A program made the translations under genes and the position numbers. A stretch of DNA of 64,000 bases from Segatella copri (lineage in GTDB: Bacteria; Bacteroidota; Bacteroidia; Bacteroidales; Bacteroidaceae): the NCBI RefSeq assembly GCF_015074785.1, contig NZ_CP042464.1, forward strand, positions 2,915,001 through 2,979,000, read 5' to 3'. Positions within the stretch are counted from its first letter, which is position 1. Every line of letters starts with the position of its first letter. Of this stretch, positions 1 to 64,000 are shown one piece after another. The notes beneath the pieces were generated by a model that did no database searches, had not been told where the DNA came from, and saw only the letters and a list, made by a program, of their open reading frames with translations.

Positions 1-1152
<1,152 letters not shown>

Positions 1153-1426
1153 AAATATCATTTTTACTTCTTGCCTCATTGCTGAAGCAATCGGTGTTTG
1201 TTATCTGTACTTAGGACGAATATCCTTTTCGTTTATTGAAGCTTAGTAAACCTGACTTGTCAATTGCTTGACGGTTCGTTTCTTTTACCCAGTTTCTTTA
1301 TACTCCCTATATAATATAAGGTGTAATCCAAAACCGCTTCTTGTACTACTTGTCTGTTTATGTAAAATCTTTCAAAGAACTCTTTCTTTAATCGCTAAGA
1401 GAAAGCGTATTTCTCAAAAGCGAGTG
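1153..1426 (-). other. rRNA operon leader
   Basis: About 270 nt between the 16S 5' end and the rrn promoter. No protein gene is credible here. On the minus strand the leader carries one copy of the AT-rich element (CACCTTATATTATATAG, 1307-1323) that recurs through the window. Leader processing and antitermination sites are expected in such a region but I cannot assign them. Confidence 0.6.
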
Positions 1427-1458
1427 CAAAAGTACAAACATTTTCCGAAACCGCCAAA
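1427..1458 (-). promoter_or_regulatory. rRNA operon promoter
   Basis: On the minus strand the -7 box TACTTTTG occupies 1434-1427 and the -33 box TTTG occupies 1458-1455, with 20 nt between. This matches the Bacteroidetes housekeeping promoter (TTTG, about 19-20 nt, TAnnTTTG). Predicted start of transcription is near 1420. The upstream stretch 1459-1615 holds only AT-rich DNA as far as I can see. Confidence 0.75.
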
Positions 1459-1615
1459 CATTTTCCGGAAAAAGTTTAGAAATTAACAGTATTTTAACAC
1501 TTTCATCTTATTTTGCACTAATTTTGATACCAATCACTTTATTATATACATACACGCGCTCATATCTGCGTGTGGGCACACAAGCATGCGCATATACATA
1601 AATGGTACCAGAAAA

Positions 1616-3811
1616 CTATTCTGCCTCCAAATAGAGAACACGAGACGACCAGTCGTTCTTCTTTCCCCAGTCTACCTCATGAACATACGGCATTTCCAAG
1701 CCATGTTCCATAAGATACTTACCAGAGTAAGATTTTCCCTCGCAATCAAGAGGCTTGTTATCAATTACATCTAACTCTTTTACCTTATATATTTTATTCT
1801 CATCCAAACCAGCCATCTTAACTCTTGGCAAATGAACATTATAGAAGTTTGCCAATTTCCACCAATAGAAGACAGCCTTGTCTTTTGCTTCACTAACATA
1901 CATAATAGAAGACAAGCCCTGATTATCGTACGGAGAAACCAAACGATAAAGGTCGCCAAGCTGAACAACAGGACGGATCTCTTTGTATTCAGAGATAGCC
2001 TTTCGGCAGAGAGCCTTTTCCTCATCCGTCATATTCTTTGGCTGGATTTCCATTCCAAGACGTCCGCTCATAGCTACATCAATACGATACTTCAAAGAAG
2101 TAGTGCGGAATACGGTATGGTTTGGCACTGCAGAGATATGACTTGCCATGGCGATGGCTGGGAAGAAATAGCTGGTTCCATACTGCATATAAATACGCTG
2201 CATGGCATCCGTATTATCACTTACCCAAAACTCATCAAAACCACGGAGCATGCCCCAATTGGCACGGCCACCGCCACTTGCGCAACATTGAATCACCACA
2301 TCCTTATACTTAGCACGAATACGGTCGATAACCTTCGCAAATCCCTGATGATAAGCAATGTAGAGATGACTCTGATCGGCTGCAGACAAGTATTGGCTAC
2401 CATGATTCATAATAGCCATATTGGCATCCCACTTGATGTAGGCTATATCTGGATATTTAGTAAGTAAATTGTCTACTACACCGAAAACAAAGTCCTGTAC
2501 TTTTGGATTTGAGAGATCGAGCACCAACTGAGTACCGCCACGGCCCAGAACAGCATCTCGCTTAGGAGCCTTGATAACCCAATCAGGATGCTTCTCATAG
2601 AGCATACTGGTAGTATTGGTCATTTCCGGTTCGATCCAGATACCAAACTTTACCTGGTTTTTTCTGGCATCGCTCAGCAAGCCTTCAATGCCATTAGGAA
2701 GTTTCTTGGTATCAACCACCCAGTCGCCGAGTGCACAGTTATCAGTAACACGAGGATATTTGGTTCCGAACCATCCATCATCCATCACGAAGAGTTCACC
2801 ACCCATACTATGGATATCAGCCATCATCTGGTCCATTCCCTTCTGGTTGATGTCGAAATAAACACCTTCCCAAGAGTTGAGCAAGATATCACGCTCCTTA
2901 TCTCCATGTGCCAAGATATATTTGCGTCCCCATTTATGGAAGTTTCTACTTGCACCGCTCAAGCCCTGTGTTGAATAGGTCAAAGCGAGTGCAGGAGTTT
3001 TGAAAGTCTCACCTTTCTTAAGATGATATTCAGAGTTCTGTTCATTAATACCGGCAAAGAAATAATGATATTCGGTATCATCGGTAACCGTCTTCAGCTT
3101 ATAGTTACCGCTATAAACCAAGGCTGCACCAATAACATTACCCGCATTTTCCTGTCCTTTACCATCGAGCGAGAACATGACTTCTGCATGATCGGTATGC
3201 GAATTGCGGGTACCATCATTGTTTCGGATTACAAATTCTCCTGGCTGCAGTTTTTCATGACTCAATTGTCCCTCTGCTGCCCAAGTACCGGAAAGATGAC
3301 TCATCCAGACATCTCCACGACGGATAGGAAGCATAGCCGATGCGAAGGTAGTCAGGGTAACAGTACCCTTTTCACCATTCAGAATCTCGGTCCATGCCTC
3401 AATCATATCAACATCATTGTATGCACGATACTTCAAATCTACCTTTATATTATATACAGGATCTTTCAGATGAACGGTCGTAACAGAAGCATTTCCTTCG
3501 TTCTTCACATCACAGCCCGTAGCCACGAGTGCAGTTGAAAGATTGCCATCACTATGACGCATGGCAAGCGCCGCTTCAGCTGGAGTATTCAGTCCGTAAG
3601 CCGGATAAGCATCCATACGGCCATCAGTAGCGACCTTCAGATTCTGCAAATCGTTAGGATTCAACTTAGTACCGAAATAGAGATACTGGGCAGGTTTTCC
3701 ATTCTCAACATCGAGAATGAGCGACATACCCTTTGTATTTACAGATACTTTTTCTGCCATCGCCGGAAGTGCGACAGTCATCAATATAAGTGCAATTGAT
3801 TTTAACTTCAT
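1616..3811 (-). CDS. Alpha-galactosidase, GH36 family, exported
   Basis: 731 aa. Predicted to release terminal alpha-galactose from oligosaccharides such as raffinose-type sugars, probably in the periplasm. Residues 1-19 (MKLKSIALILMTVALPAMA) form a signal peptide. An N-terminal beta-sandwich region of about 300 residues is followed by a TIM barrel. The GH36 catalytic signatures are visible: YIKWDAN near residue 460 (Asp nucleophile) and SDNTDA near residue 533 (Asp acid/base). WFGTKYPRV and FGIWIEPEM are further family motifs. Length is normal for GH36. It stands alone with its own promoter (3884-3914); no SusC/SusD pair or other glycosidase adjoins it. Family call is firm, substrate is inferred. 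Confidence 0.93.
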   Translation of the reverse strand: MKLKSIALILMTVALPAMAEKVSVNTKGMSLILDVENGKPAQYLYFGTKLNPNDLQNLKVATDGRMDAYPAYGLNTPAEAALAMRHSDGNLSTALVATGCDVKNEGNASVTTVHLKDPVYNIKVDLKYRAYNDVDMIEAWTEILNGEKGTVTLTTFASAMLPIRRGDVWMSHLSGTWAAEGQLSHEKLQPGEFVIRNNDGTRNSHTDHAEVMFSLDGKGQENAGNVIGAALVYSGNYKLKTVTDDTEYHYFFAGINEQNSEYHLKKGETFKTPALALTYSTQGLSGASRNFHKWGRKYILAHGDKERDILLNSWEGVYFDINQKGMDQMMADIHSMGGELFVMDDGWFGTKYPRVTDNCALGDWVVDTKKLPNGIEGLLSDARKNQVKFGIWIEPEMTNTTSMLYEKHPDWVIKAPKRDAVLGRGGTQLVLDLSNPKVQDFVFGVVDNLLTKYPDIAYIKWDANMAIMNHGSQYLSAADQSHLYIAYHQGFAKVIDRIRAKYKDVVIQCCASGGGRANWGMLRGFDEFWVSDNTDAMQRIYMQYGTSYFFPAIAMASHISAVPNHTVFRTTSLKYRIDVAMSGRLGMEIQPKNMTDEEKALCRKAISEYKEIRPVVQLGDLYRLVSPYDNQGLSSIMYVSEAKDKAVFYWWKLANFYNVHLPRVKMAGLDENKIYKVKELDVIDNKPLDCEGKSYSGKYLMEHGLEMPYVHEVDWGKKNDWSSRVLYLEAE

Positions 3812-3883
3812 ATTACCTTTCTAAGTTATTAGTTGCGTTTATAGTTTCAATTTTGTGAGAGATGATTTCTCATTTTCACATCG

Positions 3884-3914
3884 CAAAATTATAAAAAAAT
3901 CCAATACATTCCAA
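3884..3914 (-). promoter_or_regulatory. Promoter of the alpha-galactosidase gene
   Basis: Minus-strand -7 box TAATTTTG (3891-3884) with TTG at 3914-3912, spacing 20 nt. This predicts an untranslated leader of about 65 nt before the start codon at 3811. Confidence 0.6.
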
Positions 3915-4037
3915 TACTTTTTTGATTTATTTTTCGAAGAAAGCAGAAAAGGACAAACAATCAGCAAATAAAGCAAAGAAAACACTTTAGAAATCGAAAG
4001 AATTCCTAAAAGATAGTCCACTTTAAGAAATTCTTAG

Positions 4038-4045
4038 TATCTTTG
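4038..4045 (+). promoter_or_regulatory. -7 promoter box of the hemolysin III gene
   Basis: TATCTTTG matches the Bacteroidetes -7 consensus exactly. No good -33 box is seen. Transcription would start near 4052, upstream of the chosen start codon at 4139. Confidence 0.5.
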
Positions 4046-4138
4046 CAATGTTATAGCTGATAACGATTTAGGTATAGTGGCTTGAATGCCCTATTTCTCA
4101 AAATCAGCAGAATGTGTAACGAAAAGATATATAGAGAT

Positions 4139-4795
4139 ATGAAACTAAAGATACATTTCAGTCATAAAGAAGAACTTTGGAACTCATGGTCGCATGCAGG
4201 AGGTATCCTGATGGGCTTTGTCGTGGGAGCCATCTTCTTATATTGGTGTTTTACGATGCATAACGGATGGGCTACGGCGGGAGTTATCCTCTATCTGTTC
4301 GGTATGCTGATGTCTTACATCGCCTCAACGGTTTACCATGCCGTTTCTGCCTGGAGCAAATGGAAGGAGCGACTGCGCAAATGGGACCATGCCGCCATCT
4401 ACTGGCATATTGCCGGTTCTTACTCGCCAATCACGCTCATTGCGATGCGAGACCAGGGATATTGGGGATGGAGCCTCTTTATCTTTATCTGGGCTTGCGC
4501 CATTGCCGGAACCATCATGAGTTTTGCCAGACTCAAGGATCACAGCAACCTGGAGACCATCTGCTTTGTAGGCATGGGATTGTCGGTACTGGTTGCCTTT
4601 AAACCTTTGATAGACTCCGTATCCACCGCCACAGTCTGGTGGATTATTGCCGAAGGCGTCTGCTACATTACGGGCGCCGTATTCTACAGTATCAACAAGA
4701 AGAAATACATGCATTCCGTGTTCCATTTCTTCGTTTTAGCTGGTAGTATCTGCCACATCATTGCAGTTTGGGACATTCTCATGAAATATATCTAA
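4139..4795 (+). CDS. Hemolysin III / PAQR-family membrane protein
   Basis: 218 aa from the ATG at 4139 (MKLKIHFSHKEE...). An in-frame ATG at 4082 adds 19 residues that look unlike the family, so I prefer the internal start. Seven hydrophobic segments are evident. Conserved polar motifs of the family are present: STVYHA at the end of TM2, DHAAIYWHIAGSYSP in the middle and MHSVFHFFVLAGS near the C-terminus, with the Asp and His residues thought to bind metal. Members are inner-membrane proteins; the bacterial function is poorly defined despite the hemolysin name. Monocistronic, followed at once by a strong terminator. Confidence 0.88.
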   Translation: MKLKIHFSHKEELWNSWSHAGGILMGFVVGAIFLYWCFTMHNGWATAGVILYLFGMLMSYIASTVYHAVSAWSKWKERLRKWDHAAIYWHIAGSYSPITLIAMRDQGYWGWSLFIFIWACAIAGTIMSFARLKDHSNLETICFVGMGLSVLVAFKPLIDSVSTATVWWIIAEGVCYITGAVFYSINKKKYMHSVFHFFVLAGSICHIIAVWDILMKYI

Positions 4796-4815
4796 ACGAC
4801 TTAAGAATAAGGATC

Positions 4816-4859
4816 AAGGCATCGGGAAGTTTTTGCTTTCCGATGCCTTTGTTTTTTTA
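4816..4859 (+). terminator. Rho-independent terminator after the hemolysin III gene
   Basis: A 14-bp stem with one mismatch (AAGGCATCGGGAAG at 4816-4829 against CTTTCCGATGCCTT at 4836-4849), a six-nt loop and a T-rich tail to 4859. Confidence 0.88.
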
Positions 4860-4965
4860 TAAAGTTCTATATTACAAGACATTCATCCATATCATACTCT
4901 TCTTATAATATAATAAGGTGGAATTGTTAACAATACGTTAAAGTATGAAAATAATTGCCCAAAAG

Positions 4966-4997
4966 TTTGGAACTTATCGCAGAAAAGCATACCTTTG
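4966..4997 (+). promoter_or_regulatory. Promoter of the ABC transporter/GntR operon
   Basis: TTTG at 4966-4969, 20 nt, TACCTTTG at 4990-4997. Transcription should start near 5004, about 34 nt before the first gene. A copy of the recurrent AT-rich element (4902-4920) lies just upstream. Confidence 0.72.
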
Positions 4998-5037
4998 CAG
5001 TGTTCTATTGAAGTAGTACACTAAAACATCAAAGATT

Positions 5038-5862
5038 ATGATACAGATTAAAGACATTGATTTCAGATACCCAGGTAGCAAGCACCTTGTATTTAGAGAT
5101 TTCTCTTTGGAACTCAAGGAGAACAACATTTATGGCTTGCTCGGCAAGAACGGTACAGGCAAGAGCACCCTGCTCTACCTCATCAGCGGATTGCTCCGCC
5201 AGCAACAAGGTACCATTCTCGTGGATGGCATTTCGGCACAAGATCGCAAAGCCGAGATGCTGAAGGACATCTTCATGGTGCCCGAAGAGTTTGAACTGCC
5301 CAACGTTTCCCTCGCCACCTACGTGAAGATGAACCAGGGGTTCTATCCTAACTTCTCGCAGGAAGTGCTGGACCGTTGCCTCAAGGATTTTGATTTACCA
5401 CTCTCTCTCAAGTTGAACGAACTCTCGATGGGACAGAAGAAGAAGGTATTCATGAGTTTCGCACTCGCCACGGGTACCCGCTTTCTTCTGATGGACGAGC
5501 CAACCAATGGTCTCGACATCCCATCGAAGAGCCAGTTCCGTAAGGTCATCGCCAATAACATGACGGAAGACCGCACCCTCATCATCTCTACTCATCAGGT
5601 GCACGATGTAGAGTCGTTGCTCGACCACATCATCATCATGAACCAGAGCCAGCTTCTGCTCGACGCTTCGGTTTCAGACATCTGCGAGAAATACACCTTC
5701 GAATACCGCAACCCACAGGAGATGGACGACACCGTGCTCTACGCCGAGCCAACCCTGCAGGGCAATGCCGCCATCTGCAAGCAACAGGAGGGTGAGCAGG
5801 AAACACAGATGAACCTGGAGTTGCTCTTCAATGCAGTAATTAATGGAAAATTAAACGATTAA
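5038..5862 (+). CDS. ABC transporter ATP-binding protein
   Basis: 274 aa. Cytoplasmic ATPase that powers the adjoining permease. Walker A GKNGTGKST is at about residues 36-44, the signature LSMGQ at 129-133, Walker B LLMDEP at 150-155 and the H-loop His at 186 (ISTHQ). The last ~70 residues, past the ATPase core, are acidic and Gln-rich. First gene of a three-gene operon with a permease (14 bp downstream) and a GntR/YtrA-type regulator. That arrangement resembles ytr-type operons, where the regulator represses its own transporter. The transported substrate cannot be read from the sequence. Confidence 0.9.
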   Translation: MIQIKDIDFRYPGSKHLVFRDFSLELKENNIYGLLGKNGTGKSTLLYLISGLLRQQQGTILVDGISAQDRKAEMLKDIFMVPEEFELPNVSLATYVKMNQGFYPNFSQEVLDRCLKDFDLPLSLKLNELSMGQKKKVFMSFALATGTRFLLMDEPTNGLDIPSKSQFRKVIANNMTEDRTLIISTHQVHDVESLLDHIIIMNQSQLLLDASVSDICEKYTFEYRNPQEMDDTVLYAEPTLQGNAAICKQQEGEQETQMNLELLFNAVINGKLND

Positions 5863-5876
5863 ATGATTAGACGATT

Positions 5877-6722
5877 ATGAAAAAGAATTTCGATTTAAAT
5901 AGATTAGGAATGGTTATCCGTTGGGATGTATTAAACAACTGGACCTATAATTTGGGAATCATTGCAGGACTCGCTATCTGTTTTTCAATTGCAAACATCA
6001 TCCGGCTTTACAGAATTAGTGGCTTTATTGCAGCATCCCATGAACTAGATGCCATGACCGACAGTTATAAGGAATCCGCATATATGTTCTTTGGATTCAT
6101 TTCTTTTATGGTCATTTACGTATTGGCATCTTGCATCTTCAGAAACATGAAGACCAAGTTACAGCGCGAAAGTTTCCTGATGCTTCCTGCCACTAACCTG
6201 GAAAAATATGTGGCTCGATTTCTGGTTGTTACCGTTGGTGGTCTTGTGACTTTGCTAGGAGCCTTGGTCATTTCAGATATTATCCAGCTCATCTTTAGCT
6301 TTTTCATCACTCCAGGCTTCCATATCAGCCTTACATGGCCAGTACTCAGCCACACCATTTTTGCCCTTTCACCAATAGACAATTCTTGGCAAACAATTCT
6401 GGCAGTCTACTCCTTCCTGATATTTGCCCATTCCTTCGCAACCCTGGGAGGAGCCTTCTACCGTAAGTTTCCTGTGCTTCTGACAGCATGTACGGGATTA
6501 GCACTTTGTCTGATTTTGGGTTATATTATCAACGAACTGGGTGAAGCCGGATGGCTTGATTTCATAGGAACCTTGCACATCGAAGAGTGTTCTTCTGCTC
6601 AATATTGTACTGTATTCACCTCGTCTGCAGTATTTCTTGCTTTGGCTGCCTTCAACTATTGGGCATCCTACAAGCTCTTCACCCGTATGCAGGTTATCTG
6701 CAACAAGTGGATCAACATCTAA
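5877..6722 (+). CDS. ABC transporter permease (uncharacterised, six-TM type)
   Basis: 281 aa. Hydrophobic segments at about residues 24-44, 70-92, 112-136, 177-197, 204-223 and 246-264 suggest a polytopic inner-membrane protein. There is no recognisable sequence motif. The call rests on its position between the ABC ATPase and the GntR-type regulator, and on the ABC-2-like topology with a long loop between the first two TM segments. Less AT-biased than the glycan genes and in keeping with its neighbours. Confidence 0.68.
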   Translation: MKKNFDLNRLGMVIRWDVLNNWTYNLGIIAGLAICFSIANIIRLYRISGFIAASHELDAMTDSYKESAYMFFGFISFMVIYVLASCIFRNMKTKLQRESFLMLPATNLEKYVARFLVVTVGGLVTLLGALVISDIIQLIFSFFITPGFHISLTWPVLSHTIFALSPIDNSWQTILAVYSFLIFAHSFATLGGAFYRKFPVLLTACTGLALCLILGYIINELGEAGWLDFIGTLHIEECSSAQYCTVFTSSAVFLALAAFNYWASYKLFTRMQVICNKWINI

Positions 6723-6741
6723 GAATTAAAATTTGAAGATT

Positions 6742-7113
6742 ATGAATTTCAGTAACGATAAAGCAATATACGTACAGATAGCCGAGCGATTGAGCGATGA
6801 GATTCTGGCGGGCAAGTACAAGGAAGACGAACGAATACCGAGCGTCAGGGAATACGCCGTGCTGCTGGAGGTAAATGCCAACACAACCGTGAAGGCATAC
6901 GACCTGCTTGCCAACGATGAGATCATCTACAACAAGCGAGGCCTGGGCTACTTTGTTTCCGCTGGAGCCAAGAAGCAGATTAAGAAAACCCGCAAAAAGG
7001 AGTTTATGAAAGAAAGACTCCCGGAACTCGCTCGACAAATGCAGCTTCTCGACATCTCCATCGATGAAGTGAAGGAAGAGTTGGAGAAGAATCTCAAAAA
7101 GATAAAGATATGA
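6742..7113 (+). CDS. GntR-family (YtrA-type) transcriptional regulator
   Basis: 123 aa from the ATG at 6742; an upstream in-frame TTG at 6733 is a less likely start. The N-terminal winged helix-turn-helix runs from about residue 8 to 72 (AIYVQIAERLSDEIL, RIPSVREYA, NTTVKAYDLL, KRGLGYFV). The effector domain is short and helical, with many basic and acidic residues (KKTRKKEFMKERL, EVKEELEKNLKKIK). This size and layout are typical of YtrA-type regulators of ABC transporters. It probably represses the promoter at 4966-4997. The stop codon is followed by a 160-bp gap before the next operon. Confidence 0.88.
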   Translation: MNFSNDKAIYVQIAERLSDEILAGKYKEDERIPSVREYAVLLEVNANTTVKAYDLLANDEIIYNKRGLGYFVSAGAKKQIKKTRKKEFMKERLPELARQMQLLDISIDEVKEELEKNLKKIKI

Positions 7114-7206
7114 TGACACTATTCATCCTCAAATATATATTTATAGCTTCTGTCTTTGCCTTATATATAATAAGGTGTATGTAATAACGTTTTTAAAAAA
7201 GAGTTA

Positions 7207-7235
7207 CGCTTGCAACTTTCAGAAAGTTGCAAGCG
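7207..7235. promoter_or_regulatory. 29-bp perfect inverted repeat upstream of the MacB-type operon
   Basis: Arms CGCTTGCAACTTTC (7207-7220) and GAAAGTTGCAAGCG (7222-7235) are exact complements around a single central A. No T-run follows on the plus strand, so it is a poor terminator for the regulator gene. It lies 40 bp before the LolD-like gene and could be an operator. An AT-rich element (7159-7177) lies just upstream. Confidence 0.6.
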
Positions 7236-7274
7236 TCTAATGGTTTAAATTGATATCCATAAAACGAAAGTAAT

Positions 7275-7991
7275 ATGTCATTAATTCATCTAAAAGACGT
7301 CAACAAGACCTACCAGGGTGCTCAGCCACTCCATGTGCTGAAGGGCATCGACCTCGACATCGAACGTGGCGAGTTCGTCAGCATCATGGGTGCTTCCGGC
7401 TCGGGAAAATCCACCTTATTAAATATACTGGGTATTCTCGACAACTACGATACGGGCGAATACCGACTCAACGATGTGCTCATCAAAGACCTCTCGGAAA
7501 CCCGTGCTGCCGAATACCGCAACAAGATGATCGGCTTCATCTTCCAGTCGTTCAACCTCATCTCGTTCAAGACGGCGGTGGAAAACGTAGAGCTTCCACT
7601 CTTCTACCAGGGCGTGAGCCGCAAGAAGCGCCACGAACTGGCGATGGAATATCTAGAAAAACTGGGCTTGAAGCAATGGGCCAACCATTATCCTAACGAG
7701 ATGTCGGGAGGACAGAAGCAGCGTGTAGCCATCGCCCGTGCCCTCATCACCAAACCGGAAATCATCCTAGCCGATGAGCCTACCGGAGCCCTCGACTCCA
7801 AAACGAGCGTGGAAGTGATGGACCTGTTGAAGGAACTGCACCAGAAAGAGGGAATGACCATCGTGGTGGTAACCCACGAAAGCGGTGTTGCCAACGAGAC
7901 CGATAAGGTTATCCATATCAAGGACGGACTCATCGGAAGCATCGAAGACAACAGAGACCATCATCTCGTATCGAAAGACTACGTGAAGTAA
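7275..7991 (+). CDS. ABC transporter ATP-binding protein, LolD/MacB type
   Basis: 238 aa. ATPase of a type VII (MacB-like) ABC system that works with the two FtsX-type permeases downstream. Walker A GASGSGKST at 39-47, Q-loop Gln 91 (IFQSFNL), signature SGGQ at 144-147, Walker B ILADEPTGALDS at 164-175, His 201. These systems couple cytoplasmic ATP hydrolysis to movement of a periplasmic substrate across the outer membrane. First of four genes in one direction; no sharp promoter match is visible, but the 29-bp palindrome lies just upstream. Confidence 0.92.
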   Translation: MSLIHLKDVNKTYQGAQPLHVLKGIDLDIERGEFVSIMGASGSGKSTLLNILGILDNYDTGEYRLNDVLIKDLSETRAAEYRNKMIGFIFQSFNLISFKTAVENVELPLFYQGVSRKKRHELAMEYLEKLGLKQWANHYPNEMSGGQKQRVAIARALITKPEIILADEPTGALDSKTSVEVMDLLKELHQKEGMTIVVVTHESGVANETDKVIHIKDGLIGSIEDNRDHHLVSKDYVK

Positions 7992-7993
7992 GA

Positions 7994-8080
7994 AGTTTAT
8001 AGTTTAAAGTTTATAGTTAATAGGGCAGAACTGCTGATGGCGCCAGCCCTCTATAAACTATCAACTATTAATTATTAACT
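7994..8080. repeat. Imperfect palindromic intergenic repeat of TATAAACT words
   Basis: The left part is built of AGTTTATAG/TTTATAGTTAAT words ending in AGGGC at 8026. The right part starts GCCCT at 8046 and continues with CTATAAACTAT and ATTAATTATTAACT words. The two arms are near-complementary. A related element with the same GCCCTATAAACTATTAACT arm sits at 31496-31582. Both separate codirectional genes. Confidence 0.6.
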
Positions 8081-8087
8081 AAAAATA

Positions 8088-9347
8088 ATGAGAGAATTAA
8101 TCAAGGAAATATGGAGTACGTCGAAGCGCAACAAGCTCCGCACTTCGCTTACGGGATTTGCCGTTGCCTGGGGAATCTTCATGCTGATATTCCTACTGGG
8201 CGCCGGCAACGGACTGATTAATGCCCAGTTGCAGCAAAGCACCCGATTCCTTGCCAACTCCATGCGAGTATTCCCGGGCGAAACCTCCAAGGCTTACAAG
8301 GGACTGAAGGAAGGCAGAAGCATCACGCTCAACGACAAGGATATCCTCATCAGCAACAAGACCTACGGTCAATACATAGATGATGTGGGCGGAAGACTGG
8401 AACAGTATAACGTGAACATCAACTATGGCGATAATTATGTGGCAAGCCAGTCATTGGTGGGTGTGGCTCCTACGCATCCCAAAATCGACAAGACGGAGCT
8501 GATTGCCGGACGATTCATCAACGAAATCGATATGAAGGAGCAGCGCAAGAATGTGGTACTGAGCCGAAGCCAGGCCAAGGAACTCTGCAAAGACTATCGT
8601 TCGCTGGTGGGCAAGAACGTAAAGATCAGCAATCTCAACTTCCAGGTGGTGGGAATCTACAAGGATGATGAATCGCGCAACAATACCGAAGCCTTCATCG
8701 CCTACTCCACCATAAAGACCATCTACGCCAAGGGCGATGATGCGGGAAGTCTGGAGTTTACCATCAAGAACCTGAAGACCAGGGAGGACAATAAGCAGTT
8801 TGAAAAGAACTATCGTGCCAGCATCAACAACAACCATCAGGCAGCACCTGATGACGAGCGAACCATCTGGCTCTGGAACCGATACATGGACAATATCCAG
8901 ATGAACCAGGGAATCGCCATCATGCAGACGGCACTCTGGATAGTAGGTCTGTTCACCCTGCTGAGCGGAATCGTGGGCGTAAGCAACATCATGCTCATCA
9001 CCGTGAAGGAGCGAACCCGAGAGTTTGGCGTAAGAAAAGCCATCGGAGCCAAGCCTTGGTCGATACTGAAGCTCATCATCACCGAGAGCATCATCATCAC
9101 CTCGTTCTTCGGCTACATCGGAATGGTATGTGGCGTGGCGGCAAACGAAATCATGGACGCAACCATCGGCCACACCACCGTAGATACCGGACTGTTTAAA
9201 GCCGCCATGTTTGTGAATCCTACGGTGGGCATCGGCACCTGCATCGGTGCCACCATCACCATCGTCATCGCAGGCACCATCGCCGGACTCATCCCAGCCA
9301 TCAAGGCTGCAAGAATCCGACCGATAGAGGCGCTGAGAGCAGAGTAA
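8088..9347 (+). CDS. MacB-like ABC permease (FtsX family), first copy
   Basis: 419 aa. N-terminal TM at about residues 22-44, a large periplasmic MacB-PCD-type domain (about 45-280) and three C-terminal TM segments of the FtsX domain (about 285-310, 330-360, 380-405). The conserved cytoplasmic loop between the first two FtsX helices is clear (ERTREFGVRKAIGAKP). Most similar in architecture to the next gene, so the two probably form a heterodimer. The substrate is unknown; antibiotics, peptides and lipoproteins are known cargo of relatives. Confidence 0.9.
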   Translation: MRELIKEIWSTSKRNKLRTSLTGFAVAWGIFMLIFLLGAGNGLINAQLQQSTRFLANSMRVFPGETSKAYKGLKEGRSITLNDKDILISNKTYGQYIDDVGGRLEQYNVNINYGDNYVASQSLVGVAPTHPKIDKTELIAGRFINEIDMKEQRKNVVLSRSQAKELCKDYRSLVGKNVKISNLNFQVVGIYKDDESRNNTEAFIAYSTIKTIYAKGDDAGSLEFTIKNLKTREDNKQFEKNYRASINNNHQAAPDDERTIWLWNRYMDNIQMNQGIAIMQTALWIVGLFTLLSGIVGVSNIMLITVKERTREFGVRKAIGAKPWSILKLIITESIIITSFFGYIGMVCGVAANEIMDATIGHTTVDTGLFKAAMFVNPTVGIGTCIGATITIVIAGTIAGLIPAIKAARIRPIEALRAE

Positions 9348-9423
9348 TGCAAAATGTTGAATGCTAAGTGTTGAATGTTGAATTCATTCTTGCTTACACC
9401 TTATTATATATATAGAATAGGCT

Positions 9424-10671
9424 ATGCGATTAGATTTAGATACATATAAAGAGATTCTCGACACCATCACGAGGAACAAGAGCCGCAGTCTGCTTACGGG
9501 CTTCGGCGTGTTCTGGGGCGTGTTTATGCTCATCGCCCTGATGGGTGGCGGACAGGGACTGAAGGAGATGCTGCAAAACAACTTCACAGGCTTTGCCACC
9601 AACACCGCCATCATCTGGGCGCAGAACACCACCAAACCCTACAAGGGATTCAACAAGGGGCGCTCCTGGCAGATGGAAGAGAAAGACCTGGACAGATTGC
9701 GCCACCAGGTGCCCGAACTCGATGTCATTACCCCGCTGCTCTTCGGCGGCAACAAGTCGGTGGTGTTTGGAGACAAAAAATTCAGCGGCAGCACCCAGGG
9801 CGTAAATCCTGACTACGCCAAAGTTTCTGCGCCACAGATGTTTTACGGCAGATACATCAACGAGATGGATGTGCGCCAGCAGCGCAAGGTTTGCGTCATC
9901 GGTAAACAGATTTACAAGAATCTCTTTCCTGGCGGCGGTGATCCGTGCGGCAAGAGCGTAAGAGTAGACTCTACCTATTATATGGTGATAGGCGTAGATT
10001 ACCGCTCGGGCAACGGCGTGAACTTCGGCGGTCGTGCCGATGAAACCATCACCCTGCCCCAATCGGTTTTGCGCAGCGCTTATAACCGGGGTAAGGCAGT
10101 AGACATCATAGCCACCACCGGCAAACCGGGCGTAGTGATGAGCAGCATTGCCCAGCGGATGAGAGAAACCGTGGCAAGAGCCCACAGCATCGACCCTACC
10201 GACGAAAAGGGCATTATGGTGTTCAATACCGAAGTTCTCTTCCAGATGCTCGACAACCTGTTCAAGGGCGTCAACTTCCTCATCTGGCTGGTAGGCATCG
10301 GTACCCTTCTCGCCGGCGCCATCGGAGTTTCCAATATCATGATGGTAACGGTAAAGGAGCGAACCACCGAGATAGGCATCCGCCGAGCCATCGGAGCCAC
10401 GCCTAAGATGATTCTCTCGCAAATCATCTCCGAGAGTATTCTCCTCACCCTGGTAGCCGGCATGAGCGGCATTCTCTTCGGTGTTGCCATCCTGCAGATG
10501 CTAGAAGTAGGAAGTACCACGGATGGCATTCTTACCGCCCACTTCCAGGTAGATTTCTGGACGGCCATCTCTTCTGCCATCCTCATCTGCATTCTCGGCG
10601 GTCTAGCCGGACTCGCCCCTGCATGGCGAGCCATGAGCATCAAACCGGTAGATGCGATGAGAGACGAATAA
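9424..10671 (+). CDS. MacB-like ABC permease (FtsX family), second copy
   Basis: 415 aa with the same layout as the preceding permease: an N-terminal TM (about 21-43), a periplasmic domain, and FtsX helices with the loop KERTTEIGIRRAIGATP. The 76-bp gap before it holds short direct repeats (TGTTGAATG words, 9354-9381) and a copy of the AT-rich element CACCTTATTATATATA, within 30 bp of the start codon. The start MRLDLDTYKEILDTITRNK fits the family. Confidence 0.9.
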   Translation: MRLDLDTYKEILDTITRNKSRSLLTGFGVFWGVFMLIALMGGGQGLKEMLQNNFTGFATNTAIIWAQNTTKPYKGFNKGRSWQMEEKDLDRLRHQVPELDVITPLLFGGNKSVVFGDKKFSGSTQGVNPDYAKVSAPQMFYGRYINEMDVRQQRKVCVIGKQIYKNLFPGGGDPCGKSVRVDSTYYMVIGVDYRSGNGVNFGGRADETITLPQSVLRSAYNRGKAVDIIATTGKPGVVMSSIAQRMRETVARAHSIDPTDEKGIMVFNTEVLFQMLDNLFKGVNFLIWLVGIGTLLAGAIGVSNIMMVTVKERTTEIGIRRAIGATPKMILSQIISESILLTLVAGMSGILFGVAILQMLEVGSTTDGILTAHFQVDFWTAISSAILICILGGLAGLAPAWRAMSIKPVDAMRDE

Positions 10672-10695
10672 AAGAAAAAATAAGATATAAAAGAT

Positions 10696-11814
10696 ATGAA
10701 AAAGTATTCAAAGTTGATTGTTGCGGCGATTGTCGCCTTGATCTTCATCGGAACCTTCGTGTTCCTTTATGAGAAATCGCAGCCTAAGCCTGTGGAGTAT
10801 ACTGAGTTTACTCCTAAGATGGCTGATGTTTTGAAAACTACCGTCATCACAGGCAAGATTGAGCCTCGCAACGAGGTGAGCGTAAAGCCTCAGATTAGCG
10901 GTATCATCACCGAGATTTGCAAAGAAGCGGGTGATTATGTTCAGGCGGGCGAGGTTATCGCCAAGGTAAAGGTGATTCCGGATATGGGACAGCTCAGTTC
11001 GGCTCAGGCTCGCGTGCGCCTTGCAGAAATCAACCTGAAACAGGCACAGGTGGATTATGGTCGCGAAGAACAGCTCTTCAAGAAACAGCTGGTCAGCGCC
11101 GATGAGTTTGATAAGGTAAAGCAGGCGATGAAACAGGCACGCGAGGAAGTTACCGCTGCCGAAGATGCTCTCCAGGTGGTGCGTGATGGTGTAAGCAAGA
11201 GCAATGCCAGCGCTTCTTCCACCCTCATCCGTTCTACCATCTCGGGCATTATCCTCGATATTCCGGTCAAGGTGGGTAACTCGGTGATTCTTGCCAACAC
11301 TTTCAACGATGGTACTACCATCGCCAGTGTGGCCAACATGAACGACCTCATCTTCCGTGGCAATATCGATGAAACCGAAGTGGGAAGTCTCGTTACAGGA
11401 ATGCCGATGAAGATTACCATCGGAGCCTTGCAGAACCTCAACTTCGAGGCTAACCTGGAGTATATCTCTCCTAAGGCTGTAGAAAACAATGGTGCCAACC
11501 AGTTTGAGGTAAAGGCAGCCATCCGTTCTACCAAGGGCGGCAAGATCCGTTCAGGCTACAGCGCCAATGCCGAGATTGTACTGGCAAAGGCTACCCATGT
11601 ACTCACCGTTCCGGAGAGTGCCATCGAGTTTAGCGGCGATTCTACCTTTGTATATATCATAAAAGGTAGCGACAAGAAGAAGACTTATGAGCGCAAACAG
11701 GTAACTACCGGTTTGAGCGATGGAGTAAATATTGAAATCAAGAAAGGTCTGGGACTCAAGGACAAGGTTCGCGGTCCTCAGGTAATAGCAGAAAATAAGG
11801 ATGATGACGAATAG
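10696..11814 (+). CDS. Periplasmic membrane-fusion protein (HlyD/MacA/RND type)
   Basis: 372 aa. An N-terminal membrane anchor (about residues 8-26) is followed by a barrel-sandwich lipoyl half-motif (VSVKPQISGIITEI), a coiled-coil hairpin (about 95-165, LKQAQVDYGREEQLFKKQ...) and beta-barrel domains. In such systems it bridges the inner-membrane transporter to an outer-membrane TolC-type channel. No TolC-like gene is in this operon, so the channel must be encoded elsewhere. Ends inside a strong terminator. Confidence 0.9.
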   Translation: MKKYSKLIVAAIVALIFIGTFVFLYEKSQPKPVEYTEFTPKMADVLKTTVITGKIEPRNEVSVKPQISGIITEICKEAGDYVQAGEVIAKVKVIPDMGQLSSAQARVRLAEINLKQAQVDYGREEQLFKKQLVSADEFDKVKQAMKQAREEVTAAEDALQVVRDGVSKSNASASSTLIRSTISGIILDIPVKVGNSVILANTFNDGTTIASVANMNDLIFRGNIDETEVGSLVTGMPMKITIGALQNLNFEANLEYISPKAVENNGANQFEVKAAIRSTKGGKIRSGYSANAEIVLAKATHVLTVPESAIEFSGDSTFVYIIKGSDKKKTYERKQVTTGLSDGVNIEIKKGLGLKDKVRGPQVIAENKDDDE

Positions 11815-11836
11815 TCATCATCCTTATTCTTTTTTA
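11794..11836 (+). terminator. Terminator overlapping the end of the fusion-protein gene
   Basis: Perfect 15-bp stem (AATAAGGATGATGAC at 11794-11808, GTCATCATCCTTATT at 11814-11828) with a 5-nt loop and a T-run to 11836. The stop codon of the fusion protein lies in the loop and right arm. The stem can also act for the convergent nagB transcript. Confidence 0.9.
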
Positions 11837-11851
11837 TAGGCATCAGATAAC

Positions 11852-12643
11852 TTAGATGTTATCCTTTTCGATATCCTTGAAGTAGCGGTAAGTACCCACC
11901 TTCAGTTCATCGCAGGCAATCTCATCACAAACGATGATGCCATGCTGGTGCTGCTGCAGAGCGCTGATGGTCCAAGCCTGGGTAACAGGGCCTTCGATGG
12001 CAGCCTGCAGGGCGCGCGCCTTGCTATGACCGTTGCAGAGAATCATTACCTCTCGGGCAGCCATCACGGTACCCACACCTACGGTCAGAGCCAGACTAGG
12101 TACCTTCTCAGGATCATTATCGAAGAAACGGGAGTTGGCAATCTTTGTATCTGTAGTGAGCGTCTTTACTCGTGTGCGTGAGGTTAGAGAAGAGAATGGC
12201 TCGTTGAAAGCGATATGGCCATCAGGACCGATACCACCGATAAAGAGGTCGATGCCACCCGCTTCTTCTATCATCTGCTCATAATGACGGCACTCCTCTT
12301 CCAGATTCTCGGCATTACCGTTCAGGATATGAATATTCTCCTTAGGACAGTCGATATGATTGAAGAGATTGGCAGCCATGAAAGAGTGATAGCTCTCAGG
12401 ATGAGATTCCGGCAAACCTACATATTCATCCATATTGAAGGTGATGACATGCTTGAACGAAACCTTGCCTTCTTTTACCGCCTTTACCAGGTTGGCATAC
12501 ATGCCCTGAGGTGAAGAACCGGTTGGCAAACCCAGAACAAAAGGACGTTCAGCAGTTGGTTGAAATCTGTTAATTGTTTCAACTACATAATCAGCTGCCC
12601 ACTTTGACAGCTTCTCATAATCTTTTTCGATAATAACACGCAT
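11852..12643 (-). CDS. nagB: Glucosamine-6-phosphate deaminase
   Basis: 263 aa. Converts glucosamine-6-phosphate to fructose-6-phosphate and ammonia in amino-sugar catabolism; cytoplasmic. The phosphate-binding loop [13 protein letters not shown] is at about 37-49. Catalytic-site residues are in place: Asp 72 in FNMDEYVGL, and Asp 140, His 142 and Glu 147 in [13 protein letters not shown]. Length is normal. Monocistronic and convergent with the MacB-type operon; a possible -7 box (TATTTTTG, minus strand, 12689-12682) precedes it. Confidence 0.96.
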
Positions 12644-12728
12644 AATCTATTTCTTATTGTTTAGTTGTAAAATTCAGAAAACAAAAATAATAAAAATCTG
12701 TTTCATTACCGCTAAAAGATGGAAAAAA

Positions 12729-13181
12729 TTATATTTTTTTACAGCTTGAGGTATCTACTTCTTCATAGCCCTCCTGCTCTACATATTCATCAAAACCGAT
12801 GCTGATATCGGCGCCATTCTGCTCGAAGAGACGCAGTAATTTCTGCTGCATATCGGGTGCGATGAGGATGGCGCCGCGCTTCGCCTTGCAATAGGTGCTT
12901 TCGCTGATATAGGGTGAAAAGTGCCAGAAATGAGGCGTATTGGCAGAAGGTATCGTACCGAACATGCGGCGGAATCCGCGTGCCATGCGTATGATCTTCT
13001 TCTGAAGACGATAGGCGCAGCCCTGCTCGCTGCAGGCTATATGGTCCGGGTTCAGAATGCTGAATACCTTCTCCGACTTACGCAACTTCTGATAACGCTC
13101 AAAACGAGCACAAAGGTGATGTACCGGGCACGCCTCCTTGAGACATACCGTATCAATGGAATGGATTGAAATATTGTTCAT
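12729..13181 (-). CDS. Small Cys-rich protein, probably DUF6078 family
   Basis: 150 aa, no known function. The N-terminal half has a Cys pattern (CLKEACPVHHLCARF, then DHIACSEQGCAYRL) that could bind metal. A basic middle section (KKIIRMARGFRRMFG) and a Cys/Lys patch (STYCKAKRGAIL) follow. It resembles a small Bacteroidales family I recall as DUF6078; that assignment is from memory. It lies next to the VapE unit in the same direction, with 310 bp of repeat-rich DNA between them. Confidence 0.6.
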   Translation of the reverse strand: MNNISIHSIDTVCLKEACPVHHLCARFERYQKLRKSEKVFSILNPDHIACSEQGCAYRLQKKIIRMARGFRRMFGTIPSANTPHFWHFSPYISESTYCKAKRGAILIAPDMQQKLLRLFEQNGADISIGFDEYVEQEGYEEVDTSSCKKI

Positions 13182-13232
13182 GTTCTTTATTTTTTAAGTT
13201 GGATAAATAATTTTTTCTTCGAAAGATTGAGA

Positions 13233-13318
13233 GGCTGTTATCGGCAAACAGCCAACTGGCGAACCACAGACAGCCAACTAGCCGCTATGAGAACAGTGGG
13301 CTGTTCTAGACGGACAGC
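13233..13318. repeat. Cluster of GCTGT/ACAGC inverted and direct repeats
   Basis: Hairpin GGCTGTT (13233-13239)/AACAGCC (13247-13253), a direct pair CAGCCAACTGGC (13249) and CAGCCAACTAGC (13271), and another inverted pair GGCTGTTC (13299-13306)/GGACAGC (13312-13318). It fills the gap between the DUF6078-like gene start and iteron array A. The rest of the 13182-13491 gap is AT-rich leader plus array A. Confidence 0.5.
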
Positions 13319-13362
13319 TATCGGAAAAGCCTGAGAAAGAATTTTAAGAAAGGAACTGCGAA

Positions 13363-13470
13363 AAACTCTTCACTCTTCACCTAACCCTCGGAAACACCGA
13401 TAAACAGAGGGGATTCGAGGGGTGAAGAGTTGTTTCTCACTCTTCACCCACTCTTCACCACTCTTCACCC
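13363..13470 (-). repeat. Iteron array, copy A (left inverted copy beside vapE)
   Basis: Read on the minus strand: three direct GGTGAAGAGT-type units, a spacer, one inverted unit (ACTCTTCACC), a hairpin-forming core with TGTTTAT at its apex, then two more direct units (GGTGAAGAGTGAAGAGT). The three-unit side faces the vapE stop codon, 22 bp away. Copies B (14811-14917) and C (26378-26483) have the same order of parts. Confidence 0.88.
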
Positions 13471-13491
13471 ATCTGCCGCTTAGCTATACTT

Positions 13492-14757
13492 TCAGATTCT
13501 TACAAGCAGATAGGCCTGACCCTTCTTGGTATGTTTCATCTTGCACCCCAGGAGTTTGAGCGACTGGCCTATGCGAATCTTGGTACTCAGATTACTGATC
13601 AGCATCGGAAATCTTTCGTGCAGAACCTCGAAAACATCCGAACAGATGAGCCATTCGCCCGTTTCATTATCCTCAGGAACACGGAAACAGCTCTTCAGCA
13701 TCGATTCAAAATCATCTACCTTGAAGAAAGGAAGATTGCACTTCTGGATGCGGTCCACCTCGGCATTGGTAAACCAGTAAGGCGTCTTCTTATGGCAAAG
13801 CTCATACATAACTTGTGCATAGAGCTGGTCATAAATGATGGGTGAACCGTTGTCGATATATTCACCTGCCGGAATGTGCAGACAGACGAAGCGGCGGCTA
13901 CCCGTAGGGTCGCAGAGCGGATGCTCATCATTGGTAGTTGCCAGGAAGGAAGCGTAACGCGGACGGTCATCCTGACACTTGCCGAAGATAGGGCGCCCGT
14001 TCACCTTCACCTTCGAAAGCATCTGCTTCAGCTTACCCTGCTGCGATGGTCCCATATTCGCAAACTCATCTATGTTGACATAGAGATTATGAGTGAGCGC
14101 CATCTCGGAGTCAAACTTATTGGCAAAGTTGATGTGGTCGAGGAAATACTGTCGCAGATGATCCGGCAGCAGGCGATAGGCAAAGGTACTCTTGCCGCAA
14201 CCCTGCTTGCCGATAAGCACAGGAGTGGTTTCGTTGCCATGAAACATATCCATCTGCAACCAGTGGGCGACAGCTGAACGGAGCCAGGTGGCGCACCATC
14301 CCAACTGTTCACTTGTAAGCCCCGGAATCCTGCCAAAGAGTTCAGCCACATGATTCTTACCATCCCATTCCGGCAGGTTTTCGAGATATTCCCTGATAGG
14401 GTCAAACTCCGGAACCTCTTCAGAACGTACGAACTCCTCAATATCCTGTCGGGGCGACTTCTTGCCTCCCACACCCAACCGCTTGGCGTGACGGACGATA
14501 GAATTGAAAGCCTCCGGAGTCAGCACCTTCCAGGTTGAGTCAGAAGATTCCTCCTCTTCCCCACCGGTTTCCGGTTCCTCTTCTACGGGCTCCTCGGCTT
14601 CGTCCTCATTCTTTGAGAGAGTGAAATACTCGGTTTTACCACTTAGCACATTTCTACGGAAGAGATAATACTCATCGAGAAAACTCTCAACAAGAGAGAG
14701 TGCTGAAATTTCGTTTGTCATCTTATCTGATGACGATAAAGCTGTAACTTTGTTCAT
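13492..14757 (-). CDS. VapE/VirE-family P-loop ATPase
   Basis: 421 aa. Residues 1-75 are low-complexity and acidic (EEPVEEEPETGGEEEESS). A helical region follows (WDGKNHVAELFGRIPG). The ATPase domain has Walker A GKQGCGKST at about 183-191, Walker B NIDEF at 228-232, sensor-1 ATTND at 273-277 and a GSRRF arginine motif at 286-290. The C-terminal ~70 residues look like the small DNA-binding-type tail found in Bacteroidales relatives. VapE proteins are helicase-like ATPases often found in phage satellites and genomic islands, sometimes with a primase domain; none is fused here. The gene is enclosed by inverted iteron arrays A and B. Role in replication of a small element is inferred. Confidence 0.87.
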   Translation of the reverse strand: MNKVTALSSSDKMTNEISALSLVESFLDEYYLFRRNVLSGKTEYFTLSKNEDEAEEPVEEEPETGGEEEESSDSTWKVLTPEAFNSIVRHAKRLGVGGKKSPRQDIEEFVRSEEVPEFDPIREYLENLPEWDGKNHVAELFGRIPGLTSEQLGWCATWLRSAVAHWLQMDMFHGNETTPVLIGKQGCGKSTFAYRLLPDHLRQYFLDHINFANKFDSEMALTHNLYVNIDEFANMGPSQQGKLKQMLSKVKVNGRPIFGKCQDDRPRYASFLATTNDEHPLCDPTGSRRFVCLHIPAGEYIDNGSPIIYDQLYAQVMYELCHKKTPYWFTNAEVDRIQKCNLPFFKVDDFESMLKSCFRVPEDNETGEWLICSDVFEVLHERFPMLISNLSTKIRIGQSLKLLGCKMKHTKKGQAYLLVRI

Positions 14758-14810
14758 ATATTAATTTTTTTAGTTAATAATAATCATCTTTTTGCCCTTA
14801 TATATAATAA

Positions 14811-14917
14811 GGTGAAGAGTGGTGAAGAGTGGGTGAAGAGTTGTCTCTATCTCTTCACCCCCCGAAACCCCTCTGTTTATGGGCATTTCCGGGTTTCAGG
14901 TGAAGAGTGAAGAGTTT
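14811..14917 (+). repeat. Iteron array, copy B (right inverted copy beside vapE)
   Basis: Plus-strand order: three direct GGTGAAGAGT units (14811-14842), one inverted unit (about 14850-14860), a core that can pair GAAACCC with GGGTTTC around TGTTTAT, and two direct units ending AGAGTTT at 14917. The three-unit side faces the vapE start 53 bp away. Its first unit is fused to an AT-rich palindrome (14796-14814). Opposite orientation to copy A. Confidence 0.88.
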
Positions 14918-15098
14918 CAGCTCATTCATGGCTCAGCATTTCGCCGCTCTTTCGTTTTCGATTGCAAAGTTAATACTTCCCTTCACCGATTCCAAATTTT
15001 CCCCGCCACCTTCCCGCTACTTTTCTGAAATCAGGGAAGAAACAAGGGGGCTACGGGGAAAAGTATGGGGAAAAAAGAGGAAAAACAGATGCATATCC

Positions 15099-15129
15099 TT
15101 GCATAATCCGAAAATAAATCTTACCTTTG
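15099..15129 (+). promoter_or_regulatory. Promoter of the 460-aa hypothetical gene
   Basis: TTG at 15099-15101, 20 nt, TACCTTTG at 15122-15129; start of transcription near 15136, leader about 28 nt. The DNA from 14918 to 15098 has no gene that I can support. Confidence 0.65.
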
Positions 15130-15163
15130 TGGCGAAACTTATTTTCTTAAAAACAGACTGACA

Positions 15164-16546
15164 ATGAATGAAGAAAAAGATGAAATAGAATTCAGCTACG
15201 AAGTCTTCGACCGACAGCTCGACAACTTCTGCCGAATGCTCAGCATTCTGGTAGATGCATGGGAAGATTACAGTCCGCAGGAACTTACCTTCGATATCCG
15301 TTCGCTCTGCACCAAAGCCACCCGGCTCTGCTATATGGCAGAGAAAGATATGGTGCTGCAACACAACGACATAGCGAAACAGCGAAAGGAGCAGAACGAA
15401 ACCCATGAAGTAAGCATCAGCATCATCGTAATGCAGAAGTTTACACCCCTGATGGCGCATATCATGGAAGACATGAAAAAGGGAAAACAGATAGAAGGAA
15501 AACGGATGAAAGTGGCGCCGCTGGATATGACCCGCATCCTGCCGAAACTCAACGATTTTTTCGAAACCGATGAACTGGGCAAAGGAAGTACTATCGACGT
15601 AAACGAAGTAACCAAACTCCAGAAAGAACTGTTACGCCAGGTAAAACCCACTCATATCCCCGGCGTAAAACCCGTAGAGCGCCTCTGGAATCTCTTCCAG
15701 CTATACAGCATGGCATGTTATCTGATGCTCCACTTCCGCCAGCTGAGCCATTTCACCAACCTCGCCATGAGCGAAGAGCAGACCACCCGCCTCTTCGAAA
15801 TGTCGCTACAGGAATATCAGGAAGAACCAAAGGGCATCAGCGACATAGACCGATACTTTACAACCCTGGAATATGATAACAACGGAAAGCAGCTCTCCGT
15901 CAGCCAATTGCTGGAAGTAAGAAAAACGCTAAAAGACGAGGTACCGGAAAATCTGCGCCTCGACTTTATGAAATATATAAGAGACACCCAACTGCTGGGC
16001 GCCCAGCTTGCCCACGTCAATTTTACAGCACAAGAATATCTCAAGCTGGTATCAGCCACCGTAAAATGGCACATCATCGAGCAGGAAATCTACGATTTGG
16101 AACATCCCGAAGGCATTCCGGAAACCCTTCCCAACGAGGTTTTCTACAAAGTAAAAGACGGCAAATACATCGACATGCAGAATCTGAAGGCTCAGATAGC
16201 CAATATGTTGAAATTTGTTACCCGCAAGAACCATTGGTTCTGCGTATGGTGTGTATTGAATCACAACTGTATGCTTCAGGACAACCAGAACTTCGAAGCC
16301 TTTGCCACCCAGATGATGACTCCCGAATGGTTTGGCGACATCGACGATTATCTCCATTTTTCGGGCGACAATCTCCGCGACTACCGCCGTTATTTCTCAG
16401 AGATAGATTATCCGCAATGGGAGGAAAAGAAGTTTAAGGAAATCAAGGACCTTTACAACATGACGAAATGGTCAGATAAACTCCTCAGCAAGTTCCAGCA
16501 TCTCTGCATCACGATGAATGGTGTGTTTGATAAGAAAAGCCTCTGA
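15164..16546 (+). CDS. Hypothetical protein, 460 aa, helical
   Basis: I do not recognise this protein. It has no signal peptide, TM segment or P-loop. It is rich in charged and helical stretches, with several Cys and Trp residues clustered late (KNHWFCVWCVLNHNCML, near residue 350). A lysine-rich segment MEDMKKGKQIEGKRMKVAP lies near residue 107. It has its own good promoter and normal codon use. It sits between the VapE unit and decayed mobile genes. It may belong to the same accessory module, but there is no direct evidence. Confidence 0.7.
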   Translation: MNEEKDEIEFSYEVFDRQLDNFCRMLSILVDAWEDYSPQELTFDIRSLCTKATRLCYMAEKDMVLQHNDIAKQRKEQNETHEVSISIIVMQKFTPLMAHIMEDMKKGKQIEGKRMKVAPLDMTRILPKLNDFFETDELGKGSTIDVNEVTKLQKELLRQVKPTHIPGVKPVERLWNLFQLYSMACYLMLHFRQLSHFTNLAMSEEQTTRLFEMSLQEYQEEPKGISDIDRYFTTLEYDNNGKQLSVSQLLEVRKTLKDEVPENLRLDFMKYIRDTQLLGAQLAHVNFTAQEYLKLVSATVKWHIIEQEIYDLEHPEGIPETLPNEVFYKVKDGKYIDMQNLKAQIANMLKFVTRKNHWFCVWCVLNHNCMLQDNQNFEAFATQMMTPEWFGDIDDYLHFSGDNLRDYRRYFSEIDYPQWEEKKFKEIKDLYNMTKWSDKLLSKFQHLCITMNGVFDKKSL

Positions 16547-16574
16547 TTACGGCTTGTTTTATGCATAAAAACGT

Positions 16575-16645
16575 CATTTAAATACCTGATTTACAAAATA
16601 ATATTAAAAGTTCACAAATTTGTGGTCCACAACCTTGTGAACTTT
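16575..16645 (+). repeat. 71-bp dispersed hairpin repeat, copy 1
   Basis: Starts CATTTAAATACCTGATTTAC and ends in an inverted pair AAAGTTCACAA.../...TTGTGAACTTT that nearly closes on itself (17 of 19 bp) around a tiny loop. Copy 2 at 23057-23127 differs at one base. Here the right arm supplies the TTG of the promoter of the AAA-ATPase remnant. Confidence 0.88.
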
Positions 16646-16665
16646 CATTTTTTTACTTATCTTTG
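16635..16665 (+). promoter_or_regulatory. Promoter of the AAA-ATPase remnant
   Basis: TTG at 16635-16637, 20 nt, TATCTTTG at 16658-16665. The -33 box is inside the right arm of the 71-bp hairpin repeat, so hairpin binding or extrusion would affect initiation. Confidence 0.65.
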
Positions 16666-16689
16666 CATCCGTAATCAAGCAAAAAAACA

Positions 16690-16851
16690 ATGGAAAAGGC
16701 ATTCGTATATGGTATGTCGGTTGCCGGAAACAACTTCATCGACCGCATCAAGAAAGCCCTCATCGACAAAGAATTGATCACCCTGGAAAAGGACGGCATC
16801 TTCATTGCCGACTGCGTGTTCGAGCTTTGGTTTAAGAAGGAAATGATGTAA
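16690..16851 (+). pseudogene. AAA ATPase remnant with an in-frame internal deletion
   Basis: A 53-codon open frame. Its start MEKAFVYGMSVAGNNFIDR matches the N-terminus of the Bacteroidales archaeal-type AAA ATPases, which continue with a P-loop. Instead it runs straight into KKALIDKELITLEKDG and ADCVFELWFKKEM, which look like the C-terminal winged-helix end of the same family. The whole ATPase core (about 300 residues) is missing. Its promoter and 5' hairpin are intact, so it may still be transcribed. Family membership is from memory of the conserved ends. Confidence 0.65.
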
Positions 16852-17262
16852 AATAGTACAGAATATAATCCCACATGGCACCCAAAGGGTAGTAGCCTTG
16901 AAATTGGTAAACGTATTCTGGTCAATGTTGATAGGGAGAACGGTATAAGTATATACGTTGTTCAAATTGTTGCAATTGTTGAAAGCCATATCACCGATAC
17001 GCTCCAATGTGCTAGGAACTCTTACTTCCTGTAGTTTACTACAACCATCGAAAGTGCTCTCTGCGATGGTGGTTAAGCCTGGGAGACTGATACTCTCAAG
17101 ATTTGAGCAAGACTGGAATGTATGATTACCAATTGTTCTCAATGATGGAGGGAACTGAATAGACTTCAGATTAAAGCAAGACTGAAAACAGATTCCAATA
17201 CTGTTTTTTGGAGTCTGCTTTTCCGAAATGGTTAAGTATATCTTATTTATTGTTTCATAGAT
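16852..17262 (-). pseudogene. Fragment of a BspA-type leucine-rich-repeat surface protein
   Basis: On the minus strand the open frame encodes LRR_5-type repeats: SIGICFQSC...LKSIQFPPSLRTIG, then NHTFQSCSNLESISLPG, STFDGCSKLQEVRVPSTLE and MAFNNCNNLNNVYTYTVLP. It has no start codon (an in-frame stop lies at 17263-17265). After ATTLWVP, near 16870, it runs into sequence antisense to the AAA remnant, so both ends are lost. BspA-like proteins are cell-surface adhesins in oral and gut Bacteroidales. The remaining gap to 17289 shows nothing more. Confidence 0.72.
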
Positions 17263-17289
17263 TTAATGGTTGCCTAAAGAACGTAAGTT

Positions 17290-18147
17290 CTATTTATGGC
17301 TTATGGACAATATATACCAGCATGAAGTGGTGAAGAAATTTCTGATATACTTCATCTTCCAGACCCAATGTGGCAAGAGTCGTGGGGTAAGGTGGAACTT
17401 CTGCTTGTAATGAGGATTGATGAACCAAAGTTTTTGATCTGTTACCGAGAAGCCACATTGATGTATGAGTCTTTCAAACAACTCTATACTTGTTCGGCAT
17501 TCTTTTATGCTCATAAGCTCATTCATAGTTCCTTTCTTTTCATTGCATGTTTTTAGCAACAACCGGTATAAAGGGTTTGGCAGCAAGTGAATGAATGGCA
17601 GATGTGAGCAAAGTTTGCTTCTGCAAATCTGTTGATGTCCTCCAAAAGGCATTTGCCATGCGGGGAATCCGACAAACAGCACGCCTTTTGTTTTCATAAA
17701 CTTTCTTAGGTGTGCAAGAAATGGCTCTTTTGTCGGAACGTGTTCTATCACATCATGTAATAGTATTACGTCATATTTATCCTCTTCATTACATGGAACA
17801 GGATATTGCATGAAATCACAGCATACAAATGTAGCATGATTGCTGATTTCGGAAAAGTATGCTTTGGCATCTTTAATTCTGCATTCGGCAATATCTATAC
17901 CTGTCACTTTGCAGCCCAACTGTGCAAAGGGAACTAAGTTTCCTCCTTCACCACAGCCTACCTCCAAGATTCTACTCTTTGGTGTCAGTTCCGTAAAATC
18001 TGACAAGTAGCTGATGTAAAACTCCTTAGATGTTATCTCCAAGTCACGGAAATACATCTTTCTGTCTGTATGTCTTTTTTGCATGTATCTTATTTTTTGA
18101 CTTTTCTGTATATATAGATACAGATCATTCATAAAGACTGCATGCAA
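17290..18147 (-). CDS. Class I SAM-dependent methyltransferase
   Basis: 285 aa. Motif I ILEVGCGEGGN is near residues 60-70, the acidic motif II VTGIDIAECRIKDAK near 80-94, motif III CCDFMQYP and motif IV YDVILLHDVIEHVP near 123-136. The tail (about 150-285) is rich in aromatic and basic residues. Substrate unknown; small molecules or O-antigen-type sugars are possible. Another in-frame Met at residue 22 could be the start. It begins 12 bp after the sigma/barrel fusion gene and is probably cotranscribed with it. Confidence 0.85.
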   Translation of the reverse strand: MHAVFMNDLYLYIQKSQKIRYMQKRHTDRKMYFRDLEITSKEFYISYLSDFTELTPKSRILEVGCGEGGNLVPFAQLGCKVTGIDIAECRIKDAKAYFSEISNHATFVCCDFMQYPVPCNEEDKYDVILLHDVIEHVPTKEPFLAHLRKFMKTKGVLFVGFPAWQMPFGGHQQICRSKLCSHLPFIHLLPNPLYRLLLKTCNEKKGTMNELMSIKECRTSIELFERLIHQCGFSVTDQKLWFINPHYKQKFHLTPRLLPHWVWKMKYIRNFFTTSCWYILSISHK

Positions 18148-18159
18148 AATGATACTTTC

Positions 18160-19851
18160 TTACCAAGAGAGCCTAATACCGAAAGGCACAGTCAATGTAA
18201 ATGGACGTTCTGTCCAAGTATTCTTGACTTCGCTTCCATTCGGAAGGTACCAATTCAGCGTTGGCTCAACAAACAATGTCAACTTTGGTGCAAATTGATA
18301 TTGTATTCCGATATTAGTGTTTACAGTCCACTGTATAGAAGGTGTTGTCTTCCAATCCGTTGTATAGCCAGACTTTCCTCCTACTACATAGTCTGCATAT
18401 GTCTTTCCAGACAATGGTATCTGAATGCTTGCTCCTGCAGAACCGTAAGCCGACAGTTTCTTGTACGCCATGAATTGGTACGAGAGCTTGACAGGGATAC
18501 CGATGTAATGCAACTTTTGTTCCTTATCAACACGGTAATTGCCAGTACCCAAAGTAAAATATGACTTCAAGTAAGAGTATTGGAGTCCTGTTTCTAAACT
18601 CCAATGCTTTCCTATGCTCTTGTTCACAGCCAATCCTAATATTATAGGTTTGTCATGATGTTCTACCTCTTCAATTTTGCCCTTGTTATTATCGGCAATA
18701 TCCATCATTGCAACATTTTCCGCCGTTGGGGCAGTTGGTGTTAAGCGATGTAGATATTTAGAATACTCTTCCCATGTAGTAAAAATCTTTTTTGAAGGTT
18801 GTTCACTCGTAATATCATCACCGCTACTTGTTATAATCTTACAAACATTTTGCGCAAGAGTAGTACCCAAAGAACCAGCTGCGAGCAATTGCCATTTACT
18901 TTTCTTGTGCGTCTTTGTATCATCCGCAATCCATCTTTCCTCGTTTGGAATAGGTGTATATACAGTATCTTTTGTGATGATACTATCTCGCTTGTTATCA
19001 GCCCAAATATGTTGGTTATCCTGCAAAGAATCGGATATTTCGACTATTACATTTTGACTTGCCTTAATCGAATCGCCAACAGTTATTACAGTGTTCTTTC
19101 CCTGTTGAACACTTCGATAATTAGAACACAAAATAGCGTTTTGTATTCTAATAACAGAAACATTAGGCTTCTTTTGTATAGGTGTAATGCCTTCATTAGG
19201 TTTTCGAGTTCGAACTATATTTACATCATTTTCAGAAACGAGTTTCTTCTTTGCTGTAAAATACCTATATACAGGGATGACTATCAACGCCAATACGATG
19301 ATAAGCATAGCTCTTGGGGACAATATGTTTCGCAACATTGCCTTTGCCCTTGATAATTGCGAGGAAGAACTATGTGAAGCAATATTAAGTAATTCGCTGA
19401 TTTCTTGATGAGACAAGCCATCCAAAACAGACATGTTGAATATTTTCTTATACCCTTCAGGCAAACTGTCTATTGCTGCCATAATTTCCTCATACGGAAT
19501 TGATTGCTTGGAAGTGTTGCCATCTTCCAATACGGAACTAAATTCATCCTCTATATCAGACAAGGAAATGAAATCGTATCTCTTACCTTTCTCCTGATAT
19601 TTCAATACAAGGTTAGTAGTGATACTTGTAAGCCATTGACTAAACCTATGAGTATTCTTCAAGTCTTTCAATGAAACAAACGCAAGTATAAAAGCATCTT
19701 GGACAAGGTCGTCAACGACAGCCTTGTCCTCTCTAAGAATATTGATGCATATCCCTTTCATCTTAGGATAATACATTTGGTATAATGTGCTGAAAGCGTC
19801 AGCGTCACCTTGTTTTGCTTTTTCTACTAATGTTGTTATATTTGAAGCCAT
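18160..19851 (-). CDS. ECF sigma factor fused to a TM helix and outer-membrane beta-barrel
   Basis: 563 aa in one unbroken frame. Residues ~10-90 are sigma region 2 (DDLVQDAFILAFVSLKDL, then FSQWLTSITTNLVLKY). Residues ~125-178 are region 4 with a helix-turn-helix (LPEGYKKIF, LSHQEISELLNIASH, SQLSRAKAML). A single hydrophobic helix follows at ~181-198 (AMLIIVLALIVIPVYRYF). Residues ~200-400 form a low-complexity linker with a second weak hydrophobic stretch (LLAAGSLGTTLA). Residues ~405-563 look like a PorT/OmpA-like beta-barrel ending in the aromatic-terminal strand FGIRLSW. In Bacteroidetes an ECF sigma factor and a TM/barrel protein are usually separate neighbours. A single chain implies the sigma domain is tethered to the membrane. 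Methyltransferase gene follows. Confidence 0.85.
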   Translation of the reverse strand: MASNITTLVEKAKQGDADAFSTLYQMYYPKMKGICINILREDKAVVDDLVQDAFILAFVSLKDLKNTHRFSQWLTSITTNLVLKYQEKGKRYDFISLSDIEDEFSSVLEDGNTSKQSIPYEEIMAAIDSLPEGYKKIFNMSVLDGLSHQEISELLNIASHSSSSQLSRAKAMLRNILSPRAMLIIVLALIVIPVYRYFTAKKKLVSENDVNIVRTRKPNEGITPIQKKPNVSVIRIQNAILCSNYRSVQQGKNTVITVGDSIKASQNVIVEISDSLQDNQHIWADNKRDSIITKDTVYTPIPNEERWIADDTKTHKKSKWQLLAAGSLGTTLAQNVCKIITSSGDDITSEQPSKKIFTTWEEYSKYLHRLTPTAPTAENVAMMDIADNNKGKIEEVEHHDKPIILGLAVNKSIGKHWSLETGLQYSYLKSYFTLGTGNYRVDKEQKLHYIGIPVKLSYQFMAYKKLSAYGSAGASIQIPLSGKTYADYVVGGKSGYTTDWKTTPSIQWTVNTNIGIQYQFAPKLTLFVEPTLNWYLPNGSEVKNTWTERPFTLTVPFGIRLSW

Positions 19852-19946
19852 GAGCGGATTGTTTCGTACTATCTATTTTGATATAGATACATCAAAGGCT
19901 TGATGACTGCACAAAGTTTAGTTAAAGAATATAAATATATATATGA

Positions 19947-20083
19947 TTATTTTCTACCCTTCACTATCTGCTCAAAATGCAGCTGCCCCCATTCTATGAC
20001 GTAACTGATTTCTCGCAAGAAGTCCTTGGCTATTGGTGTGAGAGAATATTCCACCCTTGGAGGAACTTCTTCAATTTTGTTCT
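19947..20083 (-). pseudogene. C-terminal remnant of an HxlR-family regulator
   Basis: Read on the minus strand the frame gives IEEVPPRVEYSLTPIAKDF followed by LREISYVIEWGQLHFEQI and a stop at 19949-19947. This is the typical end of HxlR winged-helix regulators. The DNA-binding front half is gone: an in-frame stop lies just upstream. A minus-strand box TATCTTTG (20101-20094) lies directly upstream, suggesting an internal deletion between promoter and 3' end. Confidence 0.72.
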
Positions 20084-20287
20084 TTAGCGATTACAAAGAT
20101 ACAACTTTTTATCGAGAAACTGTTATTTTTACCCTATTATTTTGGGGTGGAAAACTTTAGTTAATAAAAGTACAATCACAGCAATAAAACTATTAATTTT
20201 ACGTTCTTTTCAAAAAAAGAGGTTGTACAATAGTGGCTTAAAGGCTAAAAGCACTACCTTTGAATGCAATAATAAGTAACAACACGT

Positions 20288-20608
20288 TTGAGGTCACAAA
20301 TTGTGATCTCAAATGGAAGAGGCGGCAACCGCTATTCAACTTATGCTTTTACAGAGCAAAGCGTGGCAATACTTAGTAGCGTTCTTCGTTCACAAACAGC
20401 TATTGAGGTTAATATTCAGATCATGCGAGCATTTGTTTCCATGCGTCACTTTATGGTAAACAATGTTTCTGTTTTTAGTCGTTTGGAAACGATGGAATAT
20501 CATCAGTTGGAAATCCTGCAACATCAACAAGATACCGATAAGCACATTGAAGCAACCAATAAGCGCATAGACGAGGTGTTTCGCAGATTGGACGAGGGCA
20601 ATGCATAG
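20288..20608 (+). pseudogene. Truncated ORF6N-domain protein
   Basis: Encodes LRSQIVISNGRGG, YAFTEQSVAILSSVLRS, AIEVNIQIMRAFVSMRHF and a C-terminal coiled segment (about residues 65-106). This is the back half of Bacteroidales ORF6N proteins, which are phage- or island-type DNA-binding proteins. The front half is absent: only a TTG could start it and an in-frame stop lies at 20273-20275. A -7 box TACCTTTG (20255-20262) is retained upstream. The DNA between 20102 and 20254 shows no other feature. Confidence 0.7.
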
Positions 20609-20745
20609 CCGAAACAAGGTGTGTTCTACGTTGTCAGAGTTAGTTAACGCCGAGGATTGCATAAAGGCTTTCCAAGGCATATGTTTAATTCAAATTTAAC
20701 CCACTTTTTAAAGTGGAGTCATAGATAAAATCATATAGAATAAAG

Positions 20746-21228
20746 ATGAAGGAATTAGTGGGTATTATATTATTGACAGTTTTGGTAGTATTTGGTTCAT
20801 GCAACTCCAATACTAATGTGTCTCTTGTGGGAACATCTCCGCAACTATTTGATGTATGCCAAGTAAGCACAGGTAATCCTGACTATAGAAATAAAGAGTT
20901 GTTTATAAACGAATTGAAAAGAAAATGTAAATATCCTATTGAGTTTCAAAAAAATAATTTGGAGGCATACGTTGCTATTGAGTACAAGACAGACCAACAA
21001 GGATATATTGTAAAAAAAAGAGTGGTTATTTGCGACAATAAAAAATTCAAAAAGATAACATTGGAAATATTCAATCAAGTTAAAACTCTCAAAATAGCCA
21101 CAACAGAGAAAATAGATACAATCTACTTCCAATACAAGATACAAGGTTCACCAACTTTAATCCATTCAAAAGTAGATGTCAAGATTATCGGCTATGGCTA
21201 CAATAATAAATCAATTTTAATGAAGTAA
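20746..21228 (+). CDS. Putative lipoprotein with TonB-C-like domain
   Basis: 160 aa. Residues 1-19 are a lipoprotein signal peptide with lipobox VFGSC (Cys 19). Residues ~60-120 (YPIEFQKNNLEAYVAIEYKT..., VKKRVVICDNKKFKKITLE...FNQVKTLK) resemble the fold pattern of TonB C-terminal domains. There is no TonB TM anchor or Pro-rich spacer, so it is not a normal TonB. The gene is AT-rich compared with core genes. It ends just before an orphan promoter-repeat region. Function unknown. Confidence 0.55.
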   Translation: MKELVGIILLTVLVVFGSCNSNTNVSLVGTSPQLFDVCQVSTGNPDYRNKELFINELKRKCKYPIEFQKNNLEAYVAIEYKTDQQGYIVKKRVVICDNKKFKKITLEIFNQVKTLKIATTEKIDTIYFQYKIQGSPTLIHSKVDVKIIGYGYNNKSILMK

Positions 21229-21351
21229 CCTCTTCATAACTATCTGATTATTTGATGTTTCTGAATGCAAAGATACATTTTTCACTTCAAATAGCACTAA
21301 AAGTCGTCCTTGAAAGTGTGGAAAACCACAAAAAGTCGTCCTTTAAAGTGT
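21229..21351 (-). repeat. Orphan promoter and operator repeats of a DUF4143-type ATPase gene
   Basis: The minus-strand sequence from about 21351 to 21230 closely matches the 5' region of the DUF4143 ATPase gene at 24424-24570. It contains two 24-bp units starting with A-C-T/A-AAAAGTCGTCC on the plus strand (21296-21319, 21328-21351; period 32 bp), the box TATCTTTG (21275-21268) and a start-codon region ATGAAGAGG (from 21237). Only a few codons follow before a stop, so no gene is attached. The rest of the gap to 21460 is featureless. Confidence 0.82.
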
Positions 21352-21460
21352 ATTTTATATTAGCCATCTAACAAATCAATGGGGCCAAACAGAAGAAACT
21401 ATAGCCCCTTTTTATCCCTTCTTGCCGATGATTCTGTATTAAATAAAAAGACCAAAACAC

Positions 21461-21531
21461 GCAGATAATCTGCGCTAACGTGCTTTTTTCATATCATTAG
21501 CGCAGATTATTCGCGAATAATTTGCGCTAAT
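21461..21531. promoter_or_regulatory. Nested palindromes upstream of the DUF234-type ATPase gene
   Basis: A 13-bp palindrome GCAGATAATCTGC (21461-21473) is followed by GCTAACG. A 36-bp near-perfect palindrome (21496-21531) has arms ATTAGCGCA.../...TTGCGCTAAT and centre ATTATTCGCGAATAAT. The right arm contains TTTG at 21521-21524, the -33 box of the ATPase promoter. This is a classic position for a repressor operator. Confidence 0.82.
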
Positions 21532-21552
21532 GGGTATTTTTTTATATCTTTG
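21521..21552 (+). promoter_or_regulatory. Promoter of the DUF234-type ATPase gene
   Basis: TTTG at 21521-21524, 20 nt, TATCTTTG at 21545-21552, then a leader of about 14 nt before the ATG at 21573. The -33 box overlaps the 36-bp palindrome. Confidence 0.78.
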
Positions 21553-21572
21553 CGCAGAAAATAACGAAAGAT

Positions 21573-23021
21573 ATGGAACAGAGACTGATAGGAAGAGAAG
21601 CAGAACTCAAACTGCTCAATGAATATATAAACTCCAATAGATCAGAGTTTATCGCCGTCTATGGAAGACGACGTGTAGGAAAGACTTTTCTCATCAGAAA
21701 AGCCGTAGAGGACCATTTTGCCTTCTTCATGACAGGAATGAACGGAGTTGCCAAAGGCGAACAGCTTGTCAACTTCAGCATTTCCCTGCAAAAATATACC
21801 CACTCCACCACTCTGCAGACATTCAAGAGCTGGCTGCTGGCATTCTATGCCCTGTCACAATACATAGAAACACTTCCGGAAGGCAAGAAAGTAATATTCA
21901 TCGATGAATTGCCATGGATGGATACCGCCAAATCGGGATTCATACCAGCACTGGAAAACTTTTGGAACAGCTGGGCAGTACTGCGCAACGACATCAAACT
22001 CATCGTTTGCGGATCCGCCACCTCCTGGATGATCAACAACCTGATTCGCAACCGTGGTGGCTTGCACAACCGACTGACCCATCATCTGATTGTAAAACCA
22101 TTCACCCTGCACGAATGTGAAGAATACTTCAAGGCTTACCACTTCGGCTACAGCCGAAAACAGATAGCAGAATGCTATATGGTTATGGGAGGAATACCTT
22201 ATTATCTGTCTATGATGGATAAATCGAAAAGTCTGGCACAGAACATCGACCAACTGTTTTTCGCAGACAATGCAGAATTGAAAGATGAGTTCAACGACTT
22301 ATACAGAGCTTTGTTTAAGAAATCAGCCGACCATATCGCCGTGGTTACTGCCCTTGCTACCAAAGGAATGGGTATGACCCGACAGGAACTGGTCAAGGCA
22401 TCGGGAGGAAAAGATAATGGAGCCTTCTCTACTGTACTGGAAGAATTGGAACAATGCGGATTCATCCGTCTGTATGAACCATTCAGTACAGTCAATAAGA
22501 TGACTTCCGACATTCGCCAAAAGCGAAATACCTTATTCCAATTAGTAGATTTCTATACGCTCTTCTACTTCCGTTTCATCAAGCACAACAAGTATCAGGA
22601 TTCCAGTTTCTGGTCATCCTCCCAAAACAGTCAGCTATACCATACTTGGGCTGGCTTGTCTTTCGAGATGCTTTGTCTAAACCATATAGACAAAATCAAG
22701 CATGCCCTGGGAATTTCGGGAGTACAGACCTTGGTTTGCTCATGGCGAAGCAGCAATACAGAAAAGGGAACTCAAATAGATTTGCTGATAGACCGGAAAG
22801 ATGAAACCATCAATATCTGTGAGATGAAATTCTACAAGAGCGAATTCGAAATCAGCAAGGAATATGAGGAGAAGTTGCTGGAGAAACTGCGTATCTTCAC
22901 AGAAGAGACGAAAACATCCAAATCGCTTCTCCTCACATTGATTACTTCTTTCGGATTGAAGCAGAACAAACATAGCGACATCGTACAGAAACAGATTACG
23001 ATGGATGAATTGTTTATTTAA
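21573..23021 (+). CDS. P-loop ATPase with C-terminal DUF234 nuclease-like domain
   Basis: 482 aa. AAA-type ATPase of the archaeal ATPase_2 group: Walker A GRRRVGKT at 31-38, Walker B FIDELPW at 109-115, sensor-like CGSATSWM near 147. A winged-helix segment lies near 255-300. The C-terminal domain has a PD-(D/E)XK-type pattern (Asp 403 in QIDLLID, Glu 417 and Lys 419 in CEMKF). These proteins are scattered accessory genes in Bacteroidales with no firm function; DNA cleavage or defence roles have been guessed. Flanked by the orphan DUF4143 promoter repeats on the left and an orphan 71-bp hairpin on the right. Confidence 0.88.
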   Translation: MEQRLIGREAELKLLNEYINSNRSEFIAVYGRRRVGKTFLIRKAVEDHFAFFMTGMNGVAKGEQLVNFSISLQKYTHSTTLQTFKSWLLAFYALSQYIETLPEGKKVIFIDELPWMDTAKSGFIPALENFWNSWAVLRNDIKLIVCGSATSWMINNLIRNRGGLHNRLTHHLIVKPFTLHECEEYFKAYHFGYSRKQIAECYMVMGGIPYYLSMMDKSKSLAQNIDQLFFADNAELKDEFNDLYRALFKKSADHIAVVTALATKGMGMTRQELVKASGGKDNGAFSTVLEELEQCGFIRLYEPFSTVNKMTSDIRQKRNTLFQLVDFYTLFYFRFIKHNKYQDSSFWSSSQNSQLYHTWAGLSFEMLCLNHIDKIKHALGISGVQTLVCSWRSSNTEKGTQIDLLIDRKDETINICEMKFYKSEFEISKEYEEKLLEKLRIFTEETKTSKSLLLTLITSFGLKQNKHSDIVQKQITMDELFI

Positions 23022-23056
23022 AAGAAAGTCTTTCGCCAGGAGTCAAAAAAAAGACA

Positions 23057-23127
23057 CATTTAAATACCTGATTTACAAAATAATATTAAAAGTTCACAAG
23101 TTTGTGGTCCACAACCTTGTGAACTTT
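23057..23127 (+). repeat. 71-bp dispersed hairpin repeat, copy 2 (orphan)
   Basis: Identical to 16575-16645 except for one base. It lies between the convergent stops of the DUF234-type and DUF4143-type ATPase genes, with no gene start after it. Its hairpin may act here as a bidirectional terminator (T-rich DNA follows). Confidence 0.88.
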
Positions 23128-23131
23128 ATTT

Positions 23132-24424
23132 TTATCCGAATATTGCAGATACGGAATATAATGGATAATTGGCAAGCCAATCCTGCTCTCTATAAGGTGA
23201 CATGGATAGGCGCATACCTTTCAATCCCTGATTGCGCTCTACAAACACCCTCAAACTCTTAGCCTGCAAATTCTCCTCAGCCTTTACTTCTATCGGAATG
23301 ATTCTTTCTTCATCCTGCACTAGAAAATCTATTTCACCACGTGAATTTTCTGCCGACCAATAATAGATAGACAAGGAAGATTTCTCCTTAAGCTGCTGCA
23401 GGACATACTGCTCTGTCAGCGCCCCCTTAAAATCTGAAAACAGCACATTTCCTTCCAGCAAGCTTTGGGCAGGAATATTGCTCATGGCACCCATCAGTCC
23501 GACATCAGACAGGAATAACTTGAAAGCAGAAAAATCCTCGTATGCAGCCAATGGCAACAGGGCTTTCTTACAACGGTTTACCTTATAGATCAACCCTGCA
23601 TCTTTCAGCCATTCGATAGCGAGTTCAAAATCCTTTGCTCTGGCTCCTTCCTTTACGGCACCATAGATGAATTTCTTGTTTTCCTTGGCAAGCTGGGATG
23701 GGATGGATTTCCATACCATTCGGATACGTGGAACTTCTATGGCCGGAGCATGTTTGGAAAAATCACGCTCATACGCTTCAAGGATTCCTTTTTGAATGCT
23801 TCTGACTTCAGACAGATTTCCCTCGCTGGCAAAAGACTGTACTACAGCCGGCATTCCCCCGACCAGATAATACTGTCGCAGGCATTCCTCAAATTTATTC
23901 CGGAACATGGTTATCATATTCCAATCCTTTGACATCAGCAGTTCTACCATACGGCTTTCACCGATTGCATCTAGAAATTCAAAGAATGTGAGGGGATATA
24001 AATGCATGAAATCTACCTTACCTACAGGAAAAGAGTCATTCTGATGCATCGCAATTCCGAGCAATGAACCTGCAGCTACGACATGATATTGAGGTGCTTT
24101 TTCTGCAAAATACTTTAATGCGGTGATACCCCTGGGTGCTTCTTGTATCTCATCAAGGATAATAAGCGTATTTTCATCAATAGAAACTCCTGTACTCCAT
24201 TGTATGCTATTGATAATACGGGGAATATCAAAGTCATGTGCAAAAACTTCCCGGAGCATTTCATTGTCTTCGAAGTTTACATACGCACTACGGGTATAGG
24301 CCTCTTTGGCAAATTCCTGCATCAGCCAGGTTTTGCCAACCTGGCGGGCTCCAAGCATAATTAACGGCTTTCGGTCGTTGCTTGCTTTCCATTGATATAG
24401 GTATTTGATGGCATTTCTCTTCAT
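23132..24424 (-). CDS. P-loop ATPase with DUF4143 nuclease-like domain
   Basis: 430 aa from the ATG at 24424. A longer frame from 24457 is unlikely because the promoter box (24462-24455) would overlap it. AAA_14 core: Walker A GARQVGKT at 25-32 and Walker B LIILDEIQE at 87-95. The C-terminal DUF4143 region has a PD-(D/E)XK-like pattern (Asp 366 in GEIDFLV, Glu 379 and Lys 381 in PIEVKAE). Widespread in Bacteroidetes as variable single genes; cellular role unknown. Transcribed from a promoter preceded by three 32-bp-spaced repeats. Confidence 0.88.
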   Translation of the reverse strand: MKRNAIKYLYQWKASNDRKPLIMLGARQVGKTWLMQEFAKEAYTRSAYVNFEDNEMLREVFAHDFDIPRIINSIQWSTGVSIDENTLIILDEIQEAPRGITALKYFAEKAPQYHVVAAGSLLGIAMHQNDSFPVGKVDFMHLYPLTFFEFLDAIGESRMVELLMSKDWNMITMFRNKFEECLRQYYLVGGMPAVVQSFASEGNLSEVRSIQKGILEAYERDFSKHAPAIEVPRIRMVWKSIPSQLAKENKKFIYGAVKEGARAKDFELAIEWLKDAGLIYKVNRCKKALLPLAAYEDFSAFKLFLSDVGLMGAMSNIPAQSLLEGNVLFSDFKGALTEQYVLQQLKEKSSLSIYYWSAENSRGEIDFLVQDEERIIPIEVKAEENLQAKSLRVFVERNQGLKGMRLSMSPYREQDWLANYPLYSVSAIFG

Positions 24425-24454
24425 AACTATCTGATTATTTGATATTTCTGAATG

Positions 24455-24462
24455 CAAAGATA
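24455..24462 (-). promoter_or_regulatory. -7 box of the DUF4143-type ATPase gene
   Basis: TATCTTTG on the minus strand, 31 nt before the chosen ATG. The operator-like array 24483-24570 begins 20 bp upstream of it. Confidence 0.75.
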
Positions 24463-24482
24463 CATTTTTTATTTCAAAGAGT

Positions 24483-24570
24483 ACAAAAAGTCGTCCTTAA
24501 AAATGTATAAAACTACAAAAAGTCGTCCTTAAAAGTGTGGAAAATCACAAAAAGTCGTCCTTAAAAGTGT
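24483..24570 (-). repeat. Three tandem operator-like repeats upstream of the DUF4143 ATPase
   Basis: Three 24-bp units (plus-strand ACAAAAAGTCGTCC then TTAAAARTGT) start at 24483, 24515 and 24547, an exact 32-bp period with 8-bp spacers that are not conserved. Thirty-two bp is close to three helical turns, so the units face the same side of DNA. Two-unit orphan version at 21296-21351. The stretch 24571-24653 shows nothing else. Confidence 0.85.
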
Positions 24571-24679
24571 ATTTTGATAAAGTATATCAAACATATAACA
24601 GAATGTTTTTTCCATAACCAATCGACCTTTACTACATCCCCCTGTCTTATACGTGAAAAAGTTGTCACCTTTAGGATGG

Positions 24680-24823
24680 TTAAACTAAATTTGTTACTAT
24701 CTATTTTTCTTATCACTAAATGGGTTACGCATTTTTAATTTTATCACTATATGGGTTGTCAGCGAATACCCATTATACCTAACTAGGTTACTCTTTTTAA
24801 GGAGCTATCCCTAGAAAGGTTAC
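24680..24823 (-). repeat. Five-unit 18-bp repeat array, 31-32 bp period
   Basis: Plus-strand units of the form TATCNCTANNNNGGTTAC start at 24680, 24711, 24742, 24774 and 24806 (spacings 31, 31, 32, 32). The outermost unit (24680) is the most degenerate. On the minus strand they read GTAACC-NNNN-TAG-NGATA. A minus-strand TATCTTTG (24852-24845) lies just beyond the array. The array is inside the inferred IS boundaries. Confidence 0.75.
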
Positions 24824-24864
24824 GGTGATGATATTCTTTCAAATGCAAAGATACACATTTTCAA

Positions 24865-25767
24865 CTAATTAGAAGAATTTTCCCAAGGATTTTTCCACAT
24901 TTTCTGCTGTGGCCCCACTTGAGTATGTGCAACTGATGGTGTTTGATTACCGATACTCATATGCGGTCTTTCGTCGTTATAAAACGCAATAATCCTGGTC
25001 AGTTCCTTCTTACATACTTTACGAGTAGGAATTGTCATTCTATAAAGCCATTCTGTTTTTAAAATGCCGTTTGCACGTTCTGCTATAGCATTCTCCAAAG
25101 GATCTCCTGTTTGAGTCATACTTATTTGTGAGCCATGACTTTTTAGGATAGATACATAATTCTGACTGCAATACTGGCTTCCTCTGTCAGAGTGATGAAT
25201 GAGTCCTTTTGCAGTTTCTTCATCAATGCTTTTATATGCCATTTTAAGCGCTTCTAATGGATATACTGTTTCTAATGTTGGACCAACAGCCCATCCAACG
25301 ATTTTATGGGAATACAGGTCTGTTATAAGCGAGAGATAGCACACACCTTCATTGGTTTCAACATAGGTGATGTCACTTGCCCAAATCTGGTTCGGATGGG
25401 TAGGAACTACTCCCTTAATCAGGTTTGGGTATTTGCGATAATTATGGTCGGAATCTGTTGTCTTATAGCGCCTACGGCGCTTTATACGTACCATGAGTCC
25501 ATGCTTACGCAGCATCTCAATAAATGCGTCACGACCAGGGAAGCAGCCTGTATCCTCAAACATCTGTTTCAATATGGCATGCAACTTTGCAGCTCCTAAG
25601 CCAGGATTCGACTTACGATACTCACGTGCCTTTTCAATGATGATAGACTCAATGGCCTCTTCAGCAAAGCCGTCAGAGACATTGCGCTTATTATATGCTT
25701 GCCGGGTGAAACCAAACAGCCCGCATAGAGTGCCTAAACCTTGGCTCTGGCACTCTGTGCGGAGCAA
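24865..25767 (-). CDS. IS3-family transposase, orfB (DDE integrase core)
   Basis: 300 aa as drawn, with a weak start codon. It is really the downstream part of an OrfAB fusion made by -1 frameshifting. An HTH_21-type segment (about 45-95) is followed by the rve integrase core. Catalytic residues are Asp 132 (WASDITYV), Asp 194 (HHSDRGSQY) and Glu 230 (NAIAERANG), giving the DX35E spacing. The frame is intact, so the element could be active. Confidence 0.92.
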   Translation of the reverse strand: MLRTECQSQGLGTLCGLFGFTRQAYNKRNVSDGFAEEAIESIIIEKAREYRKSNPGLGAAKLHAILKQMFEDTGCFPGRDAFIEMLRKHGLMVRIKRRRRYKTTDSDHNYRKYPNLIKGVVPTHPNQIWASDITYVETNEGVCYLSLITDLYSHKIVGWAVGPTLETVYPLEALKMAYKSIDEETAKGLIHHSDRGSQYCSQNYVSILKSHGSQISMTQTGDPLENAIAERANGILKTEWLYRMTIPTRKVCKKELTRIIAFYNDERPHMSIGNQTPSVAHTQVGPQQKMWKNPWENSSN

Positions 25768-25769
25768 GC

Positions 25770-26213
25770 TTACTGTTTGGTACCAGATTTTTTTCTCACA
25801 GGAATATTGAAGGTTTCTTCTGCGAGATCAATCATGGTGGAGAATGCCTTAGAGCGAAGCTTCTCTAACTCCAAAGCCTTGCGGAGACGCTTAATCTCAG
25901 CATCTTTCTCTTTCAACTGTTCATTTGTTGTCTTTGCCATATCGTCACGGTTTTGGTCTTCTGGCGGCAAAGATAACAAATCTTTTTCATTTAAGAACTT
26001 ATCCATCCAAGAAAATAGCACTGTACGACTGCTTATATAGTATTTCTTGATGATTTCTTCTGCTGGGAGCCCACTCTCCATATACTCTCGAACTATCATG
26101 ATACGATCATCATCTGTAAAAGAGTAGCTATTCAACTCTACCTCACGGGTCTCAAACCAACCTGTGTCCTCATTATACACACGTTCAATTCTTGTCTTAC
26201 GTTTCATTGTCAC
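25770..26213 (-). CDS. IS3-family transposase, orfA (HTH and leucine zipper)
   Basis: 147 aa. A helix-turn-helix (about 28-60: IMIVREYMESGLPAEEI, SSRTVLFSWMDKF) is followed by a heptad region (NEQLKEKDAEIKRLRKAL) for multimerisation. Near its end the mRNA carries a run of seven A (25794-25788) in phase A-AAA-AAA, the IS3-type slippery heptamer. A -1 shift continues into WYQTVSLLRTECQ and orfB. Standard order for IS3 elements. Confidence 0.9.
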   Translation of the reverse strand: MTMKRKTRIERVYNEDTGWFETREVELNSYSFTDDDRIMIVREYMESGLPAEEIIKKYYISSRTVLFSWMDKFLNEKDLLSLPPEDQNRDDMAKTTNEQLKEKDAEIKRLRKALELEKLRSKAFSTMIDLAEETFNIPVRKKSGTKQ

Positions 26214-26326
26214 TTCTGTTTGTTCCTAAGTGACAACCTTTTTCAGGGAAGTACACCCACTTACTCTTTCATATCGAAAAAAATATAATTTTTATTCAAT
26301 ACAACGATTATATTGAATATTTTTAT

Positions 26327-26334
26327 TACCTTTG
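26327..26334 (+). promoter_or_regulatory. -7 promoter box of the aldo/keto reductase gene
   Basis: TACCTTTG. No good -33 box. If used, transcription starts near 26341 and the leader (about 178 nt) includes the whole of iteron array C. Confidence 0.5.
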
Positions 26335-26377
26335 CGATGTAGAAAAGGAAGAGCCGGCAGGCTCCTAACCACATACC

Positions 26378-26483
26378 GGTGAAGAGTGGTGAAGAGTGGG
26401 TGAAGAGTGATCAAAAACTCTTCACCACGCCAAATGCCTTGTTTATAGGCATTTACAAAGGAAAGGTGAAGAGTGAAGAGTTT
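26378..26483 (+). repeat. Iteron array, copy C (solo)
   Basis: Same order of parts as copies A and B: three direct GGTGAAGAGT units, one inverted ACTCTTCACC (about 26416-26426), a hairpin AAATGCC/GGCATTT around TTGTTTATA, then AGGTGAAGAGTGAAGAGTTT. No vapE gene is attached. It ends 35 bp before the aldo/keto reductase start. Confidence 0.87.
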
Positions 26484-26518
26484 CTGGCTCTTCGCCGTAA
26501 TAAAAAATATAAGGAATA

Positions 26519-27493
26519 ATGGACATTAAAGGTATTTATCATGCTGACGCCAATCGCTATAGCGATGCAGAAGCGCTCTACAAGAGATGCGGCAAGAGTG
26601 GTATCTTGCTGCCTAAAATAAGTTTGGGATTCTGGCACAACTTCGGAGAGGTAGATCCTTACGAAAGAAGCCGTGCCATCACTCACTATGCCTTCGACCA
26701 TGGTATCACCCACTTCGACCTGGCTAACAACTATGGACCTCCATACGGAAGTGCAGAGGAAACGATGGGCAGACTGATGAAAGATGATTTCAAACCCTAT
26801 CGCGATGAACTCTTTATCTCAACCAAAGCAGGTTATGATATGTGGGAAGGTCCTTACGGCAACTGGGGTTCCCGTAAGTATCTGATGGCCAGTCTGAATC
26901 AGAGTCTCAAGAGAATGAATCTCGAGTATGTTGACCTCTTCTACAGCCACCGCTACGATCCGAACACACCGCTCGAAGAAACCCTTCAAGCCATGGTAGA
27001 CATCGTGAAGCAAGGCAAAGCTCTTTATCTCGGCATCAGCCGCTGGCCACTGGAAGCCCTGAAGTTTGCTGACCAATATCTGAAGGAGCGCGACTGTCCG
27101 CTGCTCATTTTTCAGGACAGACTCAACATGCTCGACCATGCGCCACAAGAGAATGGAACCTTAGATTATTGCGCAGAAAACGGCATCGGTTTCATCTCGT
27201 TCTCACCTCTGGCACAGGGACTTCTCACCGACCGATATCTCAACGGAATACCGGCAGACAGCCGTATGGCAAAAGAGCATTTTCTGAAACACTCTGCTCT
27301 AACTCCAGAACTGCTGGAACAGCTCAAGAAATGGAACGCAGAAGCAGGAGAAAGAGACGAAACACTCGCCGAAATGGCACTTGCCTGGATATTGCAGCAG
27401 AAAGGTGTAACCAGCGTATTGGTAGGAGCCAGCTCTACCGCCCAACTGGAAAAGAATATGAAGTGTGTGCATGCTAAGACATTAAATTCATAA
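26519..27493 (+). CDS. Aldo/keto reductase, YghZ-like
   Basis: 324 aa, cytoplasmic NADPH-dependent oxidoreductase of the AKR superfamily; closest by eye to L-glyceraldehyde-3-phosphate reductases (YghZ type). The tetrad is visible: Asp 67 and Tyr 72 in THFDLANNYGPP, Lys 103 in ISTKAGYDMW and His 144 in FYSHRYDP. The cofactor-binding end ILQQKGVTSVLVGASS is intact. Its natural substrate cannot be told. Stand-alone gene whose leader carries iteron array C. Confidence 0.92.
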   Translation: MDIKGIYHADANRYSDAEALYKRCGKSGILLPKISLGFWHNFGEVDPYERSRAITHYAFDHGITHFDLANNYGPPYGSAEETMGRLMKDDFKPYRDELFISTKAGYDMWEGPYGNWGSRKYLMASLNQSLKRMNLEYVDLFYSHRYDPNTPLEETLQAMVDIVKQGKALYLGISRWPLEALKFADQYLKERDCPLLIFQDRLNMLDHAPQENGTLDYCAENGIGFISFSPLAQGLLTDRYLNGIPADSRMAKEHFLKHSALTPELLEQLKKWNAEAGERDETLAEMALAWILQQKGVTSVLVGASSTAQLEKNMKCVHAKTLNS

Positions 27494-27509
27494 AAAACTT
27501 GCATTTTAT

Positions 27510-27540
27510 TTTGTTATGTGCCAAAATAAATGTAATTTTG
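27510..27540 (+). promoter_or_regulatory. Promoter of leuS
   Basis: TTTG at 27510-27513, 19 nt, TAATTTTG at 27533-27540. The leader of about 57 nt contains a copy of the AT-rich element (ACCTTATTATAT, 27559-27570). Confidence 0.78.
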
Positions 27541-27603
27541 CACCTTGAATAGGGTTATACCTTATTATATTTAAGAAAAGAAACATAATTATTAGATAAA
27601 ACA

Positions 27604-30465
27604 ATGGAATACAACTTCAGAGAAATCGAGAAGAAATGGCACCAGAAATGGGTCGAGAACAAGACCTACAAGGTGACAGAGGATGAAAACAAGAAGAAAT
27701 TCTATGTGCTCAACATGTTCCCTTATCCATCAGGAGCTGGTTTGCACGTAGGTCACCCACTTGGTTATATCGCTAGCGATATCTATGCACGCTACAAGCG
27801 TTTGAACGGATTTAACGTACTGAACCCTATGGGTTACGATGCTTACGGATTGCCTGCTGAGCAGTATGCTATCCAGACAGGTCAGCACCCAGAGGTTACT
27901 ACCGTAGCCAACATCAACCGCTATCGTGAGCAGCTCGACAAAATCGGCTTCTCTTTCGACTGGGACCGCGAGGTTCGTACCTGCGACCCTAAGTATTACC
28001 ATTGGACTCAGTGGGCTTTCCAGAAGATGTTCAACTCATTCTTCTGCAACAGCTGCCAGAAGGCTCAGCCTATCGAGAAGCTCATCAAGCGCTTCGAGGA
28101 GAAGGGTTCTGCTGACTTGAACGTGGCTCAGAACGAGCAGATTGACTTCACAGCCGAGGAGTGGAACAGCTACGACGACGTGAAGAAGCAGCAGATCCTG
28201 ATGAACTACCGCATCGCTTACCTCGGCGAAACCATGGTTAACTGGTGCCCAGGTCTGGGTACTGTGCTTGCCAACGACGAGGTAGTAAACGGCGTAAGTG
28301 AGCGTGGCGGTTATCCTGTCATCCAGAAGAAGATGCAGCAGTGGTGCTTGAGAACATCTGCTTACTCTCAGCGTCTGCTCGACGGATTGGAGACCATCCA
28401 GTGGAGCGACAGTATCAAGGAAACACAGAAGAACTGGATTGGCCGTTCTGAGGGTACAGAGGTAGTATTCTCTGTAAAGGACAGCGACGTGAAGTTCACC
28501 ATCTTCACCACACGTGCCGATACTATGTTTGGTGTAACCTTCATGGTTCTGGCTCCAGAGAGCGAATATGTTCAGCAGGTAACTACTGCCGAGCAGAAGG
28601 AAGAGGTGGAGAAATATCTCGACTACGTGAAGAAGCGTACCGAGTTGGACCGTATGGCTAACCACAGTGTAACCGGTGTATTCTCAGGAAGTTATGCCAT
28701 CAACCCATTCACCGGCGAGGCAATCCCTGTATGGATTTCAGAATATGTATTGGCTGGATATGGTACAGGTGCCATCATGGCTGTGCCAGCTCACGATAGC
28801 CGTGACTACGCCTTTGCCAAGCACTTCAACCTGCCTATCATTCCTCTTATCGAGGGTGCTGATGTTTCAGAGGAGAGCTTCGATGCCAAGGAAGGTATCG
28901 TAACCAACTCACCTGTAGCAGGCAAGAGCAGCATGGACGATTTCTCTCTGAACGGACTCACCGTGAAGGAGGCTATCGCAGCTACCAAGAAGTTTGTTAC
29001 CGAGAAGGGCATCGGCCGAGTAAAGGTAAACTATCGTCTCCGCGACGCTATCTTCTCCCGTCAGCGCTACTGGGGTGAGCCATTCCCTGTATATTACAAG
29101 GACGGAATGCCACAGATGGTTCCAGAGGAGTGCCTGCCACTCGAATTGCCAGAGATTGAGACCTATAAGCCAACAGAAACTGGCGAGCCACCATTGGGCA
29201 GAGCTAAGAAGTGGGCTTGGGATGCCGAGAAGAAAGAGGTGGTTGACAAGAGCCTCGTAGATAACAAGACCGTATTCCCACTGGAGCTCAACACCATGCC
29301 AGGTTTCGCAGGTTCTTCTGCTTACTATCTGCGCTACATGGATCCTCACAACGATGAGGCACTTGTAGGCAAGAAGGCTGATGAGTACTGGCAGAACGTG
29401 GACCTCTACGTAGGTGGTTGCGAGCATGCTACCGGTCACTTGATTTACTCCCGTTTCTGGAACAAGTTCCTCTTCGACCTCGGCGTAAGCTGCAAGGAAG
29501 AGCCATTCCAGAAACTGGTGAACCAGGGTATGATTCAGGGCCGCTCTAACTTCGTTTACCGCATCAACAGCGATGACCACGACAAGGCTCCTGTATTCGT
29601 AAGTTTGAATCTGAAGAAGGATTACGACGTAACTCCTATCCACGTAGATGTAAACATCGTAAGCAACGATGTTTTGGATATCGAGGCATTCAAGGCTTGG
29701 CGCCCTGAGTATCAGAACGCTGAGTTCATCCTGGAAGATGGCAAGTACATCTGCGGATGGGCTATCGAGAAGATGTCTAAGAGTATGTTCAACGTGGTAA
29801 ATCCAGATATGATTGTCGAGAAGTATGGTGCTGATACCCTGCGTCTCTACGAAATGTTCCTGGGTCCTGTAGAGGCAAGCAAGCCTTGGGATACCAACGG
29901 TATTGATGGTTGCCACCGCTTCCTGAAGAAGTTCTGGGGTCTGTTCTACGAGAACCGCACCGACAACTTCCTTCCTTCAGCCGACGAGGCAGCGAAGCCA
30001 GAGAGCCTGAAGAGCGTTCACAAACTCATCAAGAAGGTTAGTGAGGATATCGAGAAGTTCTCTTACAACACATCTATCTCAGCCTTCATGATTGCCGTGA
30101 ACGAACTCGGTCAGCAGAAGTGCCGCAACAAGGAACTCCTGACAGATCTCGTCATCCTCATCGCTCCATTCGCTCCACACATCGCAGAAGAGTTGTGGGC
30201 AGCACTTGGCGAGCAGGGCAGCGTTTGCGATGCAGCATGGCCAAAGTATGATGAGCAGTATCTGAAGGAGAACGATATGCAGCTCACCATTTCCTTCAAC
30301 GGTAAAGCTCGTTTCCAGATGACTTTCCCTGTGGATACTCCTAACGAGGAAATCCAGAAGCAGGTATTGGCAGACGAGAAGAGCCAGAAGTACTTGGAAG
30401 GATTCAACGTGTTGAAGGTGATCATCGTACCAAAGAAGATCGTCAACGTTGTGTTGAAAAAGTAA
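27604..30465 (+). CDS. leuS: Leucyl-tRNA synthetase
   Basis: 953 aa, class I aminoacyl-tRNA synthetase charging tRNA-Leu. The HIGH-type motif is HVGH at 48-51 ([16 protein letters not shown]), and KMSKS (EKMSKSMFN) is near residue 723. The CP1 editing domain includes [15 protein letters not shown] and [20 protein letters not shown]. It is longer than the ~860-aa E. coli enzyme because of insertions usual in Bacteroidetes (for example around [15 protein letters not shown] and the [19 protein letters not shown] segment). Heads the conserved leuS-yitT-rdgB run. Confidence 0.98.
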
Positions 30466-30480
30466 TTTATTGATAATATA

Positions 30481-30517
30481 CAGAAGGTCGTCTCATCTAA
30501 AAATGGGCGACCTTCTG
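30481..30517 (+). terminator. Hairpin after leuS, weak terminator or attenuator
   Basis: CAGAAGGTCG (30481-30490) pairs with CGACCTTCTG (30508-30517); 17-nt loop. Only a short T-run follows, so read-through into yitT 26 bp downstream is likely. Confidence 0.6.
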
Positions 30518-30543
30518 TGCTTTAAAAATACGAGGAAAATATT

Positions 30544-31500
30544 ATGCAAATAGCAATCAGTCAAACAATTAAGAATGAGTGCAAGGATTATTTCTACATT
30601 ACCCTTGGACTCTTGCTTTACACATTTGGATGGACCATTTTTCTGCTTCCATACCAGATAGTAACGGGTGGCGTAACGGGTATCGCAGCCGTGATTTACT
30701 ACGGCACGGGGATACCTATCTATTTGTCTTATTTTCTCATTAATGCCGCCTTGCTGCTTGCCGCGCTGAAGATTCTGGGATTCAAATTCATGGTGAAGAC
30801 CATCTACGCTATCATCATGCTCTCCGTGTTCCTGGCGCTGGCGCAAGACTGGATGATAGGTGAAGATGGCAAGATGGTACAGATATTGGGAGAGGGACAG
30901 GACTTCATGTCGCTCATCATCGGCTGTCTGTTTACGGGTTTATCACTCGCCATCGTCTTTCTGCATAATGGAAGTACAGGTGGAACGGATATCATTGCTG
31001 CCATCGTCAACAAATATCACAACATCTCGCTGGGCCGTGTGCTTATCTTCGTGGATCTCCTCATCGTGGGCAGTTCATTCTTCGTCTTCAATGCAAAACC
31101 AGAGTTTACCGCGATAGACGCTGTTAGAAAGGTAGTATTCGGTCTCTGTACGATGGTGATAGAAAACCTGGTACTCGACTATGTGATGAATGCCAAGCGA
31201 GAAAGTGTGCAGTTTATGATATTCAGCAAGAAATATCAGGAGATAGCCAATGCCATCGGTATGCAGATGGATCATGGCGTAACCATTCTCGATGGCCATG
31301 GCTGGTACACGGGCAACGAGATGAAGGTGCTCTGTATCCTAGCAAAGAAGAACGAGAGCGTCACCATCTTCCGTATCGTCAAAATCATCGACCCAAATGC
31401 CTTTGTTAGTCAGAGTTCCGTAATCGGTGTGTATGGCGAGGGATTTGATGAGATGAAGGTGAAAATCAAAGATAAAGACATTAAAACAATTAAAAGTTAA
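30544..31500 (+). CDS. YitT family membrane protein (DUF161/DUF2179)
   Basis: 318 aa. Five to six hydrophobic segments in the first ~205 residues (including GLLLYTFGWTIFLLPYQ, GGVTGIAAVIYY and HNGSTGGTDIIAAIV, typical DUF161 motifs). A soluble C-terminal DUF2179 domain (about 220-305: QFMIFSKKYQEI, HGVTILDGHGWYTG) follows. Function in bacteria is not established. Position between leuS and rdgB is conserved in Bacteroidales. Confidence 0.9.
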   Translation: MQIAISQTIKNECKDYFYITLGLLLYTFGWTIFLLPYQIVTGGVTGIAAVIYYGTGIPIYLSYFLINAALLLAALKILGFKFMVKTIYAIIMLSVFLALAQDWMIGEDGKMVQILGEGQDFMSLIIGCLFTGLSLAIVFLHNGSTGGTDIIAAIVNKYHNISLGRVLIFVDLLIVGSSFFVFNAKPEFTAIDAVRKVVFGLCTMVIENLVLDYVMNAKRESVQFMIFSKKYQEIANAIGMQMDHGVTILDGHGWYTGNEMKVLCILAKKNESVTIFRIVKIIDPNAFVSQSSVIGVYGEGFDEMKVKIKDKDIKTIKS

Positions 31501-31582
31501 AAGTTTATAGCGGCTTCGCCGTATAGCAAGAAGCACTATTACAAGAATGCCCTATAAACTATTAACTATAAATTATAAACTT
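31496..31582. repeat. Palindromic intergenic repeat of TATAAACT words, second copy
   Basis: Left arm AAAAGTTTATAG/CGGC overlaps the yitT stop. A short inner hairpin CGGC-TTC-GCCG lies at about 31511-31521. The right arm GCCCTATAAACTATTAAC followed by TATAAATTATAAACTT ends at the rdgB start. Related to 7994-8080. Confidence 0.6.
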
Positions 31583-32197
31583 ATGAAAAGGATAGTTTTT
31601 GCAACAAATAACCAGCATAAACTCCAGGAGATTCGCGACATCCTGGGCAGCAGTTACGAGGTAGTATCGCTGAAGGAGATAGGATGCGACGTAGATATTC
31701 CTGAAACAGGCAACACATTGGAAGAGAATGCCTTACAGAAGGCACAGTATGTTTATGACCATTACCACGTAAGTTGCTTTGCCGATGATACCGGTCTGGA
31801 GGTAGAGGCACTTGATGGTGCCCCTGGCGTTCACAGTGCCCGCTATGCCGAGGGTACCGACCACGACAGTGAGGCAAACATGGCTAAGCTATTGAGAGAA
31901 CTGAACGGCAAGGAAAACCGCCAGGCCCGCTTCCGCACCGTCATCTGCTACATCGAAAAGCAGGATGTATGTCCTTGCGGCTGCACCAGCATCAAGAAAA
32001 TTCACCAGTTCGAGGGTATCGTAAACGGCCATATCGCAACCGAGAAACATGGTACCGAAGGCTTCGGCTACGACCCAATCTTCGTTCCGGAAGGCTATGA
32101 CCAGAGTTTTGCTGAGCTGGGTGAGGAAATCAAGAACGGCATCAGTCACAGAGCAAGAGCCGTGGCTAAATTGGTAGAGTATTTGAAAAAGAAATAA
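31583..32197 (+). CDS. rdgB: Non-canonical purine NTP pyrophosphatase (RdgB/HAM1)
   Basis: 204 aa from the ATG at 31583. An in-frame ATG at 31547 would add 12 residues encoded by the intergenic repeat, so it is rejected. Hydrolyses XTP, ITP and dITP to keep them out of nucleic acids. Motifs [12 protein letters not shown] at the N-terminus, [17 protein letters not shown] near 71-87 and the C-terminal ISHRARA are intact. A Cys-rich loop ([13 protein letters not shown], about 126-138) is an insertion relative to E. coli RdgB. Confidence 0.95.
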
Positions 32198-32252
32198 GAT
32201 TTATTCTTGTTCAATACAGAATAGAATAACATTATAACAAAGAAAAGGCATC

Positions 32253-33317
32253 ATGATCAGGACACTCAATTCCCTGCGATTCATTCTTATCCTAATGATT
32301 GTGATTTCGCATTCCACCCTACCCATATCCCAAGATTTAATCAATTACTTGGGCGAGTTTCCTGTTGCCATTTTCTTTGTTATCAGTGGTTTTGTACTCT
32401 CTTTAAGCAAAGGAGAAAAACTACAGAAAGAAGTATTGGGAAACAGCCAGTTTTTCCTTTCCCGTATCATCAAACTCTATCCTCTGCATATTCTGATTCT
32501 CGCCATTCTCATATTAATGGATTGGCGATTAGGGCGTATATTACCATGGTATCAGATTCTATCCCATTCGCTGTTGATACAAACCTGGTATCCGGCACAT
32601 GACTTTACGGCTCATCTCAATGAAGCTACATGGTTTATTTCTGATCTTATCTTCTTCTATCTTATATTTAAGTATTTATACGCTTGGATTATGCGACATT
32701 CCTGGTTATACTTATTAGTAACAATAAGTATATATATGGCAGTTTATATCAGTATCTCGCTCTGTGCACAAGCAGATTATTCAGCCGGCTACATTTATGC
32801 CCACCCATTATTCAGAATGATAGATTTCATGATAGGTATCCTTTTATATAAAGTATGCAGATCAGAAAAAGGTAAAAAAATAGCAGATAAGATAACAAAC
32901 TCAACTTCTTTCTGGCAAGTAAACCTATCGGATATGGGAGTGGTATTGCTGTTTATCGCAATGTATTTCCTATCAATCCATTGCAATCCGAACATTCGCT
33001 GTGCCATTATTTATTGGATACCATCAGCCATAACCGTGTTCTATTTTACAGCAAGAGATCAAGGTAAAGGTTGTTTTATTAGGATATTCCATAATAAACT
33101 CTTGCTATGGCTAGGCAGCATCAGTTTTGAAATATTTCTCTGTCATAATCTCTGCTTTCGCATCATACAGAGTATATTTCTTAAACGATATGGAGAAGGA
33201 AATCCACATCAAGAATTCCAATTCATCCTATCCCTCGCTTTTATTATCCTCACAGCATGGATAGCAAAGAAAGCCATCGTTTTACCCATCCAACATCAAC
33301 TTCAAAAATATCTATAA
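32253..33317 (+). CDS. Acyltransferase 3 family membrane protein
   Basis: 354 aa, about ten TM segments. N-terminal LRFILILMIVISHSTLP carries the conserved His of the family (near residue 20), and VAIFFVISGFVLSLS with FLSRIIKLYPLHI follow. These enzymes transfer acetyl or other acyl groups to sugars of LPS, capsule or peptidoglycan in the inner membrane. AT-rich and next to glycan genes. No leader-length gap: its start follows rdgB by 55 bp. Confidence 0.9.
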   Translation: MIRTLNSLRFILILMIVISHSTLPISQDLINYLGEFPVAIFFVISGFVLSLSKGEKLQKEVLGNSQFFLSRIIKLYPLHILILAILILMDWRLGRILPWYQILSHSLLIQTWYPAHDFTAHLNEATWFISDLIFFYLIFKYLYAWIMRHSWLYLLVTISIYMAVYISISLCAQADYSAGYIYAHPLFRMIDFMIGILLYKVCRSEKGKKIADKITNSTSFWQVNLSDMGVVLLFIAMYFLSIHCNPNIRCAIIYWIPSAITVFYFTARDQGKGCFIRIFHNKLLLWLGSISFEIFLCHNLCFRIIQSIFLKRYGEGNPHQEFQFILSLAFIILTAWIAKKAIVLPIQHQLQKYL

Positions 33318-33345
33318 GTATCTGTTTATAAAAACAATAAATAGT

Positions 33346-33353
33346 TATATTTG
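33346..33353 (+). promoter_or_regulatory. -7 promoter box of the porZ-glycosyltransferase operon
   Basis: TATATTTG, followed by a leader of about 65 nt that can form a small hairpin (GGCT/AGCC, about 33372-33389). The -33 region (TTTA near 33325) is weak. Confidence 0.5.
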
Positions 33354-33426
33354 CAGTTAATATAGTATTAGGCTTTAAAATAATAGCCAATGAAGACTAT
33401 AACAATATTATTATATTCAGAACTTT

Positions 33427-35514
33427 ATGAAGAAAACTTGTATACTTATCATAGTATTCCTATTTTCATACCTATCGAAGTTATCTGCTCAGATAGGTAC
33501 ATGGACTATGTATCGCAGTTATTATAATATTACAGAAATAGCTCCTGCTAAAGAAACTGCTTTTGCATTGGCATCAGGTAGTTTATTTTCATATAATTTC
33601 AAAGATGGTAATATAAAAACATATGACAAATCAAACTATTTATCAGACGTAGATATCAGTCATATCAGATATAATCCTACATGCAAAAAGCTAATTATCA
33701 CATACAGCAATTCTAATATAGATTTGCTTGGGTTAGATTGTAATGTTGACAATATCTCTGACTTCTATCAGTATTCTACGACAGGTAATAAAAATATCAA
33801 CCATATATACTGTTATGGACAATATGCCTATCTTTCTACAGGTATAGGAATTATCAAAATAAATGTAAAAGATGGAAGTATCAGCAATAGTTATCTTTTA
33901 GGTTTCGAAGTTAACTATTCATATATAGACGGCGATTATCTCTATGCAGCATCAGCAAGTGCAGGATTATTTCGTGGAAAACTGACAGATAATCTGCTAG
34001 ACAAAAGAAATTGGATCAGAACAGGGGATTATATAAAGGTTACGGAAGATTATCTAAACGTATACGACTCAAACTCTAAATACTGGTGGACAACAACATC
34101 AGATGGTAAACTGACCTATTATACTGTAGATACAAACCAGGAACGCCAATATAAAACAGAAGGCGTACGTCCTGACGGACCTACATCAAACAGGTTCCAC
34201 AAATTATATTTAAATAATGGTACTATATATGCAGTACCAGGAAGTTGGTCACAAGAAGGTAATTATAACAATCCTGGTGAAGTACATGTATGGAATGGTG
34301 ATACCTGGAGTGAATTCGAACAGCCTACAAGTCAAATGATAGGTCATAATTACATAGACCTTCTCTGTCTGGATTTTGATCCTAAAAAAGAAGGTCATGT
34401 TATGGTTGGTGCAAAAAGTGGACTATATGAATTTCAAGATCAGAAGTTTGTAAAGAGTTACAATCGTAACAATTCTCCATTACAGTCTTGCGTAAATAGC
34501 GACGATTATCTACTGATAACAGGTATAAAATATGACAAAGAAGGTAACCTGTGGGTACTGAACAGTTCTTCAGATATAAATATCGATTATCCAATATGGA
34601 AATATACACAGAATAGTGATGAATGGACAGCATTCACTCATAATGAAATAACTGATGTATATAATGGAAATATGATTAACTTCTTTGATGTAAGTTATGA
34701 CAATAGACTATGGTTTATCAACAACTGGTGGGAAAGTTGTAAACTCTATGCATTTGATCCAACTACGGATCAAATCACTCAGTATGGTCCCAACTTCATT
34801 AACGAGGATAAAACTGCCCTCAATCCAAGATTTGTACTTTGTGCCACAGAAGATAAAGTTGGTAATATCTGGTTAGGAACAACATTAGGCCCTATCTATC
34901 TTTCAAAAATGAACGTAGAAAATGAATCCAGTGAATTTACCCAGCATAAAATACCACGTAATGATGGTACAAATTATGCCGACTATCTACTCTCTAATGT
35001 AGAAGTAAGATGTATAGCCGTAGATGCAGGTAACAGAAAATGGATGGGTACCACTAATAATGGAGTATATGTTATCAGCAATGACTGTAATACAGAAGTG
35101 AAACACTTTACTACTGAGAATTCTCCATTACCATCTAATTTAATAAAAGACATCATCATCATGCCTAATGGTTTGGTTTATTTTGCAACAGATCAGGGGT
35201 TATGCTCATATATGAGTGATGTTACAGCAACAAACGAAGAAATGACAAAGGATAATGTCTACGCTTATCCTAACCCTGTAAAACCTGATTATACAGGCAG
35301 TATTAATATTGTAGGACTAAGCTTTCATGCAGATATTAAGATAGTATCTGTTAATGGTACGCTCGTAAACCAAGGTAAAAGTACCGGTGGAAGTTATAGC
35401 TGGGATGGTTGCGACCTGAAGGGTAGAAAAGTAGCAAGTGGAATATATATGGTAGAAACTGCTACAGAAGAAGGAGAGAAAGGAACAGTTTGTAAAATAG
35501 CCATCATACGATGA
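33427..35514 (+). CDS. porZ: PorZ-like type IX secretion protein (beta-propellers and CTD)
   Basis: 695 aa. Signal peptide at about 1-21. The body shows repeated propeller blades (IGTWTMYRSYYNITEIAPA, FALASGSLFSYN, SNIDLLG, NIWLGTTLGPIYLS, RKWMGTTNNGVYVIS, LVYFATDQGLCSY). The C-terminal ~90 residues form a T9SS-type sorting domain (VYAYPNPVKPDYTG, then SYSWDGCDLKGRKVASGIY, KIAIIR). In Porphyromonas PorZ is a cell-surface component of the type IX secretion attachment complex that binds A-LPS. The first gene of an operon with two glycosyltransferases, overlapping the next by 4 bp. Identification is by recognition of the propeller start and layout. Confidence 0.82.
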   Translation: MKKTCILIIVFLFSYLSKLSAQIGTWTMYRSYYNITEIAPAKETAFALASGSLFSYNFKDGNIKTYDKSNYLSDVDISHIRYNPTCKKLIITYSNSNIDLLGLDCNVDNISDFYQYSTTGNKNINHIYCYGQYAYLSTGIGIIKINVKDGSISNSYLLGFEVNYSYIDGDYLYAASASAGLFRGKLTDNLLDKRNWIRTGDYIKVTEDYLNVYDSNSKYWWTTTSDGKLTYYTVDTNQERQYKTEGVRPDGPTSNRFHKLYLNNGTIYAVPGSWSQEGNYNNPGEVHVWNGDTWSEFEQPTSQMIGHNYIDLLCLDFDPKKEGHVMVGAKSGLYEFQDQKFVKSYNRNNSPLQSCVNSDDYLLITGIKYDKEGNLWVLNSSSDINIDYPIWKYTQNSDEWTAFTHNEITDVYNGNMINFFDVSYDNRLWFINNWWESCKLYAFDPTTDQITQYGPNFINEDKTALNPRFVLCATEDKVGNIWLGTTLGPIYLSKMNVENESSEFTQHKIPRNDGTNYADYLLSNVEVRCIAVDAGNRKWMGTTNNGVYVISNDCNTEVKHFTTENSPLPSNLIKDIIIMPNGLVYFATDQGLCSYMSDVTATNEEMTKDNVYAYPNPVKPDYTGSINIVGLSFHADIKIVSVNGTLVNQGKSTGGSYSWDGCDLKGRKVASGIYMVETATEEGEKGTVCKIAIIR

Positions 35515-36236
35515 TAACAGTTTGTATAGCCACCTTTAATGGTGAGAAATATATCAGAGAGCAGTTGAATTCTATCTTATTTCAGCTGTCTCTCCAAGAT
35601 GAAGTCATCGTTTCTGACGATGGCTCCACAGATAATACGATTTCTATTATCAAGAGTTTTAACGATAACAGAATAAAAATCATAGATGGTGTCCATCGTC
35701 ACTCACCAACTCTCAATTTTGAAAATGCATTGAAGGAAGCCAAAGGTGACTATATATTTCTAGCAGATCAAGACGATGTTTGGAAAGATGATAAAGTGAA
35801 AAACTGTCTGAAATGGCTACAACATTACGACTGCATCATCAACGATGCAGAAGTAACAGATGAAAATCTGAATATTACATCACCATCGCTCTATCAATTA
35901 ATGAACATAAAAAGTGGAAGAGTATATAATATCCTCTATAAAAACGGATATACAGGGTGTTGCATGGCATTTACAAGACGAGTAAAAGATGCAGCATTAC
36001 CTTTTCCTAAAGATATTCCCATGCATGATATCTGGATAGGAAATGTGGCAGCCTTTCTATATAAGGTAAAATTCATAGATGATAAACTTATCTATTTCCG
36101 CCGTCATTCCTTAACCATCTCTTGTAATGGAAAAGGAAGTAGATATTCATTATACAAACGATTGATGTTCAGAGTATCTATAGTAAAGAACATTATTTTA
36201 CTTATACACAAAATAAAAGGATTAACAACTCATTAA
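35511..36236 (+). CDS. Glycosyltransferase family 2
   Basis: 241 aa. GT-A fold: TVCIATFNGEKYIREQL at the N-terminus, VIVSDDGSTDNT near 32-43, and the metal-binding FLADQDDVW near 83-91 (rhamnosyl- or galactosyltransferase-like). Acceptor unknown; a lipid-linked surface glycan is likely. ATG overlaps the porZ stop (ATGA), implying translational coupling. Confidence 0.92.
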   Translation: MITVCIATFNGEKYIREQLNSILFQLSLQDEVIVSDDGSTDNTISIIKSFNDNRIKIIDGVHRHSPTLNFENALKEAKGDYIFLADQDDVWKDDKVKNCLKWLQHYDCIINDAEVTDENLNITSPSLYQLMNIKSGRVYNILYKNGYTGCCMAFTRRVKDAALPFPKDIPMHDIWIGNVAAFLYKVKFIDDKLIYFRRHSLTISCNGKGSRYSLYKRLMFRVSIVKNIILLIHKIKGLTTH

Positions 36237-36238
36237 AC

Positions 36239-37321
36239 ATGAATATAGTATACATCATAGAAGACTATTCTGAGAATGGAGGCGTAGAAAAAATCGTTTC
36301 TATGAAAGCTAATACATTCTATCAAGAATATCATCATCAGGTTACTGTTATTTCTGTATATGAAGATAAACGGAAACAACAGTATATATTAGACGAAGGT
36401 ATCCGGCTGATTCATCTTCATGTTCCTTTTGCCAAGAAGACAAGAAATAAAGTATATAAGTTATTAAGCAGAATTATTACACTATTATTAGCAGCTTATA
36501 GATTAAATAAAACAATTAAACAGGTTAATCCCGACGTAGTATTCTTTACAACTACATTGGGAGCATTGTTATTACCTCTTTGTCATACCAAGGCTAGAAG
36601 AATATACGAATCACATTTGGCACGTTCATTCAATCCTTTTCACTCACTATTCGGATTAATGGAAAGAAAAGCTGATGCTATAGTTTGTCTGACTCATGAC
36701 GATGCTAAAGAATTTCAATCGACAAAGAATGTATACGTTATCCCCAACTTTATCAACATACCACACCAAAAGGTAAAAGACTACAGTTGCAAAAAAGCTA
36801 TTGCTGTAGGAAGATTAGAACAACAGAAAGGTTTTGACAGATTGATTAGCTGTTGGAAAGATGTAGCCAAACAATATCCCGACTGGCAACTCGATATTTA
36901 TGGAACCGGCTCACTTTACCATATATTACAAGAGCAAATTACAAGTTTAGGATTGGAAAAACAGGTAAAATTGTGTGGCAGAGGAAAAAATATGATGGAA
37001 ATATATCCTAACTATAGTTTACACGTAATGTCTTCACATTATGAAGGTCAAGGTATTGTAATGTTAGAAGCTCAAGCATGTGGTTTACCTTCTGTTACTT
37101 TTGACTTTAAATATGGAGCTAACGAAATTATTAGAGACGAAATAAATGGTATTATCGTAAGACAAAATGATAATGAAGCTTTTATCACAGCCATTTGCAA
37201 GATGATAAATTCAGAATCACTACGCCATAATCTGGGTATGAAAGCTCAAACCATGGCTATTCAATATTCTAAATTTAACATCTTTCAAAAATGGCTAGAA
37301 CTATTGAGATGTTATACTTAA
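36239..37321 (+). CDS. Glycosyltransferase family 4
   Basis: 360 aa, GT-B fold. N-terminal IEDYSENGGVEKIV motif, the linker AIAVGRLEQQKGFDRLI near 188-204, and the donor-site region HYEGQGIVMLEAQACGLP near 266-283 with the EX7E-type glutamates. Transfers a sugar from a nucleotide donor to a glycan. Third gene of the porZ operon; its stop overlaps by 4 bp the stop of the convergent gene. Confidence 0.92.
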   Translation: MNIVYIIEDYSENGGVEKIVSMKANTFYQEYHHQVTVISVYEDKRKQQYILDEGIRLIHLHVPFAKKTRNKVYKLLSRIITLLLAAYRLNKTIKQVNPDVVFFTTTLGALLLPLCHTKARRIYESHLARSFNPFHSLFGLMERKADAIVCLTHDDAKEFQSTKNVYVIPNFINIPHQKVKDYSCKKAIAVGRLEQQKGFDRLISCWKDVAKQYPDWQLDIYGTGSLYHILQEQITSLGLEKQVKLCGRGKNMMEIYPNYSLHVMSSHYEGQGIVMLEAQACGLPSVTFDFKYGANEIIRDEINGIIVRQNDNEAFITAICKMINSESLRHNLGMKAQTMAIQYSKFNIFQKWLELLRCYT

Positions 37322-39096
37322 TTGTACATCGATTGTGAAACAGAATCTAATGGTACGAAAGAAGGACTCAATAGATCATATTTGTCCCGATAATAAGGTG
37401 TATTAAGTTGGGATATGTGAAATACTACATTACAGATTTCATCAGTACGGAAAGAACGATGAAGTGCTTTTTTGATATTATTTATAATCGCGGGATATTT
37501 CTGTTTATACTTATCAGAACACCATATCATAAAAGGTACTTCATACTGATACTTATATCCTAAATTCTTCATATTATCATCAAAAACAACTCGTCCATAC
37601 GAATCTCTATAATCATATATTTCTTCACCATGATCAGAAAAATAGAGGACTACCGTATTTTTATCTCTAAATAAATCAATAATATTTTTCAATACATAGT
37701 CATTATATAGAGTAGCATTATCATATTCTGCTATCATCTGTTTCTTTTCATCATTCAAATAAGGCTGTTTGCTACGAATATTTCTATAAGAAAATATATT
37801 AAACTGTGATATATGAGGATAGCGTTTTGTTGCCATAACATGCTGTCCCATCAGATGAAAGATAACAAGATTATGCTTACCAATACCCTTAGCTTCCTTG
37901 GAAAAATCTACTACTGCCTGATTATCATATTCGAAAACATTCTTACTTATTTGCGTATAGGATTCCTTCATTAGTAATTGATTATAAACAAAAGAATTCA
38001 TAGAGAATACAAACGGAGCCTGTAATTCATCATCCTTCTGAACATCCCAGTAATAAACCTGATAACCAGCTTTTTTAAATAGAGCTGGAAAATAAGGACT
38101 ATCAGACCATTTTTCATGGTTACGCAGACTGTTACAACACAACGTATTTTTCATCGTTAAAGTAGTACGATTAAAAGGACTAACTACATTGTCAAATACA
38201 AATAAGTTACCTTTTTTCTTTTCTTGATACAGATTCGGAGTTGTTGGCAAATAATATCCATACAACTGAGAATGGCATTTTATATAAGATTCTCCGATTA
38301 CATAAACTACATTCAGAGAATCACTATCAACTGAAATATGAGACTGTTTAGCACAGCATGTTACATCTACAGCATGTTTCATCTCTAAATTAACTAAATA
38401 AATATTATATAAAGAATAAAATAAGGTTGTTATCGAATCACGACAACCATATTCTTCAGGCATATCATCTATTGTACTCACAGAAACAATTTCTTTATAA
38501 AAACCAAACTGTAGAAATCCACAAAAAATAAAAGCTGATAACAGTAAATTGATTATCTTCTCATGTTTCAGACTTTTCAAGAAAAGAGTGATTTTATTTT
38601 TTTTTCTCTCACATAAAACAACTAATACAACATAAAATATCAAGAAAATCAAAGTAAGTATTCCTCCCTTAGATAAAAGAAAAGAATACAAAAACTCTGA
38701 TGCTTCTCTTTTATTTGTTTCAACTATCAGAGTAATAATATCTGGCTGTAAAGTTTTATTAAACACCAAATGCAAAAACAAGCATACAGCAAATAATAAT
38801 AACGCAAAAGTGTAAAGACTTATCTTAATAAATCTGTTTCGGATATAAAAAACAAATAAGGTAAAAAGATAAGAGATCGCTCCAGCTCTAGGAAAATCAA
38901 TAAAAAAGAAATCGAACACACGATTCATAAAAAAATAATGAACGTGCGAAGGAATAAATCTTATCGGCATAATCGTAATTGCCAATAAGAATAAAAGAAA
39001 GAAAGGAAACTCCTTAACAATAGGAGTTTGCAATATCTTTAACCATTTTATAATATATTTTTTCAGACTTACCATAATCTTATTTTTTATGAACAT
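37318..39096 (-). CDS. Phosphoethanolamine transferase-like membrane enzyme
   Basis: 592 aa. Five TM segments in the first ~190 residues are followed by a sulfatase-fold periplasmic domain. Motifs: VVYVIGESYIKCHSQLYGY (metal site Glu), FNRTTLTMKNTLC with the expected catalytic Thr, LVIFHLMGQHV and YFSDHGEEIYDYR (metal-binding Asp/His). EptA-type enzymes decorate lipid A or surface glycans with phosphoethanolamine, changing charge and polymyxin resistance. An internal Met (residue 8) is another possible start. Last gene of a four-gene minus-strand operon. Confidence 0.85.
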   Translation of the reverse strand: MFIKNKIMVSLKKYIIKWLKILQTPIVKEFPFFLLFLLAITIMPIRFIPSHVHYFFMNRVFDFFFIDFPRAGAISYLFTLFVFYIRNRFIKISLYTFALLLFAVCLFLHLVFNKTLQPDIITLIVETNKREASEFLYSFLLSKGGILTLIFLIFYVVLVVLCERKKNKITLFLKSLKHEKIINLLLSAFIFCGFLQFGFYKEIVSVSTIDDMPEEYGCRDSITTLFYSLYNIYLVNLEMKHAVDVTCCAKQSHISVDSDSLNVVYVIGESYIKCHSQLYGYYLPTTPNLYQEKKKGNLFVFDNVVSPFNRTTLTMKNTLCCNSLRNHEKWSDSPYFPALFKKAGYQVYYWDVQKDDELQAPFVFSMNSFVYNQLLMKESYTQISKNVFEYDNQAVVDFSKEAKGIGKHNLVIFHLMGQHVMATKRYPHISQFNIFSYRNIRSKQPYLNDEKKQMIAEYDNATLYNDYVLKNIIDLFRDKNTVVLYFSDHGEEIYDYRDSYGRVVFDDNMKNLGYKYQYEVPFMIWCSDKYKQKYPAIINNIKKALHRSFRTDEICNVVFHISQLNTPYYRDKYDLLSPSFVPLDSVSQSMYN

Positions 39097-39100
39097 ATCA

Positions 39101-40348
39101 CTATAGAAAACTTATTATCTTTAATGAAACTTTATATATAACCAACAAAGCATTTCCTATCTCAGAGTTTCTTAACAGACCAAATGTACCCTGACCTGTC
39201 CATTCTACAGTACCCACACATAGTAACAGTAACCATATCTTAGTATAAGATGGCGGTAAAATTCGATTGATCCATTTCAAAAAGTGAGCTACGTATCCCG
39301 TCAAAAGACTTGATAACAATTCATTAAAATCTTCCTCCTTTAGAGTAAATAACACGATGTAAGAAGATAAAGAAGCATACATGATGATACGAGTATAGTC
39401 TGTTGACAATATAGTAAACATAGGAATTAAACATACCATAATCCCTAAAAATAAAGTACTATAACACAGGTTTTCTTGCCGATTCTTATCACTAGAAGAA
39501 CAATACACAGTATTTATCATCGTATTCATATAGATAGCCAAAACTATACTAACCACACTACCTATTATATTAGGAATATGGAATACCTTATCCAAGAAAT
39601 TATAATGAAGATGAAATAACATAACATATCCTTTATCATATGAAAGAAAATCCATCACATTTGGAAATTCCAAGAAAGGTTCAGTACTTTTACGTATCAA
39701 AAGATATTGTTCCATACTTCCTGAAAAATGAAGACAGAGTAAAAATACTAGCATAGATGGTATCCAACAACAGATAGTTTTCCACAAATAACGAACTTTT
39801 AAACGAGTTATCAACAACAGGAGTGGAAAAGCCCAAAAAGCAAAGGGTTCGTGGCATAACACAGCTAAGATTGCCAATATATTACCACACAACACCCACC
39901 AACGAAAAGGTAAAGACTTCCAAAGTTTTACGATTAGAAGAAATATACACATTATGATAAAATCTCTTCTAAAGAAAGCCAAACCAAAAATACCTACCCC
40001 ACCCAATAAGAAGGAAACTGGTAAAAACTCTAAAGCATAACCATGCTTACGAAAGTTGCGTATCATATACACAACTATAACAATATATGATAGTAAACTG
40101 ATTATATAAGCTAAATAGACAGGATTTATTCCCTTGAGATAAAACTGATAGAATATTTCTCCGAGCAACCCTCTACGGATAAATCCACCCTGATAATTGA
40201 TAAATAAATCGGAAAAATCAAAAAACTGGAAAGTATAGATACTATTATAGATTACCGAAACTATCAGTAATCCCACATAAAAGACTGTCCAACGAGACAA
40301 AGCCTTCTTCGTATTCATATATCTCAGAAAGTATTTAAAAATCTGCAT
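39101..40348 (-). CDS. Polytopic membrane protein of a glycan cluster
   Basis: 415 aa, about ten hydrophobic segments, no family motif that I recognise. It has an early RRGLLGEIFYQFY loop and a conserved-looking GIFGLAFFRRDFIIM. Layout resembles glycan polymerases and EpsG-like proteins, so a polymerase or acceptor-processing role is possible. Only 4 bp from the phosphoethanolamine-transferase-like gene and 9 bp from the glycosyltransferase before it. Confidence 0.6.
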   Translation of the reverse strand: MQIFKYFLRYMNTKKALSRWTVFYVGLLIVSVIYNSIYTFQFFDFSDLFINYQGGFIRRGLLGEIFYQFYLKGINPVYLAYIISLLSYIVIVVYMIRNFRKHGYALEFLPVSFLLGGVGIFGLAFFRRDFIIMCIFLLIVKLWKSLPFRWWVLCGNILAILAVLCHEPFAFWAFPLLLLITRLKVRYLWKTICCWIPSMLVFLLCLHFSGSMEQYLLIRKSTEPFLEFPNVMDFLSYDKGYVMLFHLHYNFLDKVFHIPNIIGSVVSIVLAIYMNTMINTVYCSSSDKNRQENLCYSTLFLGIMVCLIPMFTILSTDYTRIIMYASLSSYIVLFTLKEEDFNELLSSLLTGYVAHFLKWINRILPPSYTKIWLLLLCVGTVEWTGQGTFGLLRNSEIGNALLVIYKVSLKIISFL

Positions 40349-40357
40349 TTCAATTTA

Positions 40358-41473
40358 TTATAAATGTTGTAAATACATTTGTTCATACTCTTTTGCCACC
40401 TTCCGATAATCATGGTATTTCATAACGAAAGCTATGCTTTGACGCGAGAGATATGATAAATGTCCAGAAGTAAAGAAAGCCTGCTCGATGATTGCCACAT
40501 TCTGAGATTCTGAATACTCAGGACTCACATTGATAATAGGACGTAATTCTGTTTCGCCAATGAACTCATAATATTCTTCCTCTCCTCCACCGATAACCAC
40601 AGTACCACGTGCCATGGCTGCCAACGAATTCATGGATGGAGTATAACTGTAAAACTGATCTACCAGAACATCTGCTTCATCCAGCATCCGGCAATATTCA
40701 TCATAAGCTACTCCTTCTACATATTTGAGTTCTATCTTACCAGGATATTTCTTTGCCAGAATTTCCACAAAATGAGCTATCTTTAAAGCACCTTTCAGAT
40801 ACTCGCGCTTGGGTTGTAAACCTACAAGCACTTTGATAACCTCACCATTCCCTTTCTGACGTTTTTTATCCACTACAGGAATTATCATCGGAAGAGGAAT
40901 ATAGTAGAGTTTTTTATGAAATTCAGAAACATCGTAACAGAGGTAATATTCATAAAGACAGGCTATCAAAGCATCAGAATGATAAGATACAGTATGCCAG
41001 CACTTATCAAACTGAGGCATGAAATGAAAAGCCATACGCTCTTTATTCTCCTCGATATTCTGTAATTTACCATTCCAAAAAGTATCAGAATAAGCTGGAA
41101 TACCCTGGGCCTGTTGTCTGAACAGATGTGGGTCATCGGCAAAACAGCCTTTAATGATTCGCTTATTGGTAAACTTGAGAAACCAGAATACCAGCATGTT
41201 CCACCAACCCATCAAAGGCACAAACTGATAGTTATGCACCTGAACAATATCATTTCCACATATCTTATGAAGATTGCAGACTATTTTCCACAACACCATA
41301 AGCCCGCTCCATCTTCCATAACGCTCCATATTACGGCGCAAGTCGATGTCACGAGGAGAGTTGTGCCAATCATTGCCGTCGGACATCAGCGTTACCTGAT
41401 GTCCAAGTTCTACTAATCCCTTTTTGAGAGTATTATGTAGCAAACTAGACTCACCTACCAACAGAATCTTCAT
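40358..41473 (-). CDS. GT-B glycosyltransferase (group 1-like)
   Basis: 371 aa. N-terminal MKILLVGESSLLHNTLKKG and LVELGHQVTLMSDG are a GT-B start; the C-terminal half has VLVGLQPKREYLKGALKI and a donor-site-like SMNSLAAMARGTVVIGGGEEE. The sequence is diverged from common GT4 proteins, so donor and acceptor are unknown. Second gene of the minus-strand glycan operon. Confidence 0.82.
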   Translation of the reverse strand: MKILLVGESSLLHNTLKKGLVELGHQVTLMSDGNDWHNSPRDIDLRRNMERYGRWSGLMVLWKIVCNLHKICGNDIVQVHNYQFVPLMGWWNMLVFWFLKFTNKRIIKGCFADDPHLFRQQAQGIPAYSDTFWNGKLQNIEENKERMAFHFMPQFDKCWHTVSYHSDALIACLYEYYLCYDVSEFHKKLYYIPLPMIIPVVDKKRQKGNGEVIKVLVGLQPKREYLKGALKIAHFVEILAKKYPGKIELKYVEGVAYDEYCRMLDEADVLVDQFYSYTPSMNSLAAMARGTVVIGGGEEEYYEFIGETELRPIINVSPEYSESQNVAIIEQAFFTSGHLSYLSRQSIAFVMKYHDYRKVAKEYEQMYLQHL

Positions 41474-41518
41474 AACTTTATATGATACTTATTTATAAGA
41501 TACTTGAATATAAGAAAC

Positions 41519-42478
41519 TTAAGACAATTCAATATACCTATTTTCTACAATATAATCAGATTTGCGCAGTCCCATGCTTACCACCAGTTTTATGGCCATT
41601 TTCTCCAGGCAGAACTTCAATGGCATCCAGCGCTTTTCTTTTTCATCACGCCAAGGACTCATCGCTTTATACTTATCAAATTCCTTTTTCCATGGATGCT
41701 TGCAGTTCTTATACCATGGTTTAGGAATACCCGTAAAATGGATGATGGCCGGATGAGCCTGAGCTTCCAATATCTGTTCATCAAATTCCCAGGAGATAAG
41801 AGAATAACGCAAATCAAACCAATACTCATTCAGTACATTATATCTGATAGGTAATACCAACTTAGAATTCTTAAACAGATAGTTCAGTACATCCTGATCA
41901 TGACATCTCAACCTTTCCGTATTAGATTTCACATAATCAAAGAATTTGAGAAGCACCTGCTTTTCACGCCAATATTTCAGATTGACAACTAACATACCTG
42001 CATTAAAATATCCCAAAGTTTGGGGATAACGCAAGCGATTATAGTGTTCTATCTTATTATTATAACTATCTGGAACAGCGGCAATTGCATAGTTTTCAAC
42101 AGAAGTATTCCACAATTTAACAAGTTTATCCACAACCAGAATATCGCCATCTAGATAGATAACCTTATCAATATCAGCAGGCAGAATTTCCGTAAGATAT
42201 AAACGATAATAAGTAGCAAACGAAGTTCCTACATGATCTACTTGAAAATCCAGACCAACTGGAAAATGTTTGAAAATCTCATCGCTGATAAGATAGAAAT
42301 GAATTGTTTGCTGATAACGGGCAGCTATGGTTCTGATAGGATTCAATAATGCAGCAGAATTCTGATCATGCAAGAGATGTACATTGACAACTTCTCCTCT
42401 GTTGCTCTCAAACAAAGAGGTCAACATGATACCGGTCGGCATGATATATTTACTATCAGTAGAACAAACTATTTCCAT
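41519..42478 (-). CDS. Glycosyltransferase family 8
   Basis: 319 aa from the ATG at 42478 (MEIVCSTDSKYIMPTGIML). A longer frame reaches 42541 but would run into the divergent promoter and adds untypical residues. GT8 motifs: VCSTDSKYIMP at the start, DKVIYLDGDILVVDKL with the DXD near 95-100, and YFNAGMLVVNL. Family members (RfaI/RfaJ/LgtC type) add glucose or galactose to LPS. First gene of the operon that runs down to 37318. Confidence 0.92.
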   Translation of the reverse strand: MEIVCSTDSKYIMPTGIMLTSLFESNRGEVVNVHLLHDQNSAALLNPIRTIAARYQQTIHFYLISDEIFKHFPVGLDFQVDHVGTSFATYYRLYLTEILPADIDKVIYLDGDILVVDKLVKLWNTSVENYAIAAVPDSYNNKIEHYNRLRYPQTLGYFNAGMLVVNLKYWREKQVLLKFFDYVKSNTERLRCHDQDVLNYLFKNSKLVLPIRYNVLNEYWFDLRYSLISWEFDEQILEAQAHPAIIHFTGIPKPWYKNCKHPWKKEFDKYKAMSPWRDEKEKRWMPLKFCLEKMAIKLVVSMGLRKSDYIVENRYIELS

Positions 42479-42526
42479 TTTTATGTTTTTTGTACTACTA
42501 TTAATACGTAAATTAAATCTTTTTAT

Positions 42527-42534
42527 TATCTTTG
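42527..42534 (+). promoter_or_regulatory. -7 promoter box of the glycosyltransferase 2 gene
   Basis: TATCTTTG, 22 nt before the ATG at 42557. The intergenic region (42479-42556) is shared with the divergent GT8 operon. Confidence 0.6.
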
Positions 42535-42556
42535 CAGTCATAAAAAAGAATAACTT

Positions 42557-43528
42557 ATGCAGAAAGAATTAATATCAGAGATATCTTCACCATTGGTGAG
42601 TTTCATCATTACTACAAGCAACCATCAGAAGGAACATCTTGTAGAATGCATCAATAGTATCCTTCAGCTTTCGCTCAATGCCAAAGAGAGGGAAATAATT
42701 CTCGTTGATGATGGTAGCGAAGAATTGGTAGCCAGCCAGATAAAAGAGTTGCTGGATAACCTGCTCTATTTAAGATTACCAGGCTTAGGCAGCAGTATGG
42801 CACGCAACTATGGCATATACTTAGCCAAAGGAAAATACATCCAGTTTATAGAAGGAGATGATTATCTTCTTCAGCCAACCTATGAACATTGCCTTGACAT
42901 CGTGAGATTCCACGAACCAGATATCGTTACATTCTGTTTCAGCAAGGATGAAACAGGAGAACCATCTTACGAACTCCCTACCCCAATCAGCGGCACAGAA
43001 TACCTCAACAACAATACCCTTTTAGGCTCAGCCTGTTCCTATATATTCCGCCGCGCCATTGTGGGTAGCCTGTTATTCTCACCAAACATCAGTTTCGGCG
43101 AGGACGAGGAATTCACACCACAACTCTTCTTACGGGCAGAACGAATATTCAAGACTCAGACCTCACCTTATTATAATAGAGTGGACAAATACGCACCTGG
43201 TGAATTAGAAAATAAGGATAAGATAGATATCCACATGGACAATAAACTGGAGGTGATTCTACATCTTCAGAAGTTGCTCGATACGGTTCCTGTAGCAGAG
43301 CGCCAGGCACTCAACCGCCGTATAGCCCAGCTCTCGATGGATTATCTGGTTAACAATATCCGCTTGAAACATTCGTTGATATCCTTGAATCATGCCATCA
43401 GAAAATTAAGGAAACATGGGTTATATCCTCTTCCGAACAAAGAATATACCAAGAAATATATGATGTTCAGAAAGATGATAGGTACATACGTAGGACGAAT
43501 TGCACTTCTCTTTCTTATCAAGAAATAA
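42557..43528 (+). CDS. Glycosyltransferase family 2
   Basis: 323 aa. GT-A motifs: VSFIITTSNHQKEHLVECI, EIILVDDGSEE near 48-58, SSMARNYGIYLAKGKYIQF and EGDDYLL near 103-109. The C-terminal 100 residues are helical and basic. Probably part of the same surface-glycan function as the neighbours; transcribed alone. Confidence 0.92.
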   Translation: MQKELISEISSPLVSFIITTSNHQKEHLVECINSILQLSLNAKEREIILVDDGSEELVASQIKELLDNLLYLRLPGLGSSMARNYGIYLAKGKYIQFIEGDDYLLQPTYEHCLDIVRFHEPDIVTFCFSKDETGEPSYELPTPISGTEYLNNNTLLGSACSYIFRRAIVGSLLFSPNISFGEDEEFTPQLFLRAERIFKTQTSPYYNRVDKYAPGELENKDKIDIHMDNKLEVILHLQKLLDTVPVAERQALNRRIAQLSMDYLVNNIRLKHSLISLNHAIRKLRKHGLYPLPNKEYTKKYMMFRKMIGTYVGRIALLFLIKK

Positions 43529-43599
43529 ATGAATGAAAGCATAAAGATTTCTCCCATCCGGATTAGCATACAGAGGAATAAGAGAAAATCCTATATAAA

Positions 43600-43720
43600 C
43601 AAAAATAGAGCATTCAAATCACTTGAACGCTCTATCTTTATAATTAGATTAAATTTTCTAATATTATTTGTATAAGTAAAAGATGATGAAATGACGTTTC
43701 ACAACGTCCGTTTGTTTTAA
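43600..43720 (-). ncRNA. Candidate small RNA with its own promoter and terminator
   Basis: Minus-strand box TATCTTTG (43734-43727) predicts a start near 43720. The RNA would begin with a hairpin GACGTT-GTGA-AACGTC (43708-43693, GNRA-type loop) and end at a strong terminator: TAGAGCGTTCAA pairs with TTGAATGCTCTA (43634-43606, one mismatch) followed by a T-rich tail. No open frame fits. The plus-strand gene at 42557 could use the same hairpin, less well. The rest of the 43529-43849 gap is AT-rich and empty. Confidence 0.45.
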
Positions 43721-43849
43721 CTGATGCAAAGATACGACGATTTTTGTCTATAAAGTCGTAAATTATACATTTTATGGTAGCGAAATATGATTTTTTCACC
43801 CATAAAAAACAAATTTTACCACCAATCTTATAATTTTCACCACATTATT

Positions 43850-44851
43850 CTACGATAGTGACAACATCTTTTCTATTGGTTTGACCGCTTTCTTCGCTAT
43901 TTCAGGAGCCACTTCAACTGTTGGCCAACCAAATTTCAATGCATTGTATATCTTCTTGAGCGTATTCATCTTCATATACTCACACTCGTTGCAGCTGCAA
44001 CCTACTCCACCCTCGCTTACCTCTGGAGGTACGGGATAGAAAATTACGTTAGGACAATTACGTACCAGCTCATGCAGGATACCAGCCTCTGTAGCGATAA
44101 TATACTCCTTGATTTCAGGATGCTCTTGGGCATAATGTAACATGGTGGCTGTAGAGCCCTTTACATCGGCTACAGCAAGTACTGGTGCCTTACACTCCAA
44201 GTGAGCCATCACAACAGCCTCAGGATGCTTCTGCTTCAGTTTAACTATAGCCTCTACAGAGAATTTCTCATGTACATGGCAACCACCGTTCCAAAGCAAC
44301 ATATTGCGGCCTGTAACGCTGTTTATATAGTTACCGAGATTATAGTCTGGACCAAAGATGATTTTTTCGTCCTGTGGAAAACTGTCAATCACCTTCTTAG
44401 CATTACCGCTTGTCACTACACAATCTGTCAGCGCCTTCACTGCAGCCGTGGTGTTTACATAACTCACAACCTTATATCCTGGATGCTCTTCCTTGTACTT
44501 TTTCAAATCCTCAGCCTTACAGCTGTCAGCAAGCGAGCAACCAGCATTCAAGTCAGGACAGATCACGGTTTTGTCAGGACTCAAGAGTTTGCATGTCTCA
44601 GCCATGAAGTGCACGCCACACATAACCATTACCTGGGCATCGGTTTCAGCTGCTTTACGAGCCAAAGCCAGAGAGTCGCCAACAAAGTCGGCGATGTCCT
44701 GAATCTCACCTACCGTATAGTAGTGGGCGAGGATAATAGCATCTTTCTCCTTGCAAAGCTTTCTGATTTCAGCTTTCAAGTCCAAGGCTTCGTCAACGGG
44801 TTCGTCAACGTATCCTTTCTCAATCCATTCTTTTTTCACCATAACATTCAT
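43850..44851 (-). CDS. nadA: Quinolinate synthase A
   Basis: 333 aa. [4Fe-4S] enzyme that condenses iminoaspartate with dihydroxyacetone phosphate to quinolinate in NAD synthesis. Substrate motifs AIILAHYYTVGEIQDIADF and VGDSLALAR are at 39-65. Cluster ligands are likely Cys 105 (NAGCSLAD), the Cys in ALTDCVVTSGNA and one in GVGCSCNECEYM. A second possible start is Met 4. No nadB or nadC adjoins it in this window. A minus-strand box TAACTTTG (45059-45052) may be its promoter, giving a leader through part of the DnaA-box cluster. Confidence 0.96.
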   Translation of the reverse strand: MNVMVKKEWIEKGYVDEPVDEALDLKAEIRKLCKEKDAIILAHYYTVGEIQDIADFVGDSLALARKAAETDAQVMVMCGVHFMAETCKLLSPDKTVICPDLNAGCSLADSCKAEDLKKYKEEHPGYKVVSYVNTTAAVKALTDCVVTSGNAKKVIDSFPQDEKIIFGPDYNLGNYINSVTGRNMLLWNGGCHVHEKFSVEAIVKLKQKHPEAVVMAHLECKAPVLAVADVKGSTATMLHYAQEHPEIKEYIIATEAGILHELVRNCPNVIFYPVPPEVSEGGVGCSCNECEYMKMNTLKKIYNALKFGWPTVEVAPEIAKKAVKPIEKMLSLS

Positions 44852-44906
44852 ATTATATTTCTTATTTTTTATTTTTTAAAAAGAGAATATAGAGATGATG
44901 ATATGC

Positions 44907-45235
44907 CGTGGATAAGTGGATAACATTCTGCATAAAAACTTGCGTATTTCGTTATCCAAGTCTTATTCCAGTTTATCCGCAGAGGCCTTTGAAATCTTTT
45001 TCTTGTCTCTTAATGCATTAACCGGTTTATCAACATTTCCCCAATTCGGTGCAAAGTTAATAAGTTTATATCTTTTTTCGGTCAAAAACTGCGAAAAAGT
45101 TTCTAAAAACTTAATAATATCTATGTGGATATCCTCTTTTCGTTGGTTTGAGATAGGTATGTGTGGATATTTACAAACTTATTAAAAAGTTATTATTGGG
45201 GTTTTCCGTACACTTATCCACGCTTTTGTGGAAAA
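44907..45235. other. Cluster of nine DnaA-box-like 9-mers (candidate origin or DnaA locus)
   Basis: Matches to TTATCCACA with one mismatch: 44907-44915 (-), 44915-44923 (-), 44973-44981 (+), 45027-45035 (+), 45124-45132 (-), 45162-45170 (-), 45214-45222 (+), 45227-45235 (-). A ninth, 44952-44960 (+), has two mismatches. AT-rich stretches lie between them (45056-45120). An exact box TGTGGATAA follows at 45812-45820 inside the next gene. No gene occupies 44852-45392. Confidence 0.6.
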
Positions 45236-45272
45236 CAAAAAAGAGCAGAAATCCATCAGGATATTCTGCTCT
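45234..45272 (-). terminator. Terminator of the heptosyltransferase-like gene
   Basis: Stem AGAGCAGAA/TTCTGCTCT (45242-45250, 45264-45272) extended by ATCC/GGAT with one bulge; on the minus strand it is followed by a T-rich run (45241-45234). Confidence 0.8.
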
Positions 45273-45392
45273 CTGGTCTGAGTTATTTATATGGTAGTTT
45301 TTGGTTATAGGATTTCCATCTGTTTCTTTCTATTCTATACCTATTTATATATAGGTTTCTGATATAATATTATATATAGAAGTTCTGATTCC

Positions 45393-46478
45393 CTATCTTT
45401 TGTTCAAAACAGAATCAATTTTTTCTGTTACCAGTTCAGGAGAGATATTCTTCATACATGCGAAGTCTCCCCTAGCGCAAGGCTTGTTACCATAGATACT
45501 GCAAGGGCGGCAAGGTAAGTCAAGCTGTACGGCATTGGCAGGATCCTGATGCCAGCCCATGAAACCTGCGTATGGATGGGTAGCTCCCCAGATGCTTACT
45601 ACAGGAGTGTTAACAAGCGATGCCAAGTGCATATTGGCACTATCCATGCTCACCATAACGTGCAGATGACTAATCAGGATGAGTTCCTGTTTCAATCCGT
45701 TAAGATGAGAAGAAGCGTTAATGAGCTGTGGATACTTCTCAGCCCAGTCGTTCATCACTGGTGTTTCGTCTTTACCTCCACCGAAAAGGAAGATATGAGC
45801 GTGTGGATGATTGTGGATAAGTCGCTGGATAACTTTTTCCATCAGTTGTATAGGATATATTTTTCCCTCGTGTGCAGCGAAGGGAGCAATACCAATCCAC
45901 GGCTCTGTTATATGCTTGTCTTCTAGTGAGATAGCATTCTCTCCTACTCCGAATACCTCCTGTGGTAAGATACTTAAATCTCCTTGTTTTCCATCCCCAT
46001 AGATAGATGTGAAATCCATGTGGATAGGATATCCAAGTTGTGCAAAAACATCAGCATAGTTTTGGAATGATGTAGGTTGCTGCACAAGTTTTTTACCATT
46101 AGAAGCTACCAGCTTGCGTTTTCCCTTGCGATGTTTGTCAATATGTGCAACCTTGAAGTTATCCAGGTTGAAGCGCATACGCAGATAATCGGAACGCAGC
46201 ACGCTATGTAAATCGGCAATTGCTGTAAACTGTTTGGCTATCAATCGGCGATAGAGTGCGTTGAGTCCTTTCACCCCTTTGTATTCCTCCTTGATATCAG
46301 CTTCCATAAAGCCAACGTTAGGAGCCAAGTCTTCAAAGAAAGGACGGGCAAAGGGACGACTGAGCACAGTAATTCTTACTTTCGGGTATTGTTTGGCCAA
46401 AGATTGAATTACAGGTACGGTCATGGCTACATCGCCCATGGCTGAAAATCTAATTACCAGGATATGCTCAGTTTTCAT
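45393..46478 (-). CDS. Glycosyltransferase family 9 (heptosyltransferase-like)
   Basis: 361 aa from the ATG at 46478 (MKTEHILVIRFSAMGDVAM). An upstream in-frame start at 46523 would cross an AT-rich repeat and is unlikely. GT-B fold of the ADP-heptose:LPS heptosyltransferase family. The RFSAMGDVAMTVPVI start and the C-terminal HLHVMVSMDSANMHLASLV and PVVSIWGATHPYAGF donor motifs are clear. Likely adds a core sugar to LPS. A CRPCSIYGNKPCARGDFACM segment has four Cys that are typical of Bacteroidetes members. Downstream of the DUF4254 gene, a common pairing. Confidence 0.9.
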   Translation of the reverse strand: MKTEHILVIRFSAMGDVAMTVPVIQSLAKQYPKVRITVLSRPFARPFFEDLAPNVGFMEADIKEEYKGVKGLNALYRRLIAKQFTAIADLHSVLRSDYLRMRFNLDNFKVAHIDKHRKGKRKLVASNGKKLVQQPTSFQNYADVFAQLGYPIHMDFTSIYGDGKQGDLSILPQEVFGVGENAISLEDKHITEPWIGIAPFAAHEGKIYPIQLMEKVIQRLIHNHPHAHIFLFGGGKDETPVMNDWAEKYPQLINASSHLNGLKQELILISHLHVMVSMDSANMHLASLVNTPVVSIWGATHPYAGFMGWHQDPANAVQLDLPCRPCSIYGNKPCARGDFACMKNISPELVTEKIDSVLNKR

Positions 46479-46489
46479 CGTTTTTTCTT

Positions 46490-46545
46490 CTATATATAAT
46501 ATAAGGTGAAAAAAGAGAGCCATACCTCTTATTATATAATAAGGT
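46490..46545. repeat. Two copies of the recurrent AT-rich palindromic element
   Basis: CTATATATAATATAAGGTG at 46490-46508 and a perfect 16-bp palindrome CTTATTATATAATAAG at 46528-46543 framed by ACCT and GT. Other intergenic copies: 1307-1323, 4902-4920, 7159-7177, 9397-9413, 14796-14814, 27559-27570 and 63649-63664. The shared core is ACCTTATTATATA or its complement. Confidence 0.8.
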
Positions 46546-46571
46546 ATATGCGCTCTCCTATTCTGTTTTTT

Positions 46572-47174
46572 TTATTTCTTGTAGAGTACAGGATTGGTTG
46601 AAGGATCGTTGTACATCTTCATCTGTCGGTAAACCTTCATGTATTTGCGTCCAGCCTCGATATCTTCCAAGAGTTGGTCGATAGCTGTAGAAAGGTCTAC
46701 CTGCTGTTCCAGGAGGACATCCAGTTTGGCTTGGCATTTCGCTTTGTGCTCAGCCGAAGCTTCTGGGCGTTCCACCTGCTCCTTCATGTGATAAATCTTG
46801 AGGGCAAGAATACTCAAGCGGTCAACAGCCCATGCAGGACTCTCAGTGTTGATGCGTGCATCATCCTGAACCTTCACGTCTTTGTATGTTTCGCGGAAGT
46901 AAGTATCGATTTGCTCAACGAGGTCTGTTCTGTCCTGGTTGCTCTTGTCGATTCTGCGCTTCAATACGAGTGCTTCAGCCGGGTCTATCTGAGGATCACG
47001 GATAATATCCTCGAAATGCCACTGTACAGTGTCAATCCAGCACTTCAGATAAAGGCAGTTCTCGATGCTACCTTCCTGATATGGATTATTGATTGGTGTA
47101 TCAATGTTGTCTTTGATATGATAATCGGCTATCGCCTGATTAAATATCTTATTGGCTTTTTCTGTAAATGTCAT
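46572..47174 (-). CDS. DUF4254 domain protein
   Basis: 200 aa, all-helical, cytoplasmic. The N-terminal TFTEKANKIFNQAIADYH, the ENCLYLKCWIDTVQWHFED segment and AVDRLSILALKIYHM are the parts I associate with DUF4254. Function unknown. In Bacteroidetes it commonly sits next to a GT9 glycosyltransferase, as here, so a role in LPS assembly is plausible but unproven. Confidence 0.82.
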   Translation of the reverse strand: MTFTEKANKIFNQAIADYHIKDNIDTPINNPYQEGSIENCLYLKCWIDTVQWHFEDIIRDPQIDPAEALVLKRRIDKSNQDRTDLVEQIDTYFRETYKDVKVQDDARINTESPAWAVDRLSILALKIYHMKEQVERPEASAEHKAKCQAKLDVLLEQQVDLSTAIDQLLEDIEAGRKYMKVYRQMKMYNDPSTNPVLYKK

Positions 47175-47204
47175 AATGGATTTAAATGTTTAATTAATAC
47201 CGTA

Positions 47205-47212
47205 CAAAAGTA
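47205..47212 (-). promoter_or_regulatory. -7 promoter box of the DUF4254 gene
   Basis: Minus-strand TACTTTTG, 30 nt before the start codon; no clear -33 box. Confidence 0.5.
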
Positions 47213-47314
47213 ACAAAATAATCTGAAACGACCAACAAAAAAGGAAAAAAATGCCAAAAATATGCACAATTAGGGGGTGTTTGTGCACAATAATGCACTT
47301 TTTTCGCCAAAATA

Positions 47315-47346
47315 TTTGTTTATCTCAAAAAAAAAGTGTTCCTTTG
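47315..47346 (+). promoter_or_regulatory. Promoter of acpP-fabF-rnc
   Basis: TTTG at 47315-47318, 20 nt, TTCCTTTG at 47339-47346 (one mismatch to TAnnTTTG). Leader about 47 nt. Confidence 0.62.
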
Positions 47347-47399
47347 CACCCAGATTTTTAATTAGAAATTGATTTATAAACATTTTAAAAGTTACAATT

Positions 47400-47636
47400 A
47401 TGTCAGAAATTGAAAGCAAAGTAAAGGCAATTATCGTTGATAAACTCGGTGTTGATGAGGCTGAAGTTAAGCCAGAGGCAAGCTTCACAAATGATCTTGG
47501 TGCAGATTCTTTGGATACTGTAGAGTTGATCATGGAGTTCGAGAAGGAGTTCTCTATCTCTATCCCAGACGATAAGGCTGAGAAGATTGCTACTGTAGGT
47601 GACGCTATCTCTTACATTGAGGAGAACGCTAAGTAA
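47400..47636 (+). CDS. acpP: Acyl carrier protein
   Basis: 78 aa, acidic four-helix carrier of fatty-acid intermediates. The phosphopantetheine attachment motif GADSLDTVE has Ser 37. Normal length. First gene of the acpP-fabF-rnc run, 22 bp before fabF, as in many bacteria. Confidence 0.98.
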
Positions 47637-47658
47637 TTTAGCAGCTAAATTATACTAA

Positions 47659-48921
47659 ATGGAATTAAAGAGAGTTGTTGTAACAGGTCTCGGTGCTGTG
47701 ACTCCAGTTGGTAATACTCCTGAGGAAACTTGGGAGAGCCTCCTTGCTGGTAAGAGCGGTGCTGCGCCTATTACTCATTTCGATACAACCCTTTTCAAGA
47801 CCAAGTTCGCTTGCGAGGTTAAAGGCCTGAACATCAATGATTGGATTGATCGTAAGGAAGCTCGCAAGCTTGACCGTTATACCCAGTTGGCTATGATTGC
47901 TGCCATGCAGGGTGTAAAGGATGCTAATATCGATCTTGAGAAGGAAGACTTGAACAACGTTGGCGTTGTATTCGGTGTAGGTATCGGTGGTATCAAGACT
48001 TTCGAGGATGAGGTGAAGTACTATGGTACTCACGAGGAGAATGGTCCTAAGTTTAACCCATTCTTCATCCCTAAGATGATTGCAGATATCGCTTCAGGTC
48101 AGATTTCCATCCACTTTGGATTCCACGGACCAAACTACACTACTACATCTGCATGTGCTTCTTCAAGCAATGCATTGGCTGATGCCTTCAACCTGATTCG
48201 TTTGGGTAAGGCAAACATCATCGTTAGCGGTGGTGCAGAGGCTGCTATCTGCGCTTGTGGCGTAGGTGGTTTCAATGCTATGCATGCATTGTCAACACGT
48301 AATGATGACCCAGAGCATGCTTCACGTCCGTTCAGCGCAAGCCGTGATGGATTTATCATGGGCGAGGGTGCAGGTTGCTTGATTCTCGAGGAACTTGAGC
48401 ACGCTAAGGCTCGTGGTGCGAAGATTTATGCTGAGATGGTAGGTGAGGGCGAGAGTGCCGATGCTTATCACATCACAGCATCTCATCCTGAGGGTCTTGG
48501 TGCTAAGCTCGTTATGGAGCGTGCACTTGCTGATGCCAATCTGAAGCCAGAGGACATTGACTATATCAATGTTCACGGTACATCTACCCACGTAGGTGAT
48601 ATCTCAGAGGCTAAGGCTATCAAGGCTGTCTTCGGTGATGCAGCTTACAAGCTCAACATCAGTTCTACCAAGTCAATGACTGGTCACCTCCTTGGTGCTG
48701 CTGGTGCAGTAGAGGCTATGGCTTGTGTTCTTAGTGTGAAGAACGATATTGTTCCTCCTACTATCAACCACGAAGAGGGTGATGATGATCCAGAGCTCGA
48801 TTACAACTTGAACTTTACCTTCAACAAAGCTCAGAAGCGTGAGGTTCGTGCTGCATTGAGTAATACTTTCGGATTCGGCGGTCACAACTGCTGTGTAGTA
48901 TTCAAGAAGTATGCTGAATAA
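47659..48921 (+). CDS. fabF: 3-oxoacyl-ACP synthase II
   Basis: 420 aa, condensing enzyme of type II fatty-acid elongation. Catalytic Cys 166 is in TTTSACASSSNA; the two active-site His are in NVHGTSTHVGD and SMTGHLLGAAG. GFGGHN near the C-terminus is the usual loop. The end overlaps the rnc start by 11 bp, suggesting translational coupling. Confidence 0.98.
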   Translation: MELKRVVVTGLGAVTPVGNTPEETWESLLAGKSGAAPITHFDTTLFKTKFACEVKGLNINDWIDRKEARKLDRYTQLAMIAAMQGVKDANIDLEKEDLNNVGVVFGVGIGGIKTFEDEVKYYGTHEENGPKFNPFFIPKMIADIASGQISIHFGFHGPNYTTTSACASSSNALADAFNLIRLGKANIIVSGGAEAAICACGVGGFNAMHALSTRNDDPEHASRPFSASRDGFIMGEGAGCLILEELEHAKARGAKIYAEMVGEGESADAYHITASHPEGLGAKLVMERALADANLKPEDIDYINVHGTSTHVGDISEAKAIKAVFGDAAYKLNISSTKSMTGHLLGAAGAVEAMACVLSVKNDIVPPTINHEEGDDDPELDYNLNFTFNKAQKREVRAALSNTFGFGGHNCCVVFKKYAE

Positions 48922-49993
48922 TTTTATAGATAGGATAAAGCTCTCTTTCCGCAAGGATAAAGAGCTTTATTTGTCTTTATATGAAATCCTCGGTTTTTAT
49001 CCTCACGACATCAGCTACTACAAGATGGCGCTGTTGCACAAGAGCATCATGCACCGCAATTCTAAGGGAAAACCAGTGAACAACGAGCGGTTGGAGTTCT
49101 TGGGTGATGCGGTTTTGGATGCTGTAGTAGGAGATATCGTGTACCAGCATTTCCCTGGCAAGCGTGAGGGATTCCTTACCAATACCCGAAGCAAGTTAGT
49201 GCAGCGTGATACGCTGAATAAACTGGCACAGGAAATGGGCATCAACCAGCTGATTCTTTCTAATGGCCACAGTTCTTCTCATAACAGTTATATGGGAGGA
49301 AATGCGTTCGAAGCTTTGGTAGGTGCCATTTATCTGGACCGTGGTTACGATGCCTGCATGTATTTTATGCAGAAACGTATTCTGGCACAAATGATAAACA
49401 TCGATAAGGTGGCTTATAAGGAGGTTAACTTCAAGAGCAAACTCATCGAATGGAGCCAGAAAAACCGCGTGAAGCTGGATTTCGTTATGCTAGACCAGCA
49501 AAAAGACAAGAATGGTAGCCCGATTTTCACCTATCAGGTTGTACTCGAAGGTGTTGAAGGTGGAGTAGGAAAGGGCTATTCCAAGAAGGAAAGCCAGCAG
49601 GTGGCTTCTAAGACTAGCTTGGAAAAACTGCGCAAAGAACCACAGTATATTGATGCTGTGTTCACAGCTAAGGCTAACCGCACCAAGATGGAAGAGGAAC
49701 CTGTTGAAAACGTGCCTAACACAGAAGTGAAAGACGATTTCATCATCTCGCAGGATGCTGATGCACAAAACGCACCGGTAGAGGAGAAGCACATCAATGT
49801 TTTCAAAGAGGAGGTTTTCACAGAGAAATCTGCCGAAACTGCCCAGAAAACTGAAGTGCAGGTCGAGGTGAAGGATGAAAAGAAGGAGAGTGATGAGTTC
49901 GATTTGAGCGACATCACGGCTCAGCCTAAGGAATTATCAAGAGAAGAGATTATTGCCGCTGCCGAAGCGGCTGCTTTCGGTAACGATGAGTAA
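48911..49993 (+). CDS. rnc: Ribonuclease III with a long acidic C-terminal tail
   Basis: 360 aa. Endonuclease for double-stranded RNA that processes rRNA and some mRNAs. The catalytic signature NERLEFLGDAVLD is at 58-70 and GNAFEALVGAIYLDRGYD near 137-154 carries the second acidic pair. The dsRNA-binding domain spans about 165-245 (FKSKLIEWSQKN, GVGKGYSKKESQQVASKTS). Residues ~250-360 are a low-complexity, Glu/Val/Lys-rich tail without homology that I can see (EEEPVENVPNTEVKDDF...). Typical RNase III ends soon after the dsRBD. Operon with acpP and fabF. Confidence 0.94.
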   Translation: MLNNFIDRIKLSFRKDKELYLSLYEILGFYPHDISYYKMALLHKSIMHRNSKGKPVNNERLEFLGDAVLDAVVGDIVYQHFPGKREGFLTNTRSKLVQRDTLNKLAQEMGINQLILSNGHSSSHNSYMGGNAFEALVGAIYLDRGYDACMYFMQKRILAQMINIDKVAYKEVNFKSKLIEWSQKNRVKLDFVMLDQQKDKNGSPIFTYQVVLEGVEGGVGKGYSKKESQQVASKTSLEKLRKEPQYIDAVFTAKANRTKMEEEPVENVPNTEVKDDFIISQDADAQNAPVEEKHINVFKEEVFTEKSAETAQKTEVQVEVKDEKKESDEFDLSDITAQPKELSREEIIAAAEAAAFGNDE

Positions 49994-50031
49994 ACTGTAT
50001 CTCTTTCCGGATAGGAAATACGATTTTACAG

Positions 50032-50080
50032 AAGACTCCCATAAGATGGTAAATATCGCCACTTATGGGAGTCTTTTGTG
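50032..50080 (+). terminator. Terminator after rnc
   Basis: Perfect 14-bp stem AAGACTCCCATAAG (50032-50045)/CTTATGGGAGTCTT (50062-50075), 16-nt loop, short T-run. Confidence 0.85.
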
Positions 50081-50164
50081 TTGTATATTTCCTTTTTGTA
50101 TACTTTATCTTACCCTTTTGTATTAAAAAATAGTAAAAACTTTCTCTATATCAAAAGTTTGATT

Positions 50165-50172
50165 TACTTTTG
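50165..50172 (+). promoter_or_regulatory. -7 promoter box of the GH3-like gene
   Basis: TACTTTTG, 28 nt before the ATG at 50201. It supports that start over an in-frame ATG at 50078, which lies upstream of the promoter and within the rnc terminator. Confidence 0.65.
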
Positions 50173-50200
50173 CATCTACTTAAATGATATATATCTAGAT

Positions 50201-51709
50201 ATGAGTTTAACAACGATAGTAAGTAACGTCTTCAAACCTCGGCAGAAGGAGTTGGAGAAGTATGTCTATGATGCAGAACATTTGCAGCATAAAGTGCTTA
50301 TGCACCTTATAAATAAAGGAAAAAATACTGAATATGGTGTCAAGCATTTATTAAATACCACCAACAGTTATGATAAATTTGCACAGAATATTCCTGTCAA
50401 TACCTACGAGGAGTTGAAGGGGGATATCGACCGTATGCGTCATGGCGAAAAGGATATTCTATGGCCGGGACTGGTAAAATGGTACGCCAAGTCATCTGGC
50501 ACCACCAACGATAAGAGTAAGTTTATCCCGGTTTCTCATGATGGCTTGCATGGCATTCATTATGCCGGAGGCTTTGATGCCGTAGCCTATTATCTGCGCA
50601 ATAATCCGAAGAGCAGACTCTTTGATGGCAAGAGCCTTATCTTAGGTGGAAGCCATTCGCCTAACTATAATGTGTCGGATAGTCTGGTGGGTGACCTGAG
50701 CGCTATCCTCATCGAAAATATCAATCCGCTTGCCAATCTGGTGCGTGTTCCTAAGAAGTCAACTGCTCTCCTGAGCGATTTCGAAGTGAAACGCGACCTT
50801 ATTGCCCGCGAAACGATGAATAAGAACGTAACCAATATCTCGGGTGTTCCAAGCTGGATGCTTAGTGTGCTGGTGCGTGTCATGGAACTTTCCGGCAAGA
50901 AGCATCTGGAAGAGGTATGGCCTAATCTGGAGGTATTCTTCCATGGCGGTATTGCCTTTACTCCTTACCGCAAGCAGTATGAACAGCTCATCACTTCGCC
51001 GAACATGCATTATATGGAGACTTATAATGCCAGCGAGGGATTCTTCGGACTGCAGGATGATCCGGCAGACCCAGCCATGTCGCTTATGATAGATTATGAT
51101 GTATTCTACGAGTTTATCCCTATGGACGAATTCGGCAGCGAGAATCCTACCGTTGTGCCTCTCTGGGGTGTTGAGGTAGGCAAGAACTACGCTATGATCA
51201 TCACCACTTCCTGTGGTTTGTGGCGCTATCTCATCGGCGATACGGTTCAGTTTACCAGCAAGAATCCTTATAAGTTTGTCATTACCGGCCGTACCAAGTA
51301 CTTTATTAATGCATTTGGCGAGGAACTGATCATGGATAATGCCGAGAAGGGATTGGCTTATGCCTGCGAGAAGACTGGTGCTCAGGTTTCTGATTATACC
51401 GCTGCGCCGGTTTATATGGACAGTAATGCCAAGTGCCGTCACCAGTGGCTCATAGAGTTCTCTCAGGAGCCAGCCAGCCTCGATGAATTTGCCAGTCTGT
51501 TAGACCAGAAGCTGCAGGAAATCAACAGCGATTACGAGGCCAAGCGCTTTCACGACGTTACCCTCCAGCATCTGGAGATAGTGAAGGCCAAGCCGGGACT
51601 CTTCAATGAATGGCTGAAGAGCAAGGGCAAGTTAGGTGGACAGCATAAGATTCCACGCTTGAGCAACAGCCGCAAGAACATTGATGAGATGCTCATGATG
51701 AACAAATAA
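50201..51709 (+). CDS. GH3 (auxin-responsive promoter) family adenylating enzyme
   Basis: 502 aa (MSLTTIVSNVFKPRQKELE). Member of the ANL adenylate-forming superfamily named after plant GH3 acyl-amido synthetases. The ATP-binding Ser/Thr-rich motif AKSSGTTNDKSKFIPVS is near residue 98. MHYMETYNASEGFFGLQ and GLWRYLIGDTVQF are further family motifs. Bacterial members presumably activate a carboxylic acid, but the substrate is not known. Common in Bacteroidetes. Probably cotranscribed with the next two genes. Confidence 0.88.
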   Translation: MSLTTIVSNVFKPRQKELEKYVYDAEHLQHKVLMHLINKGKNTEYGVKHLLNTTNSYDKFAQNIPVNTYEELKGDIDRMRHGEKDILWPGLVKWYAKSSGTTNDKSKFIPVSHDGLHGIHYAGGFDAVAYYLRNNPKSRLFDGKSLILGGSHSPNYNVSDSLVGDLSAILIENINPLANLVRVPKKSTALLSDFEVKRDLIARETMNKNVTNISGVPSWMLSVLVRVMELSGKKHLEEVWPNLEVFFHGGIAFTPYRKQYEQLITSPNMHYMETYNASEGFFGLQDDPADPAMSLMIDYDVFYEFIPMDEFGSENPTVVPLWGVEVGKNYAMIITTSCGLWRYLIGDTVQFTSKNPYKFVITGRTKYFINAFGEELIMDNAEKGLAYACEKTGAQVSDYTAAPVYMDSNAKCRHQWLIEFSQEPASLDEFASLLDQKLQEINSDYEAKRFHDVTLQHLEIVKAKPGLFNEWLKSKGKLGGQHKIPRLSNSRKNIDEMLMMNK

Positions 51710-51774
51710 AACAAGCAGCATGCTTCTTCCGTCTGAAGTTGAAGTGATGCTGCGATATTAAGAAGATATAAAGA

Positions 51775-53742
51775 ATGATTCAATTGAACGACATAAAGAG
51801 CAAGTTGAAGGCAAATTCACTGTTTCTGCCTTTCTACGTCTTAGCTTTCCTCATGTTGGCATCCTGTGCCAAGATGGGACAGCCGGATGGTGGTTGGTTC
51901 GACGAAACTCCTCCTAAGGTGATTGGAGCTTCGCCAGCCGATAAGGGCGTAAATGTGAAGCAGAAGAAGGTGAATATCTATTTCGACGAATATATCAAGG
52001 TAGATAATCCTACCGAGAAAGTGGTTGTTTCGCCTCCGCAGCTCGAAGTGCCTGAAATCAAGGCTTCGGGCAAGCATATTCAGATTTCTCTGGTAGATTC
52101 GCTCAAGCCGAATACTACCTATACCATCGACTTTTCCGATGCCATCAGCGATAATAACGAGGGCAATCCGATGGGAAACTATACCTACAGTTTCTCTACC
52201 GGCGAGGTCATCGATACGATGGAGGTGTCGGGATATGTGCTCGAATCGGAGAATCTGGAGCCTATTAAGGGTATTCTGGTAGGTCTTTACGCTGATCATG
52301 CCGATTCAGCCTTCAAGACCAAGCCTATGCTGCGTGTAAGCCGTACCGACAGCCGTGGTCGCTTCGTCATAAAAGGTGTGGCTCCGGGCTCTTACCGCAT
52401 CTATGCCCTGCAGGATATGGATGGCAACTATATGTTCAGCCAGAAAAGCGAAAAACTCGCTTTTTCTCATGATATTATCGTGCCGTCAAGCAAGCCGGAT
52501 GTACGACAGGATACTACATGGATTGATTCCTTGCATATCAAGTCGATAGATCAGGTTAATTATACTCATTTCCTACCGGATAATGTAGTGCTCCGTGCCT
52601 TTACCGAACTGGTTTCCGACCGCTTCTTCCTCAAGGCAGAGCGTCAGAAGGCCAACTGTTTCTCGCTCTATTACAGTTATGGTGATTCTATCCTGCCACA
52701 GATCAAGGGCTTGAATTTTAATGAGAAAAATGCCTTTATTCTGGAAAAATCGGAGAAGAACGATACGCTTACCTATTGGCTCAAGGATACGGCGCTGGTC
52801 AACCAGGATACGCTGAATATAGAGCTTACTTACCGTATGACAGACAGTACGGGCGTGCTCCGCAACCAGACTGATACGCTCGAAATTCTTTCGAAGGAAC
52901 CTTACGAAAAGCGTATGAAGGCGCAGGCTAAGGAACTGGAGAAATGGACCAAGAAGCAGGAAAAACTGAAGAAGAAGGGTGAACCTTATGATAGCGTGAT
53001 GGCTGTAAAACCGCTTGATGTTCAGATGAGTGTCTCTTCTCAGCTCGATCCTGACAAGAATGTTATCTTCACCTTCAATACGCCGCTTGCCAAGGCCGAT
53101 ACGGCAGGCATTCATCTCTATGCCAAGCATGATACGCTATGGTATAGGGCGCCGATGGAGTTTAAGCCGCTGGGCAACCGCAAGTATATTCTGAGAGGCG
53201 AGTGGCGTCCGGACATAGAATATAGTCTGGAGGTTGATTCTGCCGCGTTCCAGGACATCTACGGACTTGTATCTAAACCTGTAAAACAAGGTTTCAAGGT
53301 CAATTCCCTGGATACTTACGGTACGCTGCTCATTAATGTAACGCACGATTTCGGCAATTATCCGCTCCTCGTTCAGCTACTCAATGCGCAGGATCAGGTG
53401 GTGAAAGAAGTGAAGGCAGTGAACGGAGTAGCCGAATTCTATTATCTCAAGCCGGAGAAGTATTACATGCGTCTGATAGTAGACCGCAACGGCAACGGCA
53501 AGTGGGATACAGGCTGCTATGATAAGGATGAACAGGCAGAAGAGGTGTATTACTATCCAGACGTGATAGAATGCAAGGCTAAATGGGATTTAACCGAGAG
53601 TTGGGATCCTACGGTCCGCGAACTCTCTCGTCAGAAGCCTGGTGCCATTACCAAGCAGAAGCCTGATAAAGAAAAGAAAGTTAAGAACCAGAATGCGCAA
53701 CGTGCCAAGAAACTTGGCATCGAGTACATTCCTAAATTATAA
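51775..53742 (+). CDS. Large lipoprotein with Ig-like (Big_5) domain
   Basis: 655 aa. A lipoprotein signal peptide ends at LMLASC (Cys 31), following a somewhat long basic N-terminus. An N-terminal Big_5/SbsA-like Ig domain spans about 43-143 (TPPKVIGASPADKGVNV, KVNIYFDEYIKV, LKPNTTYTIDFSDAI). Then comes a carboxypeptidase-regulatory-like segment (about 150-230: GYVLESENLEPIKGILVGLY, GRFVIKGVAPGSYRIYALQD) and further beta-rich regions with a Lys/Glu-rich stretch near 380-405. Exported, probably attached to the outer membrane; function unknown. The next gene begins 6 bp on. Confidence 0.85.
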   Translation: MIQLNDIKSKLKANSLFLPFYVLAFLMLASCAKMGQPDGGWFDETPPKVIGASPADKGVNVKQKKVNIYFDEYIKVDNPTEKVVVSPPQLEVPEIKASGKHIQISLVDSLKPNTTYTIDFSDAISDNNEGNPMGNYTYSFSTGEVIDTMEVSGYVLESENLEPIKGILVGLYADHADSAFKTKPMLRVSRTDSRGRFVIKGVAPGSYRIYALQDMDGNYMFSQKSEKLAFSHDIIVPSSKPDVRQDTTWIDSLHIKSIDQVNYTHFLPDNVVLRAFTELVSDRFFLKAERQKANCFSLYYSYGDSILPQIKGLNFNEKNAFILEKSEKNDTLTYWLKDTALVNQDTLNIELTYRMTDSTGVLRNQTDTLEILSKEPYEKRMKAQAKELEKWTKKQEKLKKKGEPYDSVMAVKPLDVQMSVSSQLDPDKNVIFTFNTPLAKADTAGIHLYAKHDTLWYRAPMEFKPLGNRKYILRGEWRPDIEYSLEVDSAAFQDIYGLVSKPVKQGFKVNSLDTYGTLLINVTHDFGNYPLLVQLLNAQDQVVKEVKAVNGVAEFYYLKPEKYYMRLIVDRNGNGKWDTGCYDKDEQAEEVYYYPDVIECKAKWDLTESWDPTVRELSRQKPGAITKQKPDKEKKVKNQNAQRAKKLGIEYIPKL

Positions 53743-53748
53743 AGAGTT

Positions 53749-54561
53749 ATGAAAACGATTAAATCATTCGGGATTGCATTATTGCTACTTCTGGTCAGCA
53801 CTACGGTGTCTGCCCAGTGTACCTTCCGTAATACAGCCTTCAAGTCAGGTGAGTTCCTTACTTACAATCTGTATTATAACTGGAAGTTTGTTTGGGTAAA
53901 AGCTGGTAATGCCAGTATGTCTATCGTCCAAACCACCCGTCATGGTAAGCCTGCTTATCGCGGTTCTCTTGTTACAAGAGGCAATAAGCGTGTAGATGAT
54001 ATCTTTGTGCTTCGCGACACTCTGCTCTGCTACAGCGGCACCGATTTGGCGCCTATGTATTTCCGTAAGGGAGCTCACGAGGGCAAGCGCTATACGGTAG
54101 ATGAGGTATTCTACAGCTATTCTGGCGGTAGGTGTCATCTCAAACAGCACCGTCAGCAGCATGATGGTAAGCATGTATGGAAGAATGCCACCTACGATGA
54201 TTGTGTTTTTGACATGATGAACATCTTCCTGCGTGCCCGCAGTTTCGATCCTGCCAACTGGAAGAAGGGTTATACCGTAAAATTCCCTATTGCTGATGGA
54301 AAGAACCGCACTCCAGCTCAGATAAAGTTTGATGGTAAGGTTACCATCAAGGCAGATAATGGTGTGAAGTACCGTTGCCTGCGTCTTGCCTATATGGAGT
54401 ATGAGAATCGCAAGTATAAGAGAATCGTAGATTTCTATGTAACCGATGATGAGAATCATATTCCTATCCGTTTGGATATGTTCCTCAAGTTTGGTGCTGC
54501 CAAGGCATTCCTCGTAGGAATGAAGGGTGTGAGAAATCCGGTTTCTTCAATCGTGAAATAA
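53749..54561 (+). CDS. DUF3108 exported protein
   Basis: 270 aa with a signal peptide (about 1-22, cleavage after VSA). The domain reads FKSGEFLTYNLYYNWKFVWV, KAGNASMSIVQT and RKYKRIVDFYVTDDENHIPI, which fit DUF3108, a periplasmic beta-rich family. Function unknown. Placed directly after the Ig-domain lipoprotein, so the two may act together at the envelope. Confidence 0.85.
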   Translation: MKTIKSFGIALLLLLVSTTVSAQCTFRNTAFKSGEFLTYNLYYNWKFVWVKAGNASMSIVQTTRHGKPAYRGSLVTRGNKRVDDIFVLRDTLLCYSGTDLAPMYFRKGAHEGKRYTVDEVFYSYSGGRCHLKQHRQQHDGKHVWKNATYDDCVFDMMNIFLRARSFDPANWKKGYTVKFPIADGKNRTPAQIKFDGKVTIKADNGVKYRCLRLAYMEYENRKYKRIVDFYVTDDENHIPIRLDMFLKFGAAKAFLVGMKGVRNPVSSIVK

Positions 54562-54566
54562 GATAA

Positions 54567-54605
54567 AACAAAGCTCTCGGTGCATGATGCATCGGGAGCT
54601 TTGTT
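54567..54605 (+). terminator. Bidirectional terminator between convergent genes
   Basis: AACAAAGCTC (54567-54576) pairs with GAGCTTTGTT (54596-54605); inner arms TGCA/TGCA extend it. It separates the plus-strand DUF3108 gene from the minus-strand histidine kinase. Confidence 0.8.
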
Positions 54606-54628
54606 ATTAATATGGCTGTGCAAGCTGA

Positions 54629-55585
54629 TTATTTCGGCAGCGATATGGTGAACTCCGACCATTTGTCTTTTTCGCTCTTTACGCTTACTTTGCCGCCATG
54701 GGCATTGATTACCTGCAGCACGTAGTTCAGGCCGATACCGAAGCCGCCACGGGTCTTCCGGGCGTCTCTTTCGTGCTCAGCAGCACGCTCAAAGCGGTTG
54801 AAGATTGTTTTCATCTCACTTCTGGCTATGCCGATACCCTCATCGTATATCTTGATATATACATTTCTGTCATTCTCGGAGGTGGAAATCTGAATGTTGA
54901 TTTCTTCCTTCGAGTATTTGGTGGCGTTATCTACTATATTGCTGATAGCCTCCTTCAGATATTCCTCATCTGCCAGTGCCGAAGTGGCTCCGAATAGGGT
55001 TGTGATATGAATCGGTTTCGCCGATTTCGCCTTGTATTTATCCACCACATCCTCTATCATCGCCTCCAGATTTATTTCAGCCTTCTGGATACTCAGTTTA
55101 CCATGTTCCAGTTTTGAGATGGTAAGCAGGCGGTTGATGAGAGCAAGCAGATGCTGTGCCTCGTCTTCTACGATACAGAAATATTTCTCCTTCATTTCCG
55201 GCTTCTTCTCCAGTACGCCGCTGTGCAGATATTTGGTTCCCATGATGATAGAGGTGAGCGGCGACTTCATGTCGTGAACCATCGCATAGGAGAAGTCCTC
55301 GCGCAGCAGTCGAACCCTTTCCTGCTCATCGATATAGTTGATTTGGTCGATAAGGCTCAGAATAATGACCACCATGGTGAGTAGAGAAGTGAGCAGGGTG
55401 ATGCGACTCTGGTAGAGTGCCGAGAAAAAGGCATGCGCCCTCACATCGGCTGCCAGACTCCATGGATTATCGTAGCCCATCTGGTGAACGCTCATTTGGA
55501 ATGAGTTGTATATCCAGAAAAGTTGCATGCATAGTACGGCTACCAGTGCCATCGTACCGAGCATTTTGGTTCTATTTGCCTTCAT
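54629..55585 (-). CDS. Sensor histidine kinase
   Basis: 318 aa. TM1 at about 9-27, a short periplasmic loop, TM2 at about 62-80. HisKA domain with phospho-acceptor His 104 (AMVHDMKSPLTSI); HATPase with N-box ISNIVDNATKYS near 214-225, G1 DEGIGI near 248-253 and G2 GGFGIGLNYVLQ. The sensing part is very small (~35 residues), so the signal may come from a partner such as the membrane protein encoded just upstream. Pairs with the response regulator at 56500-57207. Confidence 0.93.
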   Translation of the reverse strand: MKANRTKMLGTMALVAVLCMQLFWIYNSFQMSVHQMGYDNPWSLAADVRAHAFFSALYQSRITLLTSLLTMVVIILSLIDQINYIDEQERVRLLREDFSYAMVHDMKSPLTSIIMGTKYLHSGVLEKKPEMKEKYFCIVEDEAQHLLALINRLLTISKLEHGKLSIQKAEINLEAMIEDVVDKYKAKSAKPIHITTLFGATSALADEEYLKEAISNIVDNATKYSKEEINIQISTSENDRNVYIKIYDEGIGIARSEMKTIFNRFERAAEHERDARKTRGGFGIGLNYVLQVINAHGGKVSVKSEKDKWSEFTISLPK

Positions 55586-55597
55586 AATCAGGTGGTT

Positions 55598-56410
55598 TTA
55601 GTATTCTTTTATTTCCTCATCCTCTTGTATCAGCAATGGTTCTATATTCTTCTTGAGAAGATAGAATCCATAGCCCATCATGCCCAGTCCCAGGATGCAT
55701 ACTAGGATGGTAACCCAGTTGCTGCCCAGGTTGAACGGAACCATATTGGATATGAGATAAACCGCAAATATAACGATGGAACTTCGGGTTTTGCAGTAAA
55801 GCCAGAAACCGTATAAGGTGCATGGGAGGGCTGCCAGGACGTAAAATATCCAGAGTGCCATTCCCTCGCCCGAACCTGCTGTCAGCGTAGTTGGCATAAT
55901 CATGAGCAAATATACAAGCAGAACGATCCATTTCTTCTTTCCGCTTTTCAGAAGTTCTTCCAGAATGGCACCATAGAAAACGTAGGCTGAGATAAATGTG
56001 CTTACCAGCATCAGTGGGAGAATCTGGAAAAAGCCGAACTGGCTCATTTCTTTAGGTATAAAATGAATGCCTAAGTAGCTCATCAGGGCATAATAGGCGA
56101 TGATAAAGCCCAGCATCGGCATAGAGCCGTAGAGCATGAGTTGCCATTTGCTCTCTGGCTTTACCTTGCCAAGCGTAAAACTCGAAAACTTGCCTTTATG
56201 AAAGGTAAACCAGATGATGAGTGTAGCTATCAGGGTGAAAGCTATGATGAAAGGAAACGTTTCTGTTGTAGTCATATCTCCCTTGCTGTTGCCTGGCATG
56301 TGATCACTACCTATATAGGCATAATACAGGCCAAAGCAGAAACCGCTTATCAGGATAGTGATGAAAAATTCAGCTATCAGGAGAAAGAAGTATAGTATCG
56401 CTTTTAACAT
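55598..56410 (-). CDS. Membrane protein between kinase and regulator (degenerate CPBP-like)
   Basis: 270 aa, seven to eight TM segments. The sequence FYGAILEELLKSGKK near 146-160 resembles the EExxxR motif of CPBP (CAAX/bacteriocin-processing) membrane proteases, but the Arg is absent and later His/Asn motifs are not obvious. It may be an inactive relative or unrelated. Located inside the two-component operon, 12 bp before the kinase. Confidence 0.55.
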   Translation of the reverse strand: MLKAILYFFLLIAEFFITILISGFCFGLYYAYIGSDHMPGNSKGDMTTTETFPFIIAFTLIATLIIWFTFHKGKFSSFTLGKVKPESKWQLMLYGSMPMLGFIIAYYALMSYLGIHFIPKEMSQFGFFQILPLMLVSTFISAYVFYGAILEELLKSGKKKWIVLLVYLLMIMPTTLTAGSGEGMALWIFYVLAALPCTLYGFWLYCKTRSSIVIFAVYLISNMVPFNLGSNWVTILVCILGLGMMGYGFYLLKKNIEPLLIQEDEEIKEY

Positions 56411-56499
56411 ATATGTTTGTCTTTAATAATCTGTTTTCTTTTCTATCATTCCGTATAGAGATGATTCGTTTTACTGATTTTCTGAGGCTTGAGATGCGT

Positions 56500-57207
56500 T
56501 TATTCTGCGATGAGTTTGAATCCCACACCTCTGATGGTTTTCAGTTCTACGCCCGGTTCGTCTTCCAGCGCTGTGCGGATTTTCTTGATGAATACATCCA
56601 AACTTCTGGAAGCAAAATAGTCTTTGTCTTCCACTCCCCAGAACCGGCTCAATACGGCTTCGCGGCGCACCACCTCGTTTTTGTTTACTGCCAGCAGTTC
56701 CAGAATCTTTGCCTCTCGTGCGGTGAGCATTTTCTGTTTACCATCCTGCGTATCTTTCAGAGTAGCATGGTCGGCATCTAGAATGTATTTACCCAGTTTT
56801 ATCTGGTTGCTGGCGTTTTCGCTGCGAGCTCCGGCTTTCAGTTGGAGCAGGCTATGTATATGAGCATCAAGCTCTTCCGGAATAAACGGTTTCTTCACAT
56901 AGTTGTTGGCCCCGGCGGCATAACCTGCCTTCAGGTCTTTCGGCGAGGTGAGTCCGGTGGTAAACAGAATTATGGTTTTTCCGTCAACCTCGCGTATTTT
57001 CTTTACCATTTCTATTCCGTCCATGATGGGCATGTCGATATCAGATACGATAACATCGGGCTGAAAGTCTTGCCACACCTTCAGTCCTTCTTTGCCGTTT
57101 ACGGCGGTTTTCACCTCATATCCTCCGATGATATCTTCGAAGCAACTTTTCTCCATATAGGCGAGGTTTTCATCATCCTCTACCAGGAGCAGTTTAGTAT
57201 TTGCCAT
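56500..57207 (-). CDS. OmpR-family response regulator
   Basis: 235 aa. Receiver with acidic pocket LLLVEDDEN, phospho-acceptor Asp 56 (VIVSDIDMPIMDG), Thr 83 and Lys 106 (YVKKPF). A winged-helix DNA-binding domain follows at about 135-232 (LTAREAKILELLAVNKNEVV, RSLDVFIKKIRTALED, IRGVGFKLI). First gene of the operon, with the membrane protein and kinase downstream. Resembles RprY-type regulators in layout only. Confidence 0.94.
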   Translation of the reverse strand: MANTKLLLVEDDENLAYMEKSCFEDIIGGYEVKTAVNGKEGLKVWQDFQPDVIVSDIDMPIMDGIEMVKKIREVDGKTIILFTTGLTSPKDLKAGYAAGANNYVKKPFIPEELDAHIHSLLQLKAGARSENASNQIKLGKYILDADHATLKDTQDGKQKMLTAREAKILELLAVNKNEVVRREAVLSRFWGVEDKDYFASRSLDVFIKKIRTALEDEPGVELKTIRGVGFKLIAE

Positions 57208-57237
57208 AATCTTTTCTGTTTTTGATGATTACAGTTG

Positions 57238-57245
57238 CAAAGATA
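57238..57245 (-). promoter_or_regulatory. -7 promoter box of the two-component operon
   Basis: Minus-strand TATCTTTG 30 nt before the regulator start; the -33 region (TTTC about 20 nt upstream) is imperfect. Confidence 0.6.
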
Positions 57246-57365
57246 CATTTTTTTTGTGAAAGAGCCATATAAAGAGGTGGAGATTAACTTAAAGATAACA
57301 TTCATTCCTGAACTTTTGAAGGCACTATGGATTAGGAATGGGGAGTGATTAGGGGCGGGTATAAA

Positions 57366-57470
57366 TTAGGCACGGATTACGCGGATTACACGGATTTATG
57401 GCGCAACTGCTAATAAACCATATCATAATCTCTAATAAAGAGTCGTGTAATCTGTGTAATCCGTGCCTAA
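57366..57470. repeat. 27-bp inverted repeat (CACGGATTAC type) downstream of ispG
   Basis: Left arm TTAGGCACGGATTACGCGG... (57366-57392) and right arm ...GTGTAATCCGTGCCTAA (57444-57470) match at 25 of 27 positions with 51 bp between. It contains the tandem word CGGATTAC. It begins 5 bp after the ispG stop and may terminate that transcript, though there is no T-run. Confidence 0.8.
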
Positions 57471-57474
57471 ATCA

Positions 57475-59343
57475 TTATTGCTTGTCCGAGTCGATGAGGG
57501 CGAGTAGATGCTCTACTGCCACCTCCTGCGGAATATTCTTTTCTACGCAAACCTGCTTGCGGTAGAGGCTTACTCGGTTAGGACCGGCACCTACGTAGCC
57601 GTAATCGGCATCCGCCATTTCGCCTGGACCATTCACGATACAGCCCATGATACCTATCTTCAGACCCTTGAGATGCTTGGTTGCCTCCTTGATCTTGGCG
57701 ATGGTTTCACGAAGGTCGTAGAGGGTTCTGCCGCATCCCGGACAACTGATATACTCGGTCTTGCTGGTGCGCAGACGGGCTGCCTGAAGTATTCCGAAAG
57801 CGGTTTCATCTATTGTCTGGGCAGGGATGTCTCCATTGTTCATCAGCCAGATACCATCGGTCAGACCATCAATCATCAAGGCTCCCATATCAGCAGCAGC
57901 CTCCAGCTGGAAGTCGCTCTTCTCCTCCTTGCCGTGCTGGTACATCTCGGCGAAAACCACAGGGTTCTTCAAGCCGGCATTCATCATCTCGTGAACCAAT
58001 GCACGCTGGTCGCCCAGGCGGTTCTGATGATTGCTTACGCAGATAACCACCACCTCTGGATGAGCCTTCAGACAGGCGATATATTCCTCGGCAGGAGTTC
58101 CAAACTGCAGGGTGAGGAACTTCACGTCTGCCTTGATGCTGGCGATGAGCGGCATTGCCATGGCAGGGAAGATAGGGTAGAGCTTGGCACCAGTCGTCTC
58201 TGGCTTGCTGTTCAGCGTCTCGTAAACGTTGTAATCTACGATGTAGCTCTGGTCAGCCACAAACTGCTTAGGCATCTTGCCGCCGATGTAGATATAGTCT
58301 GGCGTAGCATCCTTGTTCTCACAAGCGGTGCTCTCGCCGTTGATTCGGTTGCTGATAACCACCGGAACGTTGCTGCCGCCGATATTGTCTACAGCCACGG
58401 TTTCGCGGCGGGTAGGGCGCAGCCAGTTGAATGAAGGACAAGCTGTGGCAGGAATCATCAGATGCCCCTTCTTCTTGCCGATGTAATCTACCAGATGGCG
58501 TGCCACAGGAATCTCTGCAGCCGGTTCCTCGCTCAGGCTTACACGAACGGTATCGCCGATGCCATCAGCCAGGAGGGCACCGATACCTACGGCACTCTTG
58601 ATTCTGCCATCCTCGCCTTCGCCGGCTTCGGTTACGCCGAGGTGGAGTGGGTAGTTCATGCCTTCCTTCTCCATTTCTTCTACCAGGAGGCGCATGGAGC
58701 GAACCATCACAACGGTGTTGGATGACTTGATGCTGATAACCACATCGTGGAAATTCTCCTTCTTGCAGATGCGCAGGAACTCGAGACAGCTCTCTACGAT
58801 GCCCTCTGGCGTATCGCCGTAGCGGTTACGGATGCGGTCGGAGAGTGAACCATGATTCACACCGATGCGGATGGCAGTATGATGCTCCTTGCAGATGTTG
58901 AGGAAAGGTACAAAGCGATCCTCAATCTTCTGAAGTTCGTGGGCATACTCCTCGTCGGTATATTCCTGCTTGATGAACTTGCGGGCAGGATCCACGTAGT
59001 TGCCAGGATTGACGCGCACTTTCTCACAATAGAGAGCAGCCACATCGGCAACGTTAGGATTGAAATGAACATCGGCTACGAGCGGAGTCTGATAGCCGTC
59101 GGCACGGATGCCGGCATTGATGTTTTTCATGTTCTCTGCCTCGCGGGAACCCTGAGTGGTGAAGCGCACCAGTTCGCCACCAGCCTTGATAATCTCCTCA
59201 GCCTGTCGCACGCAAGCCTCGGTATCATTGGTGTTGGTGGTGGTCATCGACTGAATGCGGATAGGATTATCGCCACCCAGGTCGATGGCTCCGATATGTG
59301 CCACAGAAGAGGCACGGCGGGTATAATTGAATAAATCTACCAT
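57475..59343 (-). CDS. ispG: 4-hydroxy-3-methylbut-2-enyl-diphosphate synthase
   Basis: 622 aa from the ATG at 59343 (MVDLFNYTRRASSV); a 13-codon upstream extension from 59382 looks non-coding. [4Fe-4S] enzyme of the MEP isoprenoid pathway (MEcPP to HMBPP). Motifs: IRIQSMTTTNTNDT, PLVADVHFNP, IRIGVNHGSLSDR and LHLGVTEAGEGEDGRIKSA. The cluster Cys are in CPGCGRTLYDL and in MGCIVNGPGE near the end. The enzyme is much longer than the ~370-aa E. coli form because of the central insertion (about 270-510) seen in Bacteroidetes and plants. Last gene of the rpoN-purE run. Confidence 0.96.
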   Translation of the reverse strand: MVDLFNYTRRASSVAHIGAIDLGGDNPIRIQSMTTTNTNDTEACVRQAEEIIKAGGELVRFTTQGSREAENMKNINAGIRADGYQTPLVADVHFNPNVADVAALYCEKVRVNPGNYVDPARKFIKQEYTDEEYAHELQKIEDRFVPFLNICKEHHTAIRIGVNHGSLSDRIRNRYGDTPEGIVESCLEFLRICKKENFHDVVISIKSSNTVVMVRSMRLLVEEMEKEGMNYPLHLGVTEAGEGEDGRIKSAVGIGALLADGIGDTVRVSLSEEPAAEIPVARHLVDYIGKKKGHLMIPATACPSFNWLRPTRRETVAVDNIGGSNVPVVISNRINGESTACENKDATPDYIYIGGKMPKQFVADQSYIVDYNVYETLNSKPETTGAKLYPIFPAMAMPLIASIKADVKFLTLQFGTPAEEYIACLKAHPEVVVICVSNHQNRLGDQRALVHEMMNAGLKNPVVFAEMYQHGKEEKSDFQLEAAADMGALMIDGLTDGIWLMNNGDIPAQTIDETAFGILQAARLRTSKTEYISCPGCGRTLYDLRETIAKIKEATKHLKGLKIGIMGCIVNGPGEMADADYGYVGAGPNRVSLYRKQVCVEKNIPQEVAVEHLLALIDSDKQ

Positions 59344-59395
59344 AATATATAAGATAAGATATGCCCCAAAAGAATGGGGCATATCACATATTAGA

Positions 59396-59902
59396 TTAAT
59401 TACACTTGAAGTCGTATTTCACCTCAGCCAGGTCCTTGTTGGCCTTCTCGATCTTGGCACCGAGACCCGCCTTCCAAGCCTCTACCTTCTGAGCCACTTC
59501 CTCGTCGGCAAGGGCAATCATTTCAGCAGCGAGGATGGCAGCGTTCTGAGCCGCATTCACACCAACAGTAGCCACAGGAATGCCAGGAGGCATCTGGATG
59601 ATGCTGAGCATGGCATCAAGACCATCGAGCATACCCTTGATAGGCACGCCGATTACTGGCAGAGGAGTAGATGCTGCGATAACACCAGGAAGGGCGGCAG
59701 CCATACCGGCAGCGGCGATGATAACCTTCACGCCACGCTCCTTGGCTCCCTTGGCGAATGACTCTACTGCATCTGGAGTGCGGTGAGCAGAGAGGGCATT
59801 AACCTCGAAAGGAATCTGGTTGTCGTTCAACCACTTACATGCTTTTTCCATAACAGGCAGATCGCTTGTACTGCCCATAATAATGCTTACTAATGGTTTC
59901 AT
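59396..59902 (-). CDS. purE: N5-carboxyaminoimidazole ribonucleotide mutase
   Basis: 168 aa, purine biosynthesis (N5-CAIR to CAIR). The class I motif SIIMGSTSDLPVMEKA is at 6-21; NALSAHRTPDA and AAAGMAAALPGVIAA follow with the catalytic Ser and His. Normal length. No purK nearby. 52 bp before ispG and 25 bp after the PAP2-like gene. Confidence 0.96.
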   Translation of the reverse strand: MKPLVSIIMGSTSDLPVMEKACKWLNDNQIPFEVNALSAHRTPDAVESFAKGAKERGVKVIIAAAGMAAALPGVIAASTPLPVIGVPIKGMLDGLDAMLSIIQMPPGIPVATVGVNAAQNAAILAAEMIALADEEVAQKVEAWKAGLGAKIEKANKDLAEVKYDFKCN

Positions 59903-59927
59903 TTCTTCTTATATTTTATTATAAACT

Positions 59928-60536
59928 TTATATTACCAAAATAGCACAGGCGGTGCCTATCAGAAATCCTGCAACTACCTGTGACAGCGTATGTTGTCGG
60001 AGTATCATGCGGGCACTTCCTACTGCGCCTGCCATCATCAGCACAAGGCAGAGCCACCACAGCGGATTGAAATTGAAGGCTACAGAATAAGACACCAGAG
60101 CTCCTGCCACACCTCCGATGGCTGCCGTATGGGTGCTGATCTTCCACCATACATTGATGAAGGCGCAAATCATCTGTATCGCCAGCGCTACCACTACGAT
60201 GATACTGATGACGCGAGGCGTATTGCGGTATTCCATCCAGAAAAAACAGCCGAAGTAACATACGATAGAGAGGATGTAAGGCACAATACGACGCTCCTTC
60301 TTGCCCAGCTCACGCGAGGTCCAGCCTTGAACCATGCGGTAGAGGTGGATGAGTAGCGATGGAGCTACGACGGTCAGGAGGTAGACCATGCCCAGCATCA
60401 CCAGTTTGTATCCTATCGGTAACAGCGACATATAACTGAAGATGAACAGAGCAATCAGTCCTACCATCGGCAGATAGAAGGGCGTGAAGATCATGCTCAT
60501 GATGCGTGCTGTCAATATGATATTCTTCTCTTTCAT
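59928..60536 (-). CDS. PAP2-like membrane phosphatase family protein
   Basis: 202 aa from the ATG at 60536 (MKEKNIILTARIMSM); the frame is open to 60572. Five to six TM segments. The C-terminal RMILRQHTLSQVVAGFLIG resembles the SRxxxxxHxxxD motif of PAP2 enzymes, but the earlier KxxxxxxRP motif is not evident, so activity is uncertain. Could act on undecaprenyl pyrophosphate or phosphatidate. It lies between rpoN and purE. Confidence 0.72.
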   Translation of the reverse strand: MKEKNIILTARIMSMIFTPFYLPMVGLIALFIFSYMSLLPIGYKLVMLGMVYLLTVVAPSLLIHLYRMVQGWTSRELGKKERRIVPYILSIVCYFGCFFWMEYRNTPRVISIIVVVALAIQMICAFINVWWKISTHTAAIGGVAGALVSYSVAFNFNPLWWLCLVLMMAGAVGSARMILRQHTLSQVVAGFLIGTACAILVI

Positions 60537-60618
60537 AACACTAATAACGTATATATTCTTTTTATCTCTCAAATATTTTGTGGTGGGCCCCGGTTTCTTC
60601 CTGACTCATACCACTATC

Positions 60619-62142
60619 TTATTTTCTGAGTCGTGCCACCGGTATGCCCAGTTGCTCCCTATATTTTGCCACCGTACGTCGCGCGATAGGGAATCCCTTC
60701 TCCTTCAGCAGTTTGGCAAGTGCATCATCGCTGATTGGCTTTTTCTTGTCTTCTTTCTCGATGATGTCGTGCAGGGCAATCTTGATTTTGCGGGTAGACA
60801 TCTCTTCGCCGTCTTCAGTGGTGTAGCTGTCTGTGAAGAAGAACTTCAGCGGGAAGGTGCCCCATTTAGTCTGGGCATACTTCACGTTGCTCACTCTCGA
60901 GATGGTACTGATGTCCAGTCCCGTGCGTTCTGCTACATCCTTCAGGATCATCGGTTTCAGGTCAGCCTCGTCTCCATCCAGGAAGAACTGCCGCTGTATG
61001 TCGATAATTGCCTTCATGGTGACAATGAGGGTATGTCTTCTCTGCTTGATGGCTTCGATGAATCCCTGTGCCTTGTCTACCTTTTCCTTGGCGTAGAGCA
61101 GGGCTTCCTTGTCGCTCCGGCTCATCTTGTCTTTATGCTTCCTGTAGGTGTCAATCATGTCGGTGAATGATGGCGAAACCGTCAGTTGCGGAATGTTGCC
61201 ACGGTTCAGCGAGAATGTAATCGTTCCGTCGTCATTGGTGTCGATGATGAAGTCGGGGGTAATCTGCTGCATGTTTCTTCCCTCTGTTTCGCCCATCGAT
61301 GCGCCCGGTTTCGGGTTCAGCTTTCTGATTTCTGCCTGCAGGGTTTCTACCTGTGTATCGTTCAGTTCCAGTCCTGCCTTGATCTTGTCCCAATGTTTCT
61401 TGGTAAACTCGTCAAAATAGTCGGTAAACACCTCTTCCATCGTCTTGCGGAGCACACCTCTCGGCAGTCTCTTAACCTGCAGCAGAAGGCATTCCTGCAG
61501 ACTTCTTCCTCCTACACCGGCTGGGTCGAAGGTCTGTAGAATATGGAGCACGTGCTCGATGTCTTTTTCCGTAACATTGATGTTGTGATAGATAGCGAGT
61601 TCATCGCAGATGCTGTCCAGGTCCTTGCGGAGCAGTCCGTCGTCATCCAGTGAACCTATGAGATATTCCATTACTTCCTTCTCCTTGTCGCTGAGCGGCT
61701 GCATGTCCATCTGTTCCTTCAGCTTATCATAGAAAGAGGTGGTGTCGCCGTAAACCATTTCTTCGTAGTCAGCGCTGTCCTGGTTGTTGTATCTGTCTGT
61801 ATTGTAGTCAGGCATCTGGTCGTCTTTTCCGATGCTTTCCAGTGCCTGGTCCAGTTCGTCTTTTCTTTCTTCTTTTTCAGATTCAGCCTCGTAGGCATCC
61901 TCATCGCTGCTGTTGTCGTACTCATCATCTGCGGGCGAATCATCATTGGCGACATTCTCGTTGAGCATGTCGTCTGGGTTCTCGCTTTCCAGAGCGGGAT
62001 TATCGTCCAGTTCTGCATTGATACTGTCTTCCAGTTCCGTGAGCGGCATTTCCAACAGTTTCACCTGCAGCATCTGCTGGGCTGAAAGTCTTTGAAGTTG
62101 CTGTAACTTCTGTGCCTGTGTCTGTATGAGTTTTTGAGCCAT
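60619..62142 (-). CDS. rpoN: RNA polymerase sigma-54 factor
   Basis: 507 aa. The N-terminal activator-interacting domain is Gln/Leu-rich (LIQTQAQKLQQLQRLSAQQ, residues 5-23). An acidic region II spans about 55-115. The core-binding domain follows, then the HTH (VAERTGLDISTISRVSN) and the RpoN box ARRTVAKYREQLGIP near the C-terminus. Needs AAA+ activators; none is encoded in the window. Starts 2 bp after the stop of the gene upstream. Confidence 0.97.
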   Translation of the reverse strand: MAQKLIQTQAQKLQQLQRLSAQQMLQVKLLEMPLTELEDSINAELDDNPALESENPDDMLNENVANDDSPADDEYDNSSDEDAYEAESEKEERKDELDQALESIGKDDQMPDYNTDRYNNQDSADYEEMVYGDTTSFYDKLKEQMDMQPLSDKEKEVMEYLIGSLDDDGLLRKDLDSICDELAIYHNINVTEKDIEHVLHILQTFDPAGVGGRSLQECLLLQVKRLPRGVLRKTMEEVFTDYFDEFTKKHWDKIKAGLELNDTQVETLQAEIRKLNPKPGASMGETEGRNMQQITPDFIIDTNDDGTITFSLNRGNIPQLTVSPSFTDMIDTYRKHKDKMSRSDKEALLYAKEKVDKAQGFIEAIKQRRHTLIVTMKAIIDIQRQFFLDGDEADLKPMILKDVAERTGLDISTISRVSNVKYAQTKWGTFPLKFFFTDSYTTEDGEEMSTRKIKIALHDIIEKEDKKKPISDDALAKLLKEKGFPIARRTVAKYREQLGIPVARLRK

Positions 62143-62144
62143 AA

Positions 62145-62789
62145 TTACTTAAAGTATTCTTTTAGTTCGTTGGCAAGCTGGTAAAGCCTGTCTGGATTTC
62201 CGTTTCCGTATTGGTGCCAGATGTCGCTGCATGCTTCTAGCAGCGGGTGTATCAGCACATCTTCGCGGTTGAGATAGGGGTCGCAGTACATGAATACGCC
62301 CATCGCCTCGGCAATGACCTTCGGTGATGTCCTGATGAGTTTTCCCAGGTCGATGATTTCCGGTGTTTCCGGCACCATGGTGATTGGTGTGAGCTGGAAG
62401 TAGAGATCGAGGATGATGATGAGTTTCACGGGGGTGAGCGATGGTTCACTTTCCAGTGGTTCCCAGTTTTTCTCGAATGTTTCCTTCACTTCCACTCCCT
62501 CGAAGAACTGTATGGCGTTTCCGCAGCCGTTCATCTGCCTGATGCGCTGTATATCGCGCTTCAGTTTCTGTGGCTTATCGGCATACTTCTCCCATAGTCG
62601 CTTGATTCTCGGAGTCACCATTCTGAGTTTGAACATCTGTTCGTGCAGAAACTCAGGTGGAATATGCAGTTCCAGGCTCAAGTCGACCATCCCTTTCGAA
62701 TAGAGAGGTTTCACGCCCATGGGCTTCTTCTGGTACAGCTGCAACAGCAGGAGCCAGTATTCTTCGTTCCAAAGAGGATGTCTTGCCAT
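62145..62789 (-). CDS. Conserved hypothetical protein encoded directly upstream of rpoN
   Basis: 214 aa, helical, no signal peptide or TM. Starts MARHPLWNEEYWLLLLQLYQ; contains LSLELHIPPEFLHEQMFKL (HTH-like spacing), VKLIIILDLYFQL and a Trp/Tyr-rich end DIWHQYGNGNPDRLYQLA. I do not recognise a named family. The two-base gap to rpoN suggests tight cotranslation and possibly a role in sigma-54 function, but that is a guess. Confidence 0.75.
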   Translation of the reverse strand: MARHPLWNEEYWLLLLQLYQKKPMGVKPLYSKGMVDLSLELHIPPEFLHEQMFKLRMVTPRIKRLWEKYADKPQKLKRDIQRIRQMNGCGNAIQFFEGVEVKETFEKNWEPLESEPSLTPVKLIIILDLYFQLTPITMVPETPEIIDLGKLIRTSPKVIAEAMGVFMYCDPYLNREDVLIHPLLEACSDIWHQYGNGNPDRLYQLANELKEYFK

Positions 62790-62816
62790 AATTTCCTATC
62801 TTTATATATCTTCTGC

Positions 62817-62847
62817 AAAATTACGACTTTTCGTTGGTAAAACAAAA
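62817..62847 (-). promoter_or_regulatory. Promoter of the orf-rpoN-PAP2-purE-ispG run
   Basis: Minus-strand TTTG (62847-62844), 19 nt, TAATTTTG (62824-62817); start near 62810, leader about 20 nt. Confidence 0.75.
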
Positions 62848-62989
62848 TAATTTGGCGGTTATTTTTTCTCAAACTGAACTTTCTCCAGTCTAGGAGTAAA
62901 TGAGTTAAGTACTTTAAGGAGTTATGGCTATAGTCTTTGGCAAAGTTTTTATGTAGTAATACATATGTCCTAGCTCCTTTACCTAGGGG

Positions 62990-63440
62990 ATAAAATAAAG
63001 AGCGCAACTTCGAATGATTTCGAAATTGCGCTCTTCTAATACGATATTCCCAAATTTCTCATAACTCAAGGGCTTTTTGTTACCCTTTCCATTACGGAGC
63101 CCGAAGCAGCAATTCTGCTCAGGCGTCATCTTTGGTTATCCCATACATTTGGATCTTTTTACCTTCAACTCACCTGTTGAAATTATCCTGTTAATCCTTG
63201 AATAAACAATCTTTAAATTTACCTTTAAACTAAAACCTAATAAAAAAACAACTAACAATCTTAAACCTAAAAACCTAATAACCTAAACTTTTTGTCGTCC
63301 TTGAATAAACAATCTTTTCTTTACCTTAACTAATACCGTTTCTCTGAATAAACAATCTTAAATTTACCTTTAAACTAACTAATAACCTAAAACAACTAAC
63401 AATCTTAACCTAAAAACCTAATAACCTTTTTGTCTTATTG
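62990..63440 (-). ncRNA. Structured non-coding RNA, 6S-like candidate
   Basis: A ~440-nt transcript is bounded by a strong promoter (63478-63447) and a strong terminator: 17-bp stem AAGAGCGCAACTTCGAA/TTCGAAATTGCGCTCTT (62998-63014, 63019-63035) followed on the minus strand by a T-rich tail. The first ~240 nt form a nearly C-free repeated leader. The last ~180 nt can fold into a long interrupted rod (minus-strand CCAAAT/ATTTGG, ATAAC/GTTAT, ATGACG/CGTAAT and CCTGAG with GCTTCGGG). No open frame fits. The rod with internal bubbles resembles 6S RNA or the Rfam Bacteroidales-1 motif; identity is not proven. 62848-62989 shows nothing else. Confidence 0.55.
63200..63427 (-). repeat. Tandem-duplicated, strand-asymmetric leader
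   Basis: GAATAAACAATCTT occurs at 63200, 63303 and 63346; CAACTAACAATCTTAA at 63249 and 63393; AACCTAAAAACCTAATAACC at 63264 and 63407. Together these show a duplicated unit of about 145 bp with a partial third start. The plus strand has almost no G, so the predicted RNA has almost no C. The stretch from 63479 to 63648 shows no gene. Confidence 0.8.
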
Positions 63441-63446
63441 ACGATG

Positions 63447-63478
63447 CAAAGGTACGACGATTTTCCGAACCCACCAAA
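63447..63478 (-). promoter_or_regulatory. Promoter of the 6S-like RNA
   Basis: Minus-strand TTTG (63478-63475), 20 nt, TACCTTTG (63454-63447). A near-consensus Bacteroidetes promoter with no protein gene downstream. Confidence 0.78.
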
Positions 63479-63654
63479 TGTTTTAAGAGAAAATCACATA
63501 AAAAAGCCTCTTTTTTGATATAAATCAACTACGTGTGTGCGCACACACGTGCTATTTAACAGCTATTTGATGTATGTCAACCATTTTAACACATTTCTTA
63601 TGTCTGAAGCCTGTTTGGGAGCTTATTCCTGATTATAGTTAAGCTTATACCTTA

Positions 63655-64000
63655 TTATATATAGAGGAGGTTTATGCTGTCTTTGGGAGATGAGTAAGGT
63701 ACGACTAATCGCACTGACCGGTCGTACAGATATGCCTCTTCGCTCATGGATACGGCGATGGTCTTGAGGCGCAGATAGTCTTCCGATAGGTAGATGAGTC
63801 CCTTGTTGCCCCAGTTCTTGCCCCATGAATTGCAGCAGACGTAGAATCTCTGCTTGCCTTTCATGAAGGTACCTATGATTTCCATCACATGGTCATCGGT
63901 GGTGCGAAGCTGTTCAAACTCCTTCTGTCGCGATGCCTGGGTCACGGGGCGTTCCATCGGCTGTATGTCTACACAGTTCTTCCTTGGTTCCTTGAAGCCA
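63655..64000 (-). CDS. C1-family (PepC/papain-like) peptidase, C-terminal part
   Basis: About 114 residues, with the frame open past the right edge. The His motif TTDDHVMEIIG and the Asn motif CCNSWGKNWGNKGLIYLSED are the second and third catalytic elements of papain-fold peptidases. The Bacteroidales PepC/bleomycin-hydrolase-like proteins share the upstream PMERPVTQASRQKEFEQL segment. The catalytic Cys and any signal peptide lie outside the window. The stop codon falls inside a copy of the AT-rich element (63649-63664). Confidence 0.8.
   Translation of the reverse strand, partial: GFKEPRKNCVDIQPMERPVTQASRQKEFEQLRTTDDHVMEIIGTFMKGKQRFYVCCNSWGKNWGNKGLIYLSEDYLRLKTIAVSMSEEAYLYDRSVRLVVPYSSPKDSINLLYI

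Follow-up and report, generated by a model that had tools for sequence, protein, structure and literature searches.

The window analysed here, a stretch of 64,000 nucleotides from Segatella copri, contains a gene in which an ECF sigma factor appears to be joined, in a single chain, to a transmembrane (TM) helix and an outer-membrane barrel. This raises the question of whether such a protein is real and, if it is, how its sigma factor could be held inactive and which genes it might transcribe.

Results

The fused gene and its product

The fused gene, which is of the Dma3 type and encodes 563 amino acids, lies on the minus strand at positions 18160 to 19851. Its frame starts with ATG and runs for 563 codons with no internal stop, as an earlier reading of the letters alone (the sequence-only reading), which named no strand, had claimed; the plus-strand reading of the same interval contains many stops. 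The ECF sigma factor part, residues 1-178 (19318 to 19851, minus strand, as are the parts that follow), was assigned by Pfam and Foldseek, with region 2 at about residues 2-91 and region 4 at about 120-176. Sigma70_r2 (23-91), Sigma70_r4_2 (121-173) and Sigma70_ECF (3-173) all scored above their Pfam cut-offs, and the regions 2 and 4 by which an ECF factor is recognised occur with no region-3 model among the seven Pfam families matched. Directly after region 4 comes the TM helix, residues 179-204 (19240 to 19317), on the evidence of hydropathy (maximum 2.49, residues 176-194) and of the structural model. It is followed by a periplasmic tether, residues 205-320 (18892 to 19239), predicted from pLDDT to be mostly disordered, and the chain ends in a C-terminal outer-membrane barrel, residues 394-563 (18160 to 18672 with the stop codon), which is predicted from Pfam, model strands and Foldseek. 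Within the barrel OMP_b-brl_2 matched at residues 404-527 with 30.9 bits against a cut-off of 27, and OMP_b-brl fell slightly below its own cut-off (27.5 against 28.7).

The AlphaFold model, built on a 66-row alignment (mean pLDDT 74.1, pTM 0.46), places sigma helices at residues 2-87 and 120-176 and the TM helix at 179-204, with the region-4 helix stopping two residues ahead of the TM helix. Values of pLDDT are below 50 across residues 201-316. Barrel strands extend from about 394 to 562 and the final residue is W563. Foldseek matched the N-terminal part of the model to the ECF sigma chains SigW, AlgU and SigE, and the C-terminal part to the small barrels OmpA (TMt 0.58) and Legionella porin III (TMt 0.55). 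The profile search and structure prediction that the sequence-only reading had proposed as a check predicted both sigma regions 2 and 4 and a C-terminal barrel, and its single-chain arrangement is borne out. The fusion is real: one chain comprises an ECF sigma factor, a TM helix, a disordered tether and a C-terminal barrel.

Distribution and conservation

The 120 homologues listed, from 1512 with E <= 0.001, are 562-605 amino acids long, share 91-97% identity with the protein and cover 98-100% of it, and one homologue cluster represents 7409 member sequences, which argues against a frameshift artefact. Among named records Leyella stercorea DSM 18206 (L031) is the closest, at 93% identity to the window protein. 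In the nearest, Prevotella-like genus a single match with at least 500 aligned residues occurs in at least 28 of 100 genomes, one of which (G063) has a TGA inside the fused frame, and 104 of 298 genomes of the family match the fused protein at E <= 1e-25. When three candidates were scored per genome in 394 genomes across the phylum, only G104 and G728, both of the same order, joined the two halves in one frame among the matches listed; G102 has both halves in two frames. The fused form is, on these comparisons of sequence, conserved in Bacteroidales.

Whole-frame dN/dS (NG86) was 0.29 against L031 and 0.17 against L001 (63% identity; linker 0.29), and the comparison with L064 was saturated and gave no whole-frame value. 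The ratio stayed below 0.5 in the sigma, linker and barrel parts each in the two comparisons that gave all three, the linker being the least conserved long part of the protein.

Some near-identical relatives carry interrupted forms of the gene. L048 (11-520) matches about the first 136 residues of the window protein and its frame then ends, and in G156 (contig C10) the two parts occupy separate frames with TAA stops. A fused sigma/barrel gene adjoining a radical-SAM gene was also found in L032, a metagenome-assembled genome labelled Roseburia (Bacillota); the contig is likely to come from Bacteroidota and to have been misbinned.

Split and fused forms

The arrangement of sigma factor and TM/barrel protein as neighbouring genes, which the sequence-only reading regarded as normal for Bacteroidetes, is frequent in the genus nearest to the window: split pairs are numerous there, in which the sigma gene has 178-211 codons and the TM/barrel gene comes next, often overlapping it by 4 nt. 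The split partners have 42-64 residues ahead of the TM helix in 32 of 32 cases (the search for the helix being restricted to the first 120 residues), and a rough anti-sigma motif matched in 18 of 24. This stretch is missing from the fused chains. In 89 of 90 proteins the sigma profile ends close to where their TM helix begins, with offsets between -6 and +5 residues; in the sole exception (L046) the script chose a stretch inside the sigma domain, and the helix starts in this range in 98 of 98 when the search is confined to -8 to +60 residues around the profile end. The TM comparison of 98 fused with 32 split proteins left out L010, L021, L084, L196, L024 and L181, as well as the weak split partners L099 and L107 (TM stretch from residue 54 and 58, respectively). 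A proline within this stretch was commoner in fused (76/98) than in split (7/32) proteins, in counts from which relatedness was not removed.

In an unrooted tree of 110 sigma domains, a branch with support 100/100 sets the 68 fused ones apart; the lone row labelled split on their side, L091, has its frame truncated where the contig ends. The tree left out 37 loci together with L188, L196, L197 and rows below 100 bits or 140 residues. The simplest reading of this tree suggests one fusion event with loss of the anti-sigma stretch. Later, independent fusions had been suspected from open-frame lengths in G061, G045, G058 and G273, which are actually split pairs. G337 (L182) is fused and falls inside the single clade.

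Paired promoter-like elements

Two ECF-promoter-like elements, found by pattern and by matrix, flank the fused gene on its own strand. Element 1 (TGCAGTC, 15 nt, TATCTA; 19884 to 19911) lies upstream of the fused gene and element 2 (18115 to 18142) lies 17 nt past its stop, ahead of a methyltransferase gene. These two matches in the window compare with 0.03 expected, and none of 100 shuffles gave two. Among the upstream regions of fused genes GCAGT was found in 74 of 86, mostly 50-66 nt before the start; in the anchored set it is preceded by T in 70 and trailed by C in 67. A (T/G)(A/T)CT(A/T)TA-like box lies about 15 nt beyond it. The best-scoring dyad, an A-tract with CAGT, occurred in 48 of the 86 regions versus 9-11 in five shuffles. 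The first dyad listing had been taken to mean that the A-tract and CAGTC were the -35 and -10 boxes; this was replaced by TGCAGTC as the putative -35 and the downstream box as the putative -10, because the split relatives L101, L102, L105 and L107 show, by eye, CAAC-plus-T-tract elements like an ECF -35. The spacing between the two boxes resembles that of ECF promoters.

A matrix was trained on the upstream copies only, with the cut at the 99th percentile of 1352 control stretches. Before counting, L040, L053, L079, L060 and L072 were dropped as near copies or broken, and others such as L010/L049 were kept. The post-stop score, which is independent of the training, exceeded the cut in 72 of 87 loci, and 68 of those 72 copies begin 2-54 nt past the stop. 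The upstream score, which is not independent of it, did so in 73 of 87, and both elements were present in 68 of 87. Of sixteen further fused loci (L182-L197), 10 exceeded the cut of 6.35 in the 250 nt ahead of the gene, a rate below that of the training set; L187, L188, L189, L193, L194 and L195 had none in that interval. No upstream region of 24 split sigma genes (L158-L181) exceeded 6.35, the best reaching 2.9.

Of the 14 loci without a strong score upstream, L003 and L076 have the site within a gene whose predicted start is over-long, and in nine it lies 0.6-1.4 kb upstream (L104 scoring only 11.2); no upstream copy was found in L029, L059 and L082. Among the 15 without one downstream, L035, L078 and L086 carry a copy 0.6-0.9 kb further on, and none was found within 1.5 kb in L009, L082 and L087. 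Adjoining copies are lacking in seven loci (L022, L027, L057, L061, L067, L069, L070) that have one 0.6-1.4 kb upstream, and in six of them an upstream gene that is lipoprotein-like by eye abuts the fused gene. It may be that these loci are the same module with the gene order swapped.

The element is also associated with the fused gene at the level of whole genomes. A second pattern, derived from some of the genomes that carry the fused gene, matched in 21 of 28 genomes with that gene versus 1 of 22 without it (50 genomes; Fisher p 3.6e-7), 10 of these 22 being 50-86% complete. It flanked a fused gene at 29 of its 37 sites, and a reversed control gave 5 sites. An earlier, looser pattern had found 17 sites in five genomes, 9 flanking the fused gene and 8 elsewhere, and its reversed control also gave 8. 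Seven of the 8 second-pattern sites that do not flank a fused gene were inspected for a wider regulon. The site in L153 lies ahead of a lipoprotein-like gene upstream of another fused gene on the same contig, the site in L146 precedes a 339-residue frame of no clear kind, and at those in L130, L143, L156, L135 and L148 no frame that begins within 250 nt is longer than 77 residues. From co-occurrence and spacing we infer a link between the element and the fused sigma factor. With both elements beside the gene in 68 of 87 loci, and a fused gene next to 29 of 37 sites, the data support a private regulon that would consist of the fused gene itself and one adjacent output gene.

In one split pair, L106 (4974-6772), both the promoter-like element of the sigma gene and the region-4 helix are similar. 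This pair may resemble the ancestor of the fused form, and the element may predate the fusion.

Genes adjacent to the fused gene

The gene behind element 2 encodes a SAM-dependent methyltransferase (Pfam Methyltransf_25 and others above cut-off for ORF 17290-18147). It had been placed 12 bp downstream of the fused gene, and a frame does begin there, at TTG 18147. The promoter-like element lies between the stop and a later ATG, at 18084, and the start was therefore moved to that codon, which opens a conserved MQ(K/R/Q/N)RH start; the likely gene is 17290 to 18084 on the minus strand, 75 bp past the fused stop. In the window and in L001, L031, L037, L041, L008 and L006, GCAGT precedes this ATG by 57 or 59 nt, close to its distance from the fused gene of the window (59 nt); in L089 it precedes the ATG by 48 nt. 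It is absent ahead of the ATG in L082 and L104, and L064 gave no row. The suggestion that the methyltransferase belongs to the output is supported by this second promoter-like copy in front of it, and from its sequence context we regard it as the probable output gene of the fused sigma factor.

Elsewhere the output position is held by other genes. A same-strand gene follows within 400 nt in 75 of 91 fused loci: 28 belong to a lipoprotein-like group (two tested, no Pfam match), 21 to a radical-SAM/SPASM group (one tested by Pfam) and 9 to a methyltransferase group (that of L064 and that of the window tested by Pfam), and the remainder are varied and include a serpin, a CotH protein, an S41 peptidase and a phosphate-binding-like protein. 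In L104 a gene upstream of the fused one has the methyltransferase start. In L073, where the serpin gene (6630-7907) is downstream of the fused sigma/barrel gene, the element copy that separates the two is weaker (score 12.1).

Around the locus in the window, inspection by eye showed an IS3-type transposase frame (24865-25767), a VapE-like frame (13492-14757) and a leucine-rich-repeat fragment (16675-17142). No separate sigma gene, such as the ECF21 gene described beside Dma1 and Dma2, was seen beside the fused gene by eye among ORFs of at least 80 amino acids between 14000 and 25000.

Discussion

Comparison among genomes brings out a fused architecture, the missing anti-sigma stretch, a single clade and paired elements. 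We consider it rather probable that the protein is a Dma3-type trans-envelope sigma factor that drives itself and the adjacent gene from two matching promoters. The sigma domain would be cytoplasmic, anchored by the TM helix directly adjoining region 4; the long disordered tether would cross the periplasm, and the barrel, here a prediction and for the Dma family a published feature, would sit in the outer membrane. Joining the DNA-recognition helix of region 4 to the membrane could keep the sigma factor off RNA polymerase or DNA, so that tethering would be the off-switch in place of an anti-sigma domain. A change at the outer membrane might be passed along the tether and lead to proteolytic cleavage within the TM helix or close to it, which would release the sigma factor. 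The elements would be its -35 and -10 boxes: from its own promoter the freed factor would transcribe the fused gene, giving positive feedback, and from the second promoter the adjacent output gene, here the methyltransferase, which may act on the envelope.

That separate sigma and Dma genes were merged by a frameshift in sequencing or assembly is extremely improbable. A single indel could join the many split pairs that overlap by 4 nt, but such an error is contradicted by the 120 full-length homologues, the one clade of 68 and dN/dS of 0.17-0.29, and the stretch ahead of the TM helix is missing from the fused chains, not present in another frame. The full-length protein might instead act as a sigma factor while membrane-bound, the barrel altering its shape or position with no need for cleavage. 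The nearly gap-free joint of region 4 and TM helix in 89 of 90 members looks as if the full chain mattered; a region-4 helix two residues from the TM helix in the model should, however, hinder binding of polymerase and DNA, and we find this reading unlikely.

The element pair could also serve a different sigma factor or regulator, one in control of the fused gene and the gene beside it, with the fused sigma factor acting on other targets. The similar element of the split pair L106 is in its favour, as are L029, L059, L082 and 6 of 16 further fused loci without an element nearby upstream. Set against these are the occurrence of the pattern in 21 of 28 genomes that carry the fused gene versus 1 of 22 that lack it, and a spacing like that of ECF promoters, and we judge this alternative improbable. 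Returning to the self-driven, tethered sigma factor, we propose tentatively a more general picture, one that we would not yet put at even chances: a one-protein trans-envelope switch without an anti-sigma domain, in which the membrane joint of region 4 is the lock, and which drives from two promoters a private regulon made up of its own gene and a single exchangeable output gene, the module having been kept across Bacteroidales since a single fusion. The missing anti-sigma stretch raises the question of how tethering alone could keep a sigma factor inactive, the paired elements point to likely targets, and the module is frequent in the Prevotella-like genus.

Relation to known systems

The sequence-only reading implied that the fused architecture was new, but it is already known in kind. 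An excerpt of PMC13088901 describes Dma3 of Bacteroides thetaiotaomicron as a member of the dual-membrane-spanning anti-sigma family with no adjoining sigma gene and a sigma domain at its own N-terminus, gives its locus as BT_2778-2779 and states that very little else is known of it. In an excerpt of a transcriptome study BT_2778 is listed among sigma-70 family factors, and its entry in the iron table is about 2.3 (PMC10434189). Among the 20 best-ranked of 135 literature matches the word Dma3 occurred in PMC13088901 only; a search by architecture wording gave nothing on point in titles and beginnings of abstracts, and one joining Prevotella, Dma terms and the element letters found no paper.

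The window protein, from a Leyella/Prevotella-like source, has the N-terminal sigma domain, TM helix, long disordered tether and predicted C-terminal barrel of the Dma3 type. By sequence it is a Dma3-type member related to the copy in B. faecis (L036), with which it shares 42% identity over residues 5-563, end to end, and an 11-row clade with support 100/97; L036 carries both elements. B. faecis is a near relative of B. thetaiotaomicron. The N-terminal sigma domain is the same in Dma3, a likeness drawn from the excerpted description, the link by sequence being made through B. faecis. The neighbours differ, those in B. faecis being a radical-SAM/SPASM protein and a Gfo/Idh-like oxidoreductase in place of the methyltransferase. 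What the comparisons made here add to Dma3 as described in that excerpt is the missing stretch ahead of the TM helix, the one fused clade and the flanking pair of elements.

Das1/Dma1, Das2/Dma2 and M0N98_03760-61 of P. vulgatus likewise combine an ECF sigma factor with TM helix, tether and outer-membrane barrel, and their Dma partners are described, in the same excerpt, as having an N-terminal anti-sigma binding domain (PMC13088901), the stretch absent from the fused form. For P. vulgatus, an excerpt of PMC9308784 reports that the sigma gene rose 33-fold under BcpT and that activation of this split relative accompanies longer O-antigen and partial toxin protection, and by analogy a role in envelope stress is plausible for the fused system. 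These relatives consist of two genes, whereas the window system is one chain. Cell-surface signalling of the FecI/FecR/FecA type also relays an outer-membrane event to an ECF sigma factor, through three proteins that include a TonB-dependent receptor; the relay is shared, and the window system differs in being one chain with a small barrel.
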